A stretch of DNA of 64,000 bases, from the NCBI GenBank assembly GCA_001627865.1, contig LUQO01000045.1, positions 37,728 through 101,727 on the forward strand. Reading direction: 5' to 3'. The DNA comes from SAR324 cluster bacterium REDSEA-S27_B3 (GTDB lineage Bacteria > SAR324 > NAC60-12). How positions within the stretch are numbered: position 1 is the first letter of the stretch; each line of letters begins with the position of its first letter. The translations under genes and the position numbers were made by a program. Below, in pieces: positions 1-64,000 of the stretch. The notes under the pieces are model-generated. The model was not told where the DNA came from. It was given only the letters and a program-made list of their open reading frames with translations, and did not search any database.

Positions 1-1
1 A

Positions 2-319
2 AAAGTTGAAGTTATTCAAAATAACTTATGGTACGTACTTTATCCAAAAATAAGCCTGAATTTTTATTTGCACTATGGAGCAGGAATCCAATTCACCAAA
101 TCCCGTTTTGCTGCTACCGGAAACAGAATGTCTTTTGAAGATGAAATTGCAATGGGAGTTGAAACTGGAGCCTCTTATTTTGTAATGTCTAATTTAATCT
201 TTTATTACAGATTTTCCATTAGCAGACATATTCCTTTTCTCAAGATTTCAGATTCCAGTACTTTTTTGAAACAAAGCCAGCTACACACAATTTTTATGAA
301 TTATTACTTCTCTCTTTAA
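2..319 (+). CDS. C-terminal part of a probable outer-membrane beta-barrel protein (5' end outside window)
   Basis: The reading frame is open from base 2 to a TAA at 317-319, so the tracked TTG start at 68 is probably internal and the gene begins before the window. The visible ~105 residues alternate polar and hydrophobic or aromatic residues in short strands separated by Gly/Asn turns (for example LNFYLHYGAGIQF and YFVMSNLIFYYRF). That pattern fits the last strands of an outer-membrane barrel. The very C-terminus ends in YYFSL and lacks the usual final aromatic residue after a short soluble tail, so the barrel assignment is an inference. The gene converges on the regulator gene that ends 7 bp away. 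Confidence 0.45.
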   Translation, partial: KVEVIQNNLWYVLYPKISLNFYLHYGAGIQFTKSRFAATGNRMSFEDEIAMGVETGASYFVMSNLIFYYRFSISRHIPFLKISDSSTFLKQSQLHTIFMNYYFSL

Positions 320-326
320 GTAAATT

Positions 327-1877
327 TCAAATTTTCATTTTATTTTCTCGAAAATCGGATGTCAGCTGTTCTAGGGCCTGATTCAAGCCGTCTTCCTTCT
401 CTTCACTCTTATAAATGTTCGGTGGTGCAGCTCTTTCGGAACACTGACTTTTGTCCAGCTGACAGCGTTCGCAAGTTTGATTAACCTGTTTCACGGGTAT
501 CTGTGGATCATCCAGGAATTTCACTTTTTCTTTCAACGATTTATCAATACTCAGTCCGAGTGAGACACAACGATTAATGTTTGTTCGCAAACGCAATGAG
601 TGTGCGATGGAAATAAAAAGAACCTCTTTACCACTTCCCATAAATTGTGCCCTTTGGACGCCAATTAGAATATTTTCTGTCTTCCCATTTTTCTGTCCTG
701 ATTCCAAATCTTCGATCAGAGACACAGGCAACCAGCGGCGACAATGATGTTCCTTTAACCTGACTCCACTAGGTACTAACGTTCTGGGCATGTTTAACTC
801 TTTAGTCAACAGTATTTCATTGTCTCCTGCTGAACGTTCAAAGCGCAGATAATGTAATTCAGTTATCTTAAAAAGTCCGGGGAGTATCTGGCTGAGACGG
901 TGCAAAAATGTTTCAGGAGTAACTTCATGCCGCTTCAGGAATTTCAATATTGCATCACTATTCCAGGTTTCAGACTGAAAAATTTCTTTTACTTCTTCCT
1001 CAGCCCGAAACCGATTTATCATTAAAGCGCCTGCAAAATAAGAAGCTCGAAAATTCCCCATTACCTGGTCAAATGAGTCGAATTTCTTCCACGGAGAAGT
1101 CCGAACATGATTTCCTAATTTCAACTCCAAATAACCAATTTGTAATGCCATTGAGTAGACATGCTGAGATGGAGCCAGTTGATCATTTAAAAGCAATTGG
1201 GAGGGATTTCCGGGTAGAAAGATAAATCGTTGTTTTTTCAATTCCTCATATTTAGATAAATCAGCTGCTCTTGCTTCAACACCATGACTTTCAAGCAAAG
1301 TTGCAGTCAATTCTTCTACCCCAGGAGGTGGGTAGTGCTTCCATTGCTGTCTGCTAACAAACTGGTCTGCAATCTCTTCAACATCCTCAAAGTAATTATT
1401 GTGCATTTCCTGATATGCCCGTAAAGAAGCCAGAAAGAACTGCTCTACGTGCATGTCATATGACCTTGAAATTTCCATTATTGTGGTGATAAATGCCACC
1501 GCTTTTTTTGGTGAAGCAGTAAAAAGCTCCATCACATTCTCAAATGTGATTCCAAAAAGTTGAAATGGAAAAGATCCCAGAACAGATGAAGAAAATAATA
1601 ACTCTGAAACTTCACTAAGCCGACCCGTCAAGCTGATGGATACAAGATCATTGTATTCGACGCCTAGTCCTTCAGCCAAAAGCATGATTTTTTCAGCTTT
1701 TGGGTATTTTTTTCCTTTTTCTATTTCATTAATATATGATGCAGATAAGCCTGAAACAGCAGCAAGTTCCTTGAGACCTAACCCTTTTTCTTTTCTATAG
1801 TTGCGGAGCTTCATTCCAAAAATATAGCGTAAATTAAGCTTTCCCGCGGCAGAAGTTTGCTCTTCCTTTTTCGGCAT
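327..1877 (-). CDS. RamB/ScfR-like XRE-family regulator of short-chain acyl-CoA metabolism
   Basis: This 516-aa regulator has an N-terminal XRE helix-turn-helix at about residues 19-75 (LRNYRKEKGLGLKELAAVSG, then SASYINEIEKGKKYP). The long middle part resembles the degenerate IrrE/ImmA-like region of short-chain fatty acyl regulators; I see no HExxH zinc-protease motif. The C-terminus carries a cysteine motif, CERCQLDKSQCSERAAPP, of the kind found at the end of RamB-type proteins that control propionate and acetate metabolism. It is the last gene of a four-gene minus-strand operon, 11 bp after the CoA-transferase gene. It therefore probably controls that operon in response to an acyl-CoA. The ligand is unknown. 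Confidence 0.75.
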   Translation of the reverse strand: MPKKEEQTSAAGKLNLRYIFGMKLRNYRKEKGLGLKELAAVSGLSASYINEIEKGKKYPKAEKIMLLAEGLGVEYNDLVSISLTGRLSEVSELLFSSSVLGSFPFQLFGITFENVMELFTASPKKAVAFITTIMEISRSYDMHVEQFFLASLRAYQEMHNNYFEDVEEIADQFVSRQQWKHYPPPGVEELTATLLESHGVEARAADLSKYEELKKQRFIFLPGNPSQLLLNDQLAPSQHVYSMALQIGYLELKLGNHVRTSPWKKFDSFDQVMGNFRASYFAGALMINRFRAEEEVKEIFQSETWNSDAILKFLKRHEVTPETFLHRLSQILPGLFKITELHYLRFERSAGDNEILLTKELNMPRTLVPSGVRLKEHHCRRWLPVSLIEDLESGQKNGKTENILIGVQRAQFMGSGKEVLFISIAHSLRLRTNINRCVSLGLSIDKSLKEKVKFLDDPQIPVKQVNQTCERCQLDKSQCSERAAPPNIYKSEEKEDGLNQALEQLTSDFRENKMKI

Positions 1878-1888
1878 ATTTACCTTAA

Positions 1889-3085
1889 TTAACCAGTTTT
1901 ATTATCTTCGCAGACTCCTGCTTTTTTTAATTTATTTATTTGTTTTTGTGTGTAGCCAAGTTCTTTAAGCACAAGATCTGTTTGCTCACCAAGTTCTACT
2001 CCTGCATGTCGATATTCCGGTTTACAAGAAGAAAACTTGAATGGTGAAGCAATTTGTTTCTGAGTTGATCCGGATGAATCCGGAATATCAACTATCATCT
2101 CTCTGGCTTTGAATTGCTGATGTTGCATTGCTTCCGGAAATTCCAAAACAAGTTCAACACAAGCATCACAATTTGCAAAAACAGTTTCCCATTCAGACCA
2201 TGGCCGTTCTAAAAAACGTTTTTTAAGAATTTCCTTTAACTTTTTTTGAGCATCCTGATCATCGAGTGAAGTGTTTAGTAAATTTTCCGGAAGCTCCAGT
2301 GCCTTGATCAATGCATTTAAAAATAGGGGTTCGAGGCTGCTTACAGAAACCCAGCGTCCATCCTGCGTTTTATAATAATCATATAAAGTGCCGCCATTCA
2401 GCATGGTAGATTCCGGTTCTGCTCCAGACCCTCCGGACAGCCAGTTAGACCCTTCAAAAACATTCATACTGAACATCGCATCTGTCATGCTGATATCAAT
2501 ATACTGACCTTCACCTGTAAGTTGACGATGAATCACTGCAGCTAAAATACCTATAACAACATGATATGCCCCTCCAGCAATATCAGCTACTTGTATACCT
2601 TGTGGTACAGGGGATTCATTTTTGCGGCGACTGTAATTGCTGATTCCTGAAATTGCCAGATAATTCAAATCGTGTCCGGCGCGATTTCTGTAGGGACCTG
2701 TTTGTCCGTATCCTGTGAGAGAACAAAATATTAGTGACTGATTGTATTTGCGAAGTTCCTGATAATCCAACCCAAGCCGCTTCATCACACCTGGCCTGAA
2801 TTGTTCCAAAACAATATCATATTTGTTAACCAGTTTTTTAACAATTTTTACTGCGTCAGCTTGTTTGAGATTTAACCCAATCGACTGTTTGGAACGATTC
2901 AACGAGGCATGTGCATTTAATCCCCCTTTTGAATTTGAAGGAAGACTTCTCGTAAAATCAGGATGTTTGGTAGACTCTACCCTTAAAACTTCTGCTCCTA
3001 AATCAGCCAGTGTTTTTGAAGCAAAAGGTCCGGGAAGCAGTGTGGAAAAATCGAGAATATTTAATGATGAAAGGAGTGCAGACAT
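1889..3085 (-). CDS. CaiB/BaiF (family III) CoA-transferase
   Basis: This 398-aa protein is of normal length for class III CoA-transferases, which move CoA between organic acids through an aspartyl-CoA intermediate, or act as acyl-CoA racemases. The family N-terminus is clear (ILDFSTLLPGPFASKTLADLGAEVLRVE), as is the motif before the catalytic loop (RAGHDLNYLAISG); Asp in GHDLNY is the likely nucleophile. TGYGQTGPYRNRAGHD and the C-terminal small-domain region are also family-like. It starts 1 bp after the MaoC stop, so the two genes are probably co-translated. Two hydratase subunits and an acyl-CoA-type regulator share the operon. Substrate cannot be read from the sequence; a dicarboxylic or branched acyl-CoA is plausible. 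Confidence 0.9.
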   Translation of the reverse strand: MSALLSSLNILDFSTLLPGPFASKTLADLGAEVLRVESTKHPDFTRSLPSNSKGGLNAHASLNRSKQSIGLNLKQADAVKIVKKLVNKYDIVLEQFRPGVMKRLGLDYQELRKYNQSLIFCSLTGYGQTGPYRNRAGHDLNYLAISGISNYSRRKNESPVPQGIQVADIAGGAYHVVIGILAAVIHRQLTGEGQYIDISMTDAMFSMNVFEGSNWLSGGSGAEPESTMLNGGTLYDYYKTQDGRWVSVSSLEPLFLNALIKALELPENLLNTSLDDQDAQKKLKEILKKRFLERPWSEWETVFANCDACVELVLEFPEAMQHQQFKAREMIVDIPDSSGSTQKQIASPFKFSSCKPEYRHAGVELGEQTDLVLKELGYTQKQINKLKKAGVCEDNKTG

Positions 3086-3086
3086 C

Positions 3087-3503
3087 TTATTCTAAAGCAA
3101 TCACTGCCTCAGCAATTATTGTCTGTGCTTTGGGAGTATTGGCCTGCAGTTCAACACGAATCAATTTTTCATTTCCCTCTTTAAATTTTTTAACAACTTT
3201 TCCTGTGCATGTTACACTGTCACCTATATGAGTCATTGCGGTAAAACGATTATTCATGCTCCTGATAGCAGATTGTGGGACCCAGTTTGCAAGCATTCTG
3301 CCCAGATATCCAGCTGAAAGCATTCCGTGCGCGATCACGTCATCCAGACCAGACGATCTTGCATAATCCAGATCAACATGAATTGGATTATGGTCTCCGG
3401 ATGCACCACAATAGAGTGCCAGAGCATGACGGGAAACAGGAGGAGTTGTCAGTGCAGGAATTTCATCTCCTATTTTCAAAGAGTCAAATGTTGGTAGTGT
3501 CAT
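3087..3503 (-). CDS. MaoC-like (R)-specific enoyl-CoA hydratase subunit
   Basis: This 138-aa single hot-dog domain carries the hydratase-2 signature at about residues 30-45 (YCGASGDHNPIHVD), in which Asp and His are the catalytic pair. It ends with the usual beta-sheet of the fold. Proteins of this type hydrate 2-enoyl-CoA to (R)-3-hydroxyacyl-CoA. The gene lies 37 bp downstream of a second hot-dog gene that lacks this catalytic motif. The pair resembles heteromeric HadA/HadB or ChsH-type hydratases, with this one as the catalytic subunit. The CoA-transferase gene follows after 1 bp. Substrate is unknown. Confidence 0.85.
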   Translation of the reverse strand: MTLPTFDSLKIGDEIPALTTPPVSRHALALYCGASGDHNPIHVDLDYARSSGLDDVIAHGMLSAGYLGRMLANWVPQSAIRSMNNRFTAMTHIGDSVTCTGKVVKKFKEGNEKLIRVELQANTPKAQTIIAEAVIALE

Positions 3504-3540
3504 TTCATTATTATATTTTTTAATTTATAATTTAAATTAG

Positions 3541-3981
3541 TTAGTGGCGGAAAACATAATTTGTATGAGTTTCGGCGACTTTTTTTCCACGCTGATTTAT
3601 GAAATCAGTATGAGAAATCACAAACTGCAAGGTGCCTCCTTTTTTATCAATTATATCAGTAATTTTTTTGCATACTGTAATTTTATCTCCCGCATAAATG
3701 GGAGCGTGGTAAACAAAATTTTCCTCGCCATGCAATAGTTTACCAAGTTTTTCACCCAACAATTCAACAAAGTCTACTAAATCCAGCGCGTCTATTTCCA
3801 GCATAAACGGGAATGTTGGGGGAGCCAGCAGTCCAGGCATCCCTGCAGCATTTGCTGCATCTGTATCTGTATATATTTTCCTGGTTTCCCCTAGAGCTTT
3901 TGCTAAAAACCTTAGACGTCCTTCTTCTACAGGCACTGTCACAGGATGGAACTCATATCCTATATGTTTTTTATCGATCAT
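3541..3981 (-). CDS. MaoC N-terminal hot-dog (FAS1-type dehydratase) partner subunit
   Basis: The tracked ORF opens at a TTG (4008), but the ATG ten codons in gives MIDKKHIGYEFHPVTVPVEE, the usual N-terminus of this family, so I start there (146 aa). The protein has a hot-dog fold with family markers such as GRLRFLAKALGE and GLLAPPTFPFML, and LHGEENFVYHAPIYAGD in the second half. It lacks the catalytic Asp/His signature. It is the first gene of the operon and most likely forms a heteromer with the MaoC protein encoded 37 bp downstream. No strong Shine-Dalgarno sequence is seen before either start. Confidence 0.75.
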   Translation of the reverse strand: MIDKKHIGYEFHPVTVPVEEGRLRFLAKALGETRKIYTDTDAANAAGMPGLLAPPTFPFMLEIDALDLVDFVELLGEKLGKLLHGEENFVYHAPIYAGDKITVCKKITDIIDKKGGTLQFVISHTDFINQRGKKVAETHTNYVFRH

Positions 3982-4121
3982 TTTATAAGTTGAAAAAATT
4001 TCATGCAAACAACTGATTAATGAATATTCCTTATTTTTTTTACAACCATCTACCCTAATTGATGGGGAAAAAATCTAACTCTGCTTAGTTTCGCTGTCAA
4101 CACAAACATTATTTGCAGATT

Positions 4122-4934
4122 TTATAATCGTTTACAGGCAGAAGATAAGTGAGAACGTCTTTGACTACAGATGGTACGCACACATGACTCAATTCGGCTC
4201 AGATCAGGACGTGTAACGGTTGGTATACTTTTTACACGGTTTCTAACTGTTAAAAAGCACTGGATCAAGCGTTGTTCCTGTTGATTGACGCCCAAATTGC
4301 CAGCAATACATTGCGCACGTGCCTGTTTAAAAGTTGACCAGTCTGGAAGACGAGCAAGATCATCTATCAATGATTTCCGAATAGTTTGCAATTCTTCTGA
4401 GTATACTGATTTTTGCCTGTTTGAACCACATATTTCATTTGTTTTCGTGTTTCGTTGAGGTAACTGTGAAAGCTTAATGATCATTAAGTATATCAATACC
4501 ACTGCTAAAATTGCTCCAGTTGCTATCAGTAATAATTTAAGCCACTTTTTCCAATTTGAATGTGAAATTCTTTTTGATTTCCCGTCACGAAAACTTACCT
4601 GAAAAAACTGTACTTTACCATCAGATGATTGTTGATTTAATATTGGAGTTTGATTCAGTCCTAGGACTGCTCCAACCAGATTAATCTCTGTTACCTCAGG
4701 AGAGTGCATTCCATCAGTTAAAGCTGAAAGTTCGGCAACTTCGCTTGCGTAACGTTCAATAAGCCGGATCACTTCCGGATGTTGACGCCAGTTTCCTCTT
4801 TTTACGTCCGGTGCTGTTACTGTGGCAAGATCTGCTTTGGAAAACATTTTTGCCTTTCGCTCTTTACCAGAGCCTGTGTCACAGACTCCTATCGGTCGCC
4901 ATTGTACAAATTTTAGTTGGGAAATTTCTGTCAT
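4122..4934 (-). CDS. Hypothetical single-pass membrane protein with six-cysteine C-terminal domain
   Basis: I do not recognise this 270-aa protein. Residues 1-125 are predicted soluble and probably cytoplasmic. A basic stretch (SKRISHSNWKKWLK) leads into one strong membrane segment at about residues 130-153 (LLLIATGAILAVVLIYLMII). The remaining ~110 residues would be periplasmic and contain six cysteines (EIC, AQC, IQC, ESC, TIC, SAC), which suggests disulfides. There is no N-terminal signal peptide, so the topology should be N-in/C-out. It lies downstream of tRNA-Gln on the same strand, with no obvious operon partner. Confidence 0.6.
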   Translation of the reverse strand: MTEISQLKFVQWRPIGVCDTGSGKERKAKMFSKADLATVTAPDVKRGNWRQHPEVIRLIERYASEVAELSALTDGMHSPEVTEINLVGAVLGLNQTPILNQQSSDGKVQFFQVSFRDGKSKRISHSNWKKWLKLLLIATGAILAVVLIYLMIIKLSQLPQRNTKTNEICGSNRQKSVYSEELQTIRKSLIDDLARLPDWSTFKQARAQCIAGNLGVNQQEQRLIQCFLTVRNRVKSIPTVTRPDLSRIESCVRTICSQRRSHLSSACKRL

Positions 4935-5003
4935 GTTTCAGGAAATGGAGATTCCCTGTGCACGAAGGAATAAGGAAGAATGAAGACTATGCACTCAATT
5001 GAC

Positions 5004-5078
5004 TGGCTGGGGCGGCAGGGATCGAACCTGCGAATCACGGGATCAAAACCCGTTGCCTTACCACTTGGCTACGCCCCA
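5004..5078 (-). tRNA. tRNA-Gln (anticodon UUG), CCA encoded
   Basis: Read on the minus strand this is a complete cloverleaf. A 7-bp acceptor stem TGGGGCG/CGCCCCA is followed by discriminator G and an encoded CCA. The D-arm includes AGCCAAGTGGTAAGGC, the anticodon stem-loop is CGGGTTTTGATCCCG with anticodon TTG, and the T-arm contains GGTTCGATCC. The U1-A72 weak first pair and discriminator G are typical of bacterial tRNA-Gln. Confidence 0.95.
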
Positions 5079-5102
5079 AAAAACAGTTAATTAAGGTTTT
5101 TC

Positions 5103-5130
5103 ATTCTAACTTGGCATTGACAAATTACAA
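5103..5130 (-). promoter_or_regulatory. Candidate sigma-70 promoter for tRNA-Gln
   Basis: On the minus strand TTGTAA (5130-5125) is separated by 16 bp from TAGAAT (5108-5103), about 25 bp before the tRNA 5' end. The -10 matches consensus well and the -35 less well. This is a prediction from sequence only. Confidence 0.4.
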
Positions 5131-5150
5131 GAGATTTTCAGAGAATCCAG

Positions 5151-5828
5151 TTATTCTTCAACTACAAACTCAAAACCTAGAATAGTCAGTGTGAAGAGAA
5201 CTATGTCAAATCCAATAAGCAATTTCCACCATGACCATACTTCTTGCTGGTTTAATCCGAAAAAAAGATACTCAGTCAGACGTACAACACATAAAAGACT
5301 TGGAACCATCAGGGGGAAAATCAGTATTGGCAGCAGAATTTCTTTTCCACGCACAGTTGAAGTCATTACTATAAGTAAGGTCCCCAACGAACTGAATCCG
5401 ATAGTTCCTAGAAGTAAAACCAGTAACAGCTCTATCCAGTTTCCAACCTCTATTTCAAAAATAAATAGACATAATGGAACAAACAGAAGCTGAGTGAGCA
5501 ATAGAAACAAGGTGTTTGCCAGCATTTTACCTAAAAACAAAACACTGCGATCAACAGGAGCAATAAGCAATGCACCCATACAACCTGATTCCATTTCCTG
5601 AACGAAAGACTTTCCCAATCCAAGTACACCACTCATCAGAGTAACTATCCAGATTACTCCCGGAAGTGCAGTCACAAACAATTCTGGTTCCTTGCCTAAT
5701 GCAAACTGGAATACCAGTAATGCCAGTACCGCGAATAGGAGCATGGACAACAAATTGTCCTTACGCTGCAGGTCAATCAGTATATCTTTCCAGACCAGAA
5801 TTAAAGTTTGGCGGAAAAATATTTGCAT
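5151..5828 (-). CDS. ccmB: CcmB, heme exporter subunit of cytochrome c maturation
   Basis: This 225-aa polytopic membrane protein is of normal CcmB length (about 220). It begins with the family start, RQTLILVWKDILIDLQRK, and then has about six membrane segments. GLGKSFVQEMESG after the second helix and LLPILIFPLMVPSLL near residue 170 are typical. CcmB is the permease partner of CcmA in the system I c-type cytochrome maturation complex in the inner membrane. The other ccm genes are not in the window, which is unusual for this gene. An fmdB-like gene lies 39 bp upstream on the same strand and tRNA-Gln follows. Confidence 0.85.
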   Translation of the reverse strand: MQIFFRQTLILVWKDILIDLQRKDNLLSMLLFAVLALLVFQFALGKEPELFVTALPGVIWIVTLMSGVLGLGKSFVQEMESGCMGALLIAPVDRSVLFLGKMLANTLFLLLTQLLFVPLCLFIFEIEVGNWIELLLVLLLGTIGFSSLGTLLIVMTSTVRGKEILLPILIFPLMVPSLLCVVRLTEYLFFGLNQQEVWSWWKLLIGFDIVLFTLTILGFEFVVEE

Positions 5829-5867
5829 GAAGAAAATTGGATTTTTCGGAAGTAGAAATGAAAATAT

Positions 5868-6221
5868 TCAGGCAGCTTTTTCTTTACTCGAAGTTTCAGA
5901 TTTCTTTGCGGTGGTTGACTCCTTGTCCACCTGCTTGCCTGATTTTTCTGAAGATGGAGGTTTGTCTTTGGAAGATTCTTTTTTATTTGTAGCGCCTTTT
6001 TTTTCTTTTCCGGATTCTGTTTTTTCAGATTCAGTACTTTTACCGGAATATCCGTCTTTATACCAACCTCCGCCTTTGAGATGGAAAGCACTCATTGATA
6101 CCTGGCGCTTTGCGCTGTTTTTCCCACAATCCGGACAATCCTCCAGTGATGGATCACTGAACTTTTGTACTTCTTCAAACTCGTATCCGCAACTTATACA
6201 AAGGTATTCATAGATTGGCAT
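5868..6221 (-). CDS. FmdB-type zinc-ribbon protein with Lys/Ser-rich tail
   Basis: The first ~55 residues are the CxxC zinc ribbon of the FmdB family (MPIYEYLCISCGYEF, then CPDCG and KRQVSMSAFHLKGGGWY). The remaining ~55 residues are a low-complexity, charged tail rich in Lys, Ser and Glu, common in this family. The biochemical function of the family is not established, although relatives were first noted near formamidase regulation. It shares a strand with ccmB and is divergent from lptB. Confidence 0.85.
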   Translation of the reverse strand: MPIYEYLCISCGYEFEEVQKFSDPSLEDCPDCGKNSAKRQVSMSAFHLKGGGWYKDGYSGKSTESEKTESGKEKKGATNKKESSKDKPPSSEKSGKQVDKESTTAKKSETSSKEKAA

Positions 6222-6318
6222 ATTAATCCTGTTCTGTTACAATCAAATTTGTTTAAGTTGTCAAGATTATATGGAAATTTATGAGTTTTGTCAATTAGGA
6301 TTTAATTGGAGATATGAT

Positions 6319-7047
6319 TTGAAAGCAAGGAAACTTGAGGCCACAAACCTGAAAAAATCTTATCGGGACAGGCATGCAGTAAAAGGCATTTCACTCGAAG
6401 TCTCTCAAGGACAAGTCGTTGGTCTTCTCGGTCCAAACGGTGCAGGAAAAACCACAGCATTTTACATGATCGTTGGTGTTCAGCGGCCTGACGAAGGATC
6501 TATTCATTTAGACGGTCAGAATATCACAGGATTTCCTATGCACAAGAGAGCAAAATCAGGATTGGGATATCTTTCCCAGGAACGATCAATATTCCGAAAA
6601 CTCACTGTAGAAGAAAACCTGATTGCCGTACTGGAAATGCTTCCCTTGAACCCCACTGAAAAACAGAAACGGCTTGACTCATTGTTATCTGAGCTTGGAA
6701 TCCAACATGTACGGAAAATAAAAGGATACGCCCTTTCAGGTGGAGAAAGTCGAAGAGCAGAAATAGCCCGCGCGTTGGTGCTTGAACCTTCATTCATGTT
6801 GCTGGATGAGCCATTTGCAGGAGTAGATCCAATTGCAGTTGCTGATATTCAAACAATTATTCAACAGCTTGCTAAAAGAAACATTGGTGTATTAATTACA
6901 GATCATAATGTAAGGGAGACATTTGGAATAATTGATTATGGATATATAATGAACGAAGGAGAGTTGCTGATTGACGGGACTCCGGATGAATTGGTTGAAA
7001 ATGATAAGGCAAGGAAAGTTTACCTTGGTAAGTCATTCTCTATGTAG
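6319..7047 (+). CDS. lptB: LptB, ATPase of the LPS export ABC transporter
   Basis: LptB is the cytoplasmic ATPase that drives lipopolysaccharide extraction with LptF/LptG. Walker A (GPNGAGKTT), signature (LSGGESRRAEIARAL), Walker B (FMLLDEPFAGVDP) and the H-loop (ITDHNVRE) are all present. The tracked ORF starts at 6271, but a TTG at 6319 is preceded by GGAG with seven bases between. It gives 242 aa, the normal LptB length, so I prefer it. The signature reads SGGESRRAE where SGGERRR is usual, a conservative change. rpoN follows 118 bp downstream on the same strand; an lptB-rpoN neighbourhood is common in Proteobacteria. Confidence 0.93.
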   Translation: MKARKLEATNLKKSYRDRHAVKGISLEVSQGQVVGLLGPNGAGKTTAFYMIVGVQRPDEGSIHLDGQNITGFPMHKRAKSGLGYLSQERSIFRKLTVEENLIAVLEMLPLNPTEKQKRLDSLLSELGIQHVRKIKGYALSGGESRRAEIARALVLEPSFMLLDEPFAGVDPIAVADIQTIIQQLAKRNIGVLITDHNVRETFGIIDYGYIMNEGELLIDGTPDELVENDKARKVYLGKSFSM

Positions 7048-7165
7048 GTTTGACTTTTGTCTCAACTTGAAGCCAAACTAGTAGCATGAATATATAGTCC
7101 ATGCGTTTTATAAAGATATTAATAATTTTTTATCCGATAGTAATTAATCAAGAGTAAGAGGATTC

Positions 7166-8857
7166 ATGGCAATGCAGATGAAAATGCAGATGAAGATGAG
7201 CCAACAGCTCATTATGACACCGCAGCTGCAACAAGCCATAAAACTTCTGCAACTGTCTCGAGCAGAGCTGGAGGAGTTGATCGAGCAAACTTTAATTGAG
7301 AACCCCGTTCTTGAGGAAGGTATGGACATGGATACTTTCCCAAGCAAAACTGAAAATACACAGGAGCAAGCTGAGTCCGAGGAAACTCCTGAAGTAGTCA
7401 CTGAAACAGAAGAGTTCGAGACTGCTCGTGAGAACGAGCAGGAAAATGCAGTTCAGGACGAAATTGACTGGCAGCAATACATAGAACAAATAGAGCAGTT
7501 CGGAGGATATCAGGAACGACGTTATAATGTTGTTTCTGACGATGAAGAAAGCCCCTCAATTGAGATAACAGCCGCACAAACGGAATCTCTGGCAGATCAC
7601 CTGATGTGGCAATTAGACATGCATAAACTTACTCCTCTCGAACATCAGACTGGCGCTCACTTGATAGGAAACATTGATGATGACGGATTCCTGGTAACCA
7701 GCATACGTGAACTATTGGAATCACAACAAGGATTGTACAATCAGATAAACACCAATTTAAACAGCCAGGAGCCTAAAAAGGACATGGAATTTGATGCTGA
7801 TTTGTTCGACATGAAATTTCAGTCAGGTAAAACAACACAAAAGAAAAAAAATATAGAAGATGAAACTTTTTTGAATGAACACGAAAAGTCCGTTGTTGAA
7901 GAGCCTGTAAAACCGGAAATTTCTCCAGCTGCTTGTTGTTATGTAGAATCTGTTTTAAATAAAATACAACAATTTAATCCTAATGGAGTAGGTGCAAGAA
8001 GCTTACAGGAATCCCTGTTAATTCAACTGGAGATATTAGGTGAAGGTGACAGTCTGAGTTCCCGCATTGTTAAAAATGATATGCAATTTCTGGAATCCAA
8101 AGATTTGAAAAAAATTGCCCGCAGACAAAAGCAGGATATTGAACAGGTTATACAGTCTTATCGCCTGATAATGTCCCTTGAACCAAAACCTGGAAGAGAG
8201 TTTATTGCAAATCCTTCCCACCATTACATAATTCCGGATGTCTATATCTACCAGAAGGACAATGAGTACAAAGTCGCACTTAACTCCGCGGGAATGCCGA
8301 GGCTGCGTATCAGCAATTATTATAAGGATTTAAGCAATAATCTGGAAGATGACGGCAGTCTGACAAAAGATTATATAATGGAGAAAGTCAAAGCCGGCCA
8401 GTGGCTGCTGAAAAGTATTGAGCAGAGACAAAAAACTATTTACAGAGTAACAAAAAGCATTTTACGTTTTCAGAAAAAATTTTTTGAGAAAGGAATCCAT
8501 TATTTACGTCCTCTTGTGCTGAAGGATGTTGCTGAGGATATTGATGTGCATGAGTCAACAGTCAGCCGAATCACTACCAACAAATATGTGCATACTCCTC
8601 AAGGTATCTTTGAATTAAAATATTTCTTCACCAGCGGTATTGATCAGGCAAGAGGAGAGGCTGTTTCTTCAAAACGAATTAAAGATATGATTCTGCAAAT
8701 GGTGCAGAAAGAAGATTTAAAATCCCCTTACACAGACTTGCAGATAGCAGACGTTCTGGAGCGCCAAAGTGGAATTAAGGTTGCTCGGAGAACTGTCGCA
8801 AAATATCGCGAAGCACTTAATATTCTGCCATCAAATAAGCGAAAACAACTTTTCTAA
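7166..8857 (+). CDS. rpoN: RpoN, RNA polymerase sigma-54 factor
   Basis: Region I, which binds activators and RNA polymerase, is clear and Gln/Leu-rich at about residues 13-50 (QQLIMTPQLQQAIKLLQLSR, then TLIENPVLEE). A long acidic linker follows. The core-binding domain and a helix-turn-helix (VAEDIDVHESTVSRITTNKY) precede the RpoN box ARRTVAKYREAL near the C-terminus, which reads the -24 promoter element. At 563 aa it is longer than the ~480 aa typical of enterobacteria; the extra length lies in the acidic linker and a second acidic insertion around residues 190-250. The start ATG has an AAGAGGA Shine-Dalgarno. pspA follows 21 bp later. Confidence 0.96.
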   Translation: MAMQMKMQMKMSQQLIMTPQLQQAIKLLQLSRAELEELIEQTLIENPVLEEGMDMDTFPSKTENTQEQAESEETPEVVTETEEFETARENEQENAVQDEIDWQQYIEQIEQFGGYQERRYNVVSDDEESPSIEITAAQTESLADHLMWQLDMHKLTPLEHQTGAHLIGNIDDDGFLVTSIRELLESQQGLYNQINTNLNSQEPKKDMEFDADLFDMKFQSGKTTQKKKNIEDETFLNEHEKSVVEEPVKPEISPAACCYVESVLNKIQQFNPNGVGARSLQESLLIQLEILGEGDSLSSRIVKNDMQFLESKDLKKIARRQKQDIEQVIQSYRLIMSLEPKPGREFIANPSHHYIIPDVYIYQKDNEYKVALNSAGMPRLRISNYYKDLSNNLEDDGSLTKDYIMEKVKAGQWLLKSIEQRQKTIYRVTKSILRFQKKFFEKGIHYLRPLVLKDVAEDIDVHESTVSRITTNKYVHTPQGIFELKYFFTSGIDQARGEAVSSKRIKDMILQMVQKEDLKSPYTDLQIADVLERQSGIKVARRTVAKYREALNILPSNKRKQLF

Positions 8858-8878
8858 TTCTTTCACTCCAAAACAAGT

Positions 8879-9580
8879 ATGGGAATCCTGTCACGTATAT
8901 TTAATCTGTTTCGAGCAACTACCAGCGATATTCTTGACAAAGCAGAAGATCCAGAAAAAATGATTAAGCAAATGATCGCTGATCTGGAGGAGCAAAAAAG
9001 AAAAGCTAAACAGCAAATGACTGAGGCATTAGCGCTACAAAAACGTTTGGAACGCGACACAGAAAAAGAACATCAGGAAGCAGAGAAATGGGAGGAAAAA
9101 GCAATACTTGCAGTGCAAAATGAAAAGGATGATTTAGCCAAGGAAGCCCTCACACGTAAAAAAGAACATCTACGAAGGGCTGCAGAATTCGAAAAGCAAC
9201 TGGAATTGCATCAAAACAACGCAGATGCACTCCGGGAAAGTTACCAAACTTTGGAAGACAAGATTGACGAAATTAAACGCAAGCAGGGTCTCTTGTCAGT
9301 AAAACAAAAACAGGCTGAAGCACAGGAAAAAATTTATCAGACTATAGAAGGACTAGGTGGCACATCCGGAATCATGGATACAATTGAACGTGCTGAAGAA
9401 AAAGTGGAAAACTTGCAGGCCCGGGCAGAAGCATATCAGGAGATCAGCATGGAATCTGGTCAGGAAAGTTTAGAAAAAAAATTTGAGGAATTAGAGCATG
9501 ATTCTCCTGATATGGAGTCAGAATTGCTTGAACTGAAAAAACGGGCTGCGCTCCCTGTTCCAGAAGAAAAAACTGACTGA
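8879..9580 (+). CDS. pspA: PspA/IM30 family membrane-stress protein
   Basis: This 233-aa protein is almost wholly a coiled coil. Its N-terminus is an amphipathic helix typical of PspA/Vipp1 (MGILSRIFNLFRATTSDILD, then AEDPEKMIKQMIADLEE). PspA-family proteins polymerise on the inner membrane to maintain its integrity under stress. The gene sits 21 bp after rpoN. In enterobacteria psp operons are sigma-54 dependent, so the linkage is suggestive, but I see no -24/-12 promoter in the short gap. No pspF, pspB or pspC is present. Confidence 0.88.
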   Translation: MGILSRIFNLFRATTSDILDKAEDPEKMIKQMIADLEEQKRKAKQQMTEALALQKRLERDTEKEHQEAEKWEEKAILAVQNEKDDLAKEALTRKKEHLRRAAEFEKQLELHQNNADALRESYQTLEDKIDEIKRKQGLLSVKQKQAEAQEKIYQTIEGLGGTSGIMDTIERAEEKVENLQARAEAYQEISMESGQESLEKKFEELEHDSPDMESELLELKKRAALPVPEEKTD

Positions 9581-9665
9581 AAAAATAAAAATTGCAATTA
9601 TTGAACTAACAGGCGATAATTGAAAGTTTAATTATTATAATTTTTCCAACATAATCAGGACATTC

Positions 9666-9884
9666 ATGCCAATCAAAGTTGAAGTACGTGACGGCAACGT
9701 CGGAAGATCAATGATGCAGTTAAAACGGACCTTGATAAGGGAGGGTCTTTTTAAGGAAATAAAAAAAAGGAAATATCACTGCAAGCCCTCATTAGCAAAG
9801 CGTCTCAAGCGGGAAGCTGCAGCTAAGCAACGCAACAAAGATCTAAAACGGGAAATCCGAGCTGCTCTTAAAGCAGATTTCTGA
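9666..9884 (+). CDS. rpsU: Ribosomal protein bS21
   Basis: At 72 aa this is the normal length of bS21, a small basic protein of the 30S platform near the anti-Shine-Dalgarno region. Family features run throughout: MPIKVEVRDGN, then MMQLKRTLIREGLF, KKRKYHCKPS and a Lys/Arg-rich C-terminal helix. An AT-rich 85-bp gap separates it from pspA. Confidence 0.95.
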   Translation: MPIKVEVRDGNVGRSMMQLKRTLIREGLFKEIKKRKYHCKPSLAKRLKREAAAKQRNKDLKREIRAALKADF

Positions 9885-10155
9885 GAGTCGCCTGCACTGA
9901 AAAACAGGTCGGATTTCTAAGTTTTGACCTTCCTGCCATATTTCACTCTAATTCCCAGAGACATACTTTTTCTGAAGAGATTAGCGAGAGTTAATCTCAT
10001 CACTGTAATCAATTTTAATGATTACTGTCCTATTGAATCCCATTACCAATACATACAAATAAAAAAATCATTTCGGGATGAATCTCGCAATTTATCTGGG
10101 ATGTTGTTCAAGAAAGAATGTAATGCAAACCATCGCCATTCAGTCAAGGGATGTT

Positions 10156-10806
10156 CTAGGCTGCAGGGTTTTCATCAAGTCGTAATCTGCCTTTTAAATC
10201 AGGTAATTGTCTATTTGAAGGAAAGTCATAAGCGGTGGGAGGATTCAGTTTTCCGGCCAGAAATATGAGCAGTTTGTATAAGATAGTAAATATTCCGGAA
10301 ATGAAGGGCAACGGAGACAGCACATGATACATACGAAATACTGACAAAATCAACATTGCAGCAATAAAGGTAATGCTTAATTCTGTATTAATTGACGTTT
10401 CCATCCAGGCAACTGCCAATTTGCCGGCATATCCATTTTGCCAGAAATATAAATCAACTGAATTTAATATTTCGGTTTTGATTGAAATTTCATGCACAAT
10501 CGAAAGGACAAAGACAATCACTAACGCATAATATGTGCCGAAAAATCCTGATATTCTACGAGGATAATGTAAAATTATCCTCACAAACAGCCATGGGAGA
10601 AGTAGAGAGGATGGGCCAAATACTTCCAGTAATGTGCCTCCGATTAATGCTCCAATCAAGCCCGTCCAGTTACTTATTCCATCAAAAGGATACAACTGAT
10701 TAAAAATTGTTGGATCATGAAAATCCGCAGTCATAATAGACAACATCAGGAAAAAACCAATTGCCCCGAAAAAAAGATAATCTATGCGCATCTTTATTAA
10801 ACTCAT
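10156..10806 (-). CDS. Stand-alone FtsK-like 4TM membrane-domain protein
   Basis: This 216-aa protein resembles only the N-terminal 4TM domain of the DNA translocase FtsK: LFFGAIGFFLMLSIMTADFHDP, then SNWTGLIGALIGGTLLEVFG and LLPWLFVRIILHYPRRISG. About five hydrophobic segments are visible, followed by a short cytoplasmic tail ending LPDLKGRLRLDENPAA. There is no linker, no Walker ATPase and no gamma domain, and no frame in the 271 bp after the stop continues the protein. Whether it is a truncated gene or a genuine separate membrane component is unclear. It follows coaD by 19 bp and is the last gene of the trpB-to-coaD run. Confidence 0.65.
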   Translation of the reverse strand: MSLIKMRIDYLFFGAIGFFLMLSIMTADFHDPTIFNQLYPFDGISNWTGLIGALIGGTLLEVFGPSSLLLPWLFVRIILHYPRRISGFFGTYYALVIVFVLSIVHEISIKTEILNSVDLYFWQNGYAGKLAVAWMETSINTELSITFIAAMLILSVFRMYHVLSPLPFISGIFTILYKLLIFLAGKLNPPTAYDFPSNRQLPDLKGRLRLDENPAA

Positions 10807-10825
10807 GCTTTTGGTTTGTATTGGT

Positions 10826-11323
10826 TTATGAGTTAGAACCTTTTTGGATTATTTTCTTTACTATTTCTGCTACCGAAGGCAATACATAAGCCTCAATGGA
10901 TTCACCCAGATATGCAAGTTCACGAACAAGAGTTGAATTGATGGCAAAAAGATCAGGTTTACCAAACAAGCAAAAAGTCTCAATTTCCGGATCAATACCT
11001 TTGTTACCTACCGCTTGCTGAAATTCTCCTTGGAAATCATCCAGACTGCGTAATCCCTTAACAATTGTTTTCGCGTTCCGTTCCTGCACGTAGCGAATTG
11101 TTGAACCTGTAAAGGATTCAACAGTTACATTTGTTAAATTATAGTGCCTCACGTATTCATTCATCATCTGCTTTCGCACCTCTGCATCAAAGATATAATG
11201 TTTCTCAAGATTCATAGCCGCTGACCAGAAAACATGATCAAACTGCTTTGTTGTTCTTACCAGGATGTCGGCATGACCATAAGTTGGAGGATTTGCACTT
11301 GTTGGGTAAACTGCAATTCGCAT
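10826..11323 (-). CDS. coaD: Phosphopantetheine adenylyltransferase (CoaD)
   Basis: CoaD transfers AMP from ATP to 4'-phosphopantetheine, the fourth step of coenzyme A synthesis. At 165 aa the length is normal. The nucleotidyltransferase motif is present as TYGHAD (T/HxGH), and the CoaD-specific stretches KGLRSLDDFQGEF and INSTLVRELA are clear. The N-terminal loop reads YPTSANPPTYGH where CoaD usually has YPGTFDPxTxGH, so the protein is somewhat diverged. Downstream of mutS by 50 bp, upstream of the FtsK-like gene by 19 bp. Confidence 0.85.
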   Translation of the reverse strand: MRIAVYPTSANPPTYGHADILVRTTKQFDHVFWSAAMNLEKHYIFDAEVRKQMMNEYVRHYNLTNVTVESFTGSTIRYVQERNAKTIVKGLRSLDDFQGEFQQAVGNKGIDPEIETFCLFGKPDLFAINSTLVRELAYLGESIEAYVLPSVAEIVKKIIQKGSNS

Positions 11324-11373
11324 CTTTTGGAATTCTGTTAAGGGTTACTATTCAGACTGGTGCCCTTTTTGCT

Positions 11374-14154
11374 CTAGTTTTTTAGTCTATCGGTTAATTC
11401 ATGAAGAAAATTCAAAGCCTGCAATGGAGTCATCTCATTTAAATTAAGTTTTCGTAACTCATCAAGATAAAGTGATTCTTCCGGAAACATCGATAGCTGA
11501 GGATCTGTATCTCCGGAATCATACCAGGCATTGATAGGCTTTTCGCTTATCTCCGCAGGTAATTCCTGATTTTTTTCTGTCTTATTATTATGTACAGGCA
11601 AATGGTGGACCATTGATGTCTCTTCCAGTTGTTCCATCACAACAAGCGCGCGTTTGACCACACTTTTTGGCAATCCCGCAAGCCTTGCTACTTGGACACC
11701 ATAACTTTTATCTGCTTCTCCGGATACAATTTTGCGCAAAAAAACTATTTGCTCTCCTTCCTCCTCAACACGCACACTAAAATTTTCAATTCCTTTAAGC
11801 TCTTGTGAAAGTGCTGTCAATTCATGATAATGTGTAGCGCAAAGCGTGAGGGCGTTCAATTTGTGTAAATGCTCAACTATAGCCCAGGCAATACTGATTC
11901 CATCGAAGGTACTTGTTCCCCGCCCTATTTCATCCAGAATTATTAAACTGCGATCAGTAGCATTGTTTAAAATTGCAGAAGCTTCGTTCATTTCCAGCAT
12001 AAAAGTGCTTTGACCGAGCGTAAGATTATCTGATGCTCCAACTCGAGTAAAAATTCGATCTACCACAGAAAACTCAGATTTGGAAGCGGCGACAAAACAG
12101 CCGCATTGTGCCATCAATATATTCAAGGCAACCTGCCTCATGTAAGTCGACTTCCCAGCCATGTTCGGACCTGTAATCAACATGATCCTGCACTTAGTTT
12201 CCTGTAAATCCAAATCATTAGGTACAAATGCTTCCCCCAAATCAATTCTCTCAATCACCGGGTGACGACTGTCTTTGAGAAACATTTTTCTTGGAGCCTC
12301 CAGTGCCTGCAAAACTGGACGAACATAGTGATTATGTTCCGCTACATGTGCCAATCCTGCCAGTGTATCAGCAACAGCAATGTTTTGTGCCGTTTGCTGT
12401 ACACGTTTTATCTGTGAATTAAGCTCAGTTTTTAATTCCAAGAAAAGTTCATATTCGAGCTCAGCAATCCGTTCTTCAGCAGTCAGTATTTTTTCCTCAA
12501 ATTCTTTTAGATCAGCTGTGATGTACCGTTCAGCATTCACTAAGGTTTGTTTTCGTATGTAATAATCCGGAACAGAAGATTTATAAACGTTACTGACTTC
12601 AAGGTAATAGCCAAAAACTTTGTTGAAACTGATTTTTAAAGAGGCAATCCCGGTTTGTTCTCTTTCCCGCAGCAGCATTTGATTTAAATATTCTTTGGAA
12701 TTTCTGGAAATATCACGTAACTGATCCAATTCTTTTGAAACTCCATCAGCAATATAACCACCTTCCCTGAGTTTTACTGATGGTGAGTGCTTTAATCGCT
12801 GATTCAGCAAGTTCAGCAAATCTATGAGGGGATCAAAATTGTCGGCAATCGTTTTCAGCAATAACGATCTTAATTCAGCAAAATAGACTGGCAGATTTTG
12901 CACCGGCTCAAGTGATTCCCGCAGAGCCACAAGATCGTTCACACCAACCACAGGCAGAGTGATGCGCCCCATGATGCGTGGCAAATCCTGAATCGTTTCC
13001 AGACTTTGACGAAATTTCTCACAGAGCATAAAATTATTTCTGAACTCTTCAACACCGTCAAAACGCTGATTAATTTCATCAACATCAAGCAGAGGTTGAC
13101 GAAGCCACTGCCTGAAAAGTCTTGCGCCCATTGGAGTCTGGGTGTGATTCAGAACATGAAAAAGTGTATGTTTTCTAACTCCGGACTGACTTTCAAACAA
13201 TTCCAAATTGGCCACTGTTGCCTCATCCAGCAGCATCGATTTTTCAAAGACATGTCTTCTCAAGGATGTTAAATGACTCAAATCACATTTTTGAGTTTCT
13301 TCCAAATAACGTAATAAAGCCCCTGCAGCAGAAATTCCATGGGGCAAATCATCAATACCGAATCCGGAAAGATTCAATGTTCTGAAATATTTTTTCAAAC
13401 TGCGCTGAGTTGCTGCCGGATCAAAATAATAAGGATCAATGAAATTAAATCTTCCAGTTGAAGGAAAAACCTTTTCATTTGGAATTTCAGTTCCTTTACC
13501 CGGATATGTTATAGAATCGATTTCAACTCTATTTGATCTGTCGAGTAACTGCCCCATGCGTTGTACCAGTTCTTCCAGAAACATGGACTCAGCCTCTGAT
13601 CTGCTTTGTGTCAATATAATTTCCTGAGGAGTAAGTTGAGCCAGAAAGTCGTAAAAACGGTGAGATTCATTTAATTGAAACTCTGCCACCTCAAACTCTC
13701 CTGTAGAAAGATCGGCAAAAGCAATACCTAAACACTTAGAGCGCAATACAACATTAACTGACAATAAATAATGATTCCTGTCAGGATCAATCAATTGTGG
13801 AGAAACGGTTGTACCAGGTGTTACCACCCTCACTACATCTCTGTTAACAAGACCCTGTGCTTTTGCAGGATCTTCCATCTGCTCACAAATTGCCACCTTG
13901 TAGCCTGCAGCAGTCAACTTGTTCAAATATTGCTCATAAGCTTTATACGGCACACCGCACATAGGTAATGAATTTTCCTTGTTTTTGTCACGTGACGTCA
14001 GTGCAATTTGTAGAATTTTGGCGCCCACAATTGCGTCATCTCCAAACATTTCATAAAAATCACCCATCCGATAAAATAGCAGCTTATCCGGATGTTCCCG
14101 TTTGATTGCGTTGAATTGGCGCATCATGGGAGTTTCTGCTTGAGGAACTGACAT
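11374..14154 (-). CDS. mutS: DNA mismatch repair protein MutS
   Basis: This 926-aa protein is a full-length MutS1. The mismatch-wedging Phe-x-Glu motif is at residues 33-35 (RMGDFYEMFGDD). The Walker A site lies near residue 662 (GPNMAGKST), followed by the DEIGRGTSTFDG Walker B/signature region near 740 and the ATHYHEL H-loop. The C-terminal tail (MTPLQALNFLHELTDRLK) is the beta-clamp/tetramerisation helix region. It recognises base mismatches and recruits MutL. It sits in the minus-strand run downstream of trpA and phyH, with spacing of 28 bp. Confidence 0.98.
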   Translation of the reverse strand: MSVPQAETPMMRQFNAIKREHPDKLLFYRMGDFYEMFGDDAIVGAKILQIALTSRDKNKENSLPMCGVPYKAYEQYLNKLTAAGYKVAICEQMEDPAKAQGLVNRDVVRVVTPGTTVSPQLIDPDRNHYLLSVNVVLRSKCLGIAFADLSTGEFEVAEFQLNESHRFYDFLAQLTPQEIILTQSRSEAESMFLEELVQRMGQLLDRSNRVEIDSITYPGKGTEIPNEKVFPSTGRFNFIDPYYFDPAATQRSLKKYFRTLNLSGFGIDDLPHGISAAGALLRYLEETQKCDLSHLTSLRRHVFEKSMLLDEATVANLELFESQSGVRKHTLFHVLNHTQTPMGARLFRQWLRQPLLDVDEINQRFDGVEEFRNNFMLCEKFRQSLETIQDLPRIMGRITLPVVGVNDLVALRESLEPVQNLPVYFAELRSLLLKTIADNFDPLIDLLNLLNQRLKHSPSVKLREGGYIADGVSKELDQLRDISRNSKEYLNQMLLREREQTGIASLKISFNKVFGYYLEVSNVYKSSVPDYYIRKQTLVNAERYITADLKEFEEKILTAEERIAELEYELFLELKTELNSQIKRVQQTAQNIAVADTLAGLAHVAEHNHYVRPVLQALEAPRKMFLKDSRHPVIERIDLGEAFVPNDLDLQETKCRIMLITGPNMAGKSTYMRQVALNILMAQCGCFVAASKSEFSVVDRIFTRVGASDNLTLGQSTFMLEMNEASAILNNATDRSLIILDEIGRGTSTFDGISIAWAIVEHLHKLNALTLCATHYHELTALSQELKGIENFSVRVEEEGEQIVFLRKIVSGEADKSYGVQVARLAGLPKSVVKRALVVMEQLEETSMVHHLPVHNNKTEKNQELPAEISEKPINAWYDSGDTDPQLSMFPEESLYLDELRKLNLNEMTPLQALNFLHELTDRLKN

Positions 14155-14182
14155 GCGCTTATGCGTGAAAGTTGGTAGGTAT

Positions 14183-14998
14183 TTATTTAGCCCTATTTAC
14201 AGGCCAGGTAAGTGGGAATAATTTATGATCCATCGGCATCCCGGCTGGTAATTGCTCTGATAGTCCGGCGAAATCAGGTGAGGTTTTCCAGCTGCGAGGA
14301 GCATGTATTATGTCATCCCCTAACATCCGTACAGAAAATACTCGGCGAAGCGCCTTTGTTCCCGCTCCGCTGTGCAATGTAAGCATGTGAAAAGCCACAG
14401 CATCTCCCGGTTCAAGTTCCCATTTTAAAACTCGAAATTTATCCGGATTCGCGTCTATATCCGGAATTTCACTTAGACTGCCCTCCGGAAACCACTTCGC
14501 TTGATTTTCAAGGAAATTTCTTGGCATATACCATTGCCCCTTGTGGGAACTGGCAACCAGTTCAATTGTCCACTCAATTGGTACAGGATCAACCGGAATC
14601 CAAAAACTGATATTTTGCCTTCCTTCAATGTTATAATATGGCTGGTCCTGATGCCAGGGGGTCCTTTGTATAGTCCCCTTTTTCTTTACAAGCATGTGGT
14701 CATGAAATAGTCGCACCTGCTTAGAGCACATCAGTTTTGCTGCAACTTCCGATATTGCACTCTCGAAAATAATCCTCCTGTAAGATGGATTCTCCTGCCA
14801 GGTGCAAAAATCTTCAAGAAACCAGCCTGGATCATCTTCACTACTGGCAATCTTGGAATTTGGACTGGGATTGGAAATGTTTGCGTCAATTGCTTCACGC
14901 AAGTCTGTGACTTCTTCTTCATTGAGAAGGTTCTTAATCAGCACAGCACCATCATCATGATATGCTTTAATATCGGCTTCACTTATATTAAAAGACAT
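14183..14998 (-). CDS. Phytanoyl-CoA dioxygenase (PhyH) family oxygenase
   Basis: This 271-aa protein has the iron/2-oxoglutarate oxygenase fold of the PhyH family. The first two metal ligands are in TPWHQDQPYYN (HxD) near residues 117-120. The distal histidine and 2-oxoglutarate arginine region is FHMLTLHSGAGTKALRRVFS near residue 215. Substrates in this family range from phytanoyl-CoA to ectoine and secondary metabolites, so the substrate is not assignable. It lies 11 bp after trpA and 28 bp before mutS, so it is probably co-transcribed, although no pathway link is evident. Confidence 0.85.
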   Translation of the reverse strand: MSFNISEADIKAYHDDGAVLIKNLLNEEEVTDLREAIDANISNPSPNSKIASSEDDPGWFLEDFCTWQENPSYRRIIFESAISEVAAKLMCSKQVRLFHDHMLVKKKGTIQRTPWHQDQPYYNIEGRQNISFWIPVDPVPIEWTIELVASSHKGQWYMPRNFLENQAKWFPEGSLSEIPDIDANPDKFRVLKWELEPGDAVAFHMLTLHSGAGTKALRRVFSVRMLGDDIIHAPRSWKTSPDFAGLSEQLPAGMPMDHKLFPLTWPVNRAK

Positions 14999-15009
14999 AT
15001 ACCCTGAAA

Positions 15010-15786
15010 TTATTCCCTTGCTTCAGCTAATGAATTCAAGTGCCTGCGATAGGCAGCATCACCTTCAGTCTCCCACGTTTTCAGCAAGGCAGTGCCAACG
15101 ATTGCTATTTCTGCCTTTCCATGCAACATATGCAGATCCTCAGGTTTTGATAAACCAAATCCAAGGGCAAGCGGCAATCCTGAGAATTTTCTGCATTGCT
15201 GTAAAAATTCTTCCGTAGATTGTTCCAGCACAGTACTTTTCCCTGTTACCCCCTTGCGGGCAACACAATATATTAAACCTCTCCCGTTTGAACATATTCT
15301 CTGCAAACGCTCCTCCTTGTTAGTTGGAGTGCAAAGCATAATTGGATCAAGACCAAGTTCAAGACTGTGATCAAACAGCTCCCCGAATTCTTCATAAGGC
15401 AAATCAGGGATAATGAAGCCTTTTCCTCCATGTTTGCTGATTTTTTCACAATATTCTCTGAAACCCATGGTAAAAGCAGTGTTGCAATAACCCATCATCA
15501 AAACAGGAAAATCAAATTTTTCAGATGCACACTGCATCAATTCGAAATAATCCTTCCACTTAATACCATTCCTGAGTGCTTCCTGATTGGCTTTAACAAA
15601 CAACGGCCCATCAGCCGTTGGTTCACTGAATGGCATTTGTAATTCAACCAGATCTACATCCGCCTCCCCCATCGCCTCAAGCATTTTCCAGTTATCCTCT
15701 AAAGACGGGTAACCAACTACGGCATGGGTCATTAAGAGTATTTTACGTTTTTTAAGACGTTTTCTCAGATATTCTGTTAGTTGCAT
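15010..15786 (-). CDS. trpA: Tryptophan synthase alpha subunit
   Basis: TrpA cleaves indole-3-glycerol phosphate to indole, which is channelled to TrpB. At 258 aa it is of normal length. The catalytic Glu is in DLVELQMPFSEPTADGP, the catalytic Asp in GFIIPDLPYEEFGE, and the phosphate-binding end in IAIVGTALLK. The active-site region reads ELQMPFSEP, where ELGxPFSDP is usual; this resembles divergent TrpA forms. It follows trpB by 35 bp. No other trp genes are in the window. Confidence 0.92.
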   Translation of the reverse strand: MQLTEYLRKRLKKRKILLMTHAVVGYPSLEDNWKMLEAMGEADVDLVELQMPFSEPTADGPLFVKANQEALRNGIKWKDYFELMQCASEKFDFPVLMMGYCNTAFTMGFREYCEKISKHGGKGFIIPDLPYEEFGELFDHSLELGLDPIMLCTPTNKEERLQRICSNGRGLIYCVARKGVTGKSTVLEQSTEEFLQQCRKFSGLPLALGFGLSKPEDLHMLHGKAEIAIVGTALLKTWETEGDAAYRRHLNSLAEARE

Positions 15787-15821
15787 ATAAGCTTAAATCT
15801 GCAAATTTTGGGTTATTAATT

Positions 15822-17066
15822 TTATTGATATTGTGAGGCTTTCTGACGCAAAAATTCCTCCCAATTTTTATCGCCAATTGCTTCAGCAATATTAAAGATA
15901 TCTTTATCTCCACGTCCGGAAAGATTGATTAATACCTGCGTACCATCCGGAATATTCGGCGCTTCTTCAATAACTGAAGCAAACGCGTGGCTGCTTTCCA
16001 GGGCAGGAATGATCCCTTCTGTACGAATGAGATGTTTTGTAGCGGAAATAACCGCATCATCCGCGGCAGCAGTAAAACGGATGCGTTTTTTATCGTGAAG
16101 ATAGCTTAAAATCGGACTGACTCCAATGTAGTCCAGACCCGCCGCAATTGAATGGGTGTGAAGCATTTGGCCTTCTTCGTCCTGGAAGAAATACGTTTTG
16201 TAGCCTTGAGCTATTCCTACATTTCCTCCATAAAATCGCGCCGCATGCGATCCTGTATCAAGTCCATGACCTCCAGCTTCAACACCGATTAATTCCACAG
16301 ATTCATCTTCCAGAAATGGGAGAAAAATGCCGCTTGCATTGGATCCTCCTCCTACACAGGAATAAATTCTGTCAGGCAGTTTCCCTGTTTTGTCAAGCAT
16401 TTGCCGACGCACTTCCTGACCGATGATCGACTGAAACCAGGCAACCATTTCCGGGAAGGGGTGTGGTCCACATGTTGTGCCCAAAACATAATGAGTGGTT
16501 TCCATGCTTTCGGCCCAGTCTCTCATGGATGCGTTGATTGCGTCTTTCAGGGTGGCTGTTCCTTCAGTAACAGAAACAACCTCTGCACCAAGCTGTTCCA
16601 TCCAGAAAACATTTGGTCGTTGGCGCTCCACGTCAACCGAACCCATGTAGATTGTGCATTCCAGTCCCATTCTTGCGGCCATTGTAGCAGTTGCCACTCC
16701 GTGCTGCCCTGCTCCCGTTTCAGCAATCACCCGTGTTTTGCCCATGCGTTTCACTAGTAAACCTTGTCCCATACAATTGTTCGCTTTGTGTGCGCCGGTG
16801 TGGTTCAAGTCTTCACGTTTACAAAAAACAGAAAATTTACTCCCCAATGAATTTGCAAAATTTTCCAGCGGAGTAACAGGAGTAGGCCGGCATGAATAAT
16901 TTTGCATAACATCCACGAAACTCTGCCAGAACTCCGGATCAGCCTTTGCTTCAGCAAATGCGTCAATGAGTTCATCAAAAGTGGTCCTTAATATTTCAGG
17001 AATAAACATACCCCCATATTCACCGTAATATCCGGATTCATTGGGTATAATTGTCTGAGTTGTCAT
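15822..17066 (-). CDS. trpB: Tryptophan synthase beta subunit
   Basis: TrpB joins indole and serine to make tryptophan using pyridoxal phosphate. This 414-aa protein has the family start (GYYGEYGGMFIPEIL) and the PLP lysine in REDLNHTGAHKANN. The phosphate-binding GGGSNA loop (YSCVGGGSNASGIF) and the NLSGRGDKD C-terminal motif are also present. It is a TrpB1 type, consistent with a trpA partner next to it. A sigma-70-like promoter with 17-bp spacing lies upstream. Confidence 0.97.
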   Translation of the reverse strand: MTTQTIIPNESGYYGEYGGMFIPEILRTTFDELIDAFAEAKADPEFWQSFVDVMQNYSCRPTPVTPLENFANSLGSKFSVFCKREDLNHTGAHKANNCMGQGLLVKRMGKTRVIAETGAGQHGVATATMAARMGLECTIYMGSVDVERQRPNVFWMEQLGAEVVSVTEGTATLKDAINASMRDWAESMETTHYVLGTTCGPHPFPEMVAWFQSIIGQEVRRQMLDKTGKLPDRIYSCVGGGSNASGIFLPFLEDESVELIGVEAGGHGLDTGSHAARFYGGNVGIAQGYKTYFFQDEEGQMLHTHSIAAGLDYIGVSPILSYLHDKKRIRFTAAADDAVISATKHLIRTEGIIPALESSHAFASVIEEAPNIPDGTQVLINLSGRGDKDIFNIAEAIGDKNWEEFLRQKASQYQ

Positions 17067-17114
17067 GGAGATGATATTGTATATTTCAATTATATGTTTT
17101 ATGATCCGAGGTAA

Positions 17115-17143
17115 ATTCTACGGACATTTTACATGCTTGTCAA
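17115..17143 (-). promoter_or_regulatory. Sigma-70 promoter for trpBA
   Basis: Minus strand: perfect TTGACA (17143-17138), 17-bp spacer, TAGAAT (17120-17115). The -10 lies about 48 bp before the trpB start codon. No leader peptide or attenuator hairpin is visible in the short leader. Confidence 0.7.
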
Positions 17144-17153
17144 TTAGGCTGTT

Positions 17154-18566
17154 ATGATTAAAAATGGCTCAATTTCTGAGATGGCAATTCAGCAGATTTG
17201 GCTGGAAAAAAATTTTGATCAGAACAATCTGCAAACGGTTTGCGGTCAACCTGTCATAATAGAATTTTCCGGATGGCATAACACCGGAAGCGGACCTGAT
17301 TTTAAGGAGGCACATTTGCAAATCGGAGATCAAGCGCTTTTTGGTGGGGTGGAAATACATTTACAAACTTCCGGATGGTATTCGCATCAGCACCAAAGTA
17401 ATCCGGATTACAATGAAGTGATTTTGCACGTTGTCCTGTACCACAGCGGAAATCGTACAATTGAGCGAGCAGACGGTCGAAAGATTCCGGAACTGGAACT
17501 TGCTCCTTTTTTGATTGATGAACCTTCATGCTCCTCAGCAGACGCAAAATTACAGCTTGAAAAAATGGGAGGTTTGCCGGGACGTTGCGGCATTGCTGTT
17601 ACAGAACAAGGTGCAGGAATTCTGAAGAAAATTCTTGGACATGCTGCAGAAAAACGCATTCAGGAAAAAATGAAGATTTTGCTGGAACGCTGGGAAGAAC
17701 AGCATCCTGAGGAACTGCTGTTTCAACTGTTGTTTAAATCACTGGGTTATTCTCCATTCTCACAGGTATTTGAAGAACTGGCAAAGCAATATCAGTTTAA
17801 GGAGCTTCGCCCATTTTTTCGACAGCCGCAGCGTACTGCAAGAACAATGGTACTGTCACGCTGGTTTGGAGCATGTGGTCTGTTTAATAATAAAAATACA
17901 ATTGCAGATCCAACTGTACGTCATGAGTTTCAGCAATGGAGAGATGCATGGATAGCACTTGAAGATCAACCGAGAGTATCAGGAAAAAATTCACTGGCAC
18001 ATCGTCCACAAAATTCTCCTGAAAGAAGGTTGATGGGAATGTACCACCATTTATGCCGTGTGGCAAATGAAGGTTTGCTCAAACGATGGCTTGTCACACT
18101 CAGCAAACTGGCTGCTTTTACTGATGAGAAAAAATTGAGAAAACACGTATTAACTGAAACAGATCAGTTATTTTCTACTCCGGACTGGGAAGTATGGCAG
18201 AAACATCTTGTTATGGGACAATCAACACAGACAAAATCCACACAATTAGTGGGCAAAGACAGACAAATCATTATCTGGGCAAATGCCCTACTGCCTTTTT
18301 TCCTGGCTTATGCTCGTCAGGGAAAAGAACTGCAACTGGAAAAACTGCTCTTTCGTTTATTTATGATTTTACCGGCAGAAGCTTCTAACAGAAATACTCG
18401 TTTCATGCAGAAACGATTATGGTATTCTGAAATGCCCAAATCTCCTAAACTAAATCTAAACACCTTTGGAAACCGACAGGGTTTGATCCAGATTCATCAA
18501 GATTTTTGCCGCAACTTTTATCAGGGCTGTGTTCGTTGTGAATTGCCCGGACTTTTAGAAGGTTAA
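17154..18566 (+). CDS. DUF2851 family protein
   Basis: This 470-aa protein matches the DUF2851 family in its N-terminal third: QQIWLEKNFD, then NTGSGPDFKEAHLQIG, GGVEIHLQTSGWYSHQH and YNEVILHVVLYH. The function of this family is unknown to me. The EIH, WYSHQH and VILHVV histidines and the GPDF motif look like a possible metal or catalytic site, which is inference. The C-terminus ends in a cysteine pair, FYQGCVRCELPG. The tracked ATG at 17154 is used; an internal ATG at 17181 is possible. It is followed after 8 bp by the first of three lipoprotein genes. Confidence 0.8.
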   Translation: MIKNGSISEMAIQQIWLEKNFDQNNLQTVCGQPVIIEFSGWHNTGSGPDFKEAHLQIGDQALFGGVEIHLQTSGWYSHQHQSNPDYNEVILHVVLYHSGNRTIERADGRKIPELELAPFLIDEPSCSSADAKLQLEKMGGLPGRCGIAVTEQGAGILKKILGHAAEKRIQEKMKILLERWEEQHPEELLFQLLFKSLGYSPFSQVFEELAKQYQFKELRPFFRQPQRTARTMVLSRWFGACGLFNNKNTIADPTVRHEFQQWRDAWIALEDQPRVSGKNSLAHRPQNSPERRLMGMYHHLCRVANEGLLKRWLVTLSKLAAFTDEKKLRKHVLTETDQLFSTPDWEVWQKHLVMGQSTQTKSTQLVGKDRQIIIWANALLPFFLAYARQGKELQLEKLLFRLFMILPAEASNRNTRFMQKRLWYSEMPKSPKLNLNTFGNRQGLIQIHQDFCRNFYQGCVRCELPGLLEG

Positions 18567-18574
18567 TAGCTGCT

Positions 18575-19867
18575 ATGAAAAAAACAGGAATTCACCACAA
18601 TATTTTCACAAGAATTTTGTTGTGTACAATTGTATTTATTTCAGCATGTGCAGCGCCAACACTTACTCAATTTGAAGTACAGCGTCCTTCCAGAATCACT
18701 GTTCCCAGTGAGGTAAAAAAAGTTTTTATTCGTGAAGATCTGGTTGTAAACACAAATGATCAGCTTGGCATTAAATCCCAGGTATTGAAACAATTAGCCT
18801 CGGAACTAAATCGAATGGGACGCTTCGAGGTAAGTGTTGTGCAAACTTTGGAGGAGAACAACATTGATGCTGAAAAGGAAACCGTGGCAGTTATTCAAGG
18901 TGAAGTAATCAGTGGAGGTGAAGTGGACAAAGGACAATTTACTGACCTGGCCACCTGCACAGGGGGAATCAGTGGGAGACTATCTTCTGCCACTGCCGCG
19001 GGCATTACTGACAAAGCCATTACTTTGGATAATTGGAGAGGTTATGTCTGCCGGAGAGGTGCTTTTGCCAGTGATGTAACGGAACTGGCTCTTTCTTCCG
19101 CATTTGCTTTGGCAGGATTTGAAGAGGGTATCCCGCCAAAAAACCAGGTTGTGCGAACATATAAATACAAAAATCTTTCCCTGTTTGCACAAGCTAATTT
19201 CAGTTTCACAATCATTGGCCTTAAAAGAGAAACACTAGCTATTCGCGCAGATTCAGCAAACTTTGGTAGAAGCATTACTGAAAAAGATTCTTACCGAAAT
19301 GTCAAAGAAAGCCACTTGATTTCGCTGACATTGGGCAGCCTGATCAGCAGCATCAGGATACCTATTTTTCCTATTCCTTCACGTGAACTTGCCTTAGCCG
19401 GACGCAGCAATCCAAAACGTATTTTTTATGGGAAGAACCGTTTACCAGTTCCTGGAAAACACGATTTGCCTTCCAAAGAAAAGAAACAGGTAATTCAGAA
19501 ATTAGTGTTTAAAACACTTGAATCATTTATCCGCACAATTTCTCCCTACAAGGTGATGGTAAATGCAGAAGTCGCAAACGGTGGTAAAGAAGAAGCGGCA
19601 AAATTATTAATAGAAGGGAAACCGGAAAATGCACGGAAGATATTTCAATCAATTCCGGAGGGCGATCGTGATTCGGCAGACTGGTATAATCTGGGCTTGG
19701 CTTATGAAGCCGGCGCTGTCAGTCTGGAAGATTATGAAGATGCACGAAGATATTACATTATAGCGCTTGAAAAAGATCCGGGCACAAAACTTTATGCTCA
19801 AGCTATCGGACGCATCCGTCGTTATCTGGCTGAAACAGGAAAACTTTCAAAACAAACTCAAAAGTAA
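18575..19867 (+). CDS. TPR lipoprotein, paralog 1 of 3
   Basis: A signal peptide with lipobox FISAC puts the mature protein on a membrane as a lipoprotein. The N-terminal part after the lipobox (FEVQRPSRITVPSEVKKVFI) resembles the two following gene products. The C-terminus contains one clear TPR-like unit (DWYNLGLAYEAG, then ARRYYIIALEKDPGTKLY). The middle has a small, Gly- and Ser-containing region with four cysteines and no motif I recognise. At 430 aa it is the longest of the trio. The gene starts 8 bp after the DUF2851 stop and is probably co-transcribed with it. Function unknown. Confidence 0.75.
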   Translation: MKKTGIHHNIFTRILLCTIVFISACAAPTLTQFEVQRPSRITVPSEVKKVFIREDLVVNTNDQLGIKSQVLKQLASELNRMGRFEVSVVQTLEENNIDAEKETVAVIQGEVISGGEVDKGQFTDLATCTGGISGRLSSATAAGITDKAITLDNWRGYVCRRGAFASDVTELALSSAFALAGFEEGIPPKNQVVRTYKYKNLSLFAQANFSFTIIGLKRETLAIRADSANFGRSITEKDSYRNVKESHLISLTLGSLISSIRIPIFPIPSRELALAGRSNPKRIFYGKNRLPVPGKHDLPSKEKKQVIQKLVFKTLESFIRTISPYKVMVNAEVANGGKEEAAKLLIEGKPENARKIFQSIPEGDRDSADWYNLGLAYEAGAVSLEDYEDARRYYIIALEKDPGTKLYAQAIGRIRRYLAETGKLSKQTQK

Positions 19868-19897
19868 AACAACATAACAAAATTTTTGATAAATTAT

Positions 19898-21028
19898 ATG
19901 ATTAATCAAATACAATCAATACTTTTCTCCACCGTATTCCTGCTGTCGAGTTGCGCCACAGCCACACTTAATGTTCGTTCTCCAGCTGAAATCAATACCA
20001 GGGAGATTAAAAAAGTTGCAGTAGGCGGCTTTGAGATTGGTCAGATTGTGATGAAGTATAAAACTGAAAGAAACGGTGCTTGGGAAATGTACCCTGTTTT
20101 GCTGAGTGAAGCACAACAGAAAACGATCAGCCGCTCTGTAAGGGCACGTGTCATAAACATGTTAACAAGCACACCGTACTTTAAAGTAGTATTTACAGAT
20201 GAATTTGAAAAGCTGGAAAGTGACGCGGCCCTTCAGCAATTAGTTTCTGTACGTGGTTACAAAACACAGGACGTTGATGCGGTTATCAATGGGAAACTCT
20301 GGCTTGAAATAGAACGGACTGACGGCGTTGACCTGAGCAAAGAAAGCCTGGAATACATTAGGCCGCCTCGTTCCAGACGCAGTCTTGGCTTAAACCTTAC
20401 AGTGGATCAGGTAGTTTGGTGGCCTTACAAATCTGTACGTGGAAGTTTGGCTCTTGAAGTAAAAATGACTCGTTTAGTCCCGACAGAAGTTTTAGCCTCA
20501 ACATTTGAAACACGAACTTTTGCTCAGAGAATCGGAGGAAGAAACAAGGAAAGTTTTCAGCAAATTTCCCATAGCATTACCAACACTTTTATTTCTTCCA
20601 AATCCGACCAAACAGATTCAATTGAAACGTCTGAAGAAGTTCTCCCTTCCTTTGACCAAATAATTGCTGATCTGGCACTTTCAATTGCCAGTAATTTTGT
20701 ACGCAGGGTTGCAGTAACAGAGAAAACTGTCATTTACCCAATTGCAAATGAAGGGCTCCCAAATTCCATATTATTAATCGAAGCAGGAGCATACGATCTA
20801 GCAATACAACAACTGCAATTGGCCACTGCTGAAAATCCAGACCCGAATGATCTTTACAATCTTGGTCTTTGCTTTGAGGCAATAGGAGATTATGGACTGG
20901 CAAACACATCATACAGGGAAGCCTGGGAAGCTGAACCGGAGAACCTTCTCTTTGCACAGGGAATGGGACGCATAGAAAGACTGAAACGCGAGTACCCTCA
21001 ACTTCAGAGACAGCTTGAATCACGCTAA
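19898..21028 (+). CDS. TPR lipoprotein, paralog 2 of 3
   Basis: The tracked start is a TTG at 19886; the ATG four codons later (MINQIQSILFSTVFLLSSC) gives a normal signal peptide with lipobox LLSSC, so I use it. The post-lipobox segment (LNVRSPAEINTREIKKVAVG) and the C-terminal TPR-like unit (DLYNLGLCFEAIGDYGLA) parallel paralogs 1 and 3. A middle segment, KVAVGGFEIGQIV, recalls the opening beta strand of CsgG-like lipoproteins, but the match is weak. Located 30 bp after paralog 1 and 86 bp before paralog 3. Function unknown. Confidence 0.75.
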   Translation: MINQIQSILFSTVFLLSSCATATLNVRSPAEINTREIKKVAVGGFEIGQIVMKYKTERNGAWEMYPVLLSEAQQKTISRSVRARVINMLTSTPYFKVVFTDEFEKLESDAALQQLVSVRGYKTQDVDAVINGKLWLEIERTDGVDLSKESLEYIRPPRSRRSLGLNLTVDQVVWWPYKSVRGSLALEVKMTRLVPTEVLASTFETRTFAQRIGGRNKESFQQISHSITNTFISSKSDQTDSIETSEEVLPSFDQIIADLALSIASNFVRRVAVTEKTVIYPIANEGLPNSILLIEAGAYDLAIQQLQLATAENPDPNDLYNLGLCFEAIGDYGLANTSYREAWEAEPENLLFAQGMGRIERLKREYPQLQRQLESR

Positions 21029-21114
21029 TTTATTATTAAACGCAGAACCGAGAATTTTTATTCACATACAAATGCTGATTATACAATTCTGTTAACCTAT
21101 CTAACCTCACGCAA

Positions 21115-22305
21115 ATGTACCTCAGAGTATTTATCTTTTTGATAATAGGTTTAACAGCAACTTCCTGTGCTCCAAAAATCAGCTTCAAAATTCAACGGCC
21201 TCCGCTCCAACAAGTAGTACAAATTAAATACATAGAAATCGGAAAATTTGAAATTGTCTCCGGACAAATTGAAATGCCAAAATCAGAAAAGTCCCAACTT
21301 TCAAAATATGCAAATACGAGAGAACAAACTTTGAAACCTGCCATTTCAGGTTTCAAATCAAAAAAGGTAGAATCCGATCAAATTACAGAATTGCTCAGGG
21401 CCGCACTTGTTCATGACCTTTCTCTTCATTCTCCTTATCAGCTGATTAACACAACAGGAGATAAAGATGGTTACAGCGGTGTAGTGCCAAATGTTGACGA
21501 AGTGGCGGTCATAAGCGGGAAAATAAAATTTTTTGAGATGAATATTGAGTCAGGTGAGGATCTTTCATATTTCGCAAATATTCATAACAAAGGGGTTAGA
21601 CTGGAGCAATCATTGCTGGCAAGTGCTGTTGCAATGGGGATGGAATCATCCGGAAGCGGATTTGTTATTCCTACTCCTTATATTGAAAGACTGGCTGCAA
21701 TTGAAGTTGAAATTTTTATGATCAGAAAAAGTAACAAAGAAAATGTTGTCAGTCCGCAAACATTTCGTTCTTACTATACCCGCAAATGGGGTGGATCTCC
21801 TAAAACTTCACATCTGCCGGGAATTGTCAGGAAGACCATTTTAGAGGATTTTCAACAAGATGAAGATTCTTCATTATCATTACTTTCGAGCATTGATAGA
21901 GCTGGTCTGTCATTTACAAACCCAACTGAATATTTTGCAAGAGGATTCAATCTTAAACAGAATAAAGATGTACCTCAAACTTCACTGGATCTGAAAATAA
22001 GACTGGGAAGAGACATTGCCAAACAATTTGTCAAGCAAATCAGCCCTTATCACGAGACAGCAGATTTAATGGTACAGGATGGAAATTCAGTTGCCGCAAC
22101 ACTGATACGTGGGAATGCATACCAGCAAGCAATAGCTTTTCTTCAAAATTTTGACAAACGTACAGCAGAAGATGAATACAATCTTGGTTTAGCTTTTGAA
22201 GCCAGCGGAGAAATACCTATGGCAAGAAAACACTATGTACTTGCTCTTGACCGTGAAAACGATAATCAGGAATTTAAAAATGCGGTAAGACGCACTCAAT
22301 ATTGA
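21115..22305 (+). CDS. TPR lipoprotein, paralog 3 of 3
   Basis: Signal peptide MYLRVFIFLIIGLTATSC ends in a lipobox-like TATSC. The shared layout is repeated: an RP motif after the lipobox (FKIQRPPLQQVVQIKYIEIG), a long mixed middle part, the FVKQISPYHE block (FIRTISPYKV in paralog 1), and a terminal TPR-like unit (DEYNLGLAFEASGEIPMARK). At 396 aa it is close in size to the others. It is followed within 5 bp by a strong terminator hairpin, so it ends the DUF2851-lipoprotein transcription unit. Function unknown. Confidence 0.75.
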   Translation: MYLRVFIFLIIGLTATSCAPKISFKIQRPPLQQVVQIKYIEIGKFEIVSGQIEMPKSEKSQLSKYANTREQTLKPAISGFKSKKVESDQITELLRAALVHDLSLHSPYQLINTTGDKDGYSGVVPNVDEVAVISGKIKFFEMNIESGEDLSYFANIHNKGVRLEQSLLASAVAMGMESSGSGFVIPTPYIERLAAIEVEIFMIRKSNKENVVSPQTFRSYYTRKWGGSPKTSHLPGIVRKTILEDFQQDEDSSLSLLSSIDRAGLSFTNPTEYFARGFNLKQNKDVPQTSLDLKIRLGRDIAKQFVKQISPYHETADLMVQDGNSVAATLIRGNAYQQAIAFLQNFDKRTAEDEYNLGLAFEASGEIPMARKHYVLALDRENDNQEFKNAVRRTQY

Positions 22306-22310
22306 TTATC

Positions 22311-22341
22311 GGGATTCCTTTTTTACAGGAATCCCTTTTAT
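22311..22341 (+). terminator. Rho-independent terminator of the lipoprotein operon
   Basis: A perfect 8-bp stem, GGGATTCC/GGAATCCC (22311-22318 with 22328-22335), and a 9-base loop are followed by TTTTATT. It lies just after the paralog 3 stop codon and directly abuts the end of the convergent HTH gene. Confidence 0.85.
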
Positions 22342-22775
22342 TAATTGAGACCGGCTAGTTCCTTGTGAGGATCATTCTTCGTATCAAAGAATGGAAAGGG
22401 TATTTTCAAAGCTCGTGAAATACGCTCCAGAGAGGCCTCTGACACCTCTGCCGCATGCGATTCCCAGCTTTTTACAGTTTGAATTGCAAAACCATGTTCA
22501 TATGCAAAGGCCTCGATCGACATGCCTCGTAGCAAGCGGGCGTATTTGATGCGATCACCTATCCTGTCAAGATTAAGGTCTTCATCCAGCCCCATCTCTC
22601 GCACATCAATAGACAATACTTTGGCAATTTCACTGTATTTGGTTAGTTTAGGTGTTGAGTGTCCTGTTTCCCAATTTTTTACCGCAGTCAGCGATACGCT
22701 AAGTTTTCTGGCAAATTCCTTGCGGGTTAAACCGGAATCTTCCCGCCACTTAGTCATTTGTTCACCAAAATCCAT
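22341..22775 (-). CDS. Tandem-HTH (two XRE domains) regulator
   Basis: Two XRE-like helix-turn-helix domains are joined in one ~144-aa protein. The first is GLTRKEFARKLSVSLTAVKN (then WETGHSTP). The second is MSIEAFAYEHGFAIQTVKSW (then ESHAAEVSEASLERISRAL). The ORF track starts at a TTG (22799), but the ATG at 22775 has AAGAGAG just upstream and gives MDFGEQMTKW. Two HTH domains in a monomer suggest either recognition of an asymmetric site or an intramolecular pseudo-dimer. The target is unknown. Confidence 0.7.
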   Translation of the reverse strand: MDFGEQMTKWREDSGLTRKEFARKLSVSLTAVKNWETGHSTPKLTKYSEIAKVLSIDVREMGLDEDLNLDRIGDRIKYARLLRGMSIEAFAYEHGFAIQTVKSWESHAAEVSEASLERISRALKIPFPFFDTKNDPHKELAGLN

Positions 22776-22912
22776 TTGACTCTCTTGTTTTGTTAGCAAT
22801 TTAATATCTGTACAGGATTATCTTTTTTCCCCTCATTGTTGTTGGTATTCTTTCAAAATACTCGGGGAATTTTCAAAGCACTAAGGTGTAATTCTTTTCC
22901 TGAGCTTTGCAT

Positions 22913-22941
22913 ATATTATATCAATTATTCAAAAACGTCAA
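22913..22941 (-). promoter_or_regulatory. Candidate promoter for the tandem-HTH regulator
   Basis: Minus strand TTGACG (22941-22936) with TAATAT at 17-bp spacing (22918-22913). An overlapping TATAAT sits at 15-bp spacing. About 110 bp separate it from the preferred ATG. Confidence 0.4.
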
Positions 22942-23110
22942 CCATATTATATAATTGATAGGTTTCTGTCACTCATTGAAAAATATTTTTGCTTTGATAT
23001 TATTAGTTTTTGGTTTAGTTCTGGGCATGTTAGTTTAATCAAAATGCCACTTTCTACTGCACTAATATAGTAGTGCTTAATGCTTTAGAATAAAAAACGT
23101 TAAAAAAATG

Positions 23111-23163
23111 TTGACAATCATGAAAAAAATGAAATATAATTAACCGTGCGGTCGGTTAATTAT
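23111..23163 (+). promoter_or_regulatory. Consensus sigma-70 promoter overlapped by a perfect TetR-type operator (paa operon)
   Basis: Perfect TTGACA (23111-23116), 18-bp spacer and perfect TATAAT (23135-23140). A perfect inverted repeat with 11-bp arms, ATAATTAACCG-N6-CGGTTAATTAT, spans 23136-23163. It covers five bases of the -10 and the likely start point. The ACCG/CGGT core is typical of TetR-family operators, and an intact TetR gene ends the operon, so that protein is the probable repressor. That pairing is inference; the promoter and palindrome are seen directly. Confidence 0.8.
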
Positions 23164-23195
23164 AAGGCATTATAATCACAAACATTCTCTCATCC

Positions 23196-23759
23196 ATGAA
23201 ATCACAAATTACGACTAAAACGATTTCAGGCAAATCAACAGACGAAGAGAAGCATCAAAGTCATTTTGAAGAGCGTATTCAGTCCGGAGAACGAATTGAA
23301 CCAAAGGGCTGGATGCCGGAAAGATTTCGTAAGCAACTTACCAGAATGATTTCTCAGCACGCTCATTCGGAAGTAATTGGTATGTATCCGGAAGGCAATT
23401 GGATCACCCGAGCGCCAACGTTACGGCGTAAGCTTGGTTTGTTGGCAAAAGTTCAGGACGAATGCGGGCATGGTCTTTACTTGTACTGTGCAGCAGAAAC
23501 TCTGGGTGTGGACAGGAATGACCTTTTCGAGGAATTGCTTGATGGCAAAGCTAAATATTCCAGCATATTCAATTACCCCACATTAAGCTGGGCAGATATT
23601 GGAGTGATAGGCTGGTTGGTGGATGGCGCAGCGATTATAAATCAGACTCCATTAGCAAAATGCTCATACGGCCCATACGCCAGAGCCATGAAACATATTT
23701 GCAAGGAGGAAAGCTTTCACCTGTAGCAGGGATTTGAAATTGTCACAAAACTGGCCCAA
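23196..23759 (+). pseudogene. paaA: paaA pseudogene: amber stop, then fused to the end of paaB
   Basis: The product is the alpha subunit of phenylacetyl-CoA 1,2-epoxidase (PaaABCE), an oxygenase of aerobic phenylacetate degradation. The 176-codon ORF matches the PaaA N-terminal half, including two iron-ligand-type motifs (QDECGHG and CKEESFH). A TAG (23724-23726) then interrupts it. The same frame goes on QGFEIVTKLAQ, exactly as in intact PaaA, until about 23759, where homology stops and paaB sequence begins in another frame. Normal PaaA is about 310-330 aa, so roughly 130 or more codons are missing. The gene should be non-functional. Confidence 0.88.
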
Positions 23760-23836
23760 TGTTCTTTGACTCTTCTTCAGACAAAGTTTACAGGCATCCT
23801 CAGTTCTACAGGATTCCAAGAAGTGTGAGGCTTTGA
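23759..23836 (+). pseudogene. paaB: paaB C-terminal remnant
   Basis: In the frame shifted relative to paaA, bases 23759-23836 encode MFFDSSSDKVYRHPQFYRIP and a few more residues to TGA. This matches the conserved PaaB C-terminus (family pattern FFDPA..KVYRHP.FY.IP). About 70 upstream codons of paaB are absent. The TGA overlaps the paaC ATG (TGATG), so the original operon's stop/start overlap is still intact. This fixes the event as an internal deletion joining mid-paaA to late paaB. It is too short for the ORF track. Confidence 0.85.
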
Positions 23837-24609
23837 TGGAACTGACACCTGAACTTCGTATGCATTTGTTAGACTATTTGCTGAGACACGCTGACGACAG
23901 GCTGATTCTTGGGCATCGTCTTTCAGAATGTTGTGGTCATGCCCCAATGATGGAAGAAGATTTAGCACTAGCCAATATCGCGCTTGATTTGATTGGACAG
24001 GCATCTTTTATTTACCAGCTTGCTACTGAAACCGAAAATAAAGGCCATACGGAAGATGATTTTGCCTTTCTCCGTGATCCTTCTGAGTTTCGCAACATGC
24101 AGTTAGTGGAACAACCAAATAGTGATTTTGCTTATACCATTGTACGTCAATTTCTCTTTGATGCTTATGACGTTCTTTTTCTGGAAAAACTAAGCTTATC
24201 CGCACATAATCAACGGGCAGGCATTGGTGCAAAGGCCTTGAAAGAGGCAAATTACCATTTGAGACACACCAAACAGTGGATGCTGCGGTTGGGTGATGGT
24301 ACAGACGAAAGTCGCTCCCGCATACAGCATGCATTAAATGAACTCTGGGGATTTTCTGATGAACTGTTTATTCCAGATGAACTGGACCAAATCATGGTGG
24401 CACAAAATATTGGAGTAGACATGGAGTCCCTGCGATCTGCATGGATTGAGGAAGTTGAACAGACCCTGAAGGAAGCAACTTTGAGTAAACCTGGTGATGA
24501 GTTTTACATAGCTTCAGGAAGCCGAAGCGGATACCATACCGAACACTTAAGTCACATGCTTGCAGAGATGCAGGTTTTACAGCGAACACATCCAGGAGCT
24601 GAGTGGTGA
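23836..24609 (+). CDS. paaC: PaaC, structural subunit of phenylacetyl-CoA epoxidase
   Basis: PaaC is the ferritin-like partner subunit that structurally supports PaaA. At 257 aa it is of normal length, with conserved stretches LRHADDRLILGHRLSEC, ALANIALDLIGQA and NYHLRHTKQWMLRLGDG. I start at the ATG 23836, which overlaps the paaB TGA, and not at the TTG 23833 of the track. The gene appears intact, although PaaA, its catalytic partner, is destroyed here. It would be orphaned unless another paaA copy exists. Confidence 0.92.
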   Translation: MELTPELRMHLLDYLLRHADDRLILGHRLSECCGHAPMMEEDLALANIALDLIGQASFIYQLATETENKGHTEDDFAFLRDPSEFRNMQLVEQPNSDFAYTIVRQFLFDAYDVLFLEKLSLSAHNQRAGIGAKALKEANYHLRHTKQWMLRLGDGTDESRSRIQHALNELWGFSDELFIPDELDQIMVAQNIGVDMESLRSAWIEEVEQTLKEATLSKPGDEFYIASGSRSGYHTEHLSHMLAEMQVLQRTHPGAEW

Positions 24610-25067
24610 GAGCCTTGGTTTGCCTGCGAACTGTGCCGGATCCTGAAATTCCGGTATTGGATGTGATCTCAATGAGGATTGTACGTGAAATTGATGAAAA
24701 TCCTGATGGAGTCAGGGTGACAATCACTCCGACATATTCAGGATGTCCGGCGATGAAGGAAATTGAATCCAGCATACGCAGCACCTTGAATCAAGCAGGA
24801 TTTGCTAAGGTGTAGATGAAAATTCAAATCTCCCCTCCCTGGACTACAGACTGGATCACAAAAGAAGCACTGGAAAAACTGCGATCCTATGGCATTGCCC
24901 CTCCGAAACGCGCCTGTAATCACAGTGTTGATCAAACCCACGCAGACTGCCCATATTGCGGTTCAGTGAAAACACAACTACAAAGCGAGTTTGGAAGTAC
25001 ACCATGCAAGAGTCTGCATGTCTGCAAAAATTGTCACCAGCCATTTGAAAGTTTCAAATGCATCTGA
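24606..25067 (+). pseudogene. paaD: paaD with in-frame amber stop
   Basis: PaaD is a SufT-like maturation factor for the phenylacetyl-CoA epoxidase. The first part is PDPEIPVLDVISM, then VTITPTYSGCPAM. A TAG (24813-24815) follows GFAKV. In the same frame the gene resumes QISPPWTTDWITKEALEKLR and ends with the zinc-ribbon-like CPYCG, EFGSTPCKSLHVCKNC and FKCI of normal PaaD. Joined, the two halves make about 153 codons, close to the usual ~160. GTG 24606 overlaps the paaC TGA, as in functional operons. No paaE follows. Confidence 0.88.
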
Positions 25068-25113
25068 GCCACACCACTACGACCTAAAAACCTACAGCCA
25101 GATTATCTTCAAA

Positions 25114-25731
25114 ATGGCACGCACCCGAGCAAAAGATTATCATCAAAAAAAAGCCTTTATTCGTGAAAAGGCTGTTGAGCTGTTTGCGGAGCAGGGATTT
25201 TCAAATAGTTCCATCACCCAGTTATCAGGGCGTTGTGGCGCATCGAAGGCCTGGCTCTATCATTACTTTAACAGCAAAGAAGAAATTCTCTTCGAAATTT
25301 TTGATATTCACACCTCACGTCTTGTAGAAGCCATTAAAAATGTTCGTGAACTGGGACTTGCTCCGGAAGAACAGTTTCAGAAATTTCTGCAGAATTTTCT
25401 GAAAATTTATGAATCAACACAAACTACTCATCTCGTTCTGCTTCACGATCTCAATCGCTTGAACCCCGAACAACACGAGATCATCGCTGCACGAGAGCGT
25501 ACAATTGTCCAGGAGATTGCTGAAATGATAGCTGTGTTACGTCCGGATTTGTTGGGACATCAACCGGAATTGCAGAAGCCCCTGGCGATGTCACTGATGG
25601 GGATGATTAACTGGACTTTTACCTGGTTCCGCAAAGAAGGACCAATGAGCCACAAGCAATTTTCACAACTTGCAGCACAGTTATTCCTGCACGGGATCAT
25701 CAGATTAAATTTGCAGGCAAGTGGGGATTAA
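25114..25731 (+). CDS. TetR-family repressor, probable PaaR-like regulator
   Basis: The track starts at 24991, but those codons overlap paaD out of frame and are not protein-like. The ATG 25114 gives MARTRAKDYHQKKAFIREKA, a normal TetR N-terminus, and 205 aa. The DNA-binding helix-turn-helix is NSSITQLSGRCGASKAWLYH (then YFNSKEEIL). The rest is an all-alpha ligand-binding domain. It is co-directional with the paa remnants and likely controls the perfect palindrome upstream of paaA; phenylacetyl-CoA is a reasonable ligand by analogy. Unlike paaA and paaD, it is intact. Confidence 0.85.
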   Translation: MARTRAKDYHQKKAFIREKAVELFAEQGFSNSSITQLSGRCGASKAWLYHYFNSKEEILFEIFDIHTSRLVEAIKNVRELGLAPEEQFQKFLQNFLKIYESTQTTHLVLLHDLNRLNPEQHEIIAARERTIVQEIAEMIAVLRPDLLGHQPELQKPLAMSLMGMINWTFTWFRKEGPMSHKQFSQLAAQLFLHGIIRLNLQASGD

Positions 25732-25773
25732 GACAGTAAAGGCCTGATAGTATAATTATTACTAAATTTATCA

Positions 25774-25792
25774 CTAGTGTCCGGTTAAATTA
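25774..25792 (+). repeat. IS left inverted repeat with flanking CTAG
   Basis: CTAG at 25774-25777 precedes TGTCCGGTTAAATTA at 25778-25792. The outward flank ATCA is mirrored as TGAT on the right side. Confidence 0.8.
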
Positions 25793-27090
25793 AGTTTGAT
25801 CAGTCGTATCATACTGTATTGTTAAATAAAACCATTCAAAATAAGGTGTTACCGACTTCAGCTAATTAATTTTCTCATATATTGTGTTAAGCTCCATAAT
25901 TTGGAGTTTAGCATGTTCAAAGGTCAGTATGTTTTTTCACAAATCACAGATCATTTACCTCTTCACACTTTTCGCAGGTGTGTTGAACGCTACCTGGGGG
26001 AGCGGTATGTAAAACATTTCAAATGCTTTGATCAGTACTTGGCAATGTCGTTTGCTCAGCTAACTCATCGTGAGAGTCTCCGTGATATTGAAGCCTGCCT
26101 TCAGGCTCATAGCAGTAAACTCTATCATATGGGTTTTCGATCATCAATTTCCAGAAGTACACTGGCAGATGCAAACGAGCAACGAGACTGGCGAATTTAT
26201 GCGGACTTTGCTCAAGCACTAATCAGGATTGCCCGACCTCTTTATGCTGGTGATCAGCTGGAATTGGATCTAAAAAATACTGTTTATGCACTTGATGCAT
26301 CTACGATTGATCTTTGTTTTTCTGTTTTTCCATGGGCACTCTTTCGATCCACAAAGTCTGCGGTTAAACTCCATACCCTGCTTGATTTAAGAGGGAACAT
26401 TCCGTCATTCGTTCATATCTCAGAGGGTAAGCTGCATGATGTCAACGCCCTTGATATGATTGTTCCAGAAGCAGGCTCTTTTTATGTGATGGATAGAGGT
26501 TACCTGGATTTCGAGCGACTTTACTCTTTGAATAATGCTGGTGCTTTCTTCGTGATTCGCTCAAAAAATAATATCCAGTTTAAACGCAGATACTCTCACT
26601 CCGTTAAAAAATCAAGTGGAATTCGGTGTGACCAAACTATTAAACTGATAGGGTTAAACACAAAAAATAAATATCCAAAACCGTTGCGGCGAGTTAAATA
26701 CCATGATAACCAGACAGATAAAACACTTAATCTTTTTACCAACAACGAGGTCATATCAGCACAAACAGTGGCTGATCTTTACCGGTACAGATGGAAAGTC
26801 GAACTCTTTTTTAAGTGGATTAAGCAACATCTGCGTATAAGATCTTTTTATGGTACATCTGAAAATGCTGTCAAGAGTCAAATATGGATTGCTATTTCAA
26901 TTTATGTGCTAATAGCAATTATCAAAAAACAACTAAAAATAAAGGCAGAACTCTACACAATTTTACAGATTTTGAGCCTGACTCTATTTGAAAAAATACC
27001 ATTAAAACAATTACTTGAAAATAAACACTGCATGACGCAAATTCACGAATATGCTATCCAACTGAATTTATTCGATAACTTAACCGGACA
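25778..27090 (+). mobile_element. Complete IS4-family insertion sequence
   Basis: A 1,313-bp element with one transposase ORF. Its ends are inverted repeats TGTCCGGTTAAATTA (left) and TGTCCGGTTAAGTTA (right, read inward), matching in 14 of 15 bases. Each end is preceded by CTAG, a likely 4-bp target duplication. Because CTAG is palindromic, it could alternatively be the outer part of longer inverted repeats; identity in fact continues outward through ATCA. It separates the tetR gene from a truncated hppD. Confidence 0.85.
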
Positions 27091-27094
27091 CTAG
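25913..27094 (+). CDS. IS4-family DDE transposase
   Basis: The tracked start is a TTG (25901); the ATG 25913 has GGAG six bases upstream and is preferred, giving 393 aa. An N-terminal DUF4372-like region ([20 protein letters not shown]) precedes the DDE catalytic core. First Asp: [11 protein letters not shown]. Second Asp: [11 protein letters not shown]. Glu in the IS4 signature Y-2-R-3-E-6-[18 protein letters not shown]. All three catalytic residues are present and the frame is intact, so the enzyme may be active. The TAG stop at 27092-27094 lies inside the flanking CTAG. Confidence 0.93.
27076..27094 (-). repeat. IS right inverted repeat with flanking CTAG
   Basis: Read inward on the minus strand: CTAG (27094-27091), then TGTCCGGTTAAGTTA (27090-27076). 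The CTAG supplies stop codons for genes on both strands. Confidence 0.8.
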
Positions 27095-27276
27095 TGATTG
27101 ATGATAAAGTTTATCTCTCCCTGGCGATAAAGGGTTACATCTTTAGATTTATGATTTGCCACATGGGAAAAACCCAATATCTTAAATACCTCTTCAAGTA
27201 TGCCCCTTTCTGGCGAAGAAAATTCCACAAATTCAAATCCTTCTAAACCCATCGGGTTTTCAAACAAATCAGCCAT
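27091..27276 (-). pseudogene. hppD: hppD 5' remnant (4-hydroxyphenylpyruvate dioxygenase), truncated at the IS
   Basis: The 61 codons read [19 protein letters not shown], then [20 protein letters not shown] and GEINFIINH. This is the typical start of 4-hydroxyphenylpyruvate dioxygenase, which converts the tyrosine keto acid to homogentisate. The frame then hits TAG formed by the CTAG at the IS edge. The normal protein is about 350 aa with iron ligands in the missing part. The bases on the far side of the IS do not continue the gene, so more than a simple insertion occurred. It follows the response regulator gene by 21 bp and has a good Shine-Dalgarno (CAGGAG). Confidence 0.88.
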
Positions 27277-27297
27277 TTCTACTCCTGAGAATTATAG

Positions 27298-27981
27298 TTA
27301 CCTTTTGAAATAACGGCGTTCAGGTCGTCCCACTCCTCCATAACTTACATCTACATCTAAAATAATTTGGGAAACTAAATATTCAAGATAACGCCTGACA
27401 GTGGTACGGCTTGCTCCTATCTGTGAGGCTACTTCTTCGGAAGTTAATCCTGAACTATGTACTGAGTTGAATACCTGCTGCACCTTATCTAATGTGAGCC
27501 TGTCAATACCTTTCGGAAATTCCGGAAGTTCTACTGAGTTCCCCCTTCTTACTGTCTGAAGAGCCCTGTCAACTTCAGACTGATCCAGCTGGTCAATATT
27601 CAGCAGTTGATTTTTTGTTTGACGATACCGCTCCAGTGTCGCCCGAAATCGTGTAAATACTACCGGTTTTAGTATGTAATCAAACACGCCGCCATGTAGT
27701 GCTTCATTGAACAAATGAACTTCTTTTGCAGCAGTGATTGGAATTACATCCACATTTTTATTATGCATCCTTGCCTTCTTTAAAAATTCCAAGCCATTGC
27801 CTTCAGGAAAGAAAATATCCAGCAGCAACAAATCCGGCTCAAGAATATCAAGTTGCGATTGGGCGTCTTCAAGGTTGTTGGCAATACCAACCACTTCAAA
27901 TCCTGTAGTTTTTTCAGTATATTGCCGATGTATCTCCGCAATACGAATATCATCGTCAATAATCAGTACACGCAAATTCAT
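27298..27981 (-). CDS. CitB/DcuR-type response regulator
   Basis: This 227-aa protein has a receiver domain with the phosphoacceptor Asp in DLLLLDIFFPEGNGLE, acidic pair IIDDD at the start, and Lys in ILKPV. The C-terminal part is the CitT/DctR-type helix-turn-helix (GLTSEEVASQIGASRTTVRR). Regulators of this class respond to di- and tricarboxylates and activate transporters or fermentation genes. It follows its kinase gene by 14 bp, and the divergent tctCBA operon next door is the obvious target (inference). Confidence 0.9.
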   Translation of the reverse strand: MNLRVLIIDDDIRIAEIHRQYTEKTTGFEVVGIANNLEDAQSQLDILEPDLLLLDIFFPEGNGLEFLKKARMHNKNVDVIPITAAKEVHLFNEALHGGVFDYILKPVVFTRFRATLERYRQTKNQLLNIDQLDQSEVDRALQTVRRGNSVELPEFPKGIDRLTLDKVQQVFNSVHSSGLTSEEVASQIGASRTTVRRYLEYLVSQIILDVDVSYGGVGRPERRYFKR

Positions 27982-27995
27982 ACAATACCAGCAAA

Positions 27996-29621
27996 TTAAT
28001 TTTGTTTTTTAGGGATATAGATTGTAAAACGCATTCCTCCGATGGAACTGCGAACTACTGTCAAATATCCTCCAAGAAATTTCAAATTTTCGTGTACTAT
28101 TGAAAGTCCGACTCCTCTTCCTTTACCAGATTTTGTTGAAAAACCATGTTGCAGAGACAAGTCTACAGATTCATCATCAATTCCCAGACCGGAGTCTTCT
28201 ACCTCAAAGATAAGATCATTTCCGTAATCCGTCATTGAAAGCTTTACTGTGCAGAGTCCGGATGTGTTTTCCTGTGCAGCCTCTATAGCATTTTCCAACA
28301 GATTACCTAAAATTGTTACAATTTTTTCACGATTAATTTTTTCTGGAATATCTATCATGCTGCTTTCAGAATCCAGTTGAAAATCGATCCGCATTTCCTT
28401 GGCACGGTTGTACTTACCTAAGATAATAGCAGACAATAATGGATCCGGAACTTTGACGGCTAAAGTTCCCAGAAGTTCCTGATATCCGGAAGTCTCCCGG
28501 CCAATCAAATCAAGCGCTTCACGATGAGAACCAAGCTGAATGAGCCCTGCAAGAGTGTGCAATTTGTTGGAATACTCATGAGTCTGAGCCCGTAAAGCTT
28601 CTGAATATTCTTGAATCTGGGAAAGTTCCTGGGCCAGCCTGTCTATTTCTTCTTTACGCCTGAAACTGGATACTACTCCTGTTACCTTATCATTCTGCCA
28701 AATCGGCACTCTGTTGACTACTACCTCAATATCTCCAATTTGCATTTCCTGATCGAATTGCTCTTCCCCACTTTGTAAAACCTCCAGCATCCTGGTTTGA
28801 GGAAAAATTGACTCAATCGGTGCACCTAAACTTGTTTCAGGAGGGATACCCAATAATTTAGCTGCTTCATGGTCGAGCATAGTTACACTTCCTTCATCGT
28901 TTATTGCAACCACTCCTTCTCTGATTGATTCTAATATAGCATTACGTTCCCTGAACAAACGTGCAATTTCTACAGGTTCCAGTCCAAAAATAGATCGTTT
29001 AACATCTCTTGCAATCAGCCATGTACCTACTCCACCGAGCAAAAAAAGTCCGAATACCCACAACAAAACACGTTGCAGATACCCCGCTGTTACGCTTTCT
29101 ACGGTTTCCTGTAAATAGCCGACTGATACCACCCCAATCACTTTGTCTGCAATATCAAAAATGGGAACTTTACCGCGCATTGAAGGTCCGAGTGTGCCAA
29201 CTGCCTTGGAAACATAGGCTTCCCCTTTTTCCAGAGCACGAGGATTATCACCGCCAACCATTAACTTGCCAATCCTTTCTGGTACGGGATGACTATAGCG
29301 CCTACCTTCATGGTCTCCAACAACTACAAACCGTGCTCCAGTTGCTTTTCTCACTGATTCAGCATAAAGCTGTATATGTGTAGAGCTCTTATTCTTCAAG
29401 CCCTCCTGTACTACAGATGTCAGGGACACTGCCTTCGAAACATTGAGAGCATTTCGACCGATGTACTCTTCCAGGATAGAAGAAACCAGTAAGGAAACCA
29501 TTAACCATGTAATGCTGATCAAAACGCCAAGCAAAATGGACATCAGTAAAAGCATTCGTCCATGCAGAGTTCTGGGGAATAAATTTTTTGTCAGTGAAAT
29601 GATATTTAATGTATGTTTCAT
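27996..29621 (-). CDS. CitA/DcuS-type sensor histidine kinase
   Basis: This 541-aa inner-membrane sensor has two membrane helices (LLMSILLGVLISITWLMVSL and LLWVFGLFLLGGVGTWLIA). They enclose a periplasmic domain with the CitA/DcuS pattern (GARFVVVGDHEGRRYSHP). A cytoplasmic PAS domain follows, then the DHp helix with phosphoacceptor His in RAQTHEYSNKLHTLAGLI. The ATPase domain has N-box NLLENAIEAAQE and G-boxes EDSGLGIDDE and GKGRGVGLSI. Such kinases sense citrate, malate or similar acids. It is divergent from tctCBA, the probable target. Confidence 0.92.
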   Translation of the reverse strand: MKHTLNIISLTKNLFPRTLHGRMLLLMSILLGVLISITWLMVSLLVSSILEEYIGRNALNVSKAVSLTSVVQEGLKNKSSTHIQLYAESVRKATGARFVVVGDHEGRRYSHPVPERIGKLMVGGDNPRALEKGEAYVSKAVGTLGPSMRGKVPIFDIADKVIGVVSVGYLQETVESVTAGYLQRVLLWVFGLFLLGGVGTWLIARDVKRSIFGLEPVEIARLFRERNAILESIREGVVAINDEGSVTMLDHEAAKLLGIPPETSLGAPIESIFPQTRMLEVLQSGEEQFDQEMQIGDIEVVVNRVPIWQNDKVTGVVSSFRRKEEIDRLAQELSQIQEYSEALRAQTHEYSNKLHTLAGLIQLGSHREALDLIGRETSGYQELLGTLAVKVPDPLLSAIILGKYNRAKEMRIDFQLDSESSMIDIPEKINREKIVTILGNLLENAIEAAQENTSGLCTVKLSMTDYGNDLIFEVEDSGLGIDDESVDLSLQHGFSTKSGKGRGVGLSIVHENLKFLGGYLTVVRSSIGGMRFTIYIPKKQN

Positions 29622-29772
29622 TTTTTATGTAATTTTTTATTGTGAACAAAATGAACAATATGAATAAAAGAAAATGAAAAATTTTTAACTGCGTAATCTT
29701 TACGTACTCACATAACTAGTTTAACATCTACCATTCGTGAATGCACTCCAGCATATTTTTTCAAAACCTGCA

Positions 29773-29795
29773 GTAGCATGATACGGAAATGCTAC
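29773..29795. promoter_or_regulatory. Inverted repeat upstream of tctC, candidate regulator site
   Basis: Perfect 7-bp arms GTAGCAT (29773-29779) and ATGCTAC (29789-29795), separated by 9 bp. It lies in the 288-bp region between the divergent kinase and tctC genes, a plausible site for the CitB-type regulator. No clear promoter hexamers are visible nearby. Confidence 0.4.
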
Positions 29796-29830
29796 GATCT
29801 CAATTCTTCTCTGTTTAGAACGTGGCTGGC

Positions 29831-29856
29831 CAGAAACACTTCGTTTCTGTTTTTTT
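29831..29856 (+). terminator. Terminator-like hairpin in the tctC leader (possible attenuator)
   Basis: CAGAAAC-ACTTC-GTTTCTG forms a perfect 7-bp stem with a 5-base loop, followed by seven T residues (29850-29856). No plus-strand gene precedes it, so it cannot simply end an upstream operon. A second hairpin, GTCGGC-CTCAT-GCCGGC, follows at 29864-29880 just before the tctC ribosome site. Together these suggest leader control of tctCBA. Confidence 0.5.
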
Positions 29857-29909
29857 GTAAACCGTCGGCCTCATGCCGGCTTTATTAATTATTCATTCAG
29901 GAGAACAAT

Positions 29910-30878
29910 ATGAATAAACTCGCAAAAATAATTGTATTAGCACTTGCTTCTGTCGCGATTTCTACAGGTAGTAGTTTTGCGGTAGAAATTAACAAAATAC
30001 ATTTCCTGATCCCTGGTGGCGCAGGCGGAGGATGGGATGGTACTGCAAGAGGTACCGGAGAAGCCCTGACCAAATCAGGGTTGATTAGCAGCGCTACTTA
30101 TGAAAATATGTCCGGAGGTGGCGGCGGAAAAGCAATAGGTTATCTGATTGAAAATTCCAAAAGTAATCACGGTACGTTGATGGTGAATTCAACACCAATC
30201 GTAATCCGTTCTTTAACAAAAGTGTTCCCGCAAAATTTCCGGGATCTTACACTAATTTCCGGAACCATCGGAGACTATGCGGCACTGGTTGTAAATTCTG
30301 GAAGCTCGCTGGGCAATTTTGACGACCTTGTTAAAGCCTACAAGAAAAATCCAAGTGCAGTCGCCATCGGCGGAGGTTCTGTTCCGGGAGGGATGGACCA
30401 CCTGGTAGCGGCAATGGCATTCAAGGCGGCAGGTGCCGATCCAACAAAAGTTAAATACATCCCCTTCGATGCAGGAGGAAAGGCAATGGCAGCATTACTT
30501 TCAGGAGAGATCGATGCACTGTCCACAGGTTTTTCAGAAGCTGTGGCACTGGAGCAGGCGGGGAAGGTACGTATCATTGGTGTTACTTCCGATGAGCGAG
30601 TTCCTGCAGCCCCTAAAGCCCCGACTTTGAAAGAACAGGGTTATGATGCAACATTCGTCAACTGGCGCGGTTTTTTTGCTGCTCCTGATCTTCCCAGCAA
30701 CAAACGCCGTGCATACATAGAAGTACTGGGCAAGATGTATGACACTCCGGAATGGGAAAAGGTCCGTGCAAGAAACGGATGGGTTAACATTCATAATCCA
30801 GGTGACAGTTTCATGGACTTCCTTTCTACTCAGGAAGAGGTCATTGGAAACCTTATGCGCGAACTTGGGTTCCTGTAA
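29910..30878 (+). CDS. tctC: TctC, tripartite tricarboxylate transporter substrate-binding protein
   Basis: This 322-aa periplasmic binding protein has a signal peptide ending SSFAVE. Family segments include IHFLIPGGAGGGWDGTARGT, VNSTPIVIRSLT and IGGGSVPGGMDHL. TTT-family receptors bind citrate, other carboxylates or amides and deliver them to TctAB. A good AGGAGA ribosome site precedes the ATG. tctB follows 15 bp later. The divergent CitA/CitB-type system suggests a carboxylate ligand; the exact substrate is not readable. Confidence 0.93.
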   Translation: MNKLAKIIVLALASVAISTGSSFAVEINKIHFLIPGGAGGGWDGTARGTGEALTKSGLISSATYENMSGGGGGKAIGYLIENSKSNHGTLMVNSTPIVIRSLTKVFPQNFRDLTLISGTIGDYAALVVNSGSSLGNFDDLVKAYKKNPSAVAIGGGSVPGGMDHLVAAMAFKAAGADPTKVKYIPFDAGGKAMAALLSGEIDALSTGFSEAVALEQAGKVRIIGVTSDERVPAAPKAPTLKEQGYDATFVNWRGFFAAPDLPSNKRRAYIEVLGKMYDTPEWEKVRARNGWVNIHNPGDSFMDFLSTQEEVIGNLMRELGFL

Positions 30879-30893
30879 TCCGGAGAAATTTTA

Positions 30894-31445
30894 ATGCGGG
30901 AGGAGGTTTTCTCCCGCTTACTTATTCCATTTTTCTTCATCATGCTAAGCATCAACCGCTGGATTGCACTGGGGATGCTCGCTTTTTCCAGTGGCTACGG
31001 CTACCTTTCCTTTACTTACAGAATTCTGCCATTTGAACAGTTTCTTGCGATGAAGCCTAATACCCTGCCCATTGGACTTGCATTGGCGGGTATGGTCTGC
31101 TCTGTGGCTCTGTTGCTGACACCAGATGGTCAGAGTTCCAGCTCAACTGAGGAAAACAAGGTTATTGGATCAGATCAGAAATACCTGGAATCTCCAGAGA
31201 ATTATGAATGGGGCAAAGGTATTGGACTTTTAATCCTGGCAGTAATATATGCACTATCCCTCAGACAAGCAGGATTTCTGATTGCAACCTCCTTGTTTCT
31301 TAGTATCGGAGGTTTAATGCTTGGGGAACGTAAAATCTGGATTTTATTACCGGTTTCCTGTGCTGCATCATTCCTGGTCTGGTATCTCGTGGATGAAGTT
31401 TTGTCCATCTTCATGCGGCCCTGGCCGATGATTTTCTATCAGTGA
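30894..31445 (+). CDS. tctB: TctB, small membrane subunit of the TTT transporter
   Basis: This 183-aa protein has four hydrophobic segments and the TctB-type layout: two N-terminal helices (RWIALGMLAFSSGYGYLSFT), a polar loop rich in Ser/Glu, and two C-terminal helices (GIGLLILAVIYALSLRQAGF and ILLPVSCAASFLVWYLVDEV). It lies between tctC and tctA with gaps of 15 and 7 bp, which strongly supports the assignment, since TctB is poorly conserved. Confidence 0.87.
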   Translation: MREEVFSRLLIPFFFIMLSINRWIALGMLAFSSGYGYLSFTYRILPFEQFLAMKPNTLPIGLALAGMVCSVALLLTPDGQSSSSTEENKVIGSDQKYLESPENYEWGKGIGLLILAVIYALSLRQAGFLIATSLFLSIGGLMLGERKIWILLPVSCAASFLVWYLVDEVLSIFMRPWPMIFYQ

Positions 31446-31452
31446 GGTTATA

Positions 31453-32955
31453 ATGTGGGACCAGATGCTTCTTGGTATCCAGACAGCCTTCACTCTGCAG
31501 AACATGCTATTTGCTGCGCTTGGATGCTTCATTGGAACTATCATAGGAATGCTCCCAGGACTAGGACCAATGTCTGTGGTGGCAATCATGATCCCCGTCA
31601 GCATTCAGATTGGAGATCCTTCAACGACCCTAATTCTACTTGCCGGGGTTTATTACGGTGCGATTTTCGGTGGTTCGACTTCCTCAATTCTGATAAATGC
31701 ACCCGGAGAGGCTGCGGTGGTGGCTACTTCTTTCGATGGTTACCCGATGACCCGAAAAGGACAAGCCGGAAAGGCATTGACAATTGCTGCGATTTCTTCC
31801 TTTGCAGGGGGTACAATCGGGGCCATTCTCCTGATGGGATTTGCTCCAGCCCTGGCTAGTTTCGCTATTCTATTCTGGTCTGCAGAGTACTTTGCACTTA
31901 TGCTGGTAGGGCTTTCCGCAGTAGCCGCTTTTGCTGGAAAAGGTAAAGTTCTCAAGGCACTTATGATGACACTGTTAGGACTGATGCTTGCGACAGTGGG
32001 AGAATCATCTCTTTTCAACGCACCCCGTTTTACGCTTGGATTACTTGATCTGCAGAGCGGAATTCATTTCGTCACTCTTGCAATGGGACTTTTTGCCGTT
32101 CCAGAAGCTTTCTTCCTCGCCCTGGATGTGCTTCGTGGCAAAAAGGGTGGTTCCAAGGAAGCTCGTGAAATTTCAAACCTTCGCATCAATGTTAAGGAAG
32201 CCAAAACTATTGCACCGGTTATTGGAAGGCAATCAATCCAAGGCTTCCTGATTGGCGTAATGCCCGGTGCCGGTGCCACAATTGCCTCCTTTCTCGGATA
32301 CGCAGTGGAACGGAACCTTGCGAAGCCCGAGGAACGTAAGGAATTCGGCGAAGGTTCAATCAAGGGTCTTGCTGCTCCGGAAACTGCAAACAATGCTGCA
32401 AGCACAGGGTCTTTTGTACCGCTTTTAACTCTTGGGATTCCCGGTTCCGGAACAACAGCAATACTGCTTGGCGCACTGATCGCCCTGAATCTTCAGCCAG
32501 GACCGCTTCTTTTGCAGGATCGTCCTGAAGTTTTCTGGTCGGTGATTTTTTCGATGTACTTCGGCAACGTCATCCTACTCATCCTCAACCTGCCGCTGGT
32601 TCCCTACATTGCCAAAATTCTGGCAGTTCCGAGGACTTACCTGATTCCTTTTGTACTTTTTTTCGCCATGGCAGGAGCCTACATCGGGCAGAACAATGCA
32701 ACTGAACTGCTTTTGCTCCTGGGCTTCGGTGTGTTTGCCATCCTCATGCGATTTGCGGATTACCCGCTCCCACCCATGCTGATTGGCTTTGTCCTTGGCC
32801 AGCTGTTTGAAGATAATTTCGGAAGAGCGATTCGTAACGCCAACGGCATCCAGTTTATCTGGGAACGTCCGATGACACTGATTCTGATTGTCTCTGCAGC
32901 AGTATTTATTATTTATCCACTTCTCAGGGATTGGATGGCAAATAAACGAAAATAG
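31453..32955 (+). CDS. tctA: TctA, large membrane subunit of the TTT transporter
   Basis: This 500-aa polytopic permease is of normal TctA length with about 10-12 membrane helices. The conserved glycine-rich repeats are clear: GCFIGTIIGMLPGLGPMSVV near the N-terminus and GFLIGVMPGAGATIASFLGY in the middle, plus FGGSTSSILINAPGEAA. TctA probably forms the substrate path and couples uptake to proton or sodium flow. The gene ends 61 bp from the convergent 5-oxoprolinase gene; no terminator hairpin is obvious between them. Confidence 0.95.
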   Translation: MWDQMLLGIQTAFTLQNMLFAALGCFIGTIIGMLPGLGPMSVVAIMIPVSIQIGDPSTTLILLAGVYYGAIFGGSTSSILINAPGEAAVVATSFDGYPMTRKGQAGKALTIAAISSFAGGTIGAILLMGFAPALASFAILFWSAEYFALMLVGLSAVAAFAGKGKVLKALMMTLLGLMLATVGESSLFNAPRFTLGLLDLQSGIHFVTLAMGLFAVPEAFFLALDVLRGKKGGSKEAREISNLRINVKEAKTIAPVIGRQSIQGFLIGVMPGAGATIASFLGYAVERNLAKPEERKEFGEGSIKGLAAPETANNAASTGSFVPLLTLGIPGSGTTAILLGALIALNLQPGPLLLQDRPEVFWSVIFSMYFGNVILLILNLPLVPYIAKILAVPRTYLIPFVLFFAMAGAYIGQNNATELLLLLGFGVFAILMRFADYPLPPMLIGFVLGQLFEDNFGRAIRNANGIQFIWERPMTLILIVSAAVFIIYPLLRDWMANKRK

Positions 32956-33016
32956 ATTTTTTTCATTAACAGCAGGATATAATTACTAATCTATCTTGAA
33001 AATCATATTAAGCTAA

Positions 33017-36000
33017 TCAATTGCTAATTGGACCATAGCCACCGCCACCTGGAGTTTCGATGCGGATACGGTCGCCTGCTTCAGCGTTAATTTCGTTTTT
33101 ACCTCCTAAGTGGAGTTTTGAGCCGTCCTTGCGTATAAAGAGATTGCGTCCGCATTTTCCCGATTCACCACCGTTGAGTCCGTATGGCTGGTGAACCCTG
33201 CGTTCAGAAAGAATTGCGGTGTTAAGGGGTTCCAAAAATTCTACTTCCCGCACCAGCCCATTACCACCTGAATACAGTCCGGATCCTCCAGAATCATTCC
33301 GGATGGAAAATTCACGCAGCATTACCGGATAACGTCTTTCCAGAATTTCCGGATCAGTGATGCGTGTGTTCGTCATGTGTGTGTGAACTCCACTCTGACC
33401 ATGCCACTCTGGACCTGCTCCGGCGCCCCCACCAATCGTTTCATAATATCCGAATTTTTCGTTTCCGAATGTGAAATTATTCATGCATCCCTGTGAGGCC
33501 GCGCAGGCACGAAACGCTTTCAGGATCACATCCGTAATGCGCTGTGAAGTGAGCACGTTGCCTCCTACAACCGCTGCGTTTTCTGAAGGAGCCAGCAGAG
33601 AACCTTCTTCTATGATTACTTCAATTGGATTCAGACAACCCTGATTAAGCGGAATTTCCTGGTCGATCAAACAGCGCAAACCATACAAAATTGCTGAATG
33701 GGTTACTGCTCTTGGAGAATTCAAATTCCCCCAAAGTTCGGCTCCTGTACCGGTAAAATCAAAAACAGCGCTGCCGTCACGACGATCGATTGTAAGTCGT
33801 AAAATTATTTCACTACCGTCGTCCAGAAAATCACTTGCTTCCACTGTGTCCACTTCAGACAAACCTTCCCGCATTGATAGCTCCTTAAGCATATTTCGCA
33901 CAGCTTCCTCGGCATTGCTTTGAATGTGATGCATGTAAGCCTGCACGATCTGAAGTCCGGGAGTATTTTCCATAGTAAAATGCTCTACCATTTCCAATAG
34001 TAAATCTATACCCCGCTGATTAGCGGCAACCTGTGCTTTCAAATCAGAGAGATTGTCTGAAAGCAAACGTGTTCCGCTGATTGCAGGTTCACCGGGTTTG
34101 CGCTCAATTTTTCCGGGTGCCTGCAGCAGCTCAATAACTCCGGCTTCGTTAAACACACCATTTTCAACCAGTTTAAAAGATTTGATGCATGCCCCTTCTT
34201 CCTTCAATTCACGGGAAAACGGTGGCATTGATCCGGGAGAAATACCGCCAATATCTGCATGATGTCCGCGGCTGGCCACGTAAAAAATCGGTTTGTCGGA
34301 AGCTTCTACTTTTGCTGTTTTTTCTGACACCTGTACCTGCCAAACCGGTGTGATAACAGTCATGTCCGGTAGATGACTTCCTCCGGCAATTGGATGGTTT
34401 GTCAGCAGAACATCTCCTTTATTAAGTGATTTGCCCAATAATTTAACCTGCTGTCGAACTGCTTCACTCATTGCGCCAAGATGTACCGGCTGGTGAGGGG
34501 CATTGGCCACCAATCCTCCGGTTTCATCAAAAATTGCACAGGAAAAATCCAGGCGTTCCTTGATGTTTGTGGATATGGCAGTACGCTGCAGAGTGCGTCC
34601 CATCTGTTCCGCAATTGACATGAAAAGGTTACCGAAAATAGAAACCTGAACAGGATCCGCCTGTGTGCCGATCTCCATGTATGATTTGGTTTCAACCGTA
34701 ATTACCACGTCACCATACTCAGTTATTTCAGCACTGCAGCCCGGTTCAATCAGAATTGTTGAAGTGTCCTGCATTATAATTGCTGGTCCCGCAATGCAAT
34801 GTCCCGGACCCAGTTTTTCCAGCAGAAAAATTGGAGTTTTATGCCAGCTTCCTGCTCCGGTGCTTTCAGAAATGAAATAACAACTAGTATGATTTTCCAG
34901 TTTTGGGGATTTGGATTTTTTTGCAAGTGGAAATTTTTCCAGACCAAGTGATTTTGCTACTGCCCGCACCCGTATATCATCCACAATTATTTCCCGGTCT
35001 ATTAAATCAAAACCAAATTCCCTGCGGTATGTCTTACGGAAAGCTCCAACAAAGTCCGGAAGATCATTAATTACTTTCTTATTTCCCGGACTTGATTTCG
35101 AACCAGTTGATCTGTTTCTTACAATCTCATAGTTAAATGTTTCCTGTTTGTCCGGTTCCGGAATCATCAGTGCCGTGTCCGTTCCCTGGTATCTCAAATT
35201 GAGATAGCGCTTTATTCGAATTTGCTCCGGTTGGTATCCCTGATCAATTAACTCTGTTTTTGCCTCTTCTGCTAAACTATCCAGATTTTTCTGCAACAAT
35301 TTCTTTGTATTATCCTGAATGTTTTCAGACAAAACGCTCGCGGAAGGCTGCTGTTTTTCCACTACAATATCAGCCAGTCCCATTCCGTAGGCGGAAAGAA
35401 TACCGGCAAAACGGTGCACAAAAATTTTGGAAATTCCGAGTTCACGGGCGATCGCGCATGCATGTTGTCCGGCTGCTCCGCCAAAACATGCCAGCGCGTG
35501 TTCCTTAATGTCAAAACCTCGCATTACCGAAATCTCACGAATCGGACGAACCATAACTTCGTTGGCAACTCTTAAAAATCCTAGAGCGACTTCTTCAAGT
35601 GACATTTGCGGAAGATTTTTTTCCGTTGAATATTTATTTATTTCCGCGGTTAACTTTTCCAGAGCCGCCCGGGAAGCCTCAAGATCAAGCGCTTCATTTT
35701 CATTTGGACCAAATATTTTGGGGAAATAATCCGGATGCAAACGACCCAACACTAAATTTGCGTCCGTGACCGCTAAATATCCTTCTTTTCTATAACAAAC
35801 CGGTCCCGGATGTGCTCCGGCTGAATCCGGACCTACCTCGAATAAACCGTTGCGGAAAAACAACCGTGAACCACCGCCTGCCGCAACAGTTTTGATGTGC
35901 ATCTGCGGAGCCTGAATACGCACGCCTGCTGTTTCTGTCTCATGAACAAGTTCATAGTCATCACCGTATCGTGAAACATCTGTTGAGGTCCCCCCCATGT

Positions 36001-36961
36001 CAAAGCCAATCACCGGCAGTCCCAAATCGGTAGTCATGGCATATCCAACAACGCCTCCTGCAGGCCCGGACAGGATTGCATTGCTTCCCTTGAAATTAGC
36101 TGAATCTGTCAGGCCTCCGTCTGACTGCATGAAAAGCAATTTTGAATTTTTCAATTTGTCAGAAAATCCTGAGCGAAAGCTTTCAAGATAATTCCGGATG
36201 TGTGGTGTGAGATAAGCATCAACGGTTGTGGTGTCTCCACGTGCCACCATTTTAACCATCGGCATGACCTTGTGCGAAAGTGAAATCTGTACAAAACCGA
36301 TGTCGCGAGCAATTTCACCTATTTGCCGTTCATGTTCCGGGAATGCATAAGAATGCAAAAACACAACTGCCACCGCCTTTATGCCATTATTGAAAACATT
36401 TTCTAGTTGACTGCACACCTCACTCAAATCAGGTTTTGCCAATATTTCAAATTTCTCTCCGGTAGTGCCTTCGACAATTGATGAATTTGTTTGGCGTGTT
36501 GTGTCACTACCGTTTTTTTTGAAAATCCGGACACGTTCCTCAACCTCAATCACTTCCTCGTAGAGTAAATCAAGTTTACGGATTTCCAGATCAAATATTT
36601 TGGGTCGGCTTTGATTTCCGATTTGCAGCAGATCACGGAAACCTTTTGTGGTTACCAGCACAGTTTTCTCGCCTTTTCTTTCCAGCAGCGCGTTTGTGGC
36701 AACGGTGGTACCCATGCGAATCCATTCAATATTTTCCGCAGAAATACCGGTAGGTCCGCCGCCAGATTCTTTGGAAAAGGGCAGTCCAGTTACTGATTCC
36801 AGAATGCGGCGAATTCCTTCAAGAGGCGCGTCTGCATAATTGCCTGGATCTTCAGAAAGAAGCTTAACCACTCGGAATCCCTGCTCCCCGGGAACTTCAG
36901 CATAAACATCAGTGAATGTTCCTCCGCGGTCAATGGAAAAACGGAATAAAGGTGTATCCAT
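33017..36961 (-). CDS. 5-oxoprolinase (ATP-hydrolysing), HyuA-HyuB fusion
   Basis: This 1314-aa protein joins a hydantoinase A half and a hydantoinase B half, as in eukaryotic-type OPLAH. The A half has ATPase-fold motifs [13 protein letters not shown] (residues ~10-22) and [15 protein letters not shown], plus [18 protein letters not shown]. The B half begins near residue 762 ([20 protein letters not shown]) and includes [24 protein letters not shown] and [18 protein letters not shown]. The enzyme opens 5-oxoproline to glutamate using ATP. Other cyclic amides are possible substrates. It is 38 bp after dctM in one operon with a TRAP transporter, which could supply the substrate. Confidence 0.9.
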
Positions 36962-36999
36962 AAAAATTGGTTAAGGAAAAATAATGGATGGGGATGTCA

Positions 37000-38307
37000 T
37001 TACTTTACCATCAATCCGGGCAAGTATAGAGCAATTTGCGGAAATACAGTCAACAAACCTGTGGTCAAAATCATTAAAAGAAAAAATGGGAATGCTGCTT
37101 TGGCGATAGTGCCGATGTTTTTCCCAGTAAGTCCCTGAATGACAAACAAGTTAAAGCCTACCGGCGGTGTAATCTGACTCAGTTCAACCATTAGAATCAG
37201 GAAAATCCCAAACCAAATTGGGTCAAAACCGGCTTGAGCAGTCAAAGGCAAGGCTATAGGCAAGGTCATAACTACAATGGAGAATCCGTCAAGAATACAC
37301 CCCAAAACCAGATAAATCAGACCTAGCATGAGTATCAAAACATAAGGCGACAAGCCTAAACTGCCGATAAATTCGGTCAATTCACGAGGGATTCCCAAAA
37401 TGCCCATTGCACGAGACAAAAAAGATGCGCCCATCACAATCAGAATTATCATGCTGGTAGTCTTGACTGAAGCCAAAAGGCATTCAATTAAAGTTTTCCG
37501 GTCAAGTGTACGGTTGTTCCAGGCAAACAACACTGACGCCAACACACCCAGGGAAGCAGCTTCAGTAACAGTGGCGATTCCCAGATAAATACTGCCCAAC
37601 ACTGCCAGAATTAACACTGCTACAGGCGCTACAGATTTAAGGGCAATAACACGTTCCATCCACGAATAATGCTCCTGACTTCTTGGTGCAATGTCCGGGT
37701 TAAGAACACCCTGAATCAACAAATAGGCAATGTAGATTCCTGCCAGCAATAGTCCCGGAAAAATTCCTGCAATGAACATTTTACCGATAGAAACTTCCGC
37801 AAGTATGGCATAAATAATCATTACCAGACTTGGAGGAATCAAAAATCCAAGTGTCCCTGCTCCAGCCAAAGAACCCATTGACAGTGATTCATTGTAACCC
37901 AGTTTTTTGAACTCCGAAAGGGTGATGCGTCCCACTGTTGCCGTGGTTGCCGCGCTTGATCCTGACACGGCAGCAAACAGCGTACAGGCAACAATGTTGA
38001 TCAACAGCAATCCGCTTGGGAAACGATAGAGCCATGGTACAAGCGCCTTGAAAAGATTTTCTGAAATGCCTGAACGAAAAAGTACCTCACCCATTAATAT
38101 GAAGAGGGGTAAAGCCACCAGTTCCCATTTGTTTACCGTGGCCCAAATCGATGAGGCCATGTTGGAACCGGCAGGTAAAAAGGAGAACATTTCCATGCCC
38201 ACCATACCGACTATAAACAAACTCAGCCCAATCCAAATGCCCGAACCAAGAGTCAACACCAGTATGCCGAACACTAACAAACTCATGTTCAACAAAGTTG
38301 GGTCCAT
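37000..38307 (-). CDS. dctM: TRAP transporter large permease, DctM type
   Basis: This 435-aa membrane protein has about 12 helices and DctM-type motifs: GIWIGLSLFIVGMVGMEMF, ALPLFILMGEVLFRSGI, AAVSGSSAATTATVGR, GAGTLGFLIPPSLVMIIYA and the C-terminal TPPVGFNLFVIQGL. DctM forms the transport path and uses a sodium or proton gradient. Located 31 bp after dctQ and 38 bp before the 5-oxoprolinase gene. Confidence 0.95.
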   Translation of the reverse strand: MDPTLLNMSLLVFGILVLTLGSGIWIGLSLFIVGMVGMEMFSFLPAGSNMASSIWATVNKWELVALPLFILMGEVLFRSGISENLFKALVPWLYRFPSGLLLINIVACTLFAAVSGSSAATTATVGRITLSEFKKLGYNESLSMGSLAGAGTLGFLIPPSLVMIIYAILAEVSIGKMFIAGIFPGLLLAGIYIAYLLIQGVLNPDIAPRSQEHYSWMERVIALKSVAPVAVLILAVLGSIYLGIATVTEAASLGVLASVLFAWNNRTLDRKTLIECLLASVKTTSMIILIVMGASFLSRAMGILGIPRELTEFIGSLGLSPYVLILMLGLIYLVLGCILDGFSIVVMTLPIALPLTAQAGFDPIWFGIFLILMVELSQITPPVGFNLFVIQGLTGKNIGTIAKAAFPFFLLMILTTGLLTVFPQIALYLPGLMVK

Positions 38308-38338
38308 GTATATTTTCAGCTTAAATAGGTGGAGAGAC

Positions 38339-38830
38339 TCAGGAAGTTTTTAATTTGTTTGCTGAACGAATCATGGTAGCAACCAACTGCATGAAAAATG
38401 CGGTTGCTCCAAGTACCATGATGAATTGAGGAACCCAAATTGGAGTGTTTGTGAGAGTTCCGGAAGTGGAAGCATAACTCCAGGTGGAAAAGACCATTCG
38501 GCATAAATAATAGAGCAAATATGCCATGAAACAGGTCGCAGTGGATGTTGCCAGAAATTCTATCCAGTTGGCCAATGGCTGTGACAACTTACTCAGGATC
38601 AGTTCAATCCGGATGTGACCTCCTTCACGCAACGTATACCCCGCGCCCCAAAAAACCAGAATTGCCAGAGCATAAGCAGAATATTCATCCGCAATCAGGG
38701 TTGTGGATTTAAAAGCATTCCATAGAAAAATTTCCAACAAAATCAGCAGGACGGTCAGGCCGAGCATAACTGCCGCGACAAGAGCCATCCCGCGATTTAA
38801 CTTATCTACAAAGTGAAGCAAACGCTCCAT
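38339..38830 (-). CDS. dctQ: TRAP transporter small permease, DctQ type
   Basis: This 163-aa protein has four membrane helices with the DctQ pattern LIADEYSAYALAILVFWGAG, then YTLREGGHIRIEL, which contains the typical W/GAGYxLREGGHI motif. DctQ is the small helper subunit of the TRAP permease. Spacing to dctP (39 bp) and dctM (31 bp) supports one transcript. Confidence 0.92.
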   Translation of the reverse strand: MERLLHFVDKLNRGMALVAAVMLGLTVLLILLEIFLWNAFKSTTLIADEYSAYALAILVFWGAGYTLREGGHIRIELILSKLSQPLANWIEFLATSTATCFMAYLLYYLCRMVFSTWSYASTSGTLTNTPIWVPQFIMVLGATAFFMQLVATMIRSANKLKTS

Positions 38831-38869
38831 TAGGATGCGGCACTTTCCATTTGAGATTATTATAAATAA

Positions 38870-39856
38870 CTATAGACTGCGCCCGGTAATATCGGCGTAT
38901 TTGTCAAAAATGGCCTTGGCTGCCGAGCCTGCTTTTTTCACCCATGCAGCACGCAGCTTGCGTCCCATTTCATCTAAATCACTGCGGAAGGAAGGGTCCA
39001 CTTCCAATACATTAAGACCATTTGCCTTAAGTTTTGCCAGGCTTTGGCGATCCATGTCACCGGCTAAGTTCCACATTTCATCTTCCATCTGCGTTGCAAC
39101 AGCGATCACAGCATTTTGAACCTTGGAAGATAGACTGTTCCATGCCTCTATGTTTACGTTGACCATATTCACAGGTCCAACGATATTAATACGAGTGAAA
39201 TAATTGAGCATCTCCCAGGCTTTTGCGTCCACTCCTGAAACAGAGGAAGTGTACATGGAATCCAAAAGTCCTGCTTTCATAGCCGGATAAACCTCACTAA
39301 ACGGCATTTTACGGGCAGCAATCCCAGCGAGTTTGCCAAATGCCAATCCGGTGCCGTCATAAACACGCATCTTCAAACCATTCAAATCTGCTGCTGAGCG
39401 GATCGGTCTCTTGGTGTAAATTCCAGAAAAAGGCCATACACTGGTGTAAAGTGTGAATTGATTAAAACTTTTTAATGTATTTTTGTAGGTTGGTTTTGCC
39501 AATTGATACATCAATCTTTGTTCGAATGTATTGCTTGACAAAAACGGCTGGGCAGTCATAGCCAGTATTGGGGCATCACCCTCAACAATTCCTGTTGGGA
39601 TTTCAGAAATCGACATTTGCCCTTCCGCAACAGCACGCAGCAGTTCCGGCCCCTTGAATCCCAAAGACGAACCGGGATGCAGCCGGATTTCCAATTCTCC
39701 GCCTGTAGCTGCTTTGACCTTGTCAGCAAAACGCTGCGCGCCTTTGGAATGGAAGTTCCCAGCGGGATAATTCAAGTGCATGTCCCAGACGGTTTTAGCG
39801 AAAGCAACCCCGGAACTTACTAACAGAACCACTAACAACATAATTAATTTACGCAT
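38870..39856 (-). CDS. dctP: TRAP transporter substrate-binding protein, DctP type
   Basis: This 328-aa periplasmic receptor has a signal peptide ending GVAFAKT. Family features include HSKGAQRFADKVKAATGGEL, then EIRLHPGSSLG and the substrate-contact helix/strand region RSAADLNGLKMRVYDG with the conserved Arg in MRV. ATG has an AAGGAG ribosome site. The nearby 5-oxoprolinase suggests pyroglutamate or a related cyclic amide as ligand, which is inference. It is the first gene of the dctPQM-oxoprolinase operon. Confidence 0.93.
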   Translation of the reverse strand: MRKLIMLLVVLLVSSGVAFAKTVWDMHLNYPAGNFHSKGAQRFADKVKAATGGELEIRLHPGSSLGFKGPELLRAVAEGQMSISEIPTGIVEGDAPILAMTAQPFLSSNTFEQRLMYQLAKPTYKNTLKSFNQFTLYTSVWPFSGIYTKRPIRSAADLNGLKMRVYDGTGLAFGKLAGIAARKMPFSEVYPAMKAGLLDSMYTSSVSGVDAKAWEMLNYFTRINIVGPVNMVNVNIEAWNSLSSKVQNAVIAVATQMEDEMWNLAGDMDRQSLAKLKANGLNVLEVDPSFRSDLDEMGRKLRAAWVKKAGSAAKAIFDKYADITGRSL

Positions 39857-39955
39857 TTTTCTCCTTGTTTAGAAAAAAAGTTAAAATAATGAATCCTTCC
39901 ACCATGAAAGGATCCCTGCTAAAGCTTTGGAATGCTACCAGTAAACAGCTAACAG

Positions 39956-40954
39956 TCAAGAATTATTATTCCCACCATCGAAGTTTTCCATAGAATCACG
40001 GATAAACTCCAGCTGAGTTAGCAGCGTTTGCTGCTGGTCCCCGGAAATATTCTTCCAGTTTTCTGCAATCTTAGCCTGAGTTTCCCTGAGTTTTACTTCA
40101 GTGATGGAAGAGTCAGAGGAATCGAGAGTGGTGACGGCGGGCTGGAGTCGGCTTAGTTGTGTACTTTTTTCACGATTCAACAGCTCGTGATAATTCCACC
40201 CAAAGAGTGTAGAAATCCTTTTCAGTAATTCAGGATTTGGTACAGCATCTCCGGACTCAATCTGCTGGTAATATTCAGGATTAATTTGCAGGAGCAGGGA
40301 AATACCTTCTACATTTTGCTCAGCATCAATTCTGGCCTGTTTAATCTGCTCATTCAGTGAAACTCCCGGAGAAACTTCAGGGATCTCCGGAATTTCAATC
40401 TTTGGTAATTTTACCTGAATTTCACTTACAGGCAGAGGAGGTTTCTTTGTGCCGAGGATTGCAGTACTCTGGGTGTTAATTTTTTGCTGAATTTGTTTGT
40501 AATTCCAACCAAACAGGGAGCACAATTTTCGCAGCAAATTATCCTGAGGAACAAAGCCTGCCTCAATTTCTTTGTAATAATCCGGAGACACTCCCAGTAA
40601 AGTAGCAATCCCATCTTCATTCTGCCTGGCAGCATTGCGTGCTTCCTGCACCATTTTGGCAAATGGTGTAACCGCAACAGTATTTGAAGTTTCTTTTGCT
40701 GTAACAGACTGCGCATCTTGTTGTTTTTTTTTGTTTGCTTTTGTGCTTGGAGTTTGATCCGCAAGCCTTTTAATGTCCTGATAGTTCCATTCAAAGAGAG
40801 TGCATAAACGCTGTAGTATTTCATCATGAGGAATCCAGTCTTCTTCCAATCGCGCATATTCATCTGGATCCATTCGCATCAGCAATGCAAGACCTTCGAT
40901 GCTTTGACCAATGTCTTCACGGAATTCGCGAATCATCTGGTTCAGTTTAGACAT
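39956..40954 (-). CDS. Protein with three tandem XRE-like HTH repeats
   Basis: This 332-aa protein contains three copies of a ~60-residue unit. Repeat 1: IREFREDIGQSIEGLALLMR, then FEWNYQDIKRL. Repeat 2: VQEARNAARQNEDGIATLLG, then FGWNYKQIQQK. Repeat 3: IKQARIDAEQNVEGISLLLQ, then FGWNYHELLNR. Each unit looks like a degenerate XRE helix-turn-helix capped by a conserved F-x-WNY motif. Polar, low-complexity linkers separate the units, and the third is followed by a ~75-residue tail. The repeats lack the usual basic recognition helix, so they might be protein-binding. Located 99 bp upstream of dctP on the same strand. Function unknown. Confidence 0.7.
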   Translation of the reverse strand: MSKLNQMIREFREDIGQSIEGLALLMRMDPDEYARLEEDWIPHDEILQRLCTLFEWNYQDIKRLADQTPSTKANKKKQQDAQSVTAKETSNTVAVTPFAKMVQEARNAARQNEDGIATLLGVSPDYYKEIEAGFVPQDNLLRKLCSLFGWNYKQIQQKINTQSTAILGTKKPPLPVSEIQVKLPKIEIPEIPEVSPGVSLNEQIKQARIDAEQNVEGISLLLQINPEYYQQIESGDAVPNPELLKRISTLFGWNYHELLNREKSTQLSRLQPAVTTLDSSDSSITEVKLRETQAKIAENWKNISGDQQQTLLTQLEFIRDSMENFDGGNNNS

Positions 40955-41000
40955 TTTCTGCGGAAAAAGTTGCTATTGAATTTACTGAGCATTTCCATCA

Positions 41001-41741
41001 CTAACGACCCTTAACGTCCAGAAAATTTGTATGTCGTTTCATGGTTCTTAAAATTAAATATGCGGCAAGTGTTGTCCAAAATAAAATATTCCACAAAGGA
41101 ACAATGTAAGGCTCCTGCATAACCAAATAATTTCCAATCAAATCCAGAACTGTAAAACACAATATCAGCGCGAAGAGGCTGGAATATTCTCTTCGCAAAA
41201 TATTTATAATGGAAAAATTCAACACAGCACTGTCCCATTTGGAAAAATCCGGAAAGAACGCCGGAGTACTTTCCGCCCATTTTTCGAAGTCCTCTCCAAA
41301 CTTACTTCTGAGGAAATCTTCTTCTGCCGCCATGATACGTTCGTAATAGAGTGCAAATGCCAGTGTGTAAATCAGCGGCAGCCACCAGACAAAAGGGAAA
41401 AGTGATACTCCAAGTCCCATTGTATAATTTCCCAGGTACAGCGGATGTCTTACCACTGAATACCAGCCGGTAGTATTCAACACATCCGCAATCTGCTCCC
41501 TGGTATTTCTTCCGGATGTATTTTGTGGCGTATGACCGACAACAAGAATTCTGAAAAACAAACCAAGCAGTCCTACAATCAGACTAAATACTCCCCAGTT
41601 TGTTGTCATTTCTCTGCTCCCTCCTACATATACATACTCTGCCATTGCAGGAATAAAAATAATAATCAGGATAATCGGGAAATAACTTCTCCAGCGAAAC
41701 AGCCAGTATCCTGTTGAAACAAGGCTTTTTTCCAGCTTCAT
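41001..41741 (-). CDS. Isoprenylcysteine/phospholipid methyltransferase-like membrane protein
   Basis: This 246-aa protein has about five to six membrane segments and the ICMT/PEMT signature: TTGWYSVVRHPLYLGNYTMG followed by EEDFLRSKFGEDFEKWAEST. In this superfamily the RHP motif and the EE pair bind S-adenosylmethionine next to the membrane. The methyl acceptor is unknown; lipid A 1-phosphate O-methyltransferases have this same layout and are one possibility. It is divergent from an outer-membrane protein gene and 46 bp upstream of the triple-HTH gene. Confidence 0.78.
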   Translation of the reverse strand: MKLEKSLVSTGYWLFRWRSYFPIILIIIFIPAMAEYVYVGGSREMTTNWGVFSLIVGLLGLFFRILVVGHTPQNTSGRNTREQIADVLNTTGWYSVVRHPLYLGNYTMGLGVSLFPFVWWLPLIYTLAFALYYERIMAAEEDFLRSKFGEDFEKWAESTPAFFPDFSKWDSAVLNFSIINILRREYSSLFALILCFTVLDLIGNYLVMQEPYIVPLWNILFWTTLAAYLILRTMKRHTNFLDVKGR

Positions 41742-41895
41742 AGCCAGACTTCTCCAGGAATGTGAAAAATATAGATTTTCATATACATAAACATTGATTT
41801 TTTTTATTTAACAGTTCCGGTTGATATAAAAATAATTTTTTCAGCAAGAATCATTCTCCTAATGACATTTGTTCAGTCCACTTTTTATTGTAATA

Positions 41896-41920
41896 AAAGT
41901 GACAAACGCAGATTCACTTT
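41896..41920. promoter_or_regulatory. Inverted repeat AAAGTGA/TCACTTT in the 287-bp divergent intergenic region
   Basis: Perfect 7-bp arms at 41896-41902 and 41914-41920 with an 11-bp spacer. TTCACTTT recurs nearby at about 41964, and a further CCACTTTTTATTG stretch precedes the repeat. The motif may bind a regulator of the methyltransferase gene or the outer-membrane protein genes. No promoter hexamer pair is clear. Confidence 0.35.
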
Positions 41921-42028
41921 GACAAATTTTTCCGCAAGGTAAAAGGCATAACTTTTGGATTCACTTTCACCGAGGTTTTATCAAAAATTCAGTGTTTCAG
42001 ATAAATTATAACTTCTCGTTTCAGGAGT

Positions 42029-43174
42029 ATGAAAATAAAGCGTTTTTTAATATTTTTTGCAGCTTTAATAATTATTTCCGATGCAGAAATATCAGTAAAT
42101 GCAGCTACATTAAATTTCGGACTAGGCCCGCTTGAAATACGGCCACAGTTTTTGGTAAACCACCAATTCCTGGCCCTCTATCCTGAAAATACTCTGACTC
42201 TCAAAAATGGCGAATCCAAGTTGTCTTATGGTATTGAGATGGCGAATACCTTTGTTAATACTCAGGGAGCTACCGGACAAATCACCAAAAAGGAAGTTTC
42301 CCGCGGTTTAACTATTGATGATTTTAAGGACCTTGACGGAAATACAGTCACAGGATTCAGCTTGTATCTGGATGCTGAAAGCAAACGCAAAAAAATTAAA
42401 TACCGTTACGGAATTACTGATTCGCTGGAATTAAAACTTGAATTGCCGTTCCTCTCTTTTGACGGCGGAACCATGGATAGTACGATTGAAAGTGTTCACA
42501 GTTTGATTGGAATTTCAAATTTCAGAAAAGGAGGCGCTTATCGTGCTCTCTCTGAACGAGACCAATATGCTTTTTATGTGGTCAGAGACGGGAAGTTTGT
42601 CTACTCAAGCAGCCGTCAGATTTATAATGTACAAGCGGAACCGACCATAGGACTGAAATGGAACATTTCAGAAGGTGGCAATGTAATGCCTGCTGCATCT
42701 TTAAAATTGACATACAAATTTGCCAATTCGGACCGTAGCGGAGAACAAAAATTTATACGAAGCGGTGGGGACGACAGGGGGTATTATCTTATTTTATCAA
42801 AAGGTTTCGAAAGCTGGATTGTGTATTTTGGAGACGGACTTACAAAAATTGGTGAAAACCGTGGATTTGCTTCTTCTCAGTATCATCGGTTTATGGCTTT
42901 GGAGCACAGGTTTGACGAAGAAGAATCATTTGTTTTCCAGACTGTATCTCAAAGCAGCATCTTCCCCAAAACCGAAGCAAGTTCAAGAACAACCGGCAAA
43001 GAAGCCCAGGAACAGCGAAATTCAAATCTAAGTGTTCCCACCAGTGTTTTTGCATTCGGTTACAAATATGATTCAGGTTTACTTTTTTTGGAAACCGGTT
43101 TTGTGCAGGATTATAACAATTTTGGCAATGAAATCGATTTTGCATTTTATTGGGAAATGGGGGTTCGTTGGTAA
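42029..43174 (+). CDS. DUF3187-like outer-membrane beta-barrel protein
   Basis: A signal peptide (MKIKRFLIFFAALIIISDAE) precedes a ~355-residue mature protein built from amphipathic beta strands. The start of the mature part, GPLEIRPQFLVNHQFLALYP, resembles the DUF3187 family, whose role is unknown. Strands such as YGIEMANTFVN and KYRYGITDSLELKLELPFLS, and a C-terminus ending in DFAFYWEMGVRW (aromatic last residue), are as expected for BamA-dependent insertion. A second barrel gene overlaps its end. Confidence 0.7.
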   Translation: MKIKRFLIFFAALIIISDAEISVNAATLNFGLGPLEIRPQFLVNHQFLALYPENTLTLKNGESKLSYGIEMANTFVNTQGATGQITKKEVSRGLTIDDFKDLDGNTVTGFSLYLDAESKRKKIKYRYGITDSLELKLELPFLSFDGGTMDSTIESVHSLIGISNFRKGGAYRALSERDQYAFYVVRDGKFVYSSSRQIYNVQAEPTIGLKWNISEGGNVMPAASLKLTYKFANSDRSGEQKFIRSGGDDRGYYLILSKGFESWIVYFGDGLTKIGENRGFASSQYHRFMALEHRFDEEESFVFQTVSQSSIFPKTEASSRTTGKEAQEQRNSNLSVPTSVFAFGYKYDSGLLFLETGFVQDYNNFGNEIDFAFYWEMGVRW

Positions 43175-43827
43175 AAATATTCATTAAGTTTATTCTGGCA
43201 ACTGTAATTGTATTTTGCTCGACCTCAACATTATGGTGCTTTGAGCAAACAGTGGTTTATTATACCTTTCAATACGGTATACAACACACAGGAATACCTG
43301 CGACCGGTGTTGGACGCACCGACTCATACCTCTCTACTTTGGAGAATGAGCACGGTGAAATAAAAGAAAACAGACAGGTAAGCCCGATAGTTTTGTCATT
43401 TGATTTTTATAAGACTAACGGAGCAGTTGCCAGTGGTTTTGGTATTGAAGGCCACAGTTACAAAAAAATATATACATTTGTAAATGACAGCTCTCAAATT
43501 ACCATTCAGGCAGCAGGCTTATTGTATGGACTGAGTTTTTATTATCGTGGAAATTACTGGTACCCTTTCATAGGATTCGGCACAGGCAATTATTCAGCAA
43601 AAGTTAAAGAGGAACTCGCCGCTGATAGCATTAAGACTTTCGGGACAGTTTTCGGTCAGGTTGACAAACCATTCTATTACAAATTTGGAGCACGCATCCC
43701 ATTTAATGGAATGGGCTTTATCATCACTCAGCAGTATATTTCCGCGGATATTGAGGTTGCCACAGTAAACAAGCCTCTGTCACTTGGAGGATCTGCAACA
43801 CTTCTTGGAATGTATACCAGTTTCTAA
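43168..43827 (+). CDS. Small outer-membrane beta-barrel protein
   Basis: The tracked start at 43150 lies within the upstream gene. A TTG at 43168 preceded by GGGGG gives a normal signal peptide (KIFIKFILATVIVFCSTSTL then WCF) and overlaps the upstream stop by 7 bp, suggesting translational coupling. The mature ~195 residues alternate in beta-strand fashion and end in ATLLGMYTSF, with a C-terminal Phe typical of outer-membrane proteins. No family is recognised. An eight-stranded barrel is plausible. Confidence 0.65.
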   Translation: MVKIFIKFILATVIVFCSTSTLWCFEQTVVYYTFQYGIQHTGIPATGVGRTDSYLSTLENEHGEIKENRQVSPIVLSFDFYKTNGAVASGFGIEGHSYKKIYTFVNDSSQITIQAAGLLYGLSFYYRGNYWYPFIGFGTGNYSAKVKEELAADSIKTFGTVFGQVDKPFYYKFGARIPFNGMGFIITQQYISADIEVATVNKPLSLGGSATLLGMYTSF

Positions 43828-43999
43828 GGAGCAGATTTCTTATACAATAAAATATTTCACCCAAAACTAAGTTATTTCTCCTAAGCAGAGAGAAAATACC
43901 CAAGCAGATTAAACAGCACCCAAAAATTATATTTTAAAGTAGAAGGATGATAGAGTTGGTAAGTTAAAATGAGGTGAGGAAATGTTGAAAGGAATTAAA

Positions 44000-44022
44000 T
44001 GAGGGCCTGAAAGCGGCCCTCA
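44000..44022 (-). terminator. Hairpin downstream of flgE, probable terminator
   Basis: A perfect 8-bp stem, TGAGGGCC/GGCCCTCA, with a 7-base loop lies 14 bp past the flgE stop. The tail on the minus strand (ATTTAATT) is only moderately T-rich. It could also help end the convergent barrel-gene transcript. Confidence 0.55.
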
Positions 44023-44035
44023 AAATATGCGGGAA

Positions 44036-45520
44036 CTACCGTTTCATATTGATCAGGTCCTGAATCATTTCATCAGTTGTAGTCACAGTTTTGGCATTTG
44101 CCTGGAATGCACGCTGTGTCTCAACCATTTTCACAAATTCCTGTGAGAGATCAACATTTGACTGTTCCAGACTTTTGCTGCGTATTTCGCCTAACCCTGC
44201 AGTGCCTGCCTCACCTGTTACTTTCTTGCCTGAACCTAAAGTTTCTTCAAGCATATTTTCACCAACCTGAGCAAGTTTTCCGGGATTATCGAATTTGGTC
44301 AAAACAATTCTCCCGATGGCCCGTGTGTAACCGGCATCAAACACACCATTCACTGTCCCATTGTCTTCCAGGAAAATGCTTTCCAATGTGCCTGCCGGAT
44401 TTCCGTCAGCACTGGTTCTTAGCACATTATAATTACCTGCAAACTGAGTTATACCATCCAAACCTGAGCGGGGATCTGTAGGATCATCCGGATTATAACC
44501 GTCTCCAAGATGCAGACCTACAACTAATGGAGCCCCTCCACCAAACGGAATGGCAAATTGCGGAACGCCTGTGTCAGGGTCAACCGGTTGTGGAATTAAT
44601 CGGGGTGGTCCCGCGGGAAGAGGCTGACCGTCAGGACCTACACCTCCAGGTTGTGCTTCAAAAGAACCTCCGGTAGCAGCAATTAATTTTCCGTCATCAG
44701 TAAACTGCATGAATCCACCGCCAACGGCGATCATAGTACCCGGGATTTGTCCCAAAGAAGCGCCGTCAAACATAACGTAGTACTCCCACTGGTTACTGAC
44801 TCCTGTTCCCGCAATCGGTTGACCTGTGCCAGGATCAATCTGTTCCGGAAGGTCCGGACGTTTTCTCATGGCAATTGTCGCTGCGTGATTGTTACCGACT
44901 GCATCATATACTGTTGTTGATGTAGCAAAATTATACATGCTGTCCAAAACATTGGTCGGATCGACAGGTACATCTTTTACAACTGCGTTAGCATCAAGGT
45001 TTGCGGCAAGCTTTATTCCGGTTCCTTTGTGTCCTGTTCCAGTCGGTTGAGGAGCATCCACAAGCCCCAAAACTTTCAGGGCACCTGGAATCCCTTTACT
45101 TTCCCCGGTAATCCGATCTACCTGCAAGGCCTGCACTCGTCCTCCACGTATAGTAGAAAGAAATCCTTCCTTATCAAAGGAAAATTGACCGTTTCGAGTA
45201 TATTCTTCTTTGGCTGTAGTAGGATTAACAATTGTGAAAAAACCTCCTCCTGCAATCGCCAGATCTGTATTGAGGGTTGTACTTTCAAACGCCCCCTGAG
45301 AATAATCCATTTCCACACTTCCGATTTTCACACCATTACTGGCCTTCGTAAATGAAGAACCCTGTGGCCATGTATTTCCCATTAAGTCAGCAAAAGCAAC
45401 ATGGTTTCGTTTGAAACCAAAGGTATTGACATTGGCAATGTTGTTACCAACAACCTGCATTGTCTTACCTTGAGTTTTTACTCCGCTGGCACCAGTATTT
45501 AATGATCCAAGTAACGCCAT
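44036..45520 (-). CDS. flgE: Flagellar hook protein FlgE
   Basis: This 494-aa hook subunit has the conserved rod/hook N-terminus (MALLGSLNTGASGVKTQGKT, then NNIANVNTFGFKRNHVAFAD). The matching C-terminal D0 coiled coil is SNVDLSQEFVKMVETQRAFQ, then ANAKTVTTTDEMIQDL. Central D1-D2 domains include GGGFFTIVNP and a Gly/Pro-rich variable part. FlgE polymerises on the FlgD scaffold to form the hook. Good ribosome site (AAAGGAGAAAT). It follows flgD by 111 bp and ends the flagellar unit. Confidence 0.95.
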   Translation of the reverse strand: MALLGSLNTGASGVKTQGKTMQVVGNNIANVNTFGFKRNHVAFADLMGNTWPQGSSFTKASNGVKIGSVEMDYSQGAFESTTLNTDLAIAGGGFFTIVNPTTAKEEYTRNGQFSFDKEGFLSTIRGGRVQALQVDRITGESKGIPGALKVLGLVDAPQPTGTGHKGTGIKLAANLDANAVVKDVPVDPTNVLDSMYNFATSTTVYDAVGNNHAATIAMRKRPDLPEQIDPGTGQPIAGTGVSNQWEYYVMFDGASLGQIPGTMIAVGGGFMQFTDDGKLIAATGGSFEAQPGGVGPDGQPLPAGPPRLIPQPVDPDTGVPQFAIPFGGGAPLVVGLHLGDGYNPDDPTDPRSGLDGITQFAGNYNVLRTSADGNPAGTLESIFLEDNGTVNGVFDAGYTRAIGRIVLTKFDNPGKLAQVGENMLEETLGSGKKVTGEAGTAGLGEIRSKSLEQSNVDLSQEFVKMVETQRAFQANAKTVTTTDEMIQDLINMKR

Positions 45521-45631
45521 TTTATTTCTCCTTTAACTGTATTAGAAAGTATATCTGGCGATTCAGTCCATTGTTTCGCATAGATATTATGAAAAAAACT
45601 GTACTATTAGTTTGTAACTGAACTACCAGGT

Positions 45632-46423
45632 TCAGTCTGTCTTTATTCCAGAACCATCAGCACTCCATACTGGAGTTTTACGAGTGTTAAGTTCTGTTCG
45701 TGCTGGAAGAGGAATCGCGTTTTGATATCGCAATTTTGATTTATTTCCTAATCCAACCATTTCTTTGGCAGATACCCACTCTCCATTTATTTTCAGCAGC
45801 GGTTCGCTGCCGTCAAAACGTACCATGGATACTTGTCCGGATTTAGTCATTGTGACACCAATCTCTTCTCCCCCATCGGTTCTTGCAAACACATTGTAGC
45901 TGTAATTACCGTCCGGCATCAGGTCACCGTCATTGTCACGTCCATCCCAGGAAAATTGATGAACACCCTGTGCTCTGCTTTCAAGATTTATCTCACGTAT
46001 CATCTCGCCTGTTGAGTCCTGTACAAGCAGCATTACTCTGTCAGCACTTCCGTCCAACTTATATGAAACCGGAATTGTTTCTCCATTATTCAATGGTATT
46101 TCTCTGGCGCCAACCTCCACGTCTTTATCCAGCAGGCTGCCTGCTGTGGCCTTTGCGATATGCTGCTGGATTGCCATCAATTTTGAAGTCTGACTATTGA
46201 GATTCTGCAGCTGTTCCACTGTTCCCATGGATGCTAACTGCTGCATCATACCCTCTGAATCCAACGGATTTAATGGATCCTGATTTGCCATCTGAGTCAT
46301 CAGCAAATTCAGAAAATCCTGCTTCCCCAGTTTCTTCCCGTCTTCACTGTTTGATGCCGCCTTGTTTCGCAAGCTTGTGGCACTATATTGCAGAGCCTGA
46401 TTAACGTTGTTTTCGGTAATCAT
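45632..46423 (-). CDS. flgD: Flagellar hook assembly scaffold FlgD
   Basis: This 263-aa protein shows the conserved FlgD N-terminus GKQDFLNLLMTQMANQDPLN, then PLDSEGMMQQLASMGTVEQL. A FlgD-type Ig/tudor region follows (STGEMIREINLESRAQGVHQ, FSWDGRDNDG). FlgD caps the growing hook and is replaced afterwards. It starts 12 bp after fliK. Confidence 0.95.
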   Translation of the reverse strand: MITENNVNQALQYSATSLRNKAASNSEDGKKLGKQDFLNLLMTQMANQDPLNPLDSEGMMQQLASMGTVEQLQNLNSQTSKLMAIQQHIAKATAGSLLDKDVEVGAREIPLNNGETIPVSYKLDGSADRVMLLVQDSTGEMIREINLESRAQGVHQFSWDGRDNDGDLMPDGNYSYNVFARTDGGEEIGVTMTKSGQVSMVRFDGSEPLLKINGEWVSAKEMVGLGNKSKLRYQNAIPLPARTELNTRKTPVWSADGSGIKTD

Positions 46424-46435
46424 AATTTCCTTGTT

Positions 46436-48529
46436 TCAGACATATAGATTTAGTCCGGAATCAGTCCGGTGTCTCACACGCGGTGTTTCTTCCAATGTAG
46501 ATATTTCCTGTTCTTTCCCTCTTTGTGCGGAAAACATTTCATCTTCAAATTCTTCATATTGACGGTCACTTCCAAATTGAGAGTCTCTCTGGTTGATATC
46601 AACATTCAGCGCAAGATCTTTATATGCAAATTCCTGATCGAGGAATTTGCTGCGCAATAAATCATATCCGGATTCCACAAGCTGTTTTGCAAGAGGATTG
46701 TCAACACGCATATCTATCAAGAGGTCCCCTCCGGACTGTCTGACTTTCAGCGTAATATTTCCTAACTCTTCCGGATGCAATCGCAGAGTCATTTCTTCAA
46801 TTCCATTTCCACGCAAAATTCTGACTCGGCTTACCAGCTGCTGCATGTCAAATGGGAGATCTGTCGCCCTCATGGTTTCAGCTGGGACATTTGCTGATTC
46901 TGGTGTTTTGTAGATGGAAGAACCCGAAGTTTCGGAAGTAACATTGAGTCCTGGAGAAAAAACAGATTCAACCCCGGTATTTACATTGCCTGATAATTTG
47001 GTGTCTTTAGCAGCTAATGTTCTGAACTGATTCATAGGCGCCAATGTCCCCTTTTCAATCAAAACCTTTGTATTATTGGAACCGGCAGTTTGAAAACTTT
47101 CTTTTGCTTTTACAATTCCTTTTAATTCTTCTGCAGTTTTAAACATCTCTTCTGCCTGCATGAATTCTGCTGTTTTTACTTTTGTTAAACCCTTTAATTC
47201 ATCTGCAGTTTTAAACATCTCTTCTGTCTGCATGAATTCTGCTGTTTTTACTTTTGTTAAACCCTTTAATTCATCTGCAGTTTTAAACATCTCATCTGGC
47301 TGCAAAATTTCTGCTGTTTTTACTTTTGTCAAACCCTGTAAATTTTCTTCCACTTTTAATCTTACCGTGGTTGGCAAGACTTCGGTTGTTTTAGTTTTAT
47401 TTAAGTTTTGCGAATTTTCCGCTAATTTAATTTTATCTGTGATTTGTAATGAATCTGAAAATCTTGATTTTCCTTTATCCTGAAATTCTTCAACCTCATT
47501 AGCATTCATTTTAGCCTGTATGCCTTCATTAGCTTTTATATTTTCTACAACTTGCAGACTTTCATTTGCTTTCAGCTGTTCTTTGGCCTGGGGGGCACCC
47601 GCAAGCATATTTTTTGTCGCATTTGCAGCAATGGGTATTTCGGCATCTTGTGAATTCTTACTTAATCCCGGAGATGAAACAGGATTCATTTGATTTTTAA
47701 CATTTACTTCCTGTGGCTTTTTGGTTGATTTAATATCAACTGAAGCAGCAATATTTCCATGGTTCTGAATCTGTTTGACTGAATCATGCTTCAGTTCAGA
47801 CTGCATATCATTTCCGGATTGCACAACTTCATCATCTGATTGAGCTGATTCGCTTCCTGTTTTATGCATGATTGTGTGAAGACTGCTTCTTGAAATTTCT
47901 ACAGTTTCTTCCGATTGGACCGCTTTGTTTGGGCTTTTATTCAAAACAGCTTGCAGATCGTTTTCTGAAAGTTCTGCCCCATCTTCAGGAATCTTGATTT
48001 GATGAAATACTGTTTGCAGTGAAACTGCGAGACTGTCCGGTGAGGAATCTTCCAATAATGACTGGAGTCCTGTTTCGGCAACTCCACTTCCCTGAAAATT
48101 CTCAAAATTACTTTCCTCTGTGACAACCCTGGGATCGATCAGTTCAATCATTTCCTCTACAATTGGAACTGATTTTTGCAGTACATGTGACTGAACAGAC
48201 CGGCTGTCTTCAGACAAAAGGGTATCCTCAATTATTTCCAGCGGGAAAACTGCATGATCTGATGACGCATTACGAAATTTTTCTTCAATATTTTCTAGAT
48301 CAACTTGATTTATATTTACAGTGGAAATTAAAGTGTCTTGACCGTCTTCTTCAAGCAGTTCCTCCAGCAGGGTTTCTTCAGTATCATTTTCTGCCAGCAT
48401 TTCATCCAGAGTTGAGTTAAAAATTTTATCTCCTTCGTTTTCTCCGGCTTCAACAACTAATTCTGCTGCAACAATTCCTTCTTCTGAAGCAGTAAGGGCG
48501 GTTTTTTGTCCAATTGGTTCCATATTCAC
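46436..48529 (-). CDS. fliK: Flagellar hook-length control protein FliK, with internal repeats
   Basis: At 697 aa this is a long FliK. The C-terminal ~110 residues form the Flg_hook domain that switches the export gate (EMTLRLHPEELGNITLKVRQ, then LLRSKFLDQEF). The N-terminal ~550 residues are low-complexity, Glu/Asn/Lys-rich and unstructured, as expected for a molecular ruler. Residues ~400-470 contain a 24-aa tandem repeat (LKGLTKVKTAEFMQTEEMF) in about three full copies plus partial copies. It lies between motE and flgD (12 bp gap). Confidence 0.9.
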   Translation of the reverse strand: MNMEPIGQKTALTASEEGIVAAELVVEAGENEGDKIFNSTLDEMLAENDTEETLLEELLEEDGQDTLISTVNINQVDLENIEEKFRNASSDHAVFPLEIIEDTLLSEDSRSVQSHVLQKSVPIVEEMIELIDPRVVTEESNFENFQGSGVAETGLQSLLEDSSPDSLAVSLQTVFHQIKIPEDGAELSENDLQAVLNKSPNKAVQSEETVEISRSSLHTIMHKTGSESAQSDDEVVQSGNDMQSELKHDSVKQIQNHGNIAASVDIKSTKKPQEVNVKNQMNPVSSPGLSKNSQDAEIPIAANATKNMLAGAPQAKEQLKANESLQVVENIKANEGIQAKMNANEVEEFQDKGKSRFSDSLQITDKIKLAENSQNLNKTKTTEVLPTTVRLKVEENLQGLTKVKTAEILQPDEMFKTADELKGLTKVKTAEFMQTEEMFKTADELKGLTKVKTAEFMQAEEMFKTAEELKGIVKAKESFQTAGSNNTKVLIEKGTLAPMNQFRTLAAKDTKLSGNVNTGVESVFSPGLNVTSETSGSSIYKTPESANVPAETMRATDLPFDMQQLVSRVRILRGNGIEEMTLRLHPEELGNITLKVRQSGGDLLIDMRVDNPLAKQLVESGYDLLRSKFLDQEFAYKDLALNVDINQRDSQFGSDRQYEEFEDEMFSAQRGKEQEISTLEETPRVRHRTDSGLNLYV
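47121..47342 (-). repeat. 72-bp tandem repeats inside fliK
   Basis: Two nearly identical 72-bp units lie at 47160-47231 and 47232-47303. A partial unit precedes them at 47121 and a more diverged one follows to about 47342. The unit length is a multiple of three, so copy-number change keeps the frame and adds or removes 24 residues of the FliK ruler. Confidence 0.85.
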
Positions 48530-48533
48530 AATC

Positions 48534-49133
48534 TCATTTTTTCGTGGTCATTTCTGCTATCAATTTGGCAGATTCTGCTGCCCCCATACTGGAAAGTACC
48601 AATGATGCTTGTTTTTCTTTCATCTGTTTCAGAATGTTTACTGCAATTGTTCGATCAAGTTTGGCAATTGATTGTGCTGCCGTAGCCGCATCCATTTTTG
48701 AGTATAGTGCGACAGCTTTTTCAAGCTGACTGTTATCTTGAGTTTTCTTTTTCTCAATATCTTTTTCGATTTCCTGCTGGAGTTTTTCCAATTGGCTAAT
48801 CTGACGCTGGATATCTTCCTGCAGCGCTTTGAGTTGGTTTTCTCTCCTGTCCAACTCTAAACTTCTGACACGTAACCGTTCTTGTTGTTCAGCCAGCCTT
48901 GTCAGAATCTTCTGTTCGGTTTCTGTAAACTTGCGAGGTTTCTTCTTCTTGGATACTTCTTCTTCCTCAACCGCACAAAAATCAATACCGTAATCCGCAC
49001 AGATTGATCCGATTGATTTTTTTAATTCTTCGATGGTGGTTGGTATGCTATAAGCGGGCCTTGCCATCATCACAAATATAATGAATAAATATAAAAATCT
49101 GAAATTATTAATAATATTTAATATTTTATTCAT
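48534..49133 (-). CDS. MotE-like flagellar chaperone/motor-associated protein
   Basis: The ORF track begins at TTG 49154; the ATG 49133 (MNKILNIINN) is preferred, giving about 199 aa. A membrane anchor or signal (FLYLFIIFVMMARPAYS) leads to a long charged coiled coil (residues ~70-140). The C-terminal MgtE_N/FliG-like helical domain is YSKMDAATAAQSIAKLDRTI, then MGAAESAKLIAEM. This layout matches MotE, which assists MotC or stator assembly. It sits between fliJ and fliK, a usual position. The start has no strong ribosome site. Confidence 0.8.
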   Translation of the reverse strand: MNKILNIINNFRFLYLFIIFVMMARPAYSIPTTIEELKKSIGSICADYGIDFCAVEEEEVSKKKKPRKFTETEQKILTRLAEQQERLRVRSLELDRRENQLKALQEDIQRQISQLEKLQQEIEKDIEKKKTQDNSQLEKAVALYSKMDAATAAQSIAKLDRTIAVNILKQMKEKQASLVLSSMGAAESAKLIAEMTTKK

Positions 49134-49196
49134 GCTGATTCTGTTGTTTAACAATATGGATTTAAATTAAGCTTCAATAAAATAAGGCAAAATATA

Positions 49197-49637
49197 TTAA
49201 GTTTTTGAGTGCCGACGATAATTCTGGGCAATTTCGTCCGCTTCCAAACGTTCCAGCCGCTCAACTTCATCTCTATATTTTTTAATCTCTTTATCTTTGA
49301 GAATTTCAAGTGCCCGTTTTTTTTGGGTTGCCTGCGTCAATTCATGACGTTTCAGATCTACAACTTCCTTTTGTTCTTTAAGCTGATATTGAGTGAGTTC
49401 CATCTGCTGTTCAATACGCTGCTGAAATTGTCCTCCTAATATAAGCTGACTGATTGTAAGTCCGCTATCCTTGGCATCGTCCAAGTCTTTGTTATGAACA
49501 TCAAGAGCACTCCGCATCAGCTGCATCCTTTCTTTATATCGCTGTTCAACCTGCACTTCTTCCGCAAGAGCTTTCTGGTAGAACTTCTCCAGTCGCTCTC
49601 GAACTTTTAAAGCCGTTTCCAGGCTGAAACGAGGCAT
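49197..49637 (-). CDS. fliJ: Flagellar export protein FliJ
   Basis: This 146-aa protein is an all-helical antiparallel coiled coil with the FliJ start (RFSLETALKVRERLEKFYQK) and dense Glu/Gln/Lys content. FliJ links the FliI ATPase with the export gate of the flagellar type III apparatus. It is the first gene of the visible flagellar run, 63 bp before motE. No fliI or fliH lies upstream, so this cluster is separated from the export ATPase genes. Confidence 0.88.
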   Translation of the reverse strand: MPRFSLETALKVRERLEKFYQKALAEEVQVEQRYKERMQLMRSALDVHNKDLDDAKDSGLTISQLILGGQFQQRIEQQMELTQYQLKEQKEVVDLKRHELTQATQKKRALEILKDKEIKKYRDEVERLERLEADEIAQNYRRHSKT

Positions 49638-49826
49638 ATCACCTTTTTTGCTAATATTTTTAATAAATAAGAAATCATTATTGATTCATACCAAAATACA
49701 TTCAGTCAAAAAATAATTGTAAGAGAAATACCTGCAAAGTCTGTTGTTAATTGCCGATAAATGAGTTTTTTTCGTTGTGCAATATCCCTGCAAATTAAAC
49801 ACAGGAAATATTAATAGTAGATATAG

Positions 49827-50597
49827 TTATGAAGAATTTGACAGGGTATTAAAATGGTAAAGTGCAATGGAGGCAGCATTGCTTACATTGAGTGAGGATA
49901 CTTCAGGGTTTCCGGAAATACTGAAAATCCAGTCACATTGCCTGCGGATGAGAGGCCGAATCCCGCGTCCTTCATTACCCATTACTAATATCAGCGGTCT
50001 GTCCCATACCAGTTCATTGATGTTTTCACTAGATTCTTCCGCAAGTCCGACTACCCAATAACCTTTTGATTTTTGCTGCTGGAGAAATCTGGTGAGGTTG
50101 ATCACAGAGATTACAGGCAGCCATTCTGCAACCCCCGCAGAAGTTTTAGAAACTACCGGAGTTAATCCGCAGGAGTGATCTTTTGAGACAACAACAGCGT
50201 TGACATTAAAAAATCCGCAAGTACGCAAAATTGCTCCCAGATTGTGCGGATCTTCAATTTGATCTAACGCGACGATCAAGGACAACGAGTCTTCAGCCAG
50301 TTGTGGAATTTCAGAAATGGAAGAAAACCGCAGCATACCACAACGCAGTGCCACACCTTGATGAACAGCGTCCGGACATATTTCTGAAAATTTGTTTACC
50401 GGCATTTCTCTCACAGGAATCCGGAATTTTTCGGCAAGCATCCGGAGTTCATTCAGGCGGCCTGAATGATCTGTATTCTTTTTAATGAATAACTCATACA
50501 GTTGCCGTTTTCTGTGCCGTAAGGCAGCCAAGACCGGCTGAATGCCATAAAGCAATTCTCCCTGGGTACTGATCTTAGTGGCTCTTTTGCGGGCCAT
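49827..50597 (-). CDS. rlmB: 23S rRNA (guanosine-2'-O)-methyltransferase RlmB
   Basis: This 256-aa SpoU-family enzyme methylates the ribose of G2251 in the 23S rRNA. An N-terminal substrate-binding domain (LLYGIQPVLAALRHRKRQLY) precedes the trefoil-knot catalytic domain with motifs ALDQIEDPHNLGAILRTCGF, LVMGNEGRGIRPLIRRQCD and the C-terminal VSSLNVSNAASIAL. It overlaps the end of thrH by 23 bp, so the two are probably co-translated. Confidence 0.93.
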   Translation of the reverse strand: MARKRATKISTQGELLYGIQPVLAALRHRKRQLYELFIKKNTDHSGRLNELRMLAEKFRIPVREMPVNKFSEICPDAVHQGVALRCGMLRFSSISEIPQLAEDSLSLIVALDQIEDPHNLGAILRTCGFFNVNAVVVSKDHSCGLTPVVSKTSAGVAEWLPVISVINLTRFLQQQKSKGYWVVGLAEESSENINELVWDRPLILVMGNEGRGIRPLIRRQCDWIFSISGNPEVSSLNVSNAASIALYHFNTLSNSS

Positions 50598-51216
50598 TTG
50601 TCGTTATGCCTTCCAAAGCATTTCTCAACTCTTCGTATTCATGAGTCACAGGAAATACAGGATATTCCTCAGCTATTTTTTCGGTTGGACGGAAGAAAAA
50701 TCCTTGATTTGCCTCCATCATCATACTGATGTCGTTGTAGGAATCCCCCACTGCAACTGTATGATAATTTAACTCTTTAAATGCTTTTACAGCAAAACGC
50801 TTTTGGTCTTTTTGTCTAAGGCAATAATCTACAATTCTGTAATTTCCATCCAACTTCAATGAATGACAAAGCACGGTGGGATATTGCAACTTATGCAGCA
50901 AAGGTCTGATAAATTCACGGTACGTGTCAGAAAGAATCATGACTTCATTTCTTTCTCTCAGCCATGTCATGAACTTAAGGGCGCCATCAAGAGGCTCAAT
51001 CTGCTCTACCACTCTATGAATGTCTTTCAGAGTTAAATTATGGCGGTCGCAGATTTTCAGTCTGTGCTCCATCAGTTCATCATAATCTGCAATATCGCGG
51101 GTGGTCAGTTTTAATTCATCAATTTTTGTGAGCTTAGCAAGACCTTTCCATATTTCAGGAATCAATACTCCTTCCAAATCGAGGCAGACAACAGTCATTT
51201 TGTCAGAGCTTGCCAT
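50575..51216 (-). CDS. thrH: ThrH-type phosphoserine phosphatase / homoserine phosphotransferase
   Basis: This 213-aa HAD-superfamily enzyme closely follows ThrH. Nucleophile motif: VCLDLEGVLIPEIW. Motif II Ser: VMILSDTYREF. Motif III/IV: DYCLRQKDQKRFAVKAFK and AVGDSYNDISMM. ThrH can dephosphorylate phosphoserine and move the phosphate to homoserine. Start could be M1 or M7. It overlaps rlmB. Confidence 0.9.
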   Translation of the reverse strand: MASSDKMTVVCLDLEGVLIPEIWKGLAKLTKIDELKLTTRDIADYDELMEHRLKICDRHNLTLKDIHRVVEQIEPLDGALKFMTWLRERNEVMILSDTYREFIRPLLHKLQYPTVLCHSLKLDGNYRIVDYCLRQKDQKRFAVKAFKELNYHTVAVGDSYNDISMMMEANQGFFFRPTEKIAEEYPVFPVTHEYEELRNALEGITTNGPQKSH

Positions 51217-51303
51217 AAATATTTATTAAAACAAGTTTAGAATTTACGTAGTCAGAATACTGATCATCTCAGTAATATCCGGAATTTTTCCGGCCGCAAC
51301 ATT

Positions 51304-52050
51304 TCAGATACAGCGTCCTCCATCAACTTCAACACAACTCCCGGTAACCATTTCTGCTTCATCAGAACACAAAAATAAGGCCGCGTTAGCCATGTCGCTA
51401 GGCAAACTCAAGCGCCCCCATGGAATGCTGGAAACAAACTGTTTTCGTTTTTCAGGTGTATCTTCTCCCATAAACAGATGCAGCATTCCTGTTTCGCCGG
51501 CAACAGGATTGATGGCATTCACACGTATTTTATCCGGTGCCAGTTCAATTGCCATGGCTTTGGTGGCAGTTATCATTGAGCCTTTGGAAGTATTGTACCA
51601 TGCCAACCCCGGACGCGGACGCACTCCTGCGGTTGAGGCCACATTCAAAATCACTCCATGCCCCTGCTTCTTCATCAGTGGTACACAGTGATGTGCTGTT
51701 AAATAAACAGATTTCACATTGACTGCAAAAATCTGATCAAATTCCTTTTCCGTGACTTCTGTCATAGGTTTATTGCGATGTGTAGTACCGGCGTTGTTAA
51801 CCAGAATATCAATACGCTCCCACCGCTTAATCGTTTGTTCAATCATTAGAGAAACTTCATCGTTCACACTGACATCACCATTGACTGCCATAGCGTTTTT
51901 ACCAATTTCTGCTGCCACCATTTCAGCTGCTGGTCCATTGATATCCGCAATCACGACCTTAGCCCCCTCCTGTGCAAAACGCTCAGCAATCCCTCTTCCA
52001 AATCCGGAACCGGCACCAGTCACAATGGCTATTTTATCTTTCAGACGCAT
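51304..52050 (-). CDS. Short-chain dehydrogenase/reductase (SDR)
   Basis: This 248-aa classical SDR has the cofactor-binding TGAGSGFGRGIA, NAG at NNAGTTHR and the catalytic Ser-Tyr-Lys in NVASTAGVRPRPGLAWYNTS (YxxxK is YNTSK). VTGSCVEVDGG is the usual C-terminus. Asp in VVIADINGP favours NAD over NADP. It starts 2 bp after the aldehyde dehydrogenase gene, so the two are tightly coupled. The substrate is an unknown alcohol or ketone of the HIBADH-ALDH-SDR operon. Confidence 0.92.
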   Translation of the reverse strand: MRLKDKIAIVTGAGSGFGRGIAERFAQEGAKVVIADINGPAAEMVAAEIGKNAMAVNGDVSVNDEVSLMIEQTIKRWERIDILVNNAGTTHRNKPMTEVTEKEFDQIFAVNVKSVYLTAHHCVPLMKKQGHGVILNVASTAGVRPRPGLAWYNTSKGSMITATKAMAIELAPDKIRVNAINPVAGETGMLHLFMGEDTPEKRKQFVSSIPWGRLSLPSDMANAALFLCSDEAEMVTGSCVEVDGGRCI

Positions 52051-52052
52051 CT

Positions 52053-53501
52053 CTATTCTCCATGTTGAATTGCAACGGTTTTAAGAACAGAAAAGCCATA
52101 AAGCGCTTCAAATCCTTTCTCCCTTCCATGCCCACTAAGTTTTACACCACCAAAGGGCAGTTCAACTCCGCCTCCTGCACCATAGTTGTTGATAAAAACC
52201 TGTCCGGATTTTAGTTTTTTTGCCATACGGAATTGACGTGCCCCGTCTTTTGTCCATACACCAGAAACCAGGCCATACGCTGTCCCGTTTGCCAGCTCAA
52301 GTGCTTCATCCTCATCTCCGAATGACATCACTGTGAGTACAGGCCCAAACAATTCATGCTGCGCAACAGAATGATCAGCAGGAACATCCCGGATCAGCAG
52401 CGGTTTAACATAATTTCCTCCGGAAGGCGCGTCATCCACAATTGTGCCCTGCGCGGCAAAGTTCAATCCGTCTGATCTGGCTTCTGCAATAAACTTTTCC
52501 AATCGTACTTTTTGTTCCGGACTAATCAGCGGTCCGCAATCCAGATCTCTTGAGGCTGGACCAGCCTGTAATTGTTGAAATTTTTCCGTAAGCATTTTTA
52601 CAAGGTTTTCATAAATTGGTTTTTCAATCAAAACTCGACTGGCCGCGGAGCAGGTTTGACCGCAATTCTGAATTGCAGCATTTACCAGAAAAGACAGAGC
52701 TTTCTCTAAATTCGCGTCAGCAAAAACAATTTGAGGTGATTTACCTCCCAGTTCAAGTGTAACTGGAACCGCGTTTTTTGCCGCCGCTCTCTGCACCAAC
52801 TCACCAACTTCAGTTGAACCCGTGAAAGACAAATGATCTATGCCTTGATGATTGATAAGAGCCTCACCCGCTTCCTCACCAAGTCCGGTAATTATATTTA
52901 ATACTCCTGGAGGAAATCCGGCTTGTCTGAAAAGCTCGCCAATCATCAACGCTGTTTGAGAAGCTTCTTCGCCAGGCTTGAGAACACAGGCGTTTCCCAT
53001 TGTCAATGCTCCTCCGATGGTACGACCGATTATCTGAAGAGGATAATTCCATGGAATTATGTGTCCTGTCACACCATGCGGTTCCCGAAGAGTCAGTACA
53101 GTGTAACCTTGCTGATAAGGGATTGTTTCTCCATGTACCTTATCTGCGGCACCGCCGTAGAATTCGAAGTATCTGGCACAGGCTTTAACATCAACTCGTG
53201 CCTGTCTCAATGGTTTTCCAACATCACGGGCTTCCATTTCAGTAAGTTCATCTTCATTTTCAAGAATTAATTTACTTAATTTTTGCAGCAACCGCCCACG
53301 TTCTGCCGCAGTGGTTTTCCCCCACTTACCTTCAATCGCGTTTTGCGCTGACTGTACCGCACGGTCAACATCCTTAGCCGTCCCCCTGGCAATACGTTCA
53401 AATTCGATCCCGTCACTGGGGTTAATCGTCGCAATGGTTTCTGAGGAATCAGATGAAAGCCATTCTCCGTCAATCAGTATTTTCCCTTGATAATTATTCA
53501 T
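52053..53501 (-). CDS. NAD(P)-dependent aldehyde dehydrogenase
   Basis: This 482-aa enzyme is of normal ALDH length. Catalytic Glu: VTLELGGKSPQIVF. Catalytic Cys: NCGQTCSAASRVLI. Cofactor loop: FTGSTEVGELV, and Asn in IPWNYPLQIIG. It oxidises an aldehyde to its acid; the broad family includes betaine aldehyde and semialdehyde dehydrogenases and I cannot choose among them. It sits between the HIBADH-like gene (16 bp) and the SDR gene (2 bp). Confidence 0.95.
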   Translation of the reverse strand: MNNYQGKILIDGEWLSSDSSETIATINPSDGIEFERIARGTAKDVDRAVQSAQNAIEGKWGKTTAAERGRLLQKLSKLILENEDELTEMEARDVGKPLRQARVDVKACARYFEFYGGAADKVHGETIPYQQGYTVLTLREPHGVTGHIIPWNYPLQIIGRTIGGALTMGNACVLKPGEEASQTALMIGELFRQAGFPPGVLNIITGLGEEAGEALINHQGIDHLSFTGSTEVGELVQRAAAKNAVPVTLELGGKSPQIVFADANLEKALSFLVNAAIQNCGQTCSAASRVLIEKPIYENLVKMLTEKFQQLQAGPASRDLDCGPLISPEQKVRLEKFIAEARSDGLNFAAQGTIVDDAPSGGNYVKPLLIRDVPADHSVAQHELFGPVLTVMSFGDEDEALELANGTAYGLVSGVWTKDGARQFRMAKKLKSGQVFINNYGAGGGVELPFGGVKLSGHGREKGFEALYGFSVLKTVAIQHGE

Positions 53502-53517
53502 GTCTTAAGTTCTTTAA

Positions 53518-54408
53518 TTATTGTTTGTTGCTCTTGTTCAAGGCCTCCAGCCGTGCAATTAAACTGGAAGTATCCCAGCGATTTCCTCCAAGTGCCTGAA
53601 CCTCAGAATAAAATTGATCTACCAATGCTGCTACAGGCAAATGAGCTTTATTTGCACGTGCCTCTTCCAATGCAATTGCTAAATCTTTTCTCATCCAGTC
53701 CACAGCAAACCCATGATCAAAAAAGTTTTCGTTCATGGTTTTGTAACGGTTCTCCATTTGCCAGGATTGAGCAGCACCTTTGGAAATGGTTTCAATCACT
53801 GCTTCCACATCCAAACCAACTGCTTTTGCAAAATGAATCCCTTCGGCCAGTCCCTGTACAAGTCCGGCAATGCAGATCTGATTTACCATCTTGGTCAACT
53901 GGCCATAGCCCACTGGCCCAAGCAGCTTAACCATTTTGGCATAGTTCTGAATTAACGGTTCAGCTCTAGTGAAGCTTTGCTGATCACCTCCAACCATTAC
54001 AGTCAGGATTCCATTTTCCGCCCCGGCCTGTCCCCCGGAAACTGGAGCGTCTAGTGACGTACAATCAAGCTGTTGAGCTGCATCAGACAATTCACGCGCT
54101 ACTTTTGCTGATGCAGTGGTATGATCTACAAACACCGTTCCGGAATTCATTCCGGAAAAAGCTCCATCTTTGCCGGTGGTTACTGAACGCAAATCATCAT
54201 CATTACCCACACAGGCAAAAACATAATTAGCGTTTTCAGCAGCCTCTGCCGGAGTCATGGCAAGTTTACCTCCATACTCTTTTACCCATTTTTCTGCTTT
54301 AGTGGTAGTGCGGTTATACACTGTTACGTTATGGCCGGCTTTAGCTAAAAATCCTGCCATCGGATAACCCATCACACCAAGTCCTATAAATGCTGTATTT
54401 TCAGACAT
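53518..54408 (-). CDS. 3-hydroxyisobutyrate dehydrogenase-family oxidoreductase
   Basis: This 296-aa beta-hydroxyacid dehydrogenase has the Rossmann loop FIGLGVMGYPMAGFL, the substrate-binding DAPVSGGQAGAENG and the catalytic Lys in GQLTKMVNQICIAG. NRTT after the second strand suggests NADP preference. The family acts on 3-hydroxyisobutyrate, tartronate semialdehyde, 4-hydroxybutyrate and similar. It leads a three-gene catabolic operon with an aldehyde dehydrogenase and an SDR. Confidence 0.92.
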   Translation of the reverse strand: MSENTAFIGLGVMGYPMAGFLAKAGHNVTVYNRTTTKAEKWVKEYGGKLAMTPAEAAENANYVFACVGNDDDLRSVTTGKDGAFSGMNSGTVFVDHTTASAKVARELSDAAQQLDCTSLDAPVSGGQAGAENGILTVMVGGDQQSFTRAEPLIQNYAKMVKLLGPVGYGQLTKMVNQICIAGLVQGLAEGIHFAKAVGLDVEAVIETISKGAAQSWQMENRYKTMNENFFDHGFAVDWMRKDLAIALEEARANKAHLPVAALVDQFYSEVQALGGNRWDTSSLIARLEALNKSNKQ

Positions 54409-54773
54409 ATTTCCTTATTTGAATTTCTGGTTAATATTCAATATCATAAGCATCAGAATAAATTAATGATTCCCATGTCAGTTTTACTTTTTTCATGACT
54501 AAGCCTGGCGGGGATTTAACTCGTTTGAGTATTGACAAGTTTAAAATCATATCCTATTAATCATGTTTAAAGTAAATAGATACTAAAATTTGATCAATGA
54601 TAGTTTAGTTCGTGTAATCTTATTTACAAGTCTGATATCCGGCTGGAACTATGTATCAAAACAAATTGTGATTTTTTACTGGACATTTGGTGCTATACTT
54701 TTTTAATCTGTGCGGTCAAATCAGAAAGGTTTTATAAAGTCAGTACAGCGTTGTTCTCAAACCTCAAAATCAA
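54409..54773. other. 365-bp intergenic region upstream of ispD
   Basis: The region is AT-rich, with no ORF or RNA gene recognised. It separates the divergent dehydrogenase operon from ispD and so should hold both promoters. An extended -10 motif, TGCTATACT, lies at 54691-54699 on the plus strand, about 75 bp before ispD, without a good -35. Confidence 0.4.
54691..54699 (+). promoter_or_regulatory. Candidate extended -10 promoter for ispD
   Basis: TGCTATACT fits the TGn-TATAAT extended -10 pattern, for which a poor -35 is tolerated. The call rests on this motif alone. Confidence 0.35.
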
Positions 54774-55472
54774 ATGCTTCAAATGAATGAGGGTGATGCG
54801 GTAGCAGTAATTGTTGCGGCAGGTCAGGGATCCCGCATGGGAGCAAATCACAATAAATTGCTTCTTCAGTTAGGAAAACGTACAATACTGGAGACTAGCC
54901 TTGAACCCTTTTTACTTCATCCAAGAATCCGAAAAATTTTTTTGGCAACAGCTCCTCAGGATCAACAAAAAATAAACAAGTTCATATCCGAAGAAGTTGT
55001 CCTGGTTAAAGGCGGCAAGCGCCGTCAGGACTCTGTGCATAATGCTTTGCAAGAGTTAATGCGGGAAAACCCGATTCCGGAAGTTGTTTTGATACACGAT
55101 GGAGCACGTCCCTTTTGTAATGCAAATCTGATAGATCGCATTTTAGACTCAGCATGGAAAGATGATGCGGCAATGCCGGTACTGCCCATTATGGATACGA
55201 TCCGCCATATATCGGAGCAAAAAAGCAATGTTGTCAATCGCAGGGCGTTATTTGCTGTGCAAACTCCACAAGGATTTCGCACTAAATTAATTTATGATGC
55301 TTCATTGCAGGCGCAGCAAAATAACTGGGAAGTTACAGATGATGCATCACTGCTAGAAAAATGTGGTAAAAAAGTTTCGTCAGTTGAAGGGATTCCTCAT
55401 AATCTGAAAATTACTACTCCTGCTGATTTGGAGCAGGCAAAAGGGATTCTTAAATCAATGAATCTTAGCTGA
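54774..55472 (+). CDS. ispD: IspD, MEP cytidylyltransferase
   Basis: IspD makes CDP-methylerythritol from MEP and CTP in non-mevalonate isoprenoid synthesis. The 232-aa sequence has the CTP-binding AVIVAAGQGSRMGANHNKLL, the VLIHDGARPF motif, NRRALFAVQTPQGF and TDDASLLEKCG, all family hallmarks. Internal Met4 is an alternative start. No ispF follows directly; gspD starts 28 bp later instead. Confidence 0.95.
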   Translation: MLQMNEGDAVAVIVAAGQGSRMGANHNKLLLQLGKRTILETSLEPFLLHPRIRKIFLATAPQDQQKINKFISEEVVLVKGGKRRQDSVHNALQELMRENPIPEVVLIHDGARPFCNANLIDRILDSAWKDDAAMPVLPIMDTIRHISEQKSNVVNRRALFAVQTPQGFRTKLIYDASLQAQQNNWEVTDDASLLEKCGKKVSSVEGIPHNLKITTPADLEQAKGILKSMNLS

Positions 55473-55500
55473 ATCAAATAATTATTTTCACGACACGGGC

Positions 55501-58227
55501 ATGATTTCCTGTTTATCTTTTCTTTCCAAAAGTCTCCTGAGACATCACCTCCTGAAAGGATTGCTTTTGCTGTGTCTGTTTCTGTTTCAATTTGCCCTGC
55601 CTTTTGAAATTGAAGCAGCAAAAAAATCCAAGGTTACAATCAATCTTCCTCAAACACTTATCCTCAAAGAGTTCATCAAAATCATTTCAGAAAAGACAGG
55701 GACTGTTTTTGTTTACGAAGAAAAGAATATGCGTGGTCAAATGTCCATCACAGCCCCTCGTAATTTCAAAGTGACCCAAGAGGATGCCTTTTTCTTCTTT
55801 GAAAAAATACTTGCCAGTCAGGGACTGACTATGGTTCGCAAAGACAGAAGCAATGTTGTTGAAATACTGCCGGCAGCAGAAGCACGATTCTCTAAACTGC
55901 CCATTTCACGTGACAGAAAAAAGTTCAAATCAAAAGGCGGTAACTATGTGATGCGCCTGATACCAATTTTTCACGCGGACCTGAAAGGAATTCAAACGAC
56001 TTTGCAGCCTATTTTTTCAAAAACAGGAGCACTACTGGCTTATGAACCGTTGAACACATTAATTGTAATTGATGTTGAATCAAACGTCAGCAGAATCGTG
56101 GAACTTATTGATATGCTGGACACATCAGCGCCTGAAGGCATAGAGCAGATAGTAACTTTGCAGCAAATAGTGCATAACGATGTTGCTGAAATTCACAAAA
56201 CAGTTTCAGAATTATTTTCCAACCTTGTACGCAGAGGCAAACCGACCAAATTTAAGCTGCTGATCGAGGCACGTTTAAACTCACTGTTTATCGTGGCCAA
56301 TCGTGAAATTACCGATGAAATCATTGAACTGATTGAACAGGTTGACGTGCCGGTTGAAGGCGCAACAACAACAATTCATGAACTGAAATATTCTGAAGCA
56401 ACAAAACTTGTTCCTCTGATTACAACAGTTTTTCCAAAAACCGCTTCTATCAAAATTGTCCCATTTGCACCATTGAACGCGCTGATTATTATTACAAATC
56501 TTGTAACGACCAGGCAAATAATTGAACTGGTAAATCAACTTGATATTCCACGCGGCAACCGTCAAATAAAACTTCAGCTGCTGAATTATGCTGCAGCCAC
56601 AACATTGGCTCCTTTGCTATCGAAAATTTTTGCAGATAAGGTTGTTGCCGGGAAAGGCGAAGGAGAAACCGCAGCCGGCAGCCTGGTCAAAATTATCGCG
56701 GAACCACGACTGAATGCACTGATTATCATTGCGGACCGTCTGGCAACAGATCGAGTGCTCCAGCTGATTGCAAAACTTGACACAGAGCAGGGATCCTCGG
56801 GTGAAATTCAATTAAAGCTGGTGCAACTGGAATACACTTCCGCCAAGAGGATGGCCAGTCTGCTGACAAAAATATTTTCTGATCGAGTTGTTGCAGGAAA
56901 AGGTGAAGGAAAAACTGCCAAAACAAGTCCGATAAAAATAATTGAAGAAGAACGACTGAACGCGTTGATCATCATAGCTGGACGTCTGGAAATTGAACGA
57001 ATATTATCATTAATAACACAGTTGGATGTCTATCAGGACAGCGGAAAAATTCAAAGTAATTTTAAGCTGTATCAGCTCCAGCATGCGGTGGCAAAAGACA
57101 TGGCTGTTTTGCTTAAAGAGGTTACTGGAAAGATTTCGGAAATTGCCCGTAAAGATGTAAAACAAAAGCCCGAAGCACAGGAACAGGCAAATATTGCTGC
57201 TTCAGTCACTCAATCTGAAATTTCAATCAGCGCGGATGAGGCTACCAATTCACTTTTGATATTTGCGCCATCGGACGCCTTCAAAACATTGGATCAGATC
57301 ATACGTGACCTTGATGTTCCGAGAATGCAGGTCTATGTGGAGGCACTTGTGATGGAGGTTTCACTTACAAAAAGTCTTGATTTAGGCATCAACTGGAAAG
57401 CCTCCGGTGCAACCAATCGTAACAGGGTGATTACAGGTGGTTTTCCGGGAGGAGGAGCTTTCACCGGAGATGCAACCACGGGAGGAACCGCCGCGGTTGC
57501 TGCTGACAGTGCGACAATAGGTGTCTTGAACGGTAATACAATCAGTCTGGGAGGAAAAGAATTTTTTAGTTTTGGTGCATTTGTCAAAGCCGTTCAGAAT
57601 AATAATGATGTGAATGTTCTGGCAAACCCACAGTTAATGATTCTGAACAATCCCCAGGAAGGTGAAGTACCAAACATTAACGTTGTTTCTGTTGTACCGG
57701 TTTCACCAAAAACTGTCACTAGTGCCAGTAACATTTCCACAAAAGAATACCAATTCAAGGAAGTTGGTATCAAACTTGAAATTAAACCGCAGATCAGCGG
57801 AGAGAACAGTATTCGACTTGATATTGCCCAGGAATCAAGTGATGTAGTCAATCCTGGTGCAGAAGCAATAACCATCTTCAAGAGAACTATCAAAACTTCT
57901 GTAATTGCAGAGGATGGTGAAATCATTGTTCTTGGTGGTTTGATCAAAGAAAAAGTTGCTCGTAACCAAAGTAAGATCCCCGGATTTGGTGATCTTCCTC
58001 TAATCGGCTGGTTCTTTCGCAGTAAACAGGATCAATTCGAGAAAATAAATCTGCTGATTTTTATCAGGCCATCCATAATTCGAACACAAAAAGATATAGA
58101 AAAAATTAATCAACGTGCCAGCTCCCGTTACAGAAAAGCACAGGAACTTGATAAGGTTTCAAATCAAGTTCAGAAAGACATGGGTCTTCCAAAACTTTCC
58201 GAAGAAACAGAAAGTGTTGAGGAATAA
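55501..58227 (+). CDS. gspD: GspD, type II secretion secretin with extra N1 modules
   Basis: GspD forms the outer-membrane channel of the type II secretion system. A signal peptide (to about residue 39) is followed by an N0 domain and what I count as six N1-like modules, each ending in a NALIIIA-type strand and a helix with LDVP/LD. The fourth and fifth are nearly duplicated (VVAGKGEGETA and VVAGKGEGKTA). The secretin domain starts near residue 605 (VYVEALVMEVSLTKSLDLGI), with VLANPQLMILNNPQ and GEIIVLGGLIKEK. Usual GspD is ~650-750 aa with N0 plus three N1-like modules; this one is 908 aa. scpA follows in 39 bp. Confidence 0.93.
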   Translation: MISCLSFLSKSLLRHHLLKGLLLLCLFLFQFALPFEIEAAKKSKVTINLPQTLILKEFIKIISEKTGTVFVYEEKNMRGQMSITAPRNFKVTQEDAFFFFEKILASQGLTMVRKDRSNVVEILPAAEARFSKLPISRDRKKFKSKGGNYVMRLIPIFHADLKGIQTTLQPIFSKTGALLAYEPLNTLIVIDVESNVSRIVELIDMLDTSAPEGIEQIVTLQQIVHNDVAEIHKTVSELFSNLVRRGKPTKFKLLIEARLNSLFIVANREITDEIIELIEQVDVPVEGATTTIHELKYSEATKLVPLITTVFPKTASIKIVPFAPLNALIIITNLVTTRQIIELVNQLDIPRGNRQIKLQLLNYAAATTLAPLLSKIFADKVVAGKGEGETAAGSLVKIIAEPRLNALIIIADRLATDRVLQLIAKLDTEQGSSGEIQLKLVQLEYTSAKRMASLLTKIFSDRVVAGKGEGKTAKTSPIKIIEEERLNALIIIAGRLEIERILSLITQLDVYQDSGKIQSNFKLYQLQHAVAKDMAVLLKEVTGKISEIARKDVKQKPEAQEQANIAASVTQSEISISADEATNSLLIFAPSDAFKTLDQIIRDLDVPRMQVYVEALVMEVSLTKSLDLGINWKASGATNRNRVITGGFPGGGAFTGDATTGGTAAVAADSATIGVLNGNTISLGGKEFFSFGAFVKAVQNNNDVNVLANPQLMILNNPQEGEVPNINVVSVVPVSPKTVTSASNISTKEYQFKEVGIKLEIKPQISGENSIRLDIAQESSDVVNPGAEAITIFKRTIKTSVIAEDGEIIVLGGLIKEKVARNQSKIPGFGDLPLIGWFFRSKQDQFEKINLLIFIRPSIIRTQKDIEKINQRASSRYRKAQELDKVSNQVQKDMGLPKLSEETESVEE

Positions 58228-58266
58228 TTTTCCCCTTTTCTACCTTGAATATTGAGTTTGTAAGCT

Positions 58267-59121
58267 ATGGAGCGTGAGCATACCAGCGTTGAGATCCCCA
58301 AAATTTTTCCAAACCCGGAAAACCCTCTGGAAATTAAATTCCCATATTTTGAAGGACCGCTGGATCTGCTTCTGCATCTTATACGCAAAAAAGAAGTTTC
58401 CATCGAGGAGGTGCTGCTCTCAGAATTAACAACCTCTTATTTGGAATATGTTGAGATCATGCAGTCGATCAATCTTGATCTGGCAGGAGAATTCCTTGAA
58501 ATTGCCGCCATGTTGATATTGATCAAGTCCCGGCATTTGCTTCCACGTGCTCCGGAAGATTTGGAAGAAATTGAAGAAGAAGATCCGGAAGAAATTTTAC
58601 GTAGGAGACTGCTTGAATATCAGCATTATAAGGACGCGGCTTTTGAGCTTGGTTCACTGGATATTTTAGGGCGTGATGTATTTCAACGACCTGAAAACGT
58701 GGAGCTAGTGGCAGATTCTGAAGAAGTTGATCCGGAATATGAAGACATTTCAGTGTCCGCGTTGATGGAAGCTTTTGAACGTGTGATGAAACGTCTTCCC
58801 AAACAAACCAGACATTTTGTTGAATCAGAAACTATACGGATTGAAGATCGAATTGAAGAGATGATACTGTTTTTTATGAAAAATCAGCACTGTCTTTTTG
58901 AAGAACTGTTTGCCGGTGATAAATCCAAGTTATGGTTCATCATTACCTTCATGGCAATACTGGAAATGGCGCGATTGCGTATTATAACAATTGTGCAGGT
59001 TGAACAGATTGGTGCTATTCACTGCACCGTGCATGAAAATTTCGATCAGAACATCATTGACTGGTACAACCTGCAAAGTAATGATGAACAAGAAGAACCG
59101 GCTATGTTAAAAGCAAGCTGA
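58267..59121 (+). CDS. scpA: Segregation and condensation protein A (ScpA)
   Basis: ScpA is the kleisin that joins SMC heads with ScpB in chromosome condensation. This 284-aa protein has the kleisin N-terminus FPYFEGPLDLLLHLIRKKEV and LAGEFLEIAAMLILIKSRHL, plus the C-terminal winged-helix region (FITFMAILEMARLRIITIVQ). An acidic stretch EEIEEEDPEEI is typical. It begins 39 bp after gspD, so it may share its transcript although the roles differ. scpB is not in the window. Confidence 0.93.
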   Translation: MEREHTSVEIPKIFPNPENPLEIKFPYFEGPLDLLLHLIRKKEVSIEEVLLSELTTSYLEYVEIMQSINLDLAGEFLEIAAMLILIKSRHLLPRAPEDLEEIEEEDPEEILRRRLLEYQHYKDAAFELGSLDILGRDVFQRPENVELVADSEEVDPEYEDISVSALMEAFERVMKRLPKQTRHFVESETIRIEDRIEEMILFFMKNQHCLFEELFAGDKSKLWFIITFMAILEMARLRIITIVQVEQIGAIHCTVHENFDQNIIDWYNLQSNDEQEEPAMLKAS

Positions 59122-59275
59122 GTCTGCAAAAACCTTTTTTTACACGAATATTCCAGAACAGTTCGTACACAAAACCTACTCCCCTGAAGACTGGAAAATT
59201 TATTTCCGGCTGAAAAAATTTCTTTAGTAAAAGAATGTGTGGATGTACTTTAAAACCCTAATTTCATGGTAAAAA

Positions 59276-60556
59276 ATGTTCCGGATTTTAGTGCTGAATT
59301 TTATTTTCTCCGGAATTACTGCTTTTCTTTTACCAACCCTTTTGTTGGGGCATCAGCCGTCCGGTCTTAAAATAATCGCGACTGTACTTTCCAAAACATG
59401 TCCCCTGCCTGATGGACCGGACATGACTATTGATTCTCCGGACTCAATTCTTAAATCAGTCACAAATCCATCCTGTCCCAAACTGGGTGATAAACAGCTT
59501 ATACAGACTGCCATCCTCAATCAAGGCAAGTCCTCAATACATGCAGGTGTTGAAATAGTAGTTAAGGTTGACGGCCAGGAATTGAAGAAAAAACGGCACC
59601 GTAAAGTATATACGATTCAAGCTGGAGACACTGCAAGGGTGCTGCATGAAATTAATCTGGAAAATACTGGACGCTATCAAATTATAGTACGTATCTGGGA
59701 TACCCGCTTCAAACGTATTTTGATTGACACCCAAAGCGGTGATGAACGCCTTTTTTACATTGCCTCCCCTCAGGATATTGAAGTCGCGAAAACACAATTG
59801 TCTTCAGGAGTGATAGTTTCCGGGAAACGCATTATTACACCACTTAAATTCGATCCTCCCGATTTACGTTGGGAATCTGTACAGGTGCTGCCAAAACATG
59901 CTCTGCGTGGTGAGAAACTTCGCTTACGCTTGAATTTGATCAATGCGGGCGGAGACATTGTGCAGGATGTCACAACTAAGGTCCAGTATTACAATGTCAA
60001 GCAGCCGATGAGAAAGTCTGTAATTGCTGTACCTCGTGCTCGAGTTATGGCTCCGGGAGAAATTATTACTTTTGATCTTGAGTACATTTTGCCGGAAGAC
60101 CAACTGTTGGGCAATTACCAAATCATTGCGACTGTTGACCCGGAAAATGAGATTGAGGAACTAAAGGAACAGAATAATGCCGCAAAATCAAATGTCATAC
60201 GGCTCAGTGATATCAAGCTGCTTCTGCCAAGTGATAAATTTACATTTGAGGAAAATGGGCTCTTCCTTTTTCAATGGGACAGTCTTGCTTTCAGTGAGTT
60301 TAAAATTCAGGTTGGTGTAGATGAAAAATTTGAAGATAGCGGTTCATATTTTGATCTGCCTCAGGGAAACCGCTGGATTGCTGACAAAGAGCTGGTACCA
60401 TTAGCAGGAGAACTACCGGGAATGGCAATGGGTTTGATGAGAGCAAAAGAAAAAAATCAGCTTTACTGGCGAGTGATCGGACGTCAAGCCAGCGGAAGAC
60501 AGGCAATTTCCGGAATTCGCATCTTTGCTATAACTCCGGTTAATTCTGAAAGCTAA
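59276..60556 (+). CDS. Secreted protein with CARDB/Ig-like domains
   Basis: This 426-aa protein has an N-terminal hydrophobic signal (FRILVLNFIFSGITAFLLPT). Two regions resemble CARDB/APHP-like adhesion folds: residues ~75-160 (LIQTAILNQGKSSIHAGVEI, then YQIIVRIWDT) and ~205-300 (LRGEKLRLRLNLINAGGDIV, then YQIIATVDPENEIEELKEQN). The second ends in the characteristic EQNNAAKSN motif. The C-terminal part is beta-rich with no match I know. Its position among T2SS genes could make it a secreted substrate or accessory, which is inference only. Confidence 0.65.
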   Translation: MFRILVLNFIFSGITAFLLPTLLLGHQPSGLKIIATVLSKTCPLPDGPDMTIDSPDSILKSVTNPSCPKLGDKQLIQTAILNQGKSSIHAGVEIVVKVDGQELKKKRHRKVYTIQAGDTARVLHEINLENTGRYQIIVRIWDTRFKRILIDTQSGDERLFYIASPQDIEVAKTQLSSGVIVSGKRIITPLKFDPPDLRWESVQVLPKHALRGEKLRLRLNLINAGGDIVQDVTTKVQYYNVKQPMRKSVIAVPRARVMAPGEIITFDLEYILPEDQLLGNYQIIATVDPENEIEELKEQNNAAKSNVIRLSDIKLLLPSDKFTFEENGLFLFQWDSLAFSEFKIQVGVDEKFEDSGSYFDLPQGNRWIADKELVPLAGELPGMAMGLMRAKEKNQLYWRVIGRQASGRQAISGIRIFAITPVNSES

Positions 60557-60600
60557 TGAATATTGTTAATTTTTTTTAGACAATCAAGTCATCCTGCGAA

Positions 60601-60999
60601 ATGCTGCTGAAACTGTTTCTCGCATTCACTATCATACCGATAGCTGAAATCTATCTGCTGATCAAAATAGGAACAGTGTTTGGAGCATTCACCTCAATTG
60701 CGCTGGTCATTCTCACAGGTTTTTTGGGAGCATATCTGGCTCGTATTCAGGGCTTGCAAACACTATATCGAATACAGGAAAGCCTGCGTGAAGGCAGGAT
60801 GCCTTCCGGAGAACTTCTGGATGCCCTGCTGATTGGAATAGCCGGCCTTGTTTTATTGACTCCAGGGTTTTTAACAGACGCAGTTGGCTTCATGCTGCTG
60901 ATCCCCGCCACAAGAAACGCGATAAAAATTTGGTTGCGGCGGCAAATAGAAATCAGATATATGTCTGACCGTCCGGAAGATATTATTATTGACCAGTAG
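60601..60999 (+). CDS. fxsA: FxsA family membrane protein
   Basis: This 132-aa protein has the FxsA pattern: IIPIAEIYLLIKIGTVFGAF, then GAYLARIQGLQTLYRIQESL and GLVLLTPGFLTDAVGFMLLI. It spans the inner membrane about four times. In E. coli FxsA relieves phage T7 exclusion by the F plasmid; its ordinary role is unclear. It lies 44 bp after the CARDB gene. Confidence 0.88.
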   Translation: MLLKLFLAFTIIPIAEIYLLIKIGTVFGAFTSIALVILTGFLGAYLARIQGLQTLYRIQESLREGRMPSGELLDALLIGIAGLVLLTPGFLTDAVGFMLLIPATRNAIKIWLRRQIEIRYMSDRPEDIIIDQ

Positions 61000-61151
61000 C
61001 ACATCATTAAAATCCTCATCCCCTCCTCAAAACTTCTCCTCAATCACATTTTTTCGGCTGAAAATCTTGCCCTTTAATAAAGATTTGTTACCTTATTCTC
61101 AGTAAGCAAGTAAATTTTTTCAATCAAACACTGCATAAGAATGGAGTAACT

Positions 61152-62435
61152 ATGTCGGGTACAGCAAGAATTGAAGTTAACGAACAATCAATAGATCTCC
61201 CTTTAGTTGTAGGAAGTGAAGGTGAAACCGGTATTGATATTGGGAAATTACGCGCACAAACCAAAGCCATAACACTGGATCCTGGTTTTGTTAATACCGG
61301 TTCATGTGAAAGCGGAATTACTTTTCTTAACGGTGAGAAAGGAATCCTGCGATATCGTGGATATCCGATTGAAGTGCTTGCTGAAAAGTCGAACTTTCTT
61401 GAAGTTAGTTATCTGCTGATTTTTGGAGAACTTCCTACCAGTCAACAGTTGGAAAATTTTGAGTACAATGTAAAGCGTCACACCATGCTTCATGAGGATG
61501 TGAAGCATATATATCAGGCATTTCCCAAGGACGCGCACCCCATGGCAATTCTTTCAAGTATTGTCTGCGCGCTTTCAACATTTTATCCGGATTTCAGTGC
61601 GACAGACAGAGACGCGGTAGATTTGGCTATCTGGAGATTAATTGGTAAATTGCCCACTATCGCGGCATGGTCATACAAAAAAAATATCGGCCAGCCTTTT
61701 GTTTTTCCAGTAAATGAATATAGTTATGCCAAAAACTTTCTCCATATGCTGTTCAGCGTACCTACCACCACATACGAAGTTCCTCATGAATTTGTGCAGG
61801 CTCTGAATGTTCTTTTCATTTTGCACGCCGATCACGAACAAAACTGTTCAACCTCTACTGTCAGACTTGTTGGCAGCAGCCGGGCAAATCTATTTGCTTC
61901 TATCTCAACAGGCATTGCTGCGCTTTGGGGACCTCTTCATGGCGGGGCAAACCAGGCAGTTTTGGAAATGCTGCAAACAATTCATCATGACGGAGGTGAC
62001 GTGCAAAAATTCGTAAAACTTGCCAAAGATAAAGATTCAGAATTCCGCTTAATGGGCTTCGGGCATCGTGTATATAAAAATTTTGATCCACGTGCAACCA
62101 TTCTGAAAGGCTACTGTGATAAAATTTTAGAGCTGCTGGGAACGTCTGATCCCTTGTTGGATATCGCCAAGCAGCTTGAGGAAGCAGCTCTGACTGATGA
62201 ATACTTCATTGAACGAAACCTTTATCCAAATGTGGATTTTTACAGCGGCATCATTTACAAAGCTCTCGGATTTCCAACAGATATGTTTACTGTACTGTTT
62301 TCGCTGGGACGGTTGCCGGGCTGGATTGCTCACTGGCTGGAAATGCACAACAGTGCATCTAAAATAGGACGCCCACGTCAAATTTATACAGGCCATACCG
62401 AGCGAAAATATGTGCCTCTCAGCCAGCGGAACTGA
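61152..62435 (+). CDS. gltA: Citrate synthase (type II/hexameric)
   Basis: GltA condenses acetyl-CoA and oxaloacetate to citrate, the entry step of the TCA cycle. The 427-aa length and the N-terminal beta domain fit the NADH-sensitive Gram-negative type. Catalytic residues: His in ILHADHEQNCSTSTVR, His in GPLHGGANQ, Asp in LYPNVDFYSG; the GFGHRVYKNFDPRA loop is also present. It sits alone between fxsA and the gspM-gspN pair, with a 152-bp upstream gap that may hold its promoter. Confidence 0.97.
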   Translation: MSGTARIEVNEQSIDLPLVVGSEGETGIDIGKLRAQTKAITLDPGFVNTGSCESGITFLNGEKGILRYRGYPIEVLAEKSNFLEVSYLLIFGELPTSQQLENFEYNVKRHTMLHEDVKHIYQAFPKDAHPMAILSSIVCALSTFYPDFSATDRDAVDLAIWRLIGKLPTIAAWSYKKNIGQPFVFPVNEYSYAKNFLHMLFSVPTTTYEVPHEFVQALNVLFILHADHEQNCSTSTVRLVGSSRANLFASISTGIAALWGPLHGGANQAVLEMLQTIHHDGGDVQKFVKLAKDKDSEFRLMGFGHRVYKNFDPRATILKGYCDKILELLGTSDPLLDIAKQLEEAALTDEYFIERNLYPNVDFYSGIIYKALGFPTDMFTVLFSLGRLPGWIAHWLEMHNSASKIGRPRQIYTGHTERKYVPLSQRN

Positions 62436-62463
62436 TCCTTTTCCTCCTCAATAGACGCTTCCC

Positions 62464-62949
62464 ATGTTAAATCTTTCATTGCGGGAGCAGCTTCTGATTG
62501 CATTAATGCTTCTGCTGGTTTTTGTGCTGGCCGGTATATGGGGTCTGCAGTATCTGAACCGCCAGGAAAATTATCTGCTGCAGCAACTAGATGAACGAGA
62601 TTATCAAATCCGGCAAGTACGCTCACTTTCCAGAGAATGGGAGAAAATACAGCGTACCCCGACTGCGCCGGTATTGACCCAGGCTCTTAGCTCTTTTGTG
62701 GAAAACATCGCACGTTCACTTCAAATTCAGGATAATTTACAGCTGAATGTACTGACAAATGTTGAAGTTGGAACTGAGGGTGTCAAAGTAGGTTTGGACA
62801 GACTAAAACTTGATAACTTGTTGTCCATGCTTTATCGACTGGAAAATCACCGGCCCGTTATTCGAACTTCTCATTTGAACATCAGCATAAGCCCGGGCGA
62901 CAGGCTTGTCCGTGCCTCGTTTCAAGTACACAAGCAACAAAGTAATTGA
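62464..62949 (+). CDS. gspM: GspM-like type II secretion inner-membrane protein
   Basis: This 161-aa protein has one N-terminal membrane helix (LREQLLIALMLLLVFVLAGI), a short coiled coil, and a C-terminal ferredoxin-like domain (LTNVEVGTEGVKVGLDRLKL, then HLNISISPGDRLVRASF). This is the GspM layout; GspM joins GspL in the assembly platform. The sequence is poorly conserved, so neighbouring gspN (6 bp) is the main support. gspL is not adjacent. Confidence 0.75.
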   Translation: MLNLSLREQLLIALMLLLVFVLAGIWGLQYLNRQENYLLQQLDERDYQIRQVRSLSREWEKIQRTPTAPVLTQALSSFVENIARSLQIQDNLQLNVLTNVEVGTEGVKVGLDRLKLDNLLSMLYRLENHRPVIRTSHLNISISPGDRLVRASFQVHKQQSN

Positions 62950-62955
62950 GAAAAG

Positions 62956-63849
62956 ATGCGCCTGATAAAACGTATTGTACTTTTGTTAGCAGGGCTGGCG
63001 TTGGTTTTGGTACTTGCTTTTTGGGGTTTTATGCAGAATTTTCCAGGCAAATCTATTGCTGACGCGGCCAGTGTAAGATTAAGCTCACAAACAGGAATTC
63101 CGTTTGAAATTGAGGATCTTGAATTAGGATGGAGTAAACTCAGCACTCCGGAAATTGCCATGAGCACACCAAAATGGCTTGCGGGAATTCCGGATTTACG
63201 TCTGCTTATACTTGAAAATGTTGAGGTTCCTTTTGCTTCAATTATCACATCCGGAGAAGCCAGAATGCGGGGCCAGCTTCATGACGGTACAATGAGGCTT
63301 TCCACTGAATTGTTCAATCCTGAACTGCTGGATTTATCTTTAGACAGGGTTAAGCTTGAAAGAATTCCTTTATTTGCTTTAGTCCCATATGCTTTTATCT
63401 CAGGATCACTTTCGATGTCAGCGCATATCAACAATATACGGGCGCTTCAACAACAAGCTCCCTTCCCATCAGGCAGTTTGTCGGGGAATCTTCATAATAC
63501 ACGTATCCGAATTTCTGAAGGTGCAGCGCTTCTTGATCTTCAATTCCCTGAGCTGAATTTCTCAGAAATTCTTTTTGAACTTGAACTCGGCCCAATTATT
63601 TCTATCAAAAAAATGCAATTAAAAGGTTCATTGGAAGGAAATGTTGACGGAACAATAAGGCTCAATGAAAACCAACCAAACTTGTCATTAATTGATTTAA
63701 ATTTCAGACTGACCCCGTCTTCGCTTTTTAAAAAGGAAATCAGCCGCTATAGCACATTTCTGAGTTCATTTCAGTGTGGTGAGACAATCAATATCAATTT
63801 GAAAGGGACATTTAACCGTTTCAGTTTCCCTACACGAAATCAATGCTGA
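62956..63849 (+). CDS. gspN: GspN-like type II secretion protein
   Basis: This 297-aa protein has an N-terminal membrane helix (IVLLLAGLALVLVLAFWGFM) and an AsmA-like/GspN beta-rich periplasmic part. Features include FPGKSIADAASVRLSSQTGI (then PFEIEDLELGW) and a C-terminal strand pattern NINLKGTFNRFSFP. Length is within the usual GspN range, so the stop at 63849 is probably natural even though a group II intron begins 54 bp later. It follows gspM by 6 bp. No further gsp genes are visible. Confidence 0.8.
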   Translation: MRLIKRIVLLLAGLALVLVLAFWGFMQNFPGKSIADAASVRLSSQTGIPFEIEDLELGWSKLSTPEIAMSTPKWLAGIPDLRLLILENVEVPFASIITSGEARMRGQLHDGTMRLSTELFNPELLDLSLDRVKLERIPLFALVPYAFISGSLSMSAHINNIRALQQQAPFPSGSLSGNLHNTRIRISEGAALLDLQFPELNFSEILFELELGPIISIKKMQLKGSLEGNVDGTIRLNENQPNLSLIDLNFRLTPSSLFKKEISRYSTFLSSFQCGETININLKGTFNRFSFPTRNQC

Positions 63850-63902
63850 TCTCTAAGGCAGAATTTCTTTAATCCCTGGAAACTTATTAGAAAACCAGTT
63901 AG

Positions 63903-64000
63903 ATAGGGGTCAGGAAGGCAACAGCCTCCCTGCCCTCCGAACCGTGCATGCGGTTCTCCCGCACACGGCTCTCCAGTTGCTGGTTTCCTCATCGGGATTG
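63903..64000 (-). mobile_element. 3' end of a group II intron (domains V and VI), remainder beyond window
   Basis: On the minus strand, 63971-63939 folds as a canonical domain V of 33 nt. It has lower stem GAGCCGTG/CACGGTTC with the AGC triad, a 2-nt bulge (TG), upper stem TGCGG/CCGCA and a GAGA-type loop. Domain VI follows (AGGGAGGC-TGTT-GCCTTCC) with an unpaired A before CCCCTAT, which fits the branch point 7-8 nt from the 3' splice site. The 3' end is predicted at about 63903, ending AT. The bulk of the intron, including any reverse transcriptase, lies beyond the window. Confidence 0.88.

Follow-up and report, generated by a model that had tools for sequence, protein, structure and literature searches.

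Three lipoprotein genes, LP1, LP2 and LP3, lie in a row within a 64,000-nucleotide stretch (the window) of a SAR324 genome, a 3.3 Mb draft that is 88% complete, and the common layout of their products raises the question of whether they are subunits of one envelope assembly, and from which protein family such an assembly would have been built. No cultured model is known to us for SAR324, a lineage of the deep sea, and its envelope machines are therefore essentially unexplored. We consider it probable that the three are paralogous CsgG/PelC-like lipoproteins with TPRs that form a hetero-oligomeric assembly; their assignment to the CsgG-domain/TPR lipoprotein superfamily, taken by itself, can be made with considerable confidence. 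The features of the locus are collected in Table 1.

Table 1. Features of the lipoprotein locus, with positions counted from the first letter of the window.
Feature	Position	Strand	Description
DUF2851 gene	17154..18566	+	PF11013, 9.8e-58; 8 bases upstream of LP1
LP1, lipoprotein gene	18575..19867	+	430 aa; lipobox Cys25; probable CsgG-like region, diverged, at the N-terminus; TPR module at the C-terminus (residues ~300-420)
LP2, lipoprotein gene	19886..21028	+	predicted CsgG-like domain and C-terminal TPR module
LP3, lipoprotein gene	21115..22305	+	396 aa; predicted CsgG-like domain and C-terminal TPR module
Intrinsic-terminator-like hairpin	22311..22335	+	9 pairs, then T-rich tail; begins 5 bases past the LP3 stop

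By inspection, each of the three proteins has a signal peptide followed by a lipobox cysteine (ISAC in LP1, LSSC in LP2, ATSC in LP3), and this cysteine is invariant in the family alignments. A motif of the RP/SPAE type (VQRPSRI, VRSPAEI and IQRPPLQ, respectively) is followed by a strand (VKKVFI, IKKVAV and IKYIEI), and each protein continues with a block of the ISPY/VAVT type and ends in a TPR-like unit containing YNLGL; the open reading frames and all of these elements were located where a preliminary description of the locus, which proposed three tandem lipoproteins of common layout, had placed them. The start of LP2 is the TTG at 19886, which is aligned with the ATG of several orthologs, an alternative being the ATG at 19898. 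With the TTG start, 18 bases separate LP1 from LP2, and LP2 and LP3 are 86 bases apart. The hairpin stands where a clear terminator had been described, but terminator-like sites are not enriched as a class in the region (9 found versus 6.9 expected), and for this reason the case for a terminator is one of stem strength and position.

When LP2 was compared with its own genome, the only matches besides itself were LP1 (3.3e-8) and LP3 (1.4e-5), both via the C-terminal ~120 residues; phmmer comparisons among the three gave values of 1e-7 to 2e-10, and each of the three pairs scored 99.7-99.9% in profile-profile comparison of the ortholog families. Because such scores can be inflated by signal peptides and by TPRs, both were removed before the N-terminal domains were compared. 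LP2 and LP3 then matched at 96.4% over 251 columns, and LP1 was unmatched with LP2 or LP3 taken singly (2.2% and 34.1%); LP1 together with LP1b, its counterpart in a second triplet described below, matched the joined N-domain profiles of LP2, LP3 and LP2b at 92.0% (E = 6.6e-7, 157 columns). On the strength of these reduced comparisons LP2 and LP3 are judged to be full-length paralogs, and the N-terminal domain of LP1 is only probably kin to theirs; the profiles indicate that LP1 clearly has the C-terminal module in common with both. Pfam TPR scores of the window's three proteins lie below the curated cut-offs, and Pfam and NCBIfam searches with them returned nothing beyond these sub-threshold matches; in the LP2/LP3 family alignment, TPR families were detected in 26 of 27 members at E-values up to 1, the best being 4.4e-7 (PF00515), and the LP2/LP3 profile, searched against PDB sequences, recovered TPR stretches only. 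The preliminary description gave each protein a single C-terminal TPR, and a TPR-like unit with YNLGL is indeed found in each, but this is a slight understatement, since the LP2 model has about two helical hairpins in this module (helices 290-295, 299-312, 316-328, 332-345 and 350-365).

Profile comparison identifies the N-terminal domains of LP2 and LP3 as diverged CsgG domains. The N-domains of LP2, LP3 and LP2b were aligned with the CsgG domains of PF03783-positive lipoproteins that also carry TPRs (CsgG-TPR lipoproteins), giving an hhalign probability of 97.0% (E = 9e-11), with eight column-shuffled controls per query all at or below 0.8%. In other phyla the PF03783 matches of these relatives range from 5e-18 to 7e-7, and in SAR324 they stand at 3e-10 and 1e-5; some of the relatives also score the overlapping DUF6340 (PF19867); the triplet proteins, in contrast, are too diverged for Pfam naming, with no direct match to PF03783 or DUF6340 for LP1-LP3, none to PF03783 listed for the 27 members of the LP2/LP3 family and none to DUF6340 for the same 27. 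Triplet proteins and relatives have the same order of elements, namely a lipobox, an (R)PAEI-type motif (RVPAEI or KPAVI in the relatives) ahead of a KRVAV-like first strand, an IAPY-type block and a C-terminal TPR with YNLG, and L122 has RVPAEIDVGDIERVAVADF at the place where LP2 has VRSPAEINTREIKKVAVGGF. From the profile match and these matching segments we therefore take the layout common to LP1-LP3 to be that of the DUF6340-like CsgG-TPR lipoproteins, in which lipobox, CsgG-like domain and C-terminal TPR follow in that order, and the earlier statement that no described system can be recognized in the set is not supported. A homologous CsgG/ABD-like N-terminal domain was found for LP2 and LP3, and for LP1 only indirectly through these two (the match at 92.0%), so that its putative CsgG relationship is the weaker one. 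The CsgG-TPR lipoproteins found here are single genes, both in SAR324 (L061 and L056, the L056 copy lying directly upstream of a triplet) and in other phyla (L119-L124), whereas LP1-LP3 make up a triplet with candidate partners of its own.

Modeled at low confidence with AlphaFold from 22 sequences (pLDDT 62, pTM 0.44), LP2 shows an alternating strand-helix core and helical hairpins. Foldseek matched this model to HpaA, CsgG (4uv2), PelC, FlgT, XCC0632 (DUF330) and GNA1162 in the PDB with probabilities of 0.96-1.00 and E-values of 5e-6 to 1e-3, and with query TM-scores that were low (~0.2-0.26), as expected of a rough model. For LP1, whose model is likewise of low confidence (pLDDT 57), the fold search recovered only TPRs and a weak HpaA-family match (probability 0.21). 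Three unrelated folds, named beforehand as evidence that would refute the proposal, were not found: the LP2 model is CsgG-like, and that of LP1 is uninformative outside the TPR. LP2 would thus resemble the PelC, CsgG, GNA1162, DUF330 and HpaA group in predicted fold and in acyl anchoring, but members of that group do not carry a C-terminal TPR on the chain itself; PelC, whose ring is made of twelve lipoproteins, instead contacts the TPRs of a separate partner, PelB (PMC12141448). LipL41 of Leptospira, which assembles into a 36-mer double-layered particle, is likewise a lipoprotein with TPRs at the C-terminus; it has ~355 aa, an undefined N-terminal domain and two such TPRs (PMC3861479). The LipL41 model in NCBIfam (NF033161; cut-off 400 bits) matched none of the window's proteins, and gave proteins of the second-triplet type (LP2b of L068, and L058) 16.7-18.7 bits in the TPR region only.

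Among 253 genomes, full-length matches to the LP2/LP3 profile occur in SAR324 only, and no triplets were seen outside SAR324, the finds there being lone CsgG-TPR genes or TPRs by themselves; the triplet is, across this sample, SAR324-specific. Within families f1 and f3 of SAR324, orthologs of LP1 and of LP2 occupy the same genera, and both are absent from family f2 and from genera g3, g5, g6 and g22, two weak P0002 matches in f2 and one in g6 being TPR-only or single-gene CsgG-TPR proteins. LP1, LP2 and LP3 are contiguous in most triplet-bearing genomes of both families, and a lack of conservation in related genomes, the other outcome named beforehand as refuting the proposal, was thus not observed; in genus g2, LP1 lies apart from LP2-LP3 and adjoins a peptide-release-factor-3 gene. 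In a tree built from the C-terminal module, the sequences of each subunit group into a single clade with good support (LP1 99/99, LP2 100/99, LP3 98/88), and the three subunit identities are therefore older than the split between f1 and f3.

Several genomes of the window's genus, as well as genus g24, have a second triplet, LP1b-LP2b-LP3b, in the same order; LP1b lacks the TPR, and the assembly to which the window belongs yielded no second triplet. The best partners of its members are the respective subunits (LP1-LP1b 93.6-96.4%, LP2-LP2b 99.8%, LP3-LP3b 99.5%). LP3 and LP3b also form a clade in the C-terminal module tree (95/89), and LP2b is assigned to LP2 by full-length profile comparison, its position in the tree being unsettled. 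As read from these comparisons, LP1, LP2 and LP3 arose by ancient duplication and were later copied as a whole set. The old duplication proposed in the preliminary description agrees with this, given the own-genome matches (1e-8 to 1e-5), the profile-profile scores and the subunit clades.

The rings that CsgG-type lipoproteins form for secretion and for assembly of the envelope are known as homo-oligomers, and it could be that LP1, LP2 and LP3 likewise act singly or as homo-oligomers with different clients, their adjacency reflecting co-regulation or tandem duplication. CsgG, PelC and LipL41 are homo-oligomers, the three subunits are strongly diverged from one another, and the CsgG-TPR lipoproteins of other phyla are single genes; the unlinked LP1 of genus g2 and the loss of the TPR from LP1b point the same way, and these two, together with the location of the candidate partner genes c8-c9 (see below) elsewhere in the window's genome, also speak against the view of a single unit. 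We nevertheless hold separate action to be rather unlikely and favor joint action, because the order LP1-LP2-LP3 is kept across two families, the proteins are present or absent together, and the set was duplicated with subunit-for-subunit correspondence. From the same observations we infer a joint complex of LP1, LP2 and LP3, as had been suggested at the outset.

In such a complex, each protein would contribute an acyl-anchored alpha/beta domain of the CsgG-like type and, after it, a short TPR module. Placed next to one another, the CsgG-like domains would build a hetero-oligomeric collar at the outer membrane, on its periplasmic side, much as PelC and CsgG do in their homo-oligomers; the location is suggested by the relationship to these two, and the LipL41 particle offers a further analogy. 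The TPR modules would point into the periplasm and dock neighbors or clients, and the collar would likely serve an envelope or export machine as its scaffold or its gate. That a triplet with fixed subunit identities has been conserved, and copied as a set, suggests that CsgG-type rings can evolve into hetero-oligomers.

Candidate partners are encoded by two genes, c8 for a lipoprotein of ~460 aa and c9 for a HEAT-repeat lipoprotein (PF13646, 2e-20). Triplet 1 has the pair immediately ahead of it in L048 and L052-L054, and in L046 a FecR-domain gene stands between pair and triplet; ahead of triplet 2, the pair lies directly adjacent in L063 and one unrelated gene away in L068. In the window's own genome it is on a contig other than the triplet's. 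In a hand count of raw genera, not corrected for phylogeny, 11 have both c8 and LP2, 14 have neither and one has c8 alone. A PDB sequence search with the c8 profile found nothing meaningful, and its similarity to FlgT_N is weak (0.088, in 2 of 12 members). These two are better linked to the triplet than the DUF2851 gene is, and may be part of, or serve, the assembly. It is a good deal more speculative that all five would form an outer-membrane machine specific to SAR324, of three CsgG-TPR, one FlgT_N-like and one HEAT-repeat lipoprotein, in which the usually homo-oligomeric CsgG/PelC-type ring turned three-subunit and was kept so through duplication of the whole set; we regard this as doubtful. 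Nothing relevant was found in the literature on SAR324 lipoproteins, DUF6340 and DUF2851: the superfamily is known, and the literature searched has no description of the triplet arrangement, of its fixed subunit identities, of its duplication as a set or of the two candidate partner lipoproteins. A protein family that had no name is now tied to a named fold and has candidate partners.

A secretion pore, in which at least one LP subunit would insert outer-membrane beta-hairpins like CsgG and export protein or polysaccharide, is improbable. The CsgG matches of the LP2 model would suit it, as would the long insertions that the LP1 and LP2 models place, at low confidence, between the strands of the core, but there are no curli or Pel-type genes among the identified neighbors, and several CsgG-fold lipoproteins, PelC and GNA1162 among them, are not pores by themselves. 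A little less probable again is an outer-membrane ring of a polar flagellum resembling FlgT/FlgO/FlgP, which would draw on the match of the LP2 model to FlgT (3w1e; 8z5n, the LPHT ring), on the weak likeness of c8 to FlgT_N and on the flagellin genes in all sampled SAR324 genomes. Because flagellin occurs also in SAR324 genomes that lack the triplet (ten genomes of f2, g3, g5 and g6, which lack c8 as well), the distribution of the triplet is not tied to flagella and a flagellar ring is unlikely; no flagellar genes are among the identified neighbors at the loci examined, and FlgO, FlgP and FlgT are, to our knowledge, without TPRs.

The preliminary description had placed the DUF2851 gene at the head of the unit, and in the window's locus it is probably co-transcribed with the LP genes, but one functional system of DUF2851 and the triplet is very improbable, as the gene is present in nearly all SAR324 genomes, including many without the triplet, adjoins it only in the window's genus and lies on other contigs in triplet-bearing genomes outside it. 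Distribution and linkage thus reject DUF2851 as part of the conserved unit, and its protein is probably cytoplasmic, since its start has, by eye, no evident signal peptide or lipobox. Two further neighbors recur. The rpsA (S1) gene adjoins triplet 1 in L056 and L057 and triplet 2 in the window's genus, a conserved adjacency that is probably just positional; FecR-domain proteins are encoded next to the L046 cluster and, in L120, next to a CsgG-TPR gene, a recurrent though not general association.

A second lipoprotein triplet (LP1b, LP2b, LP3b), paralogous to LP1-LP2-LP3 of the window and with the same gene order, is found in SAR324 at the four loci tabulated and also at L064, L069, L070 and L071; its LP1b has lost the C-terminal TPR module. 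The LP1-LP2-LP3 triplet co-occurs across SAR324 genera with a conserved gene pair, of which c8 (~460 aa) has an invariant lipobox Cys and a weak likeness to FlgT_N, and c9 is a HEAT-repeat lipoprotein. A similar neighbourhood with several lipoproteins is found in another phylum (L119:5693-10902), where a CsgG-TPR lipoprotein bearing a FlgT_C domain (PF16538, 1.2e-7) adjoins a CsgG/FlgO-domain protein and two more lipoprotein-like ORFs.

Features of the window and of other SAR324 loci
Feature	Location	Details
Single polypeptide carrying a pair of HTH_3 (Cro/C1-type) stretches	window 22341-22799	strand opposite to triplet
Phenylacetyl-CoA epoxidase (paa) cluster	window 23196-25067	
paaC	window 23833-24609	
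IS4-family transposase	window 25901-27094	NF033592, 8e-78
c8-c9 pair	L048:10195-12513	
c8-c9 pair	L053:10439-12765	
c8-c9 pair	L063:2495-4923	
Second triplet	L063:5209-8104	
Second triplet	L068:6702-9709	
Second triplet	L058:1439-4097	
Second triplet	L059:6838-9556	

Directly past the terminator-like hairpin of the triplet lies the HTH_3 gene (cluster c1), which is kept at that place within the genus of the window. The paa cluster further downstream looks decayed: the model match of paaA is limited to positions 1-152 of 289, no paaB ORF was seen ahead of paaC in this cluster, and the listed paaD ORF is missing the first ~62 positions. The IS4-family transposase gene is close by. Upstream of the truncated paaA is a promoter-like site (23111-23140) with a perfect 12/12 match to the sigma-70 consensus (TTGACA, 18, TATAAT).
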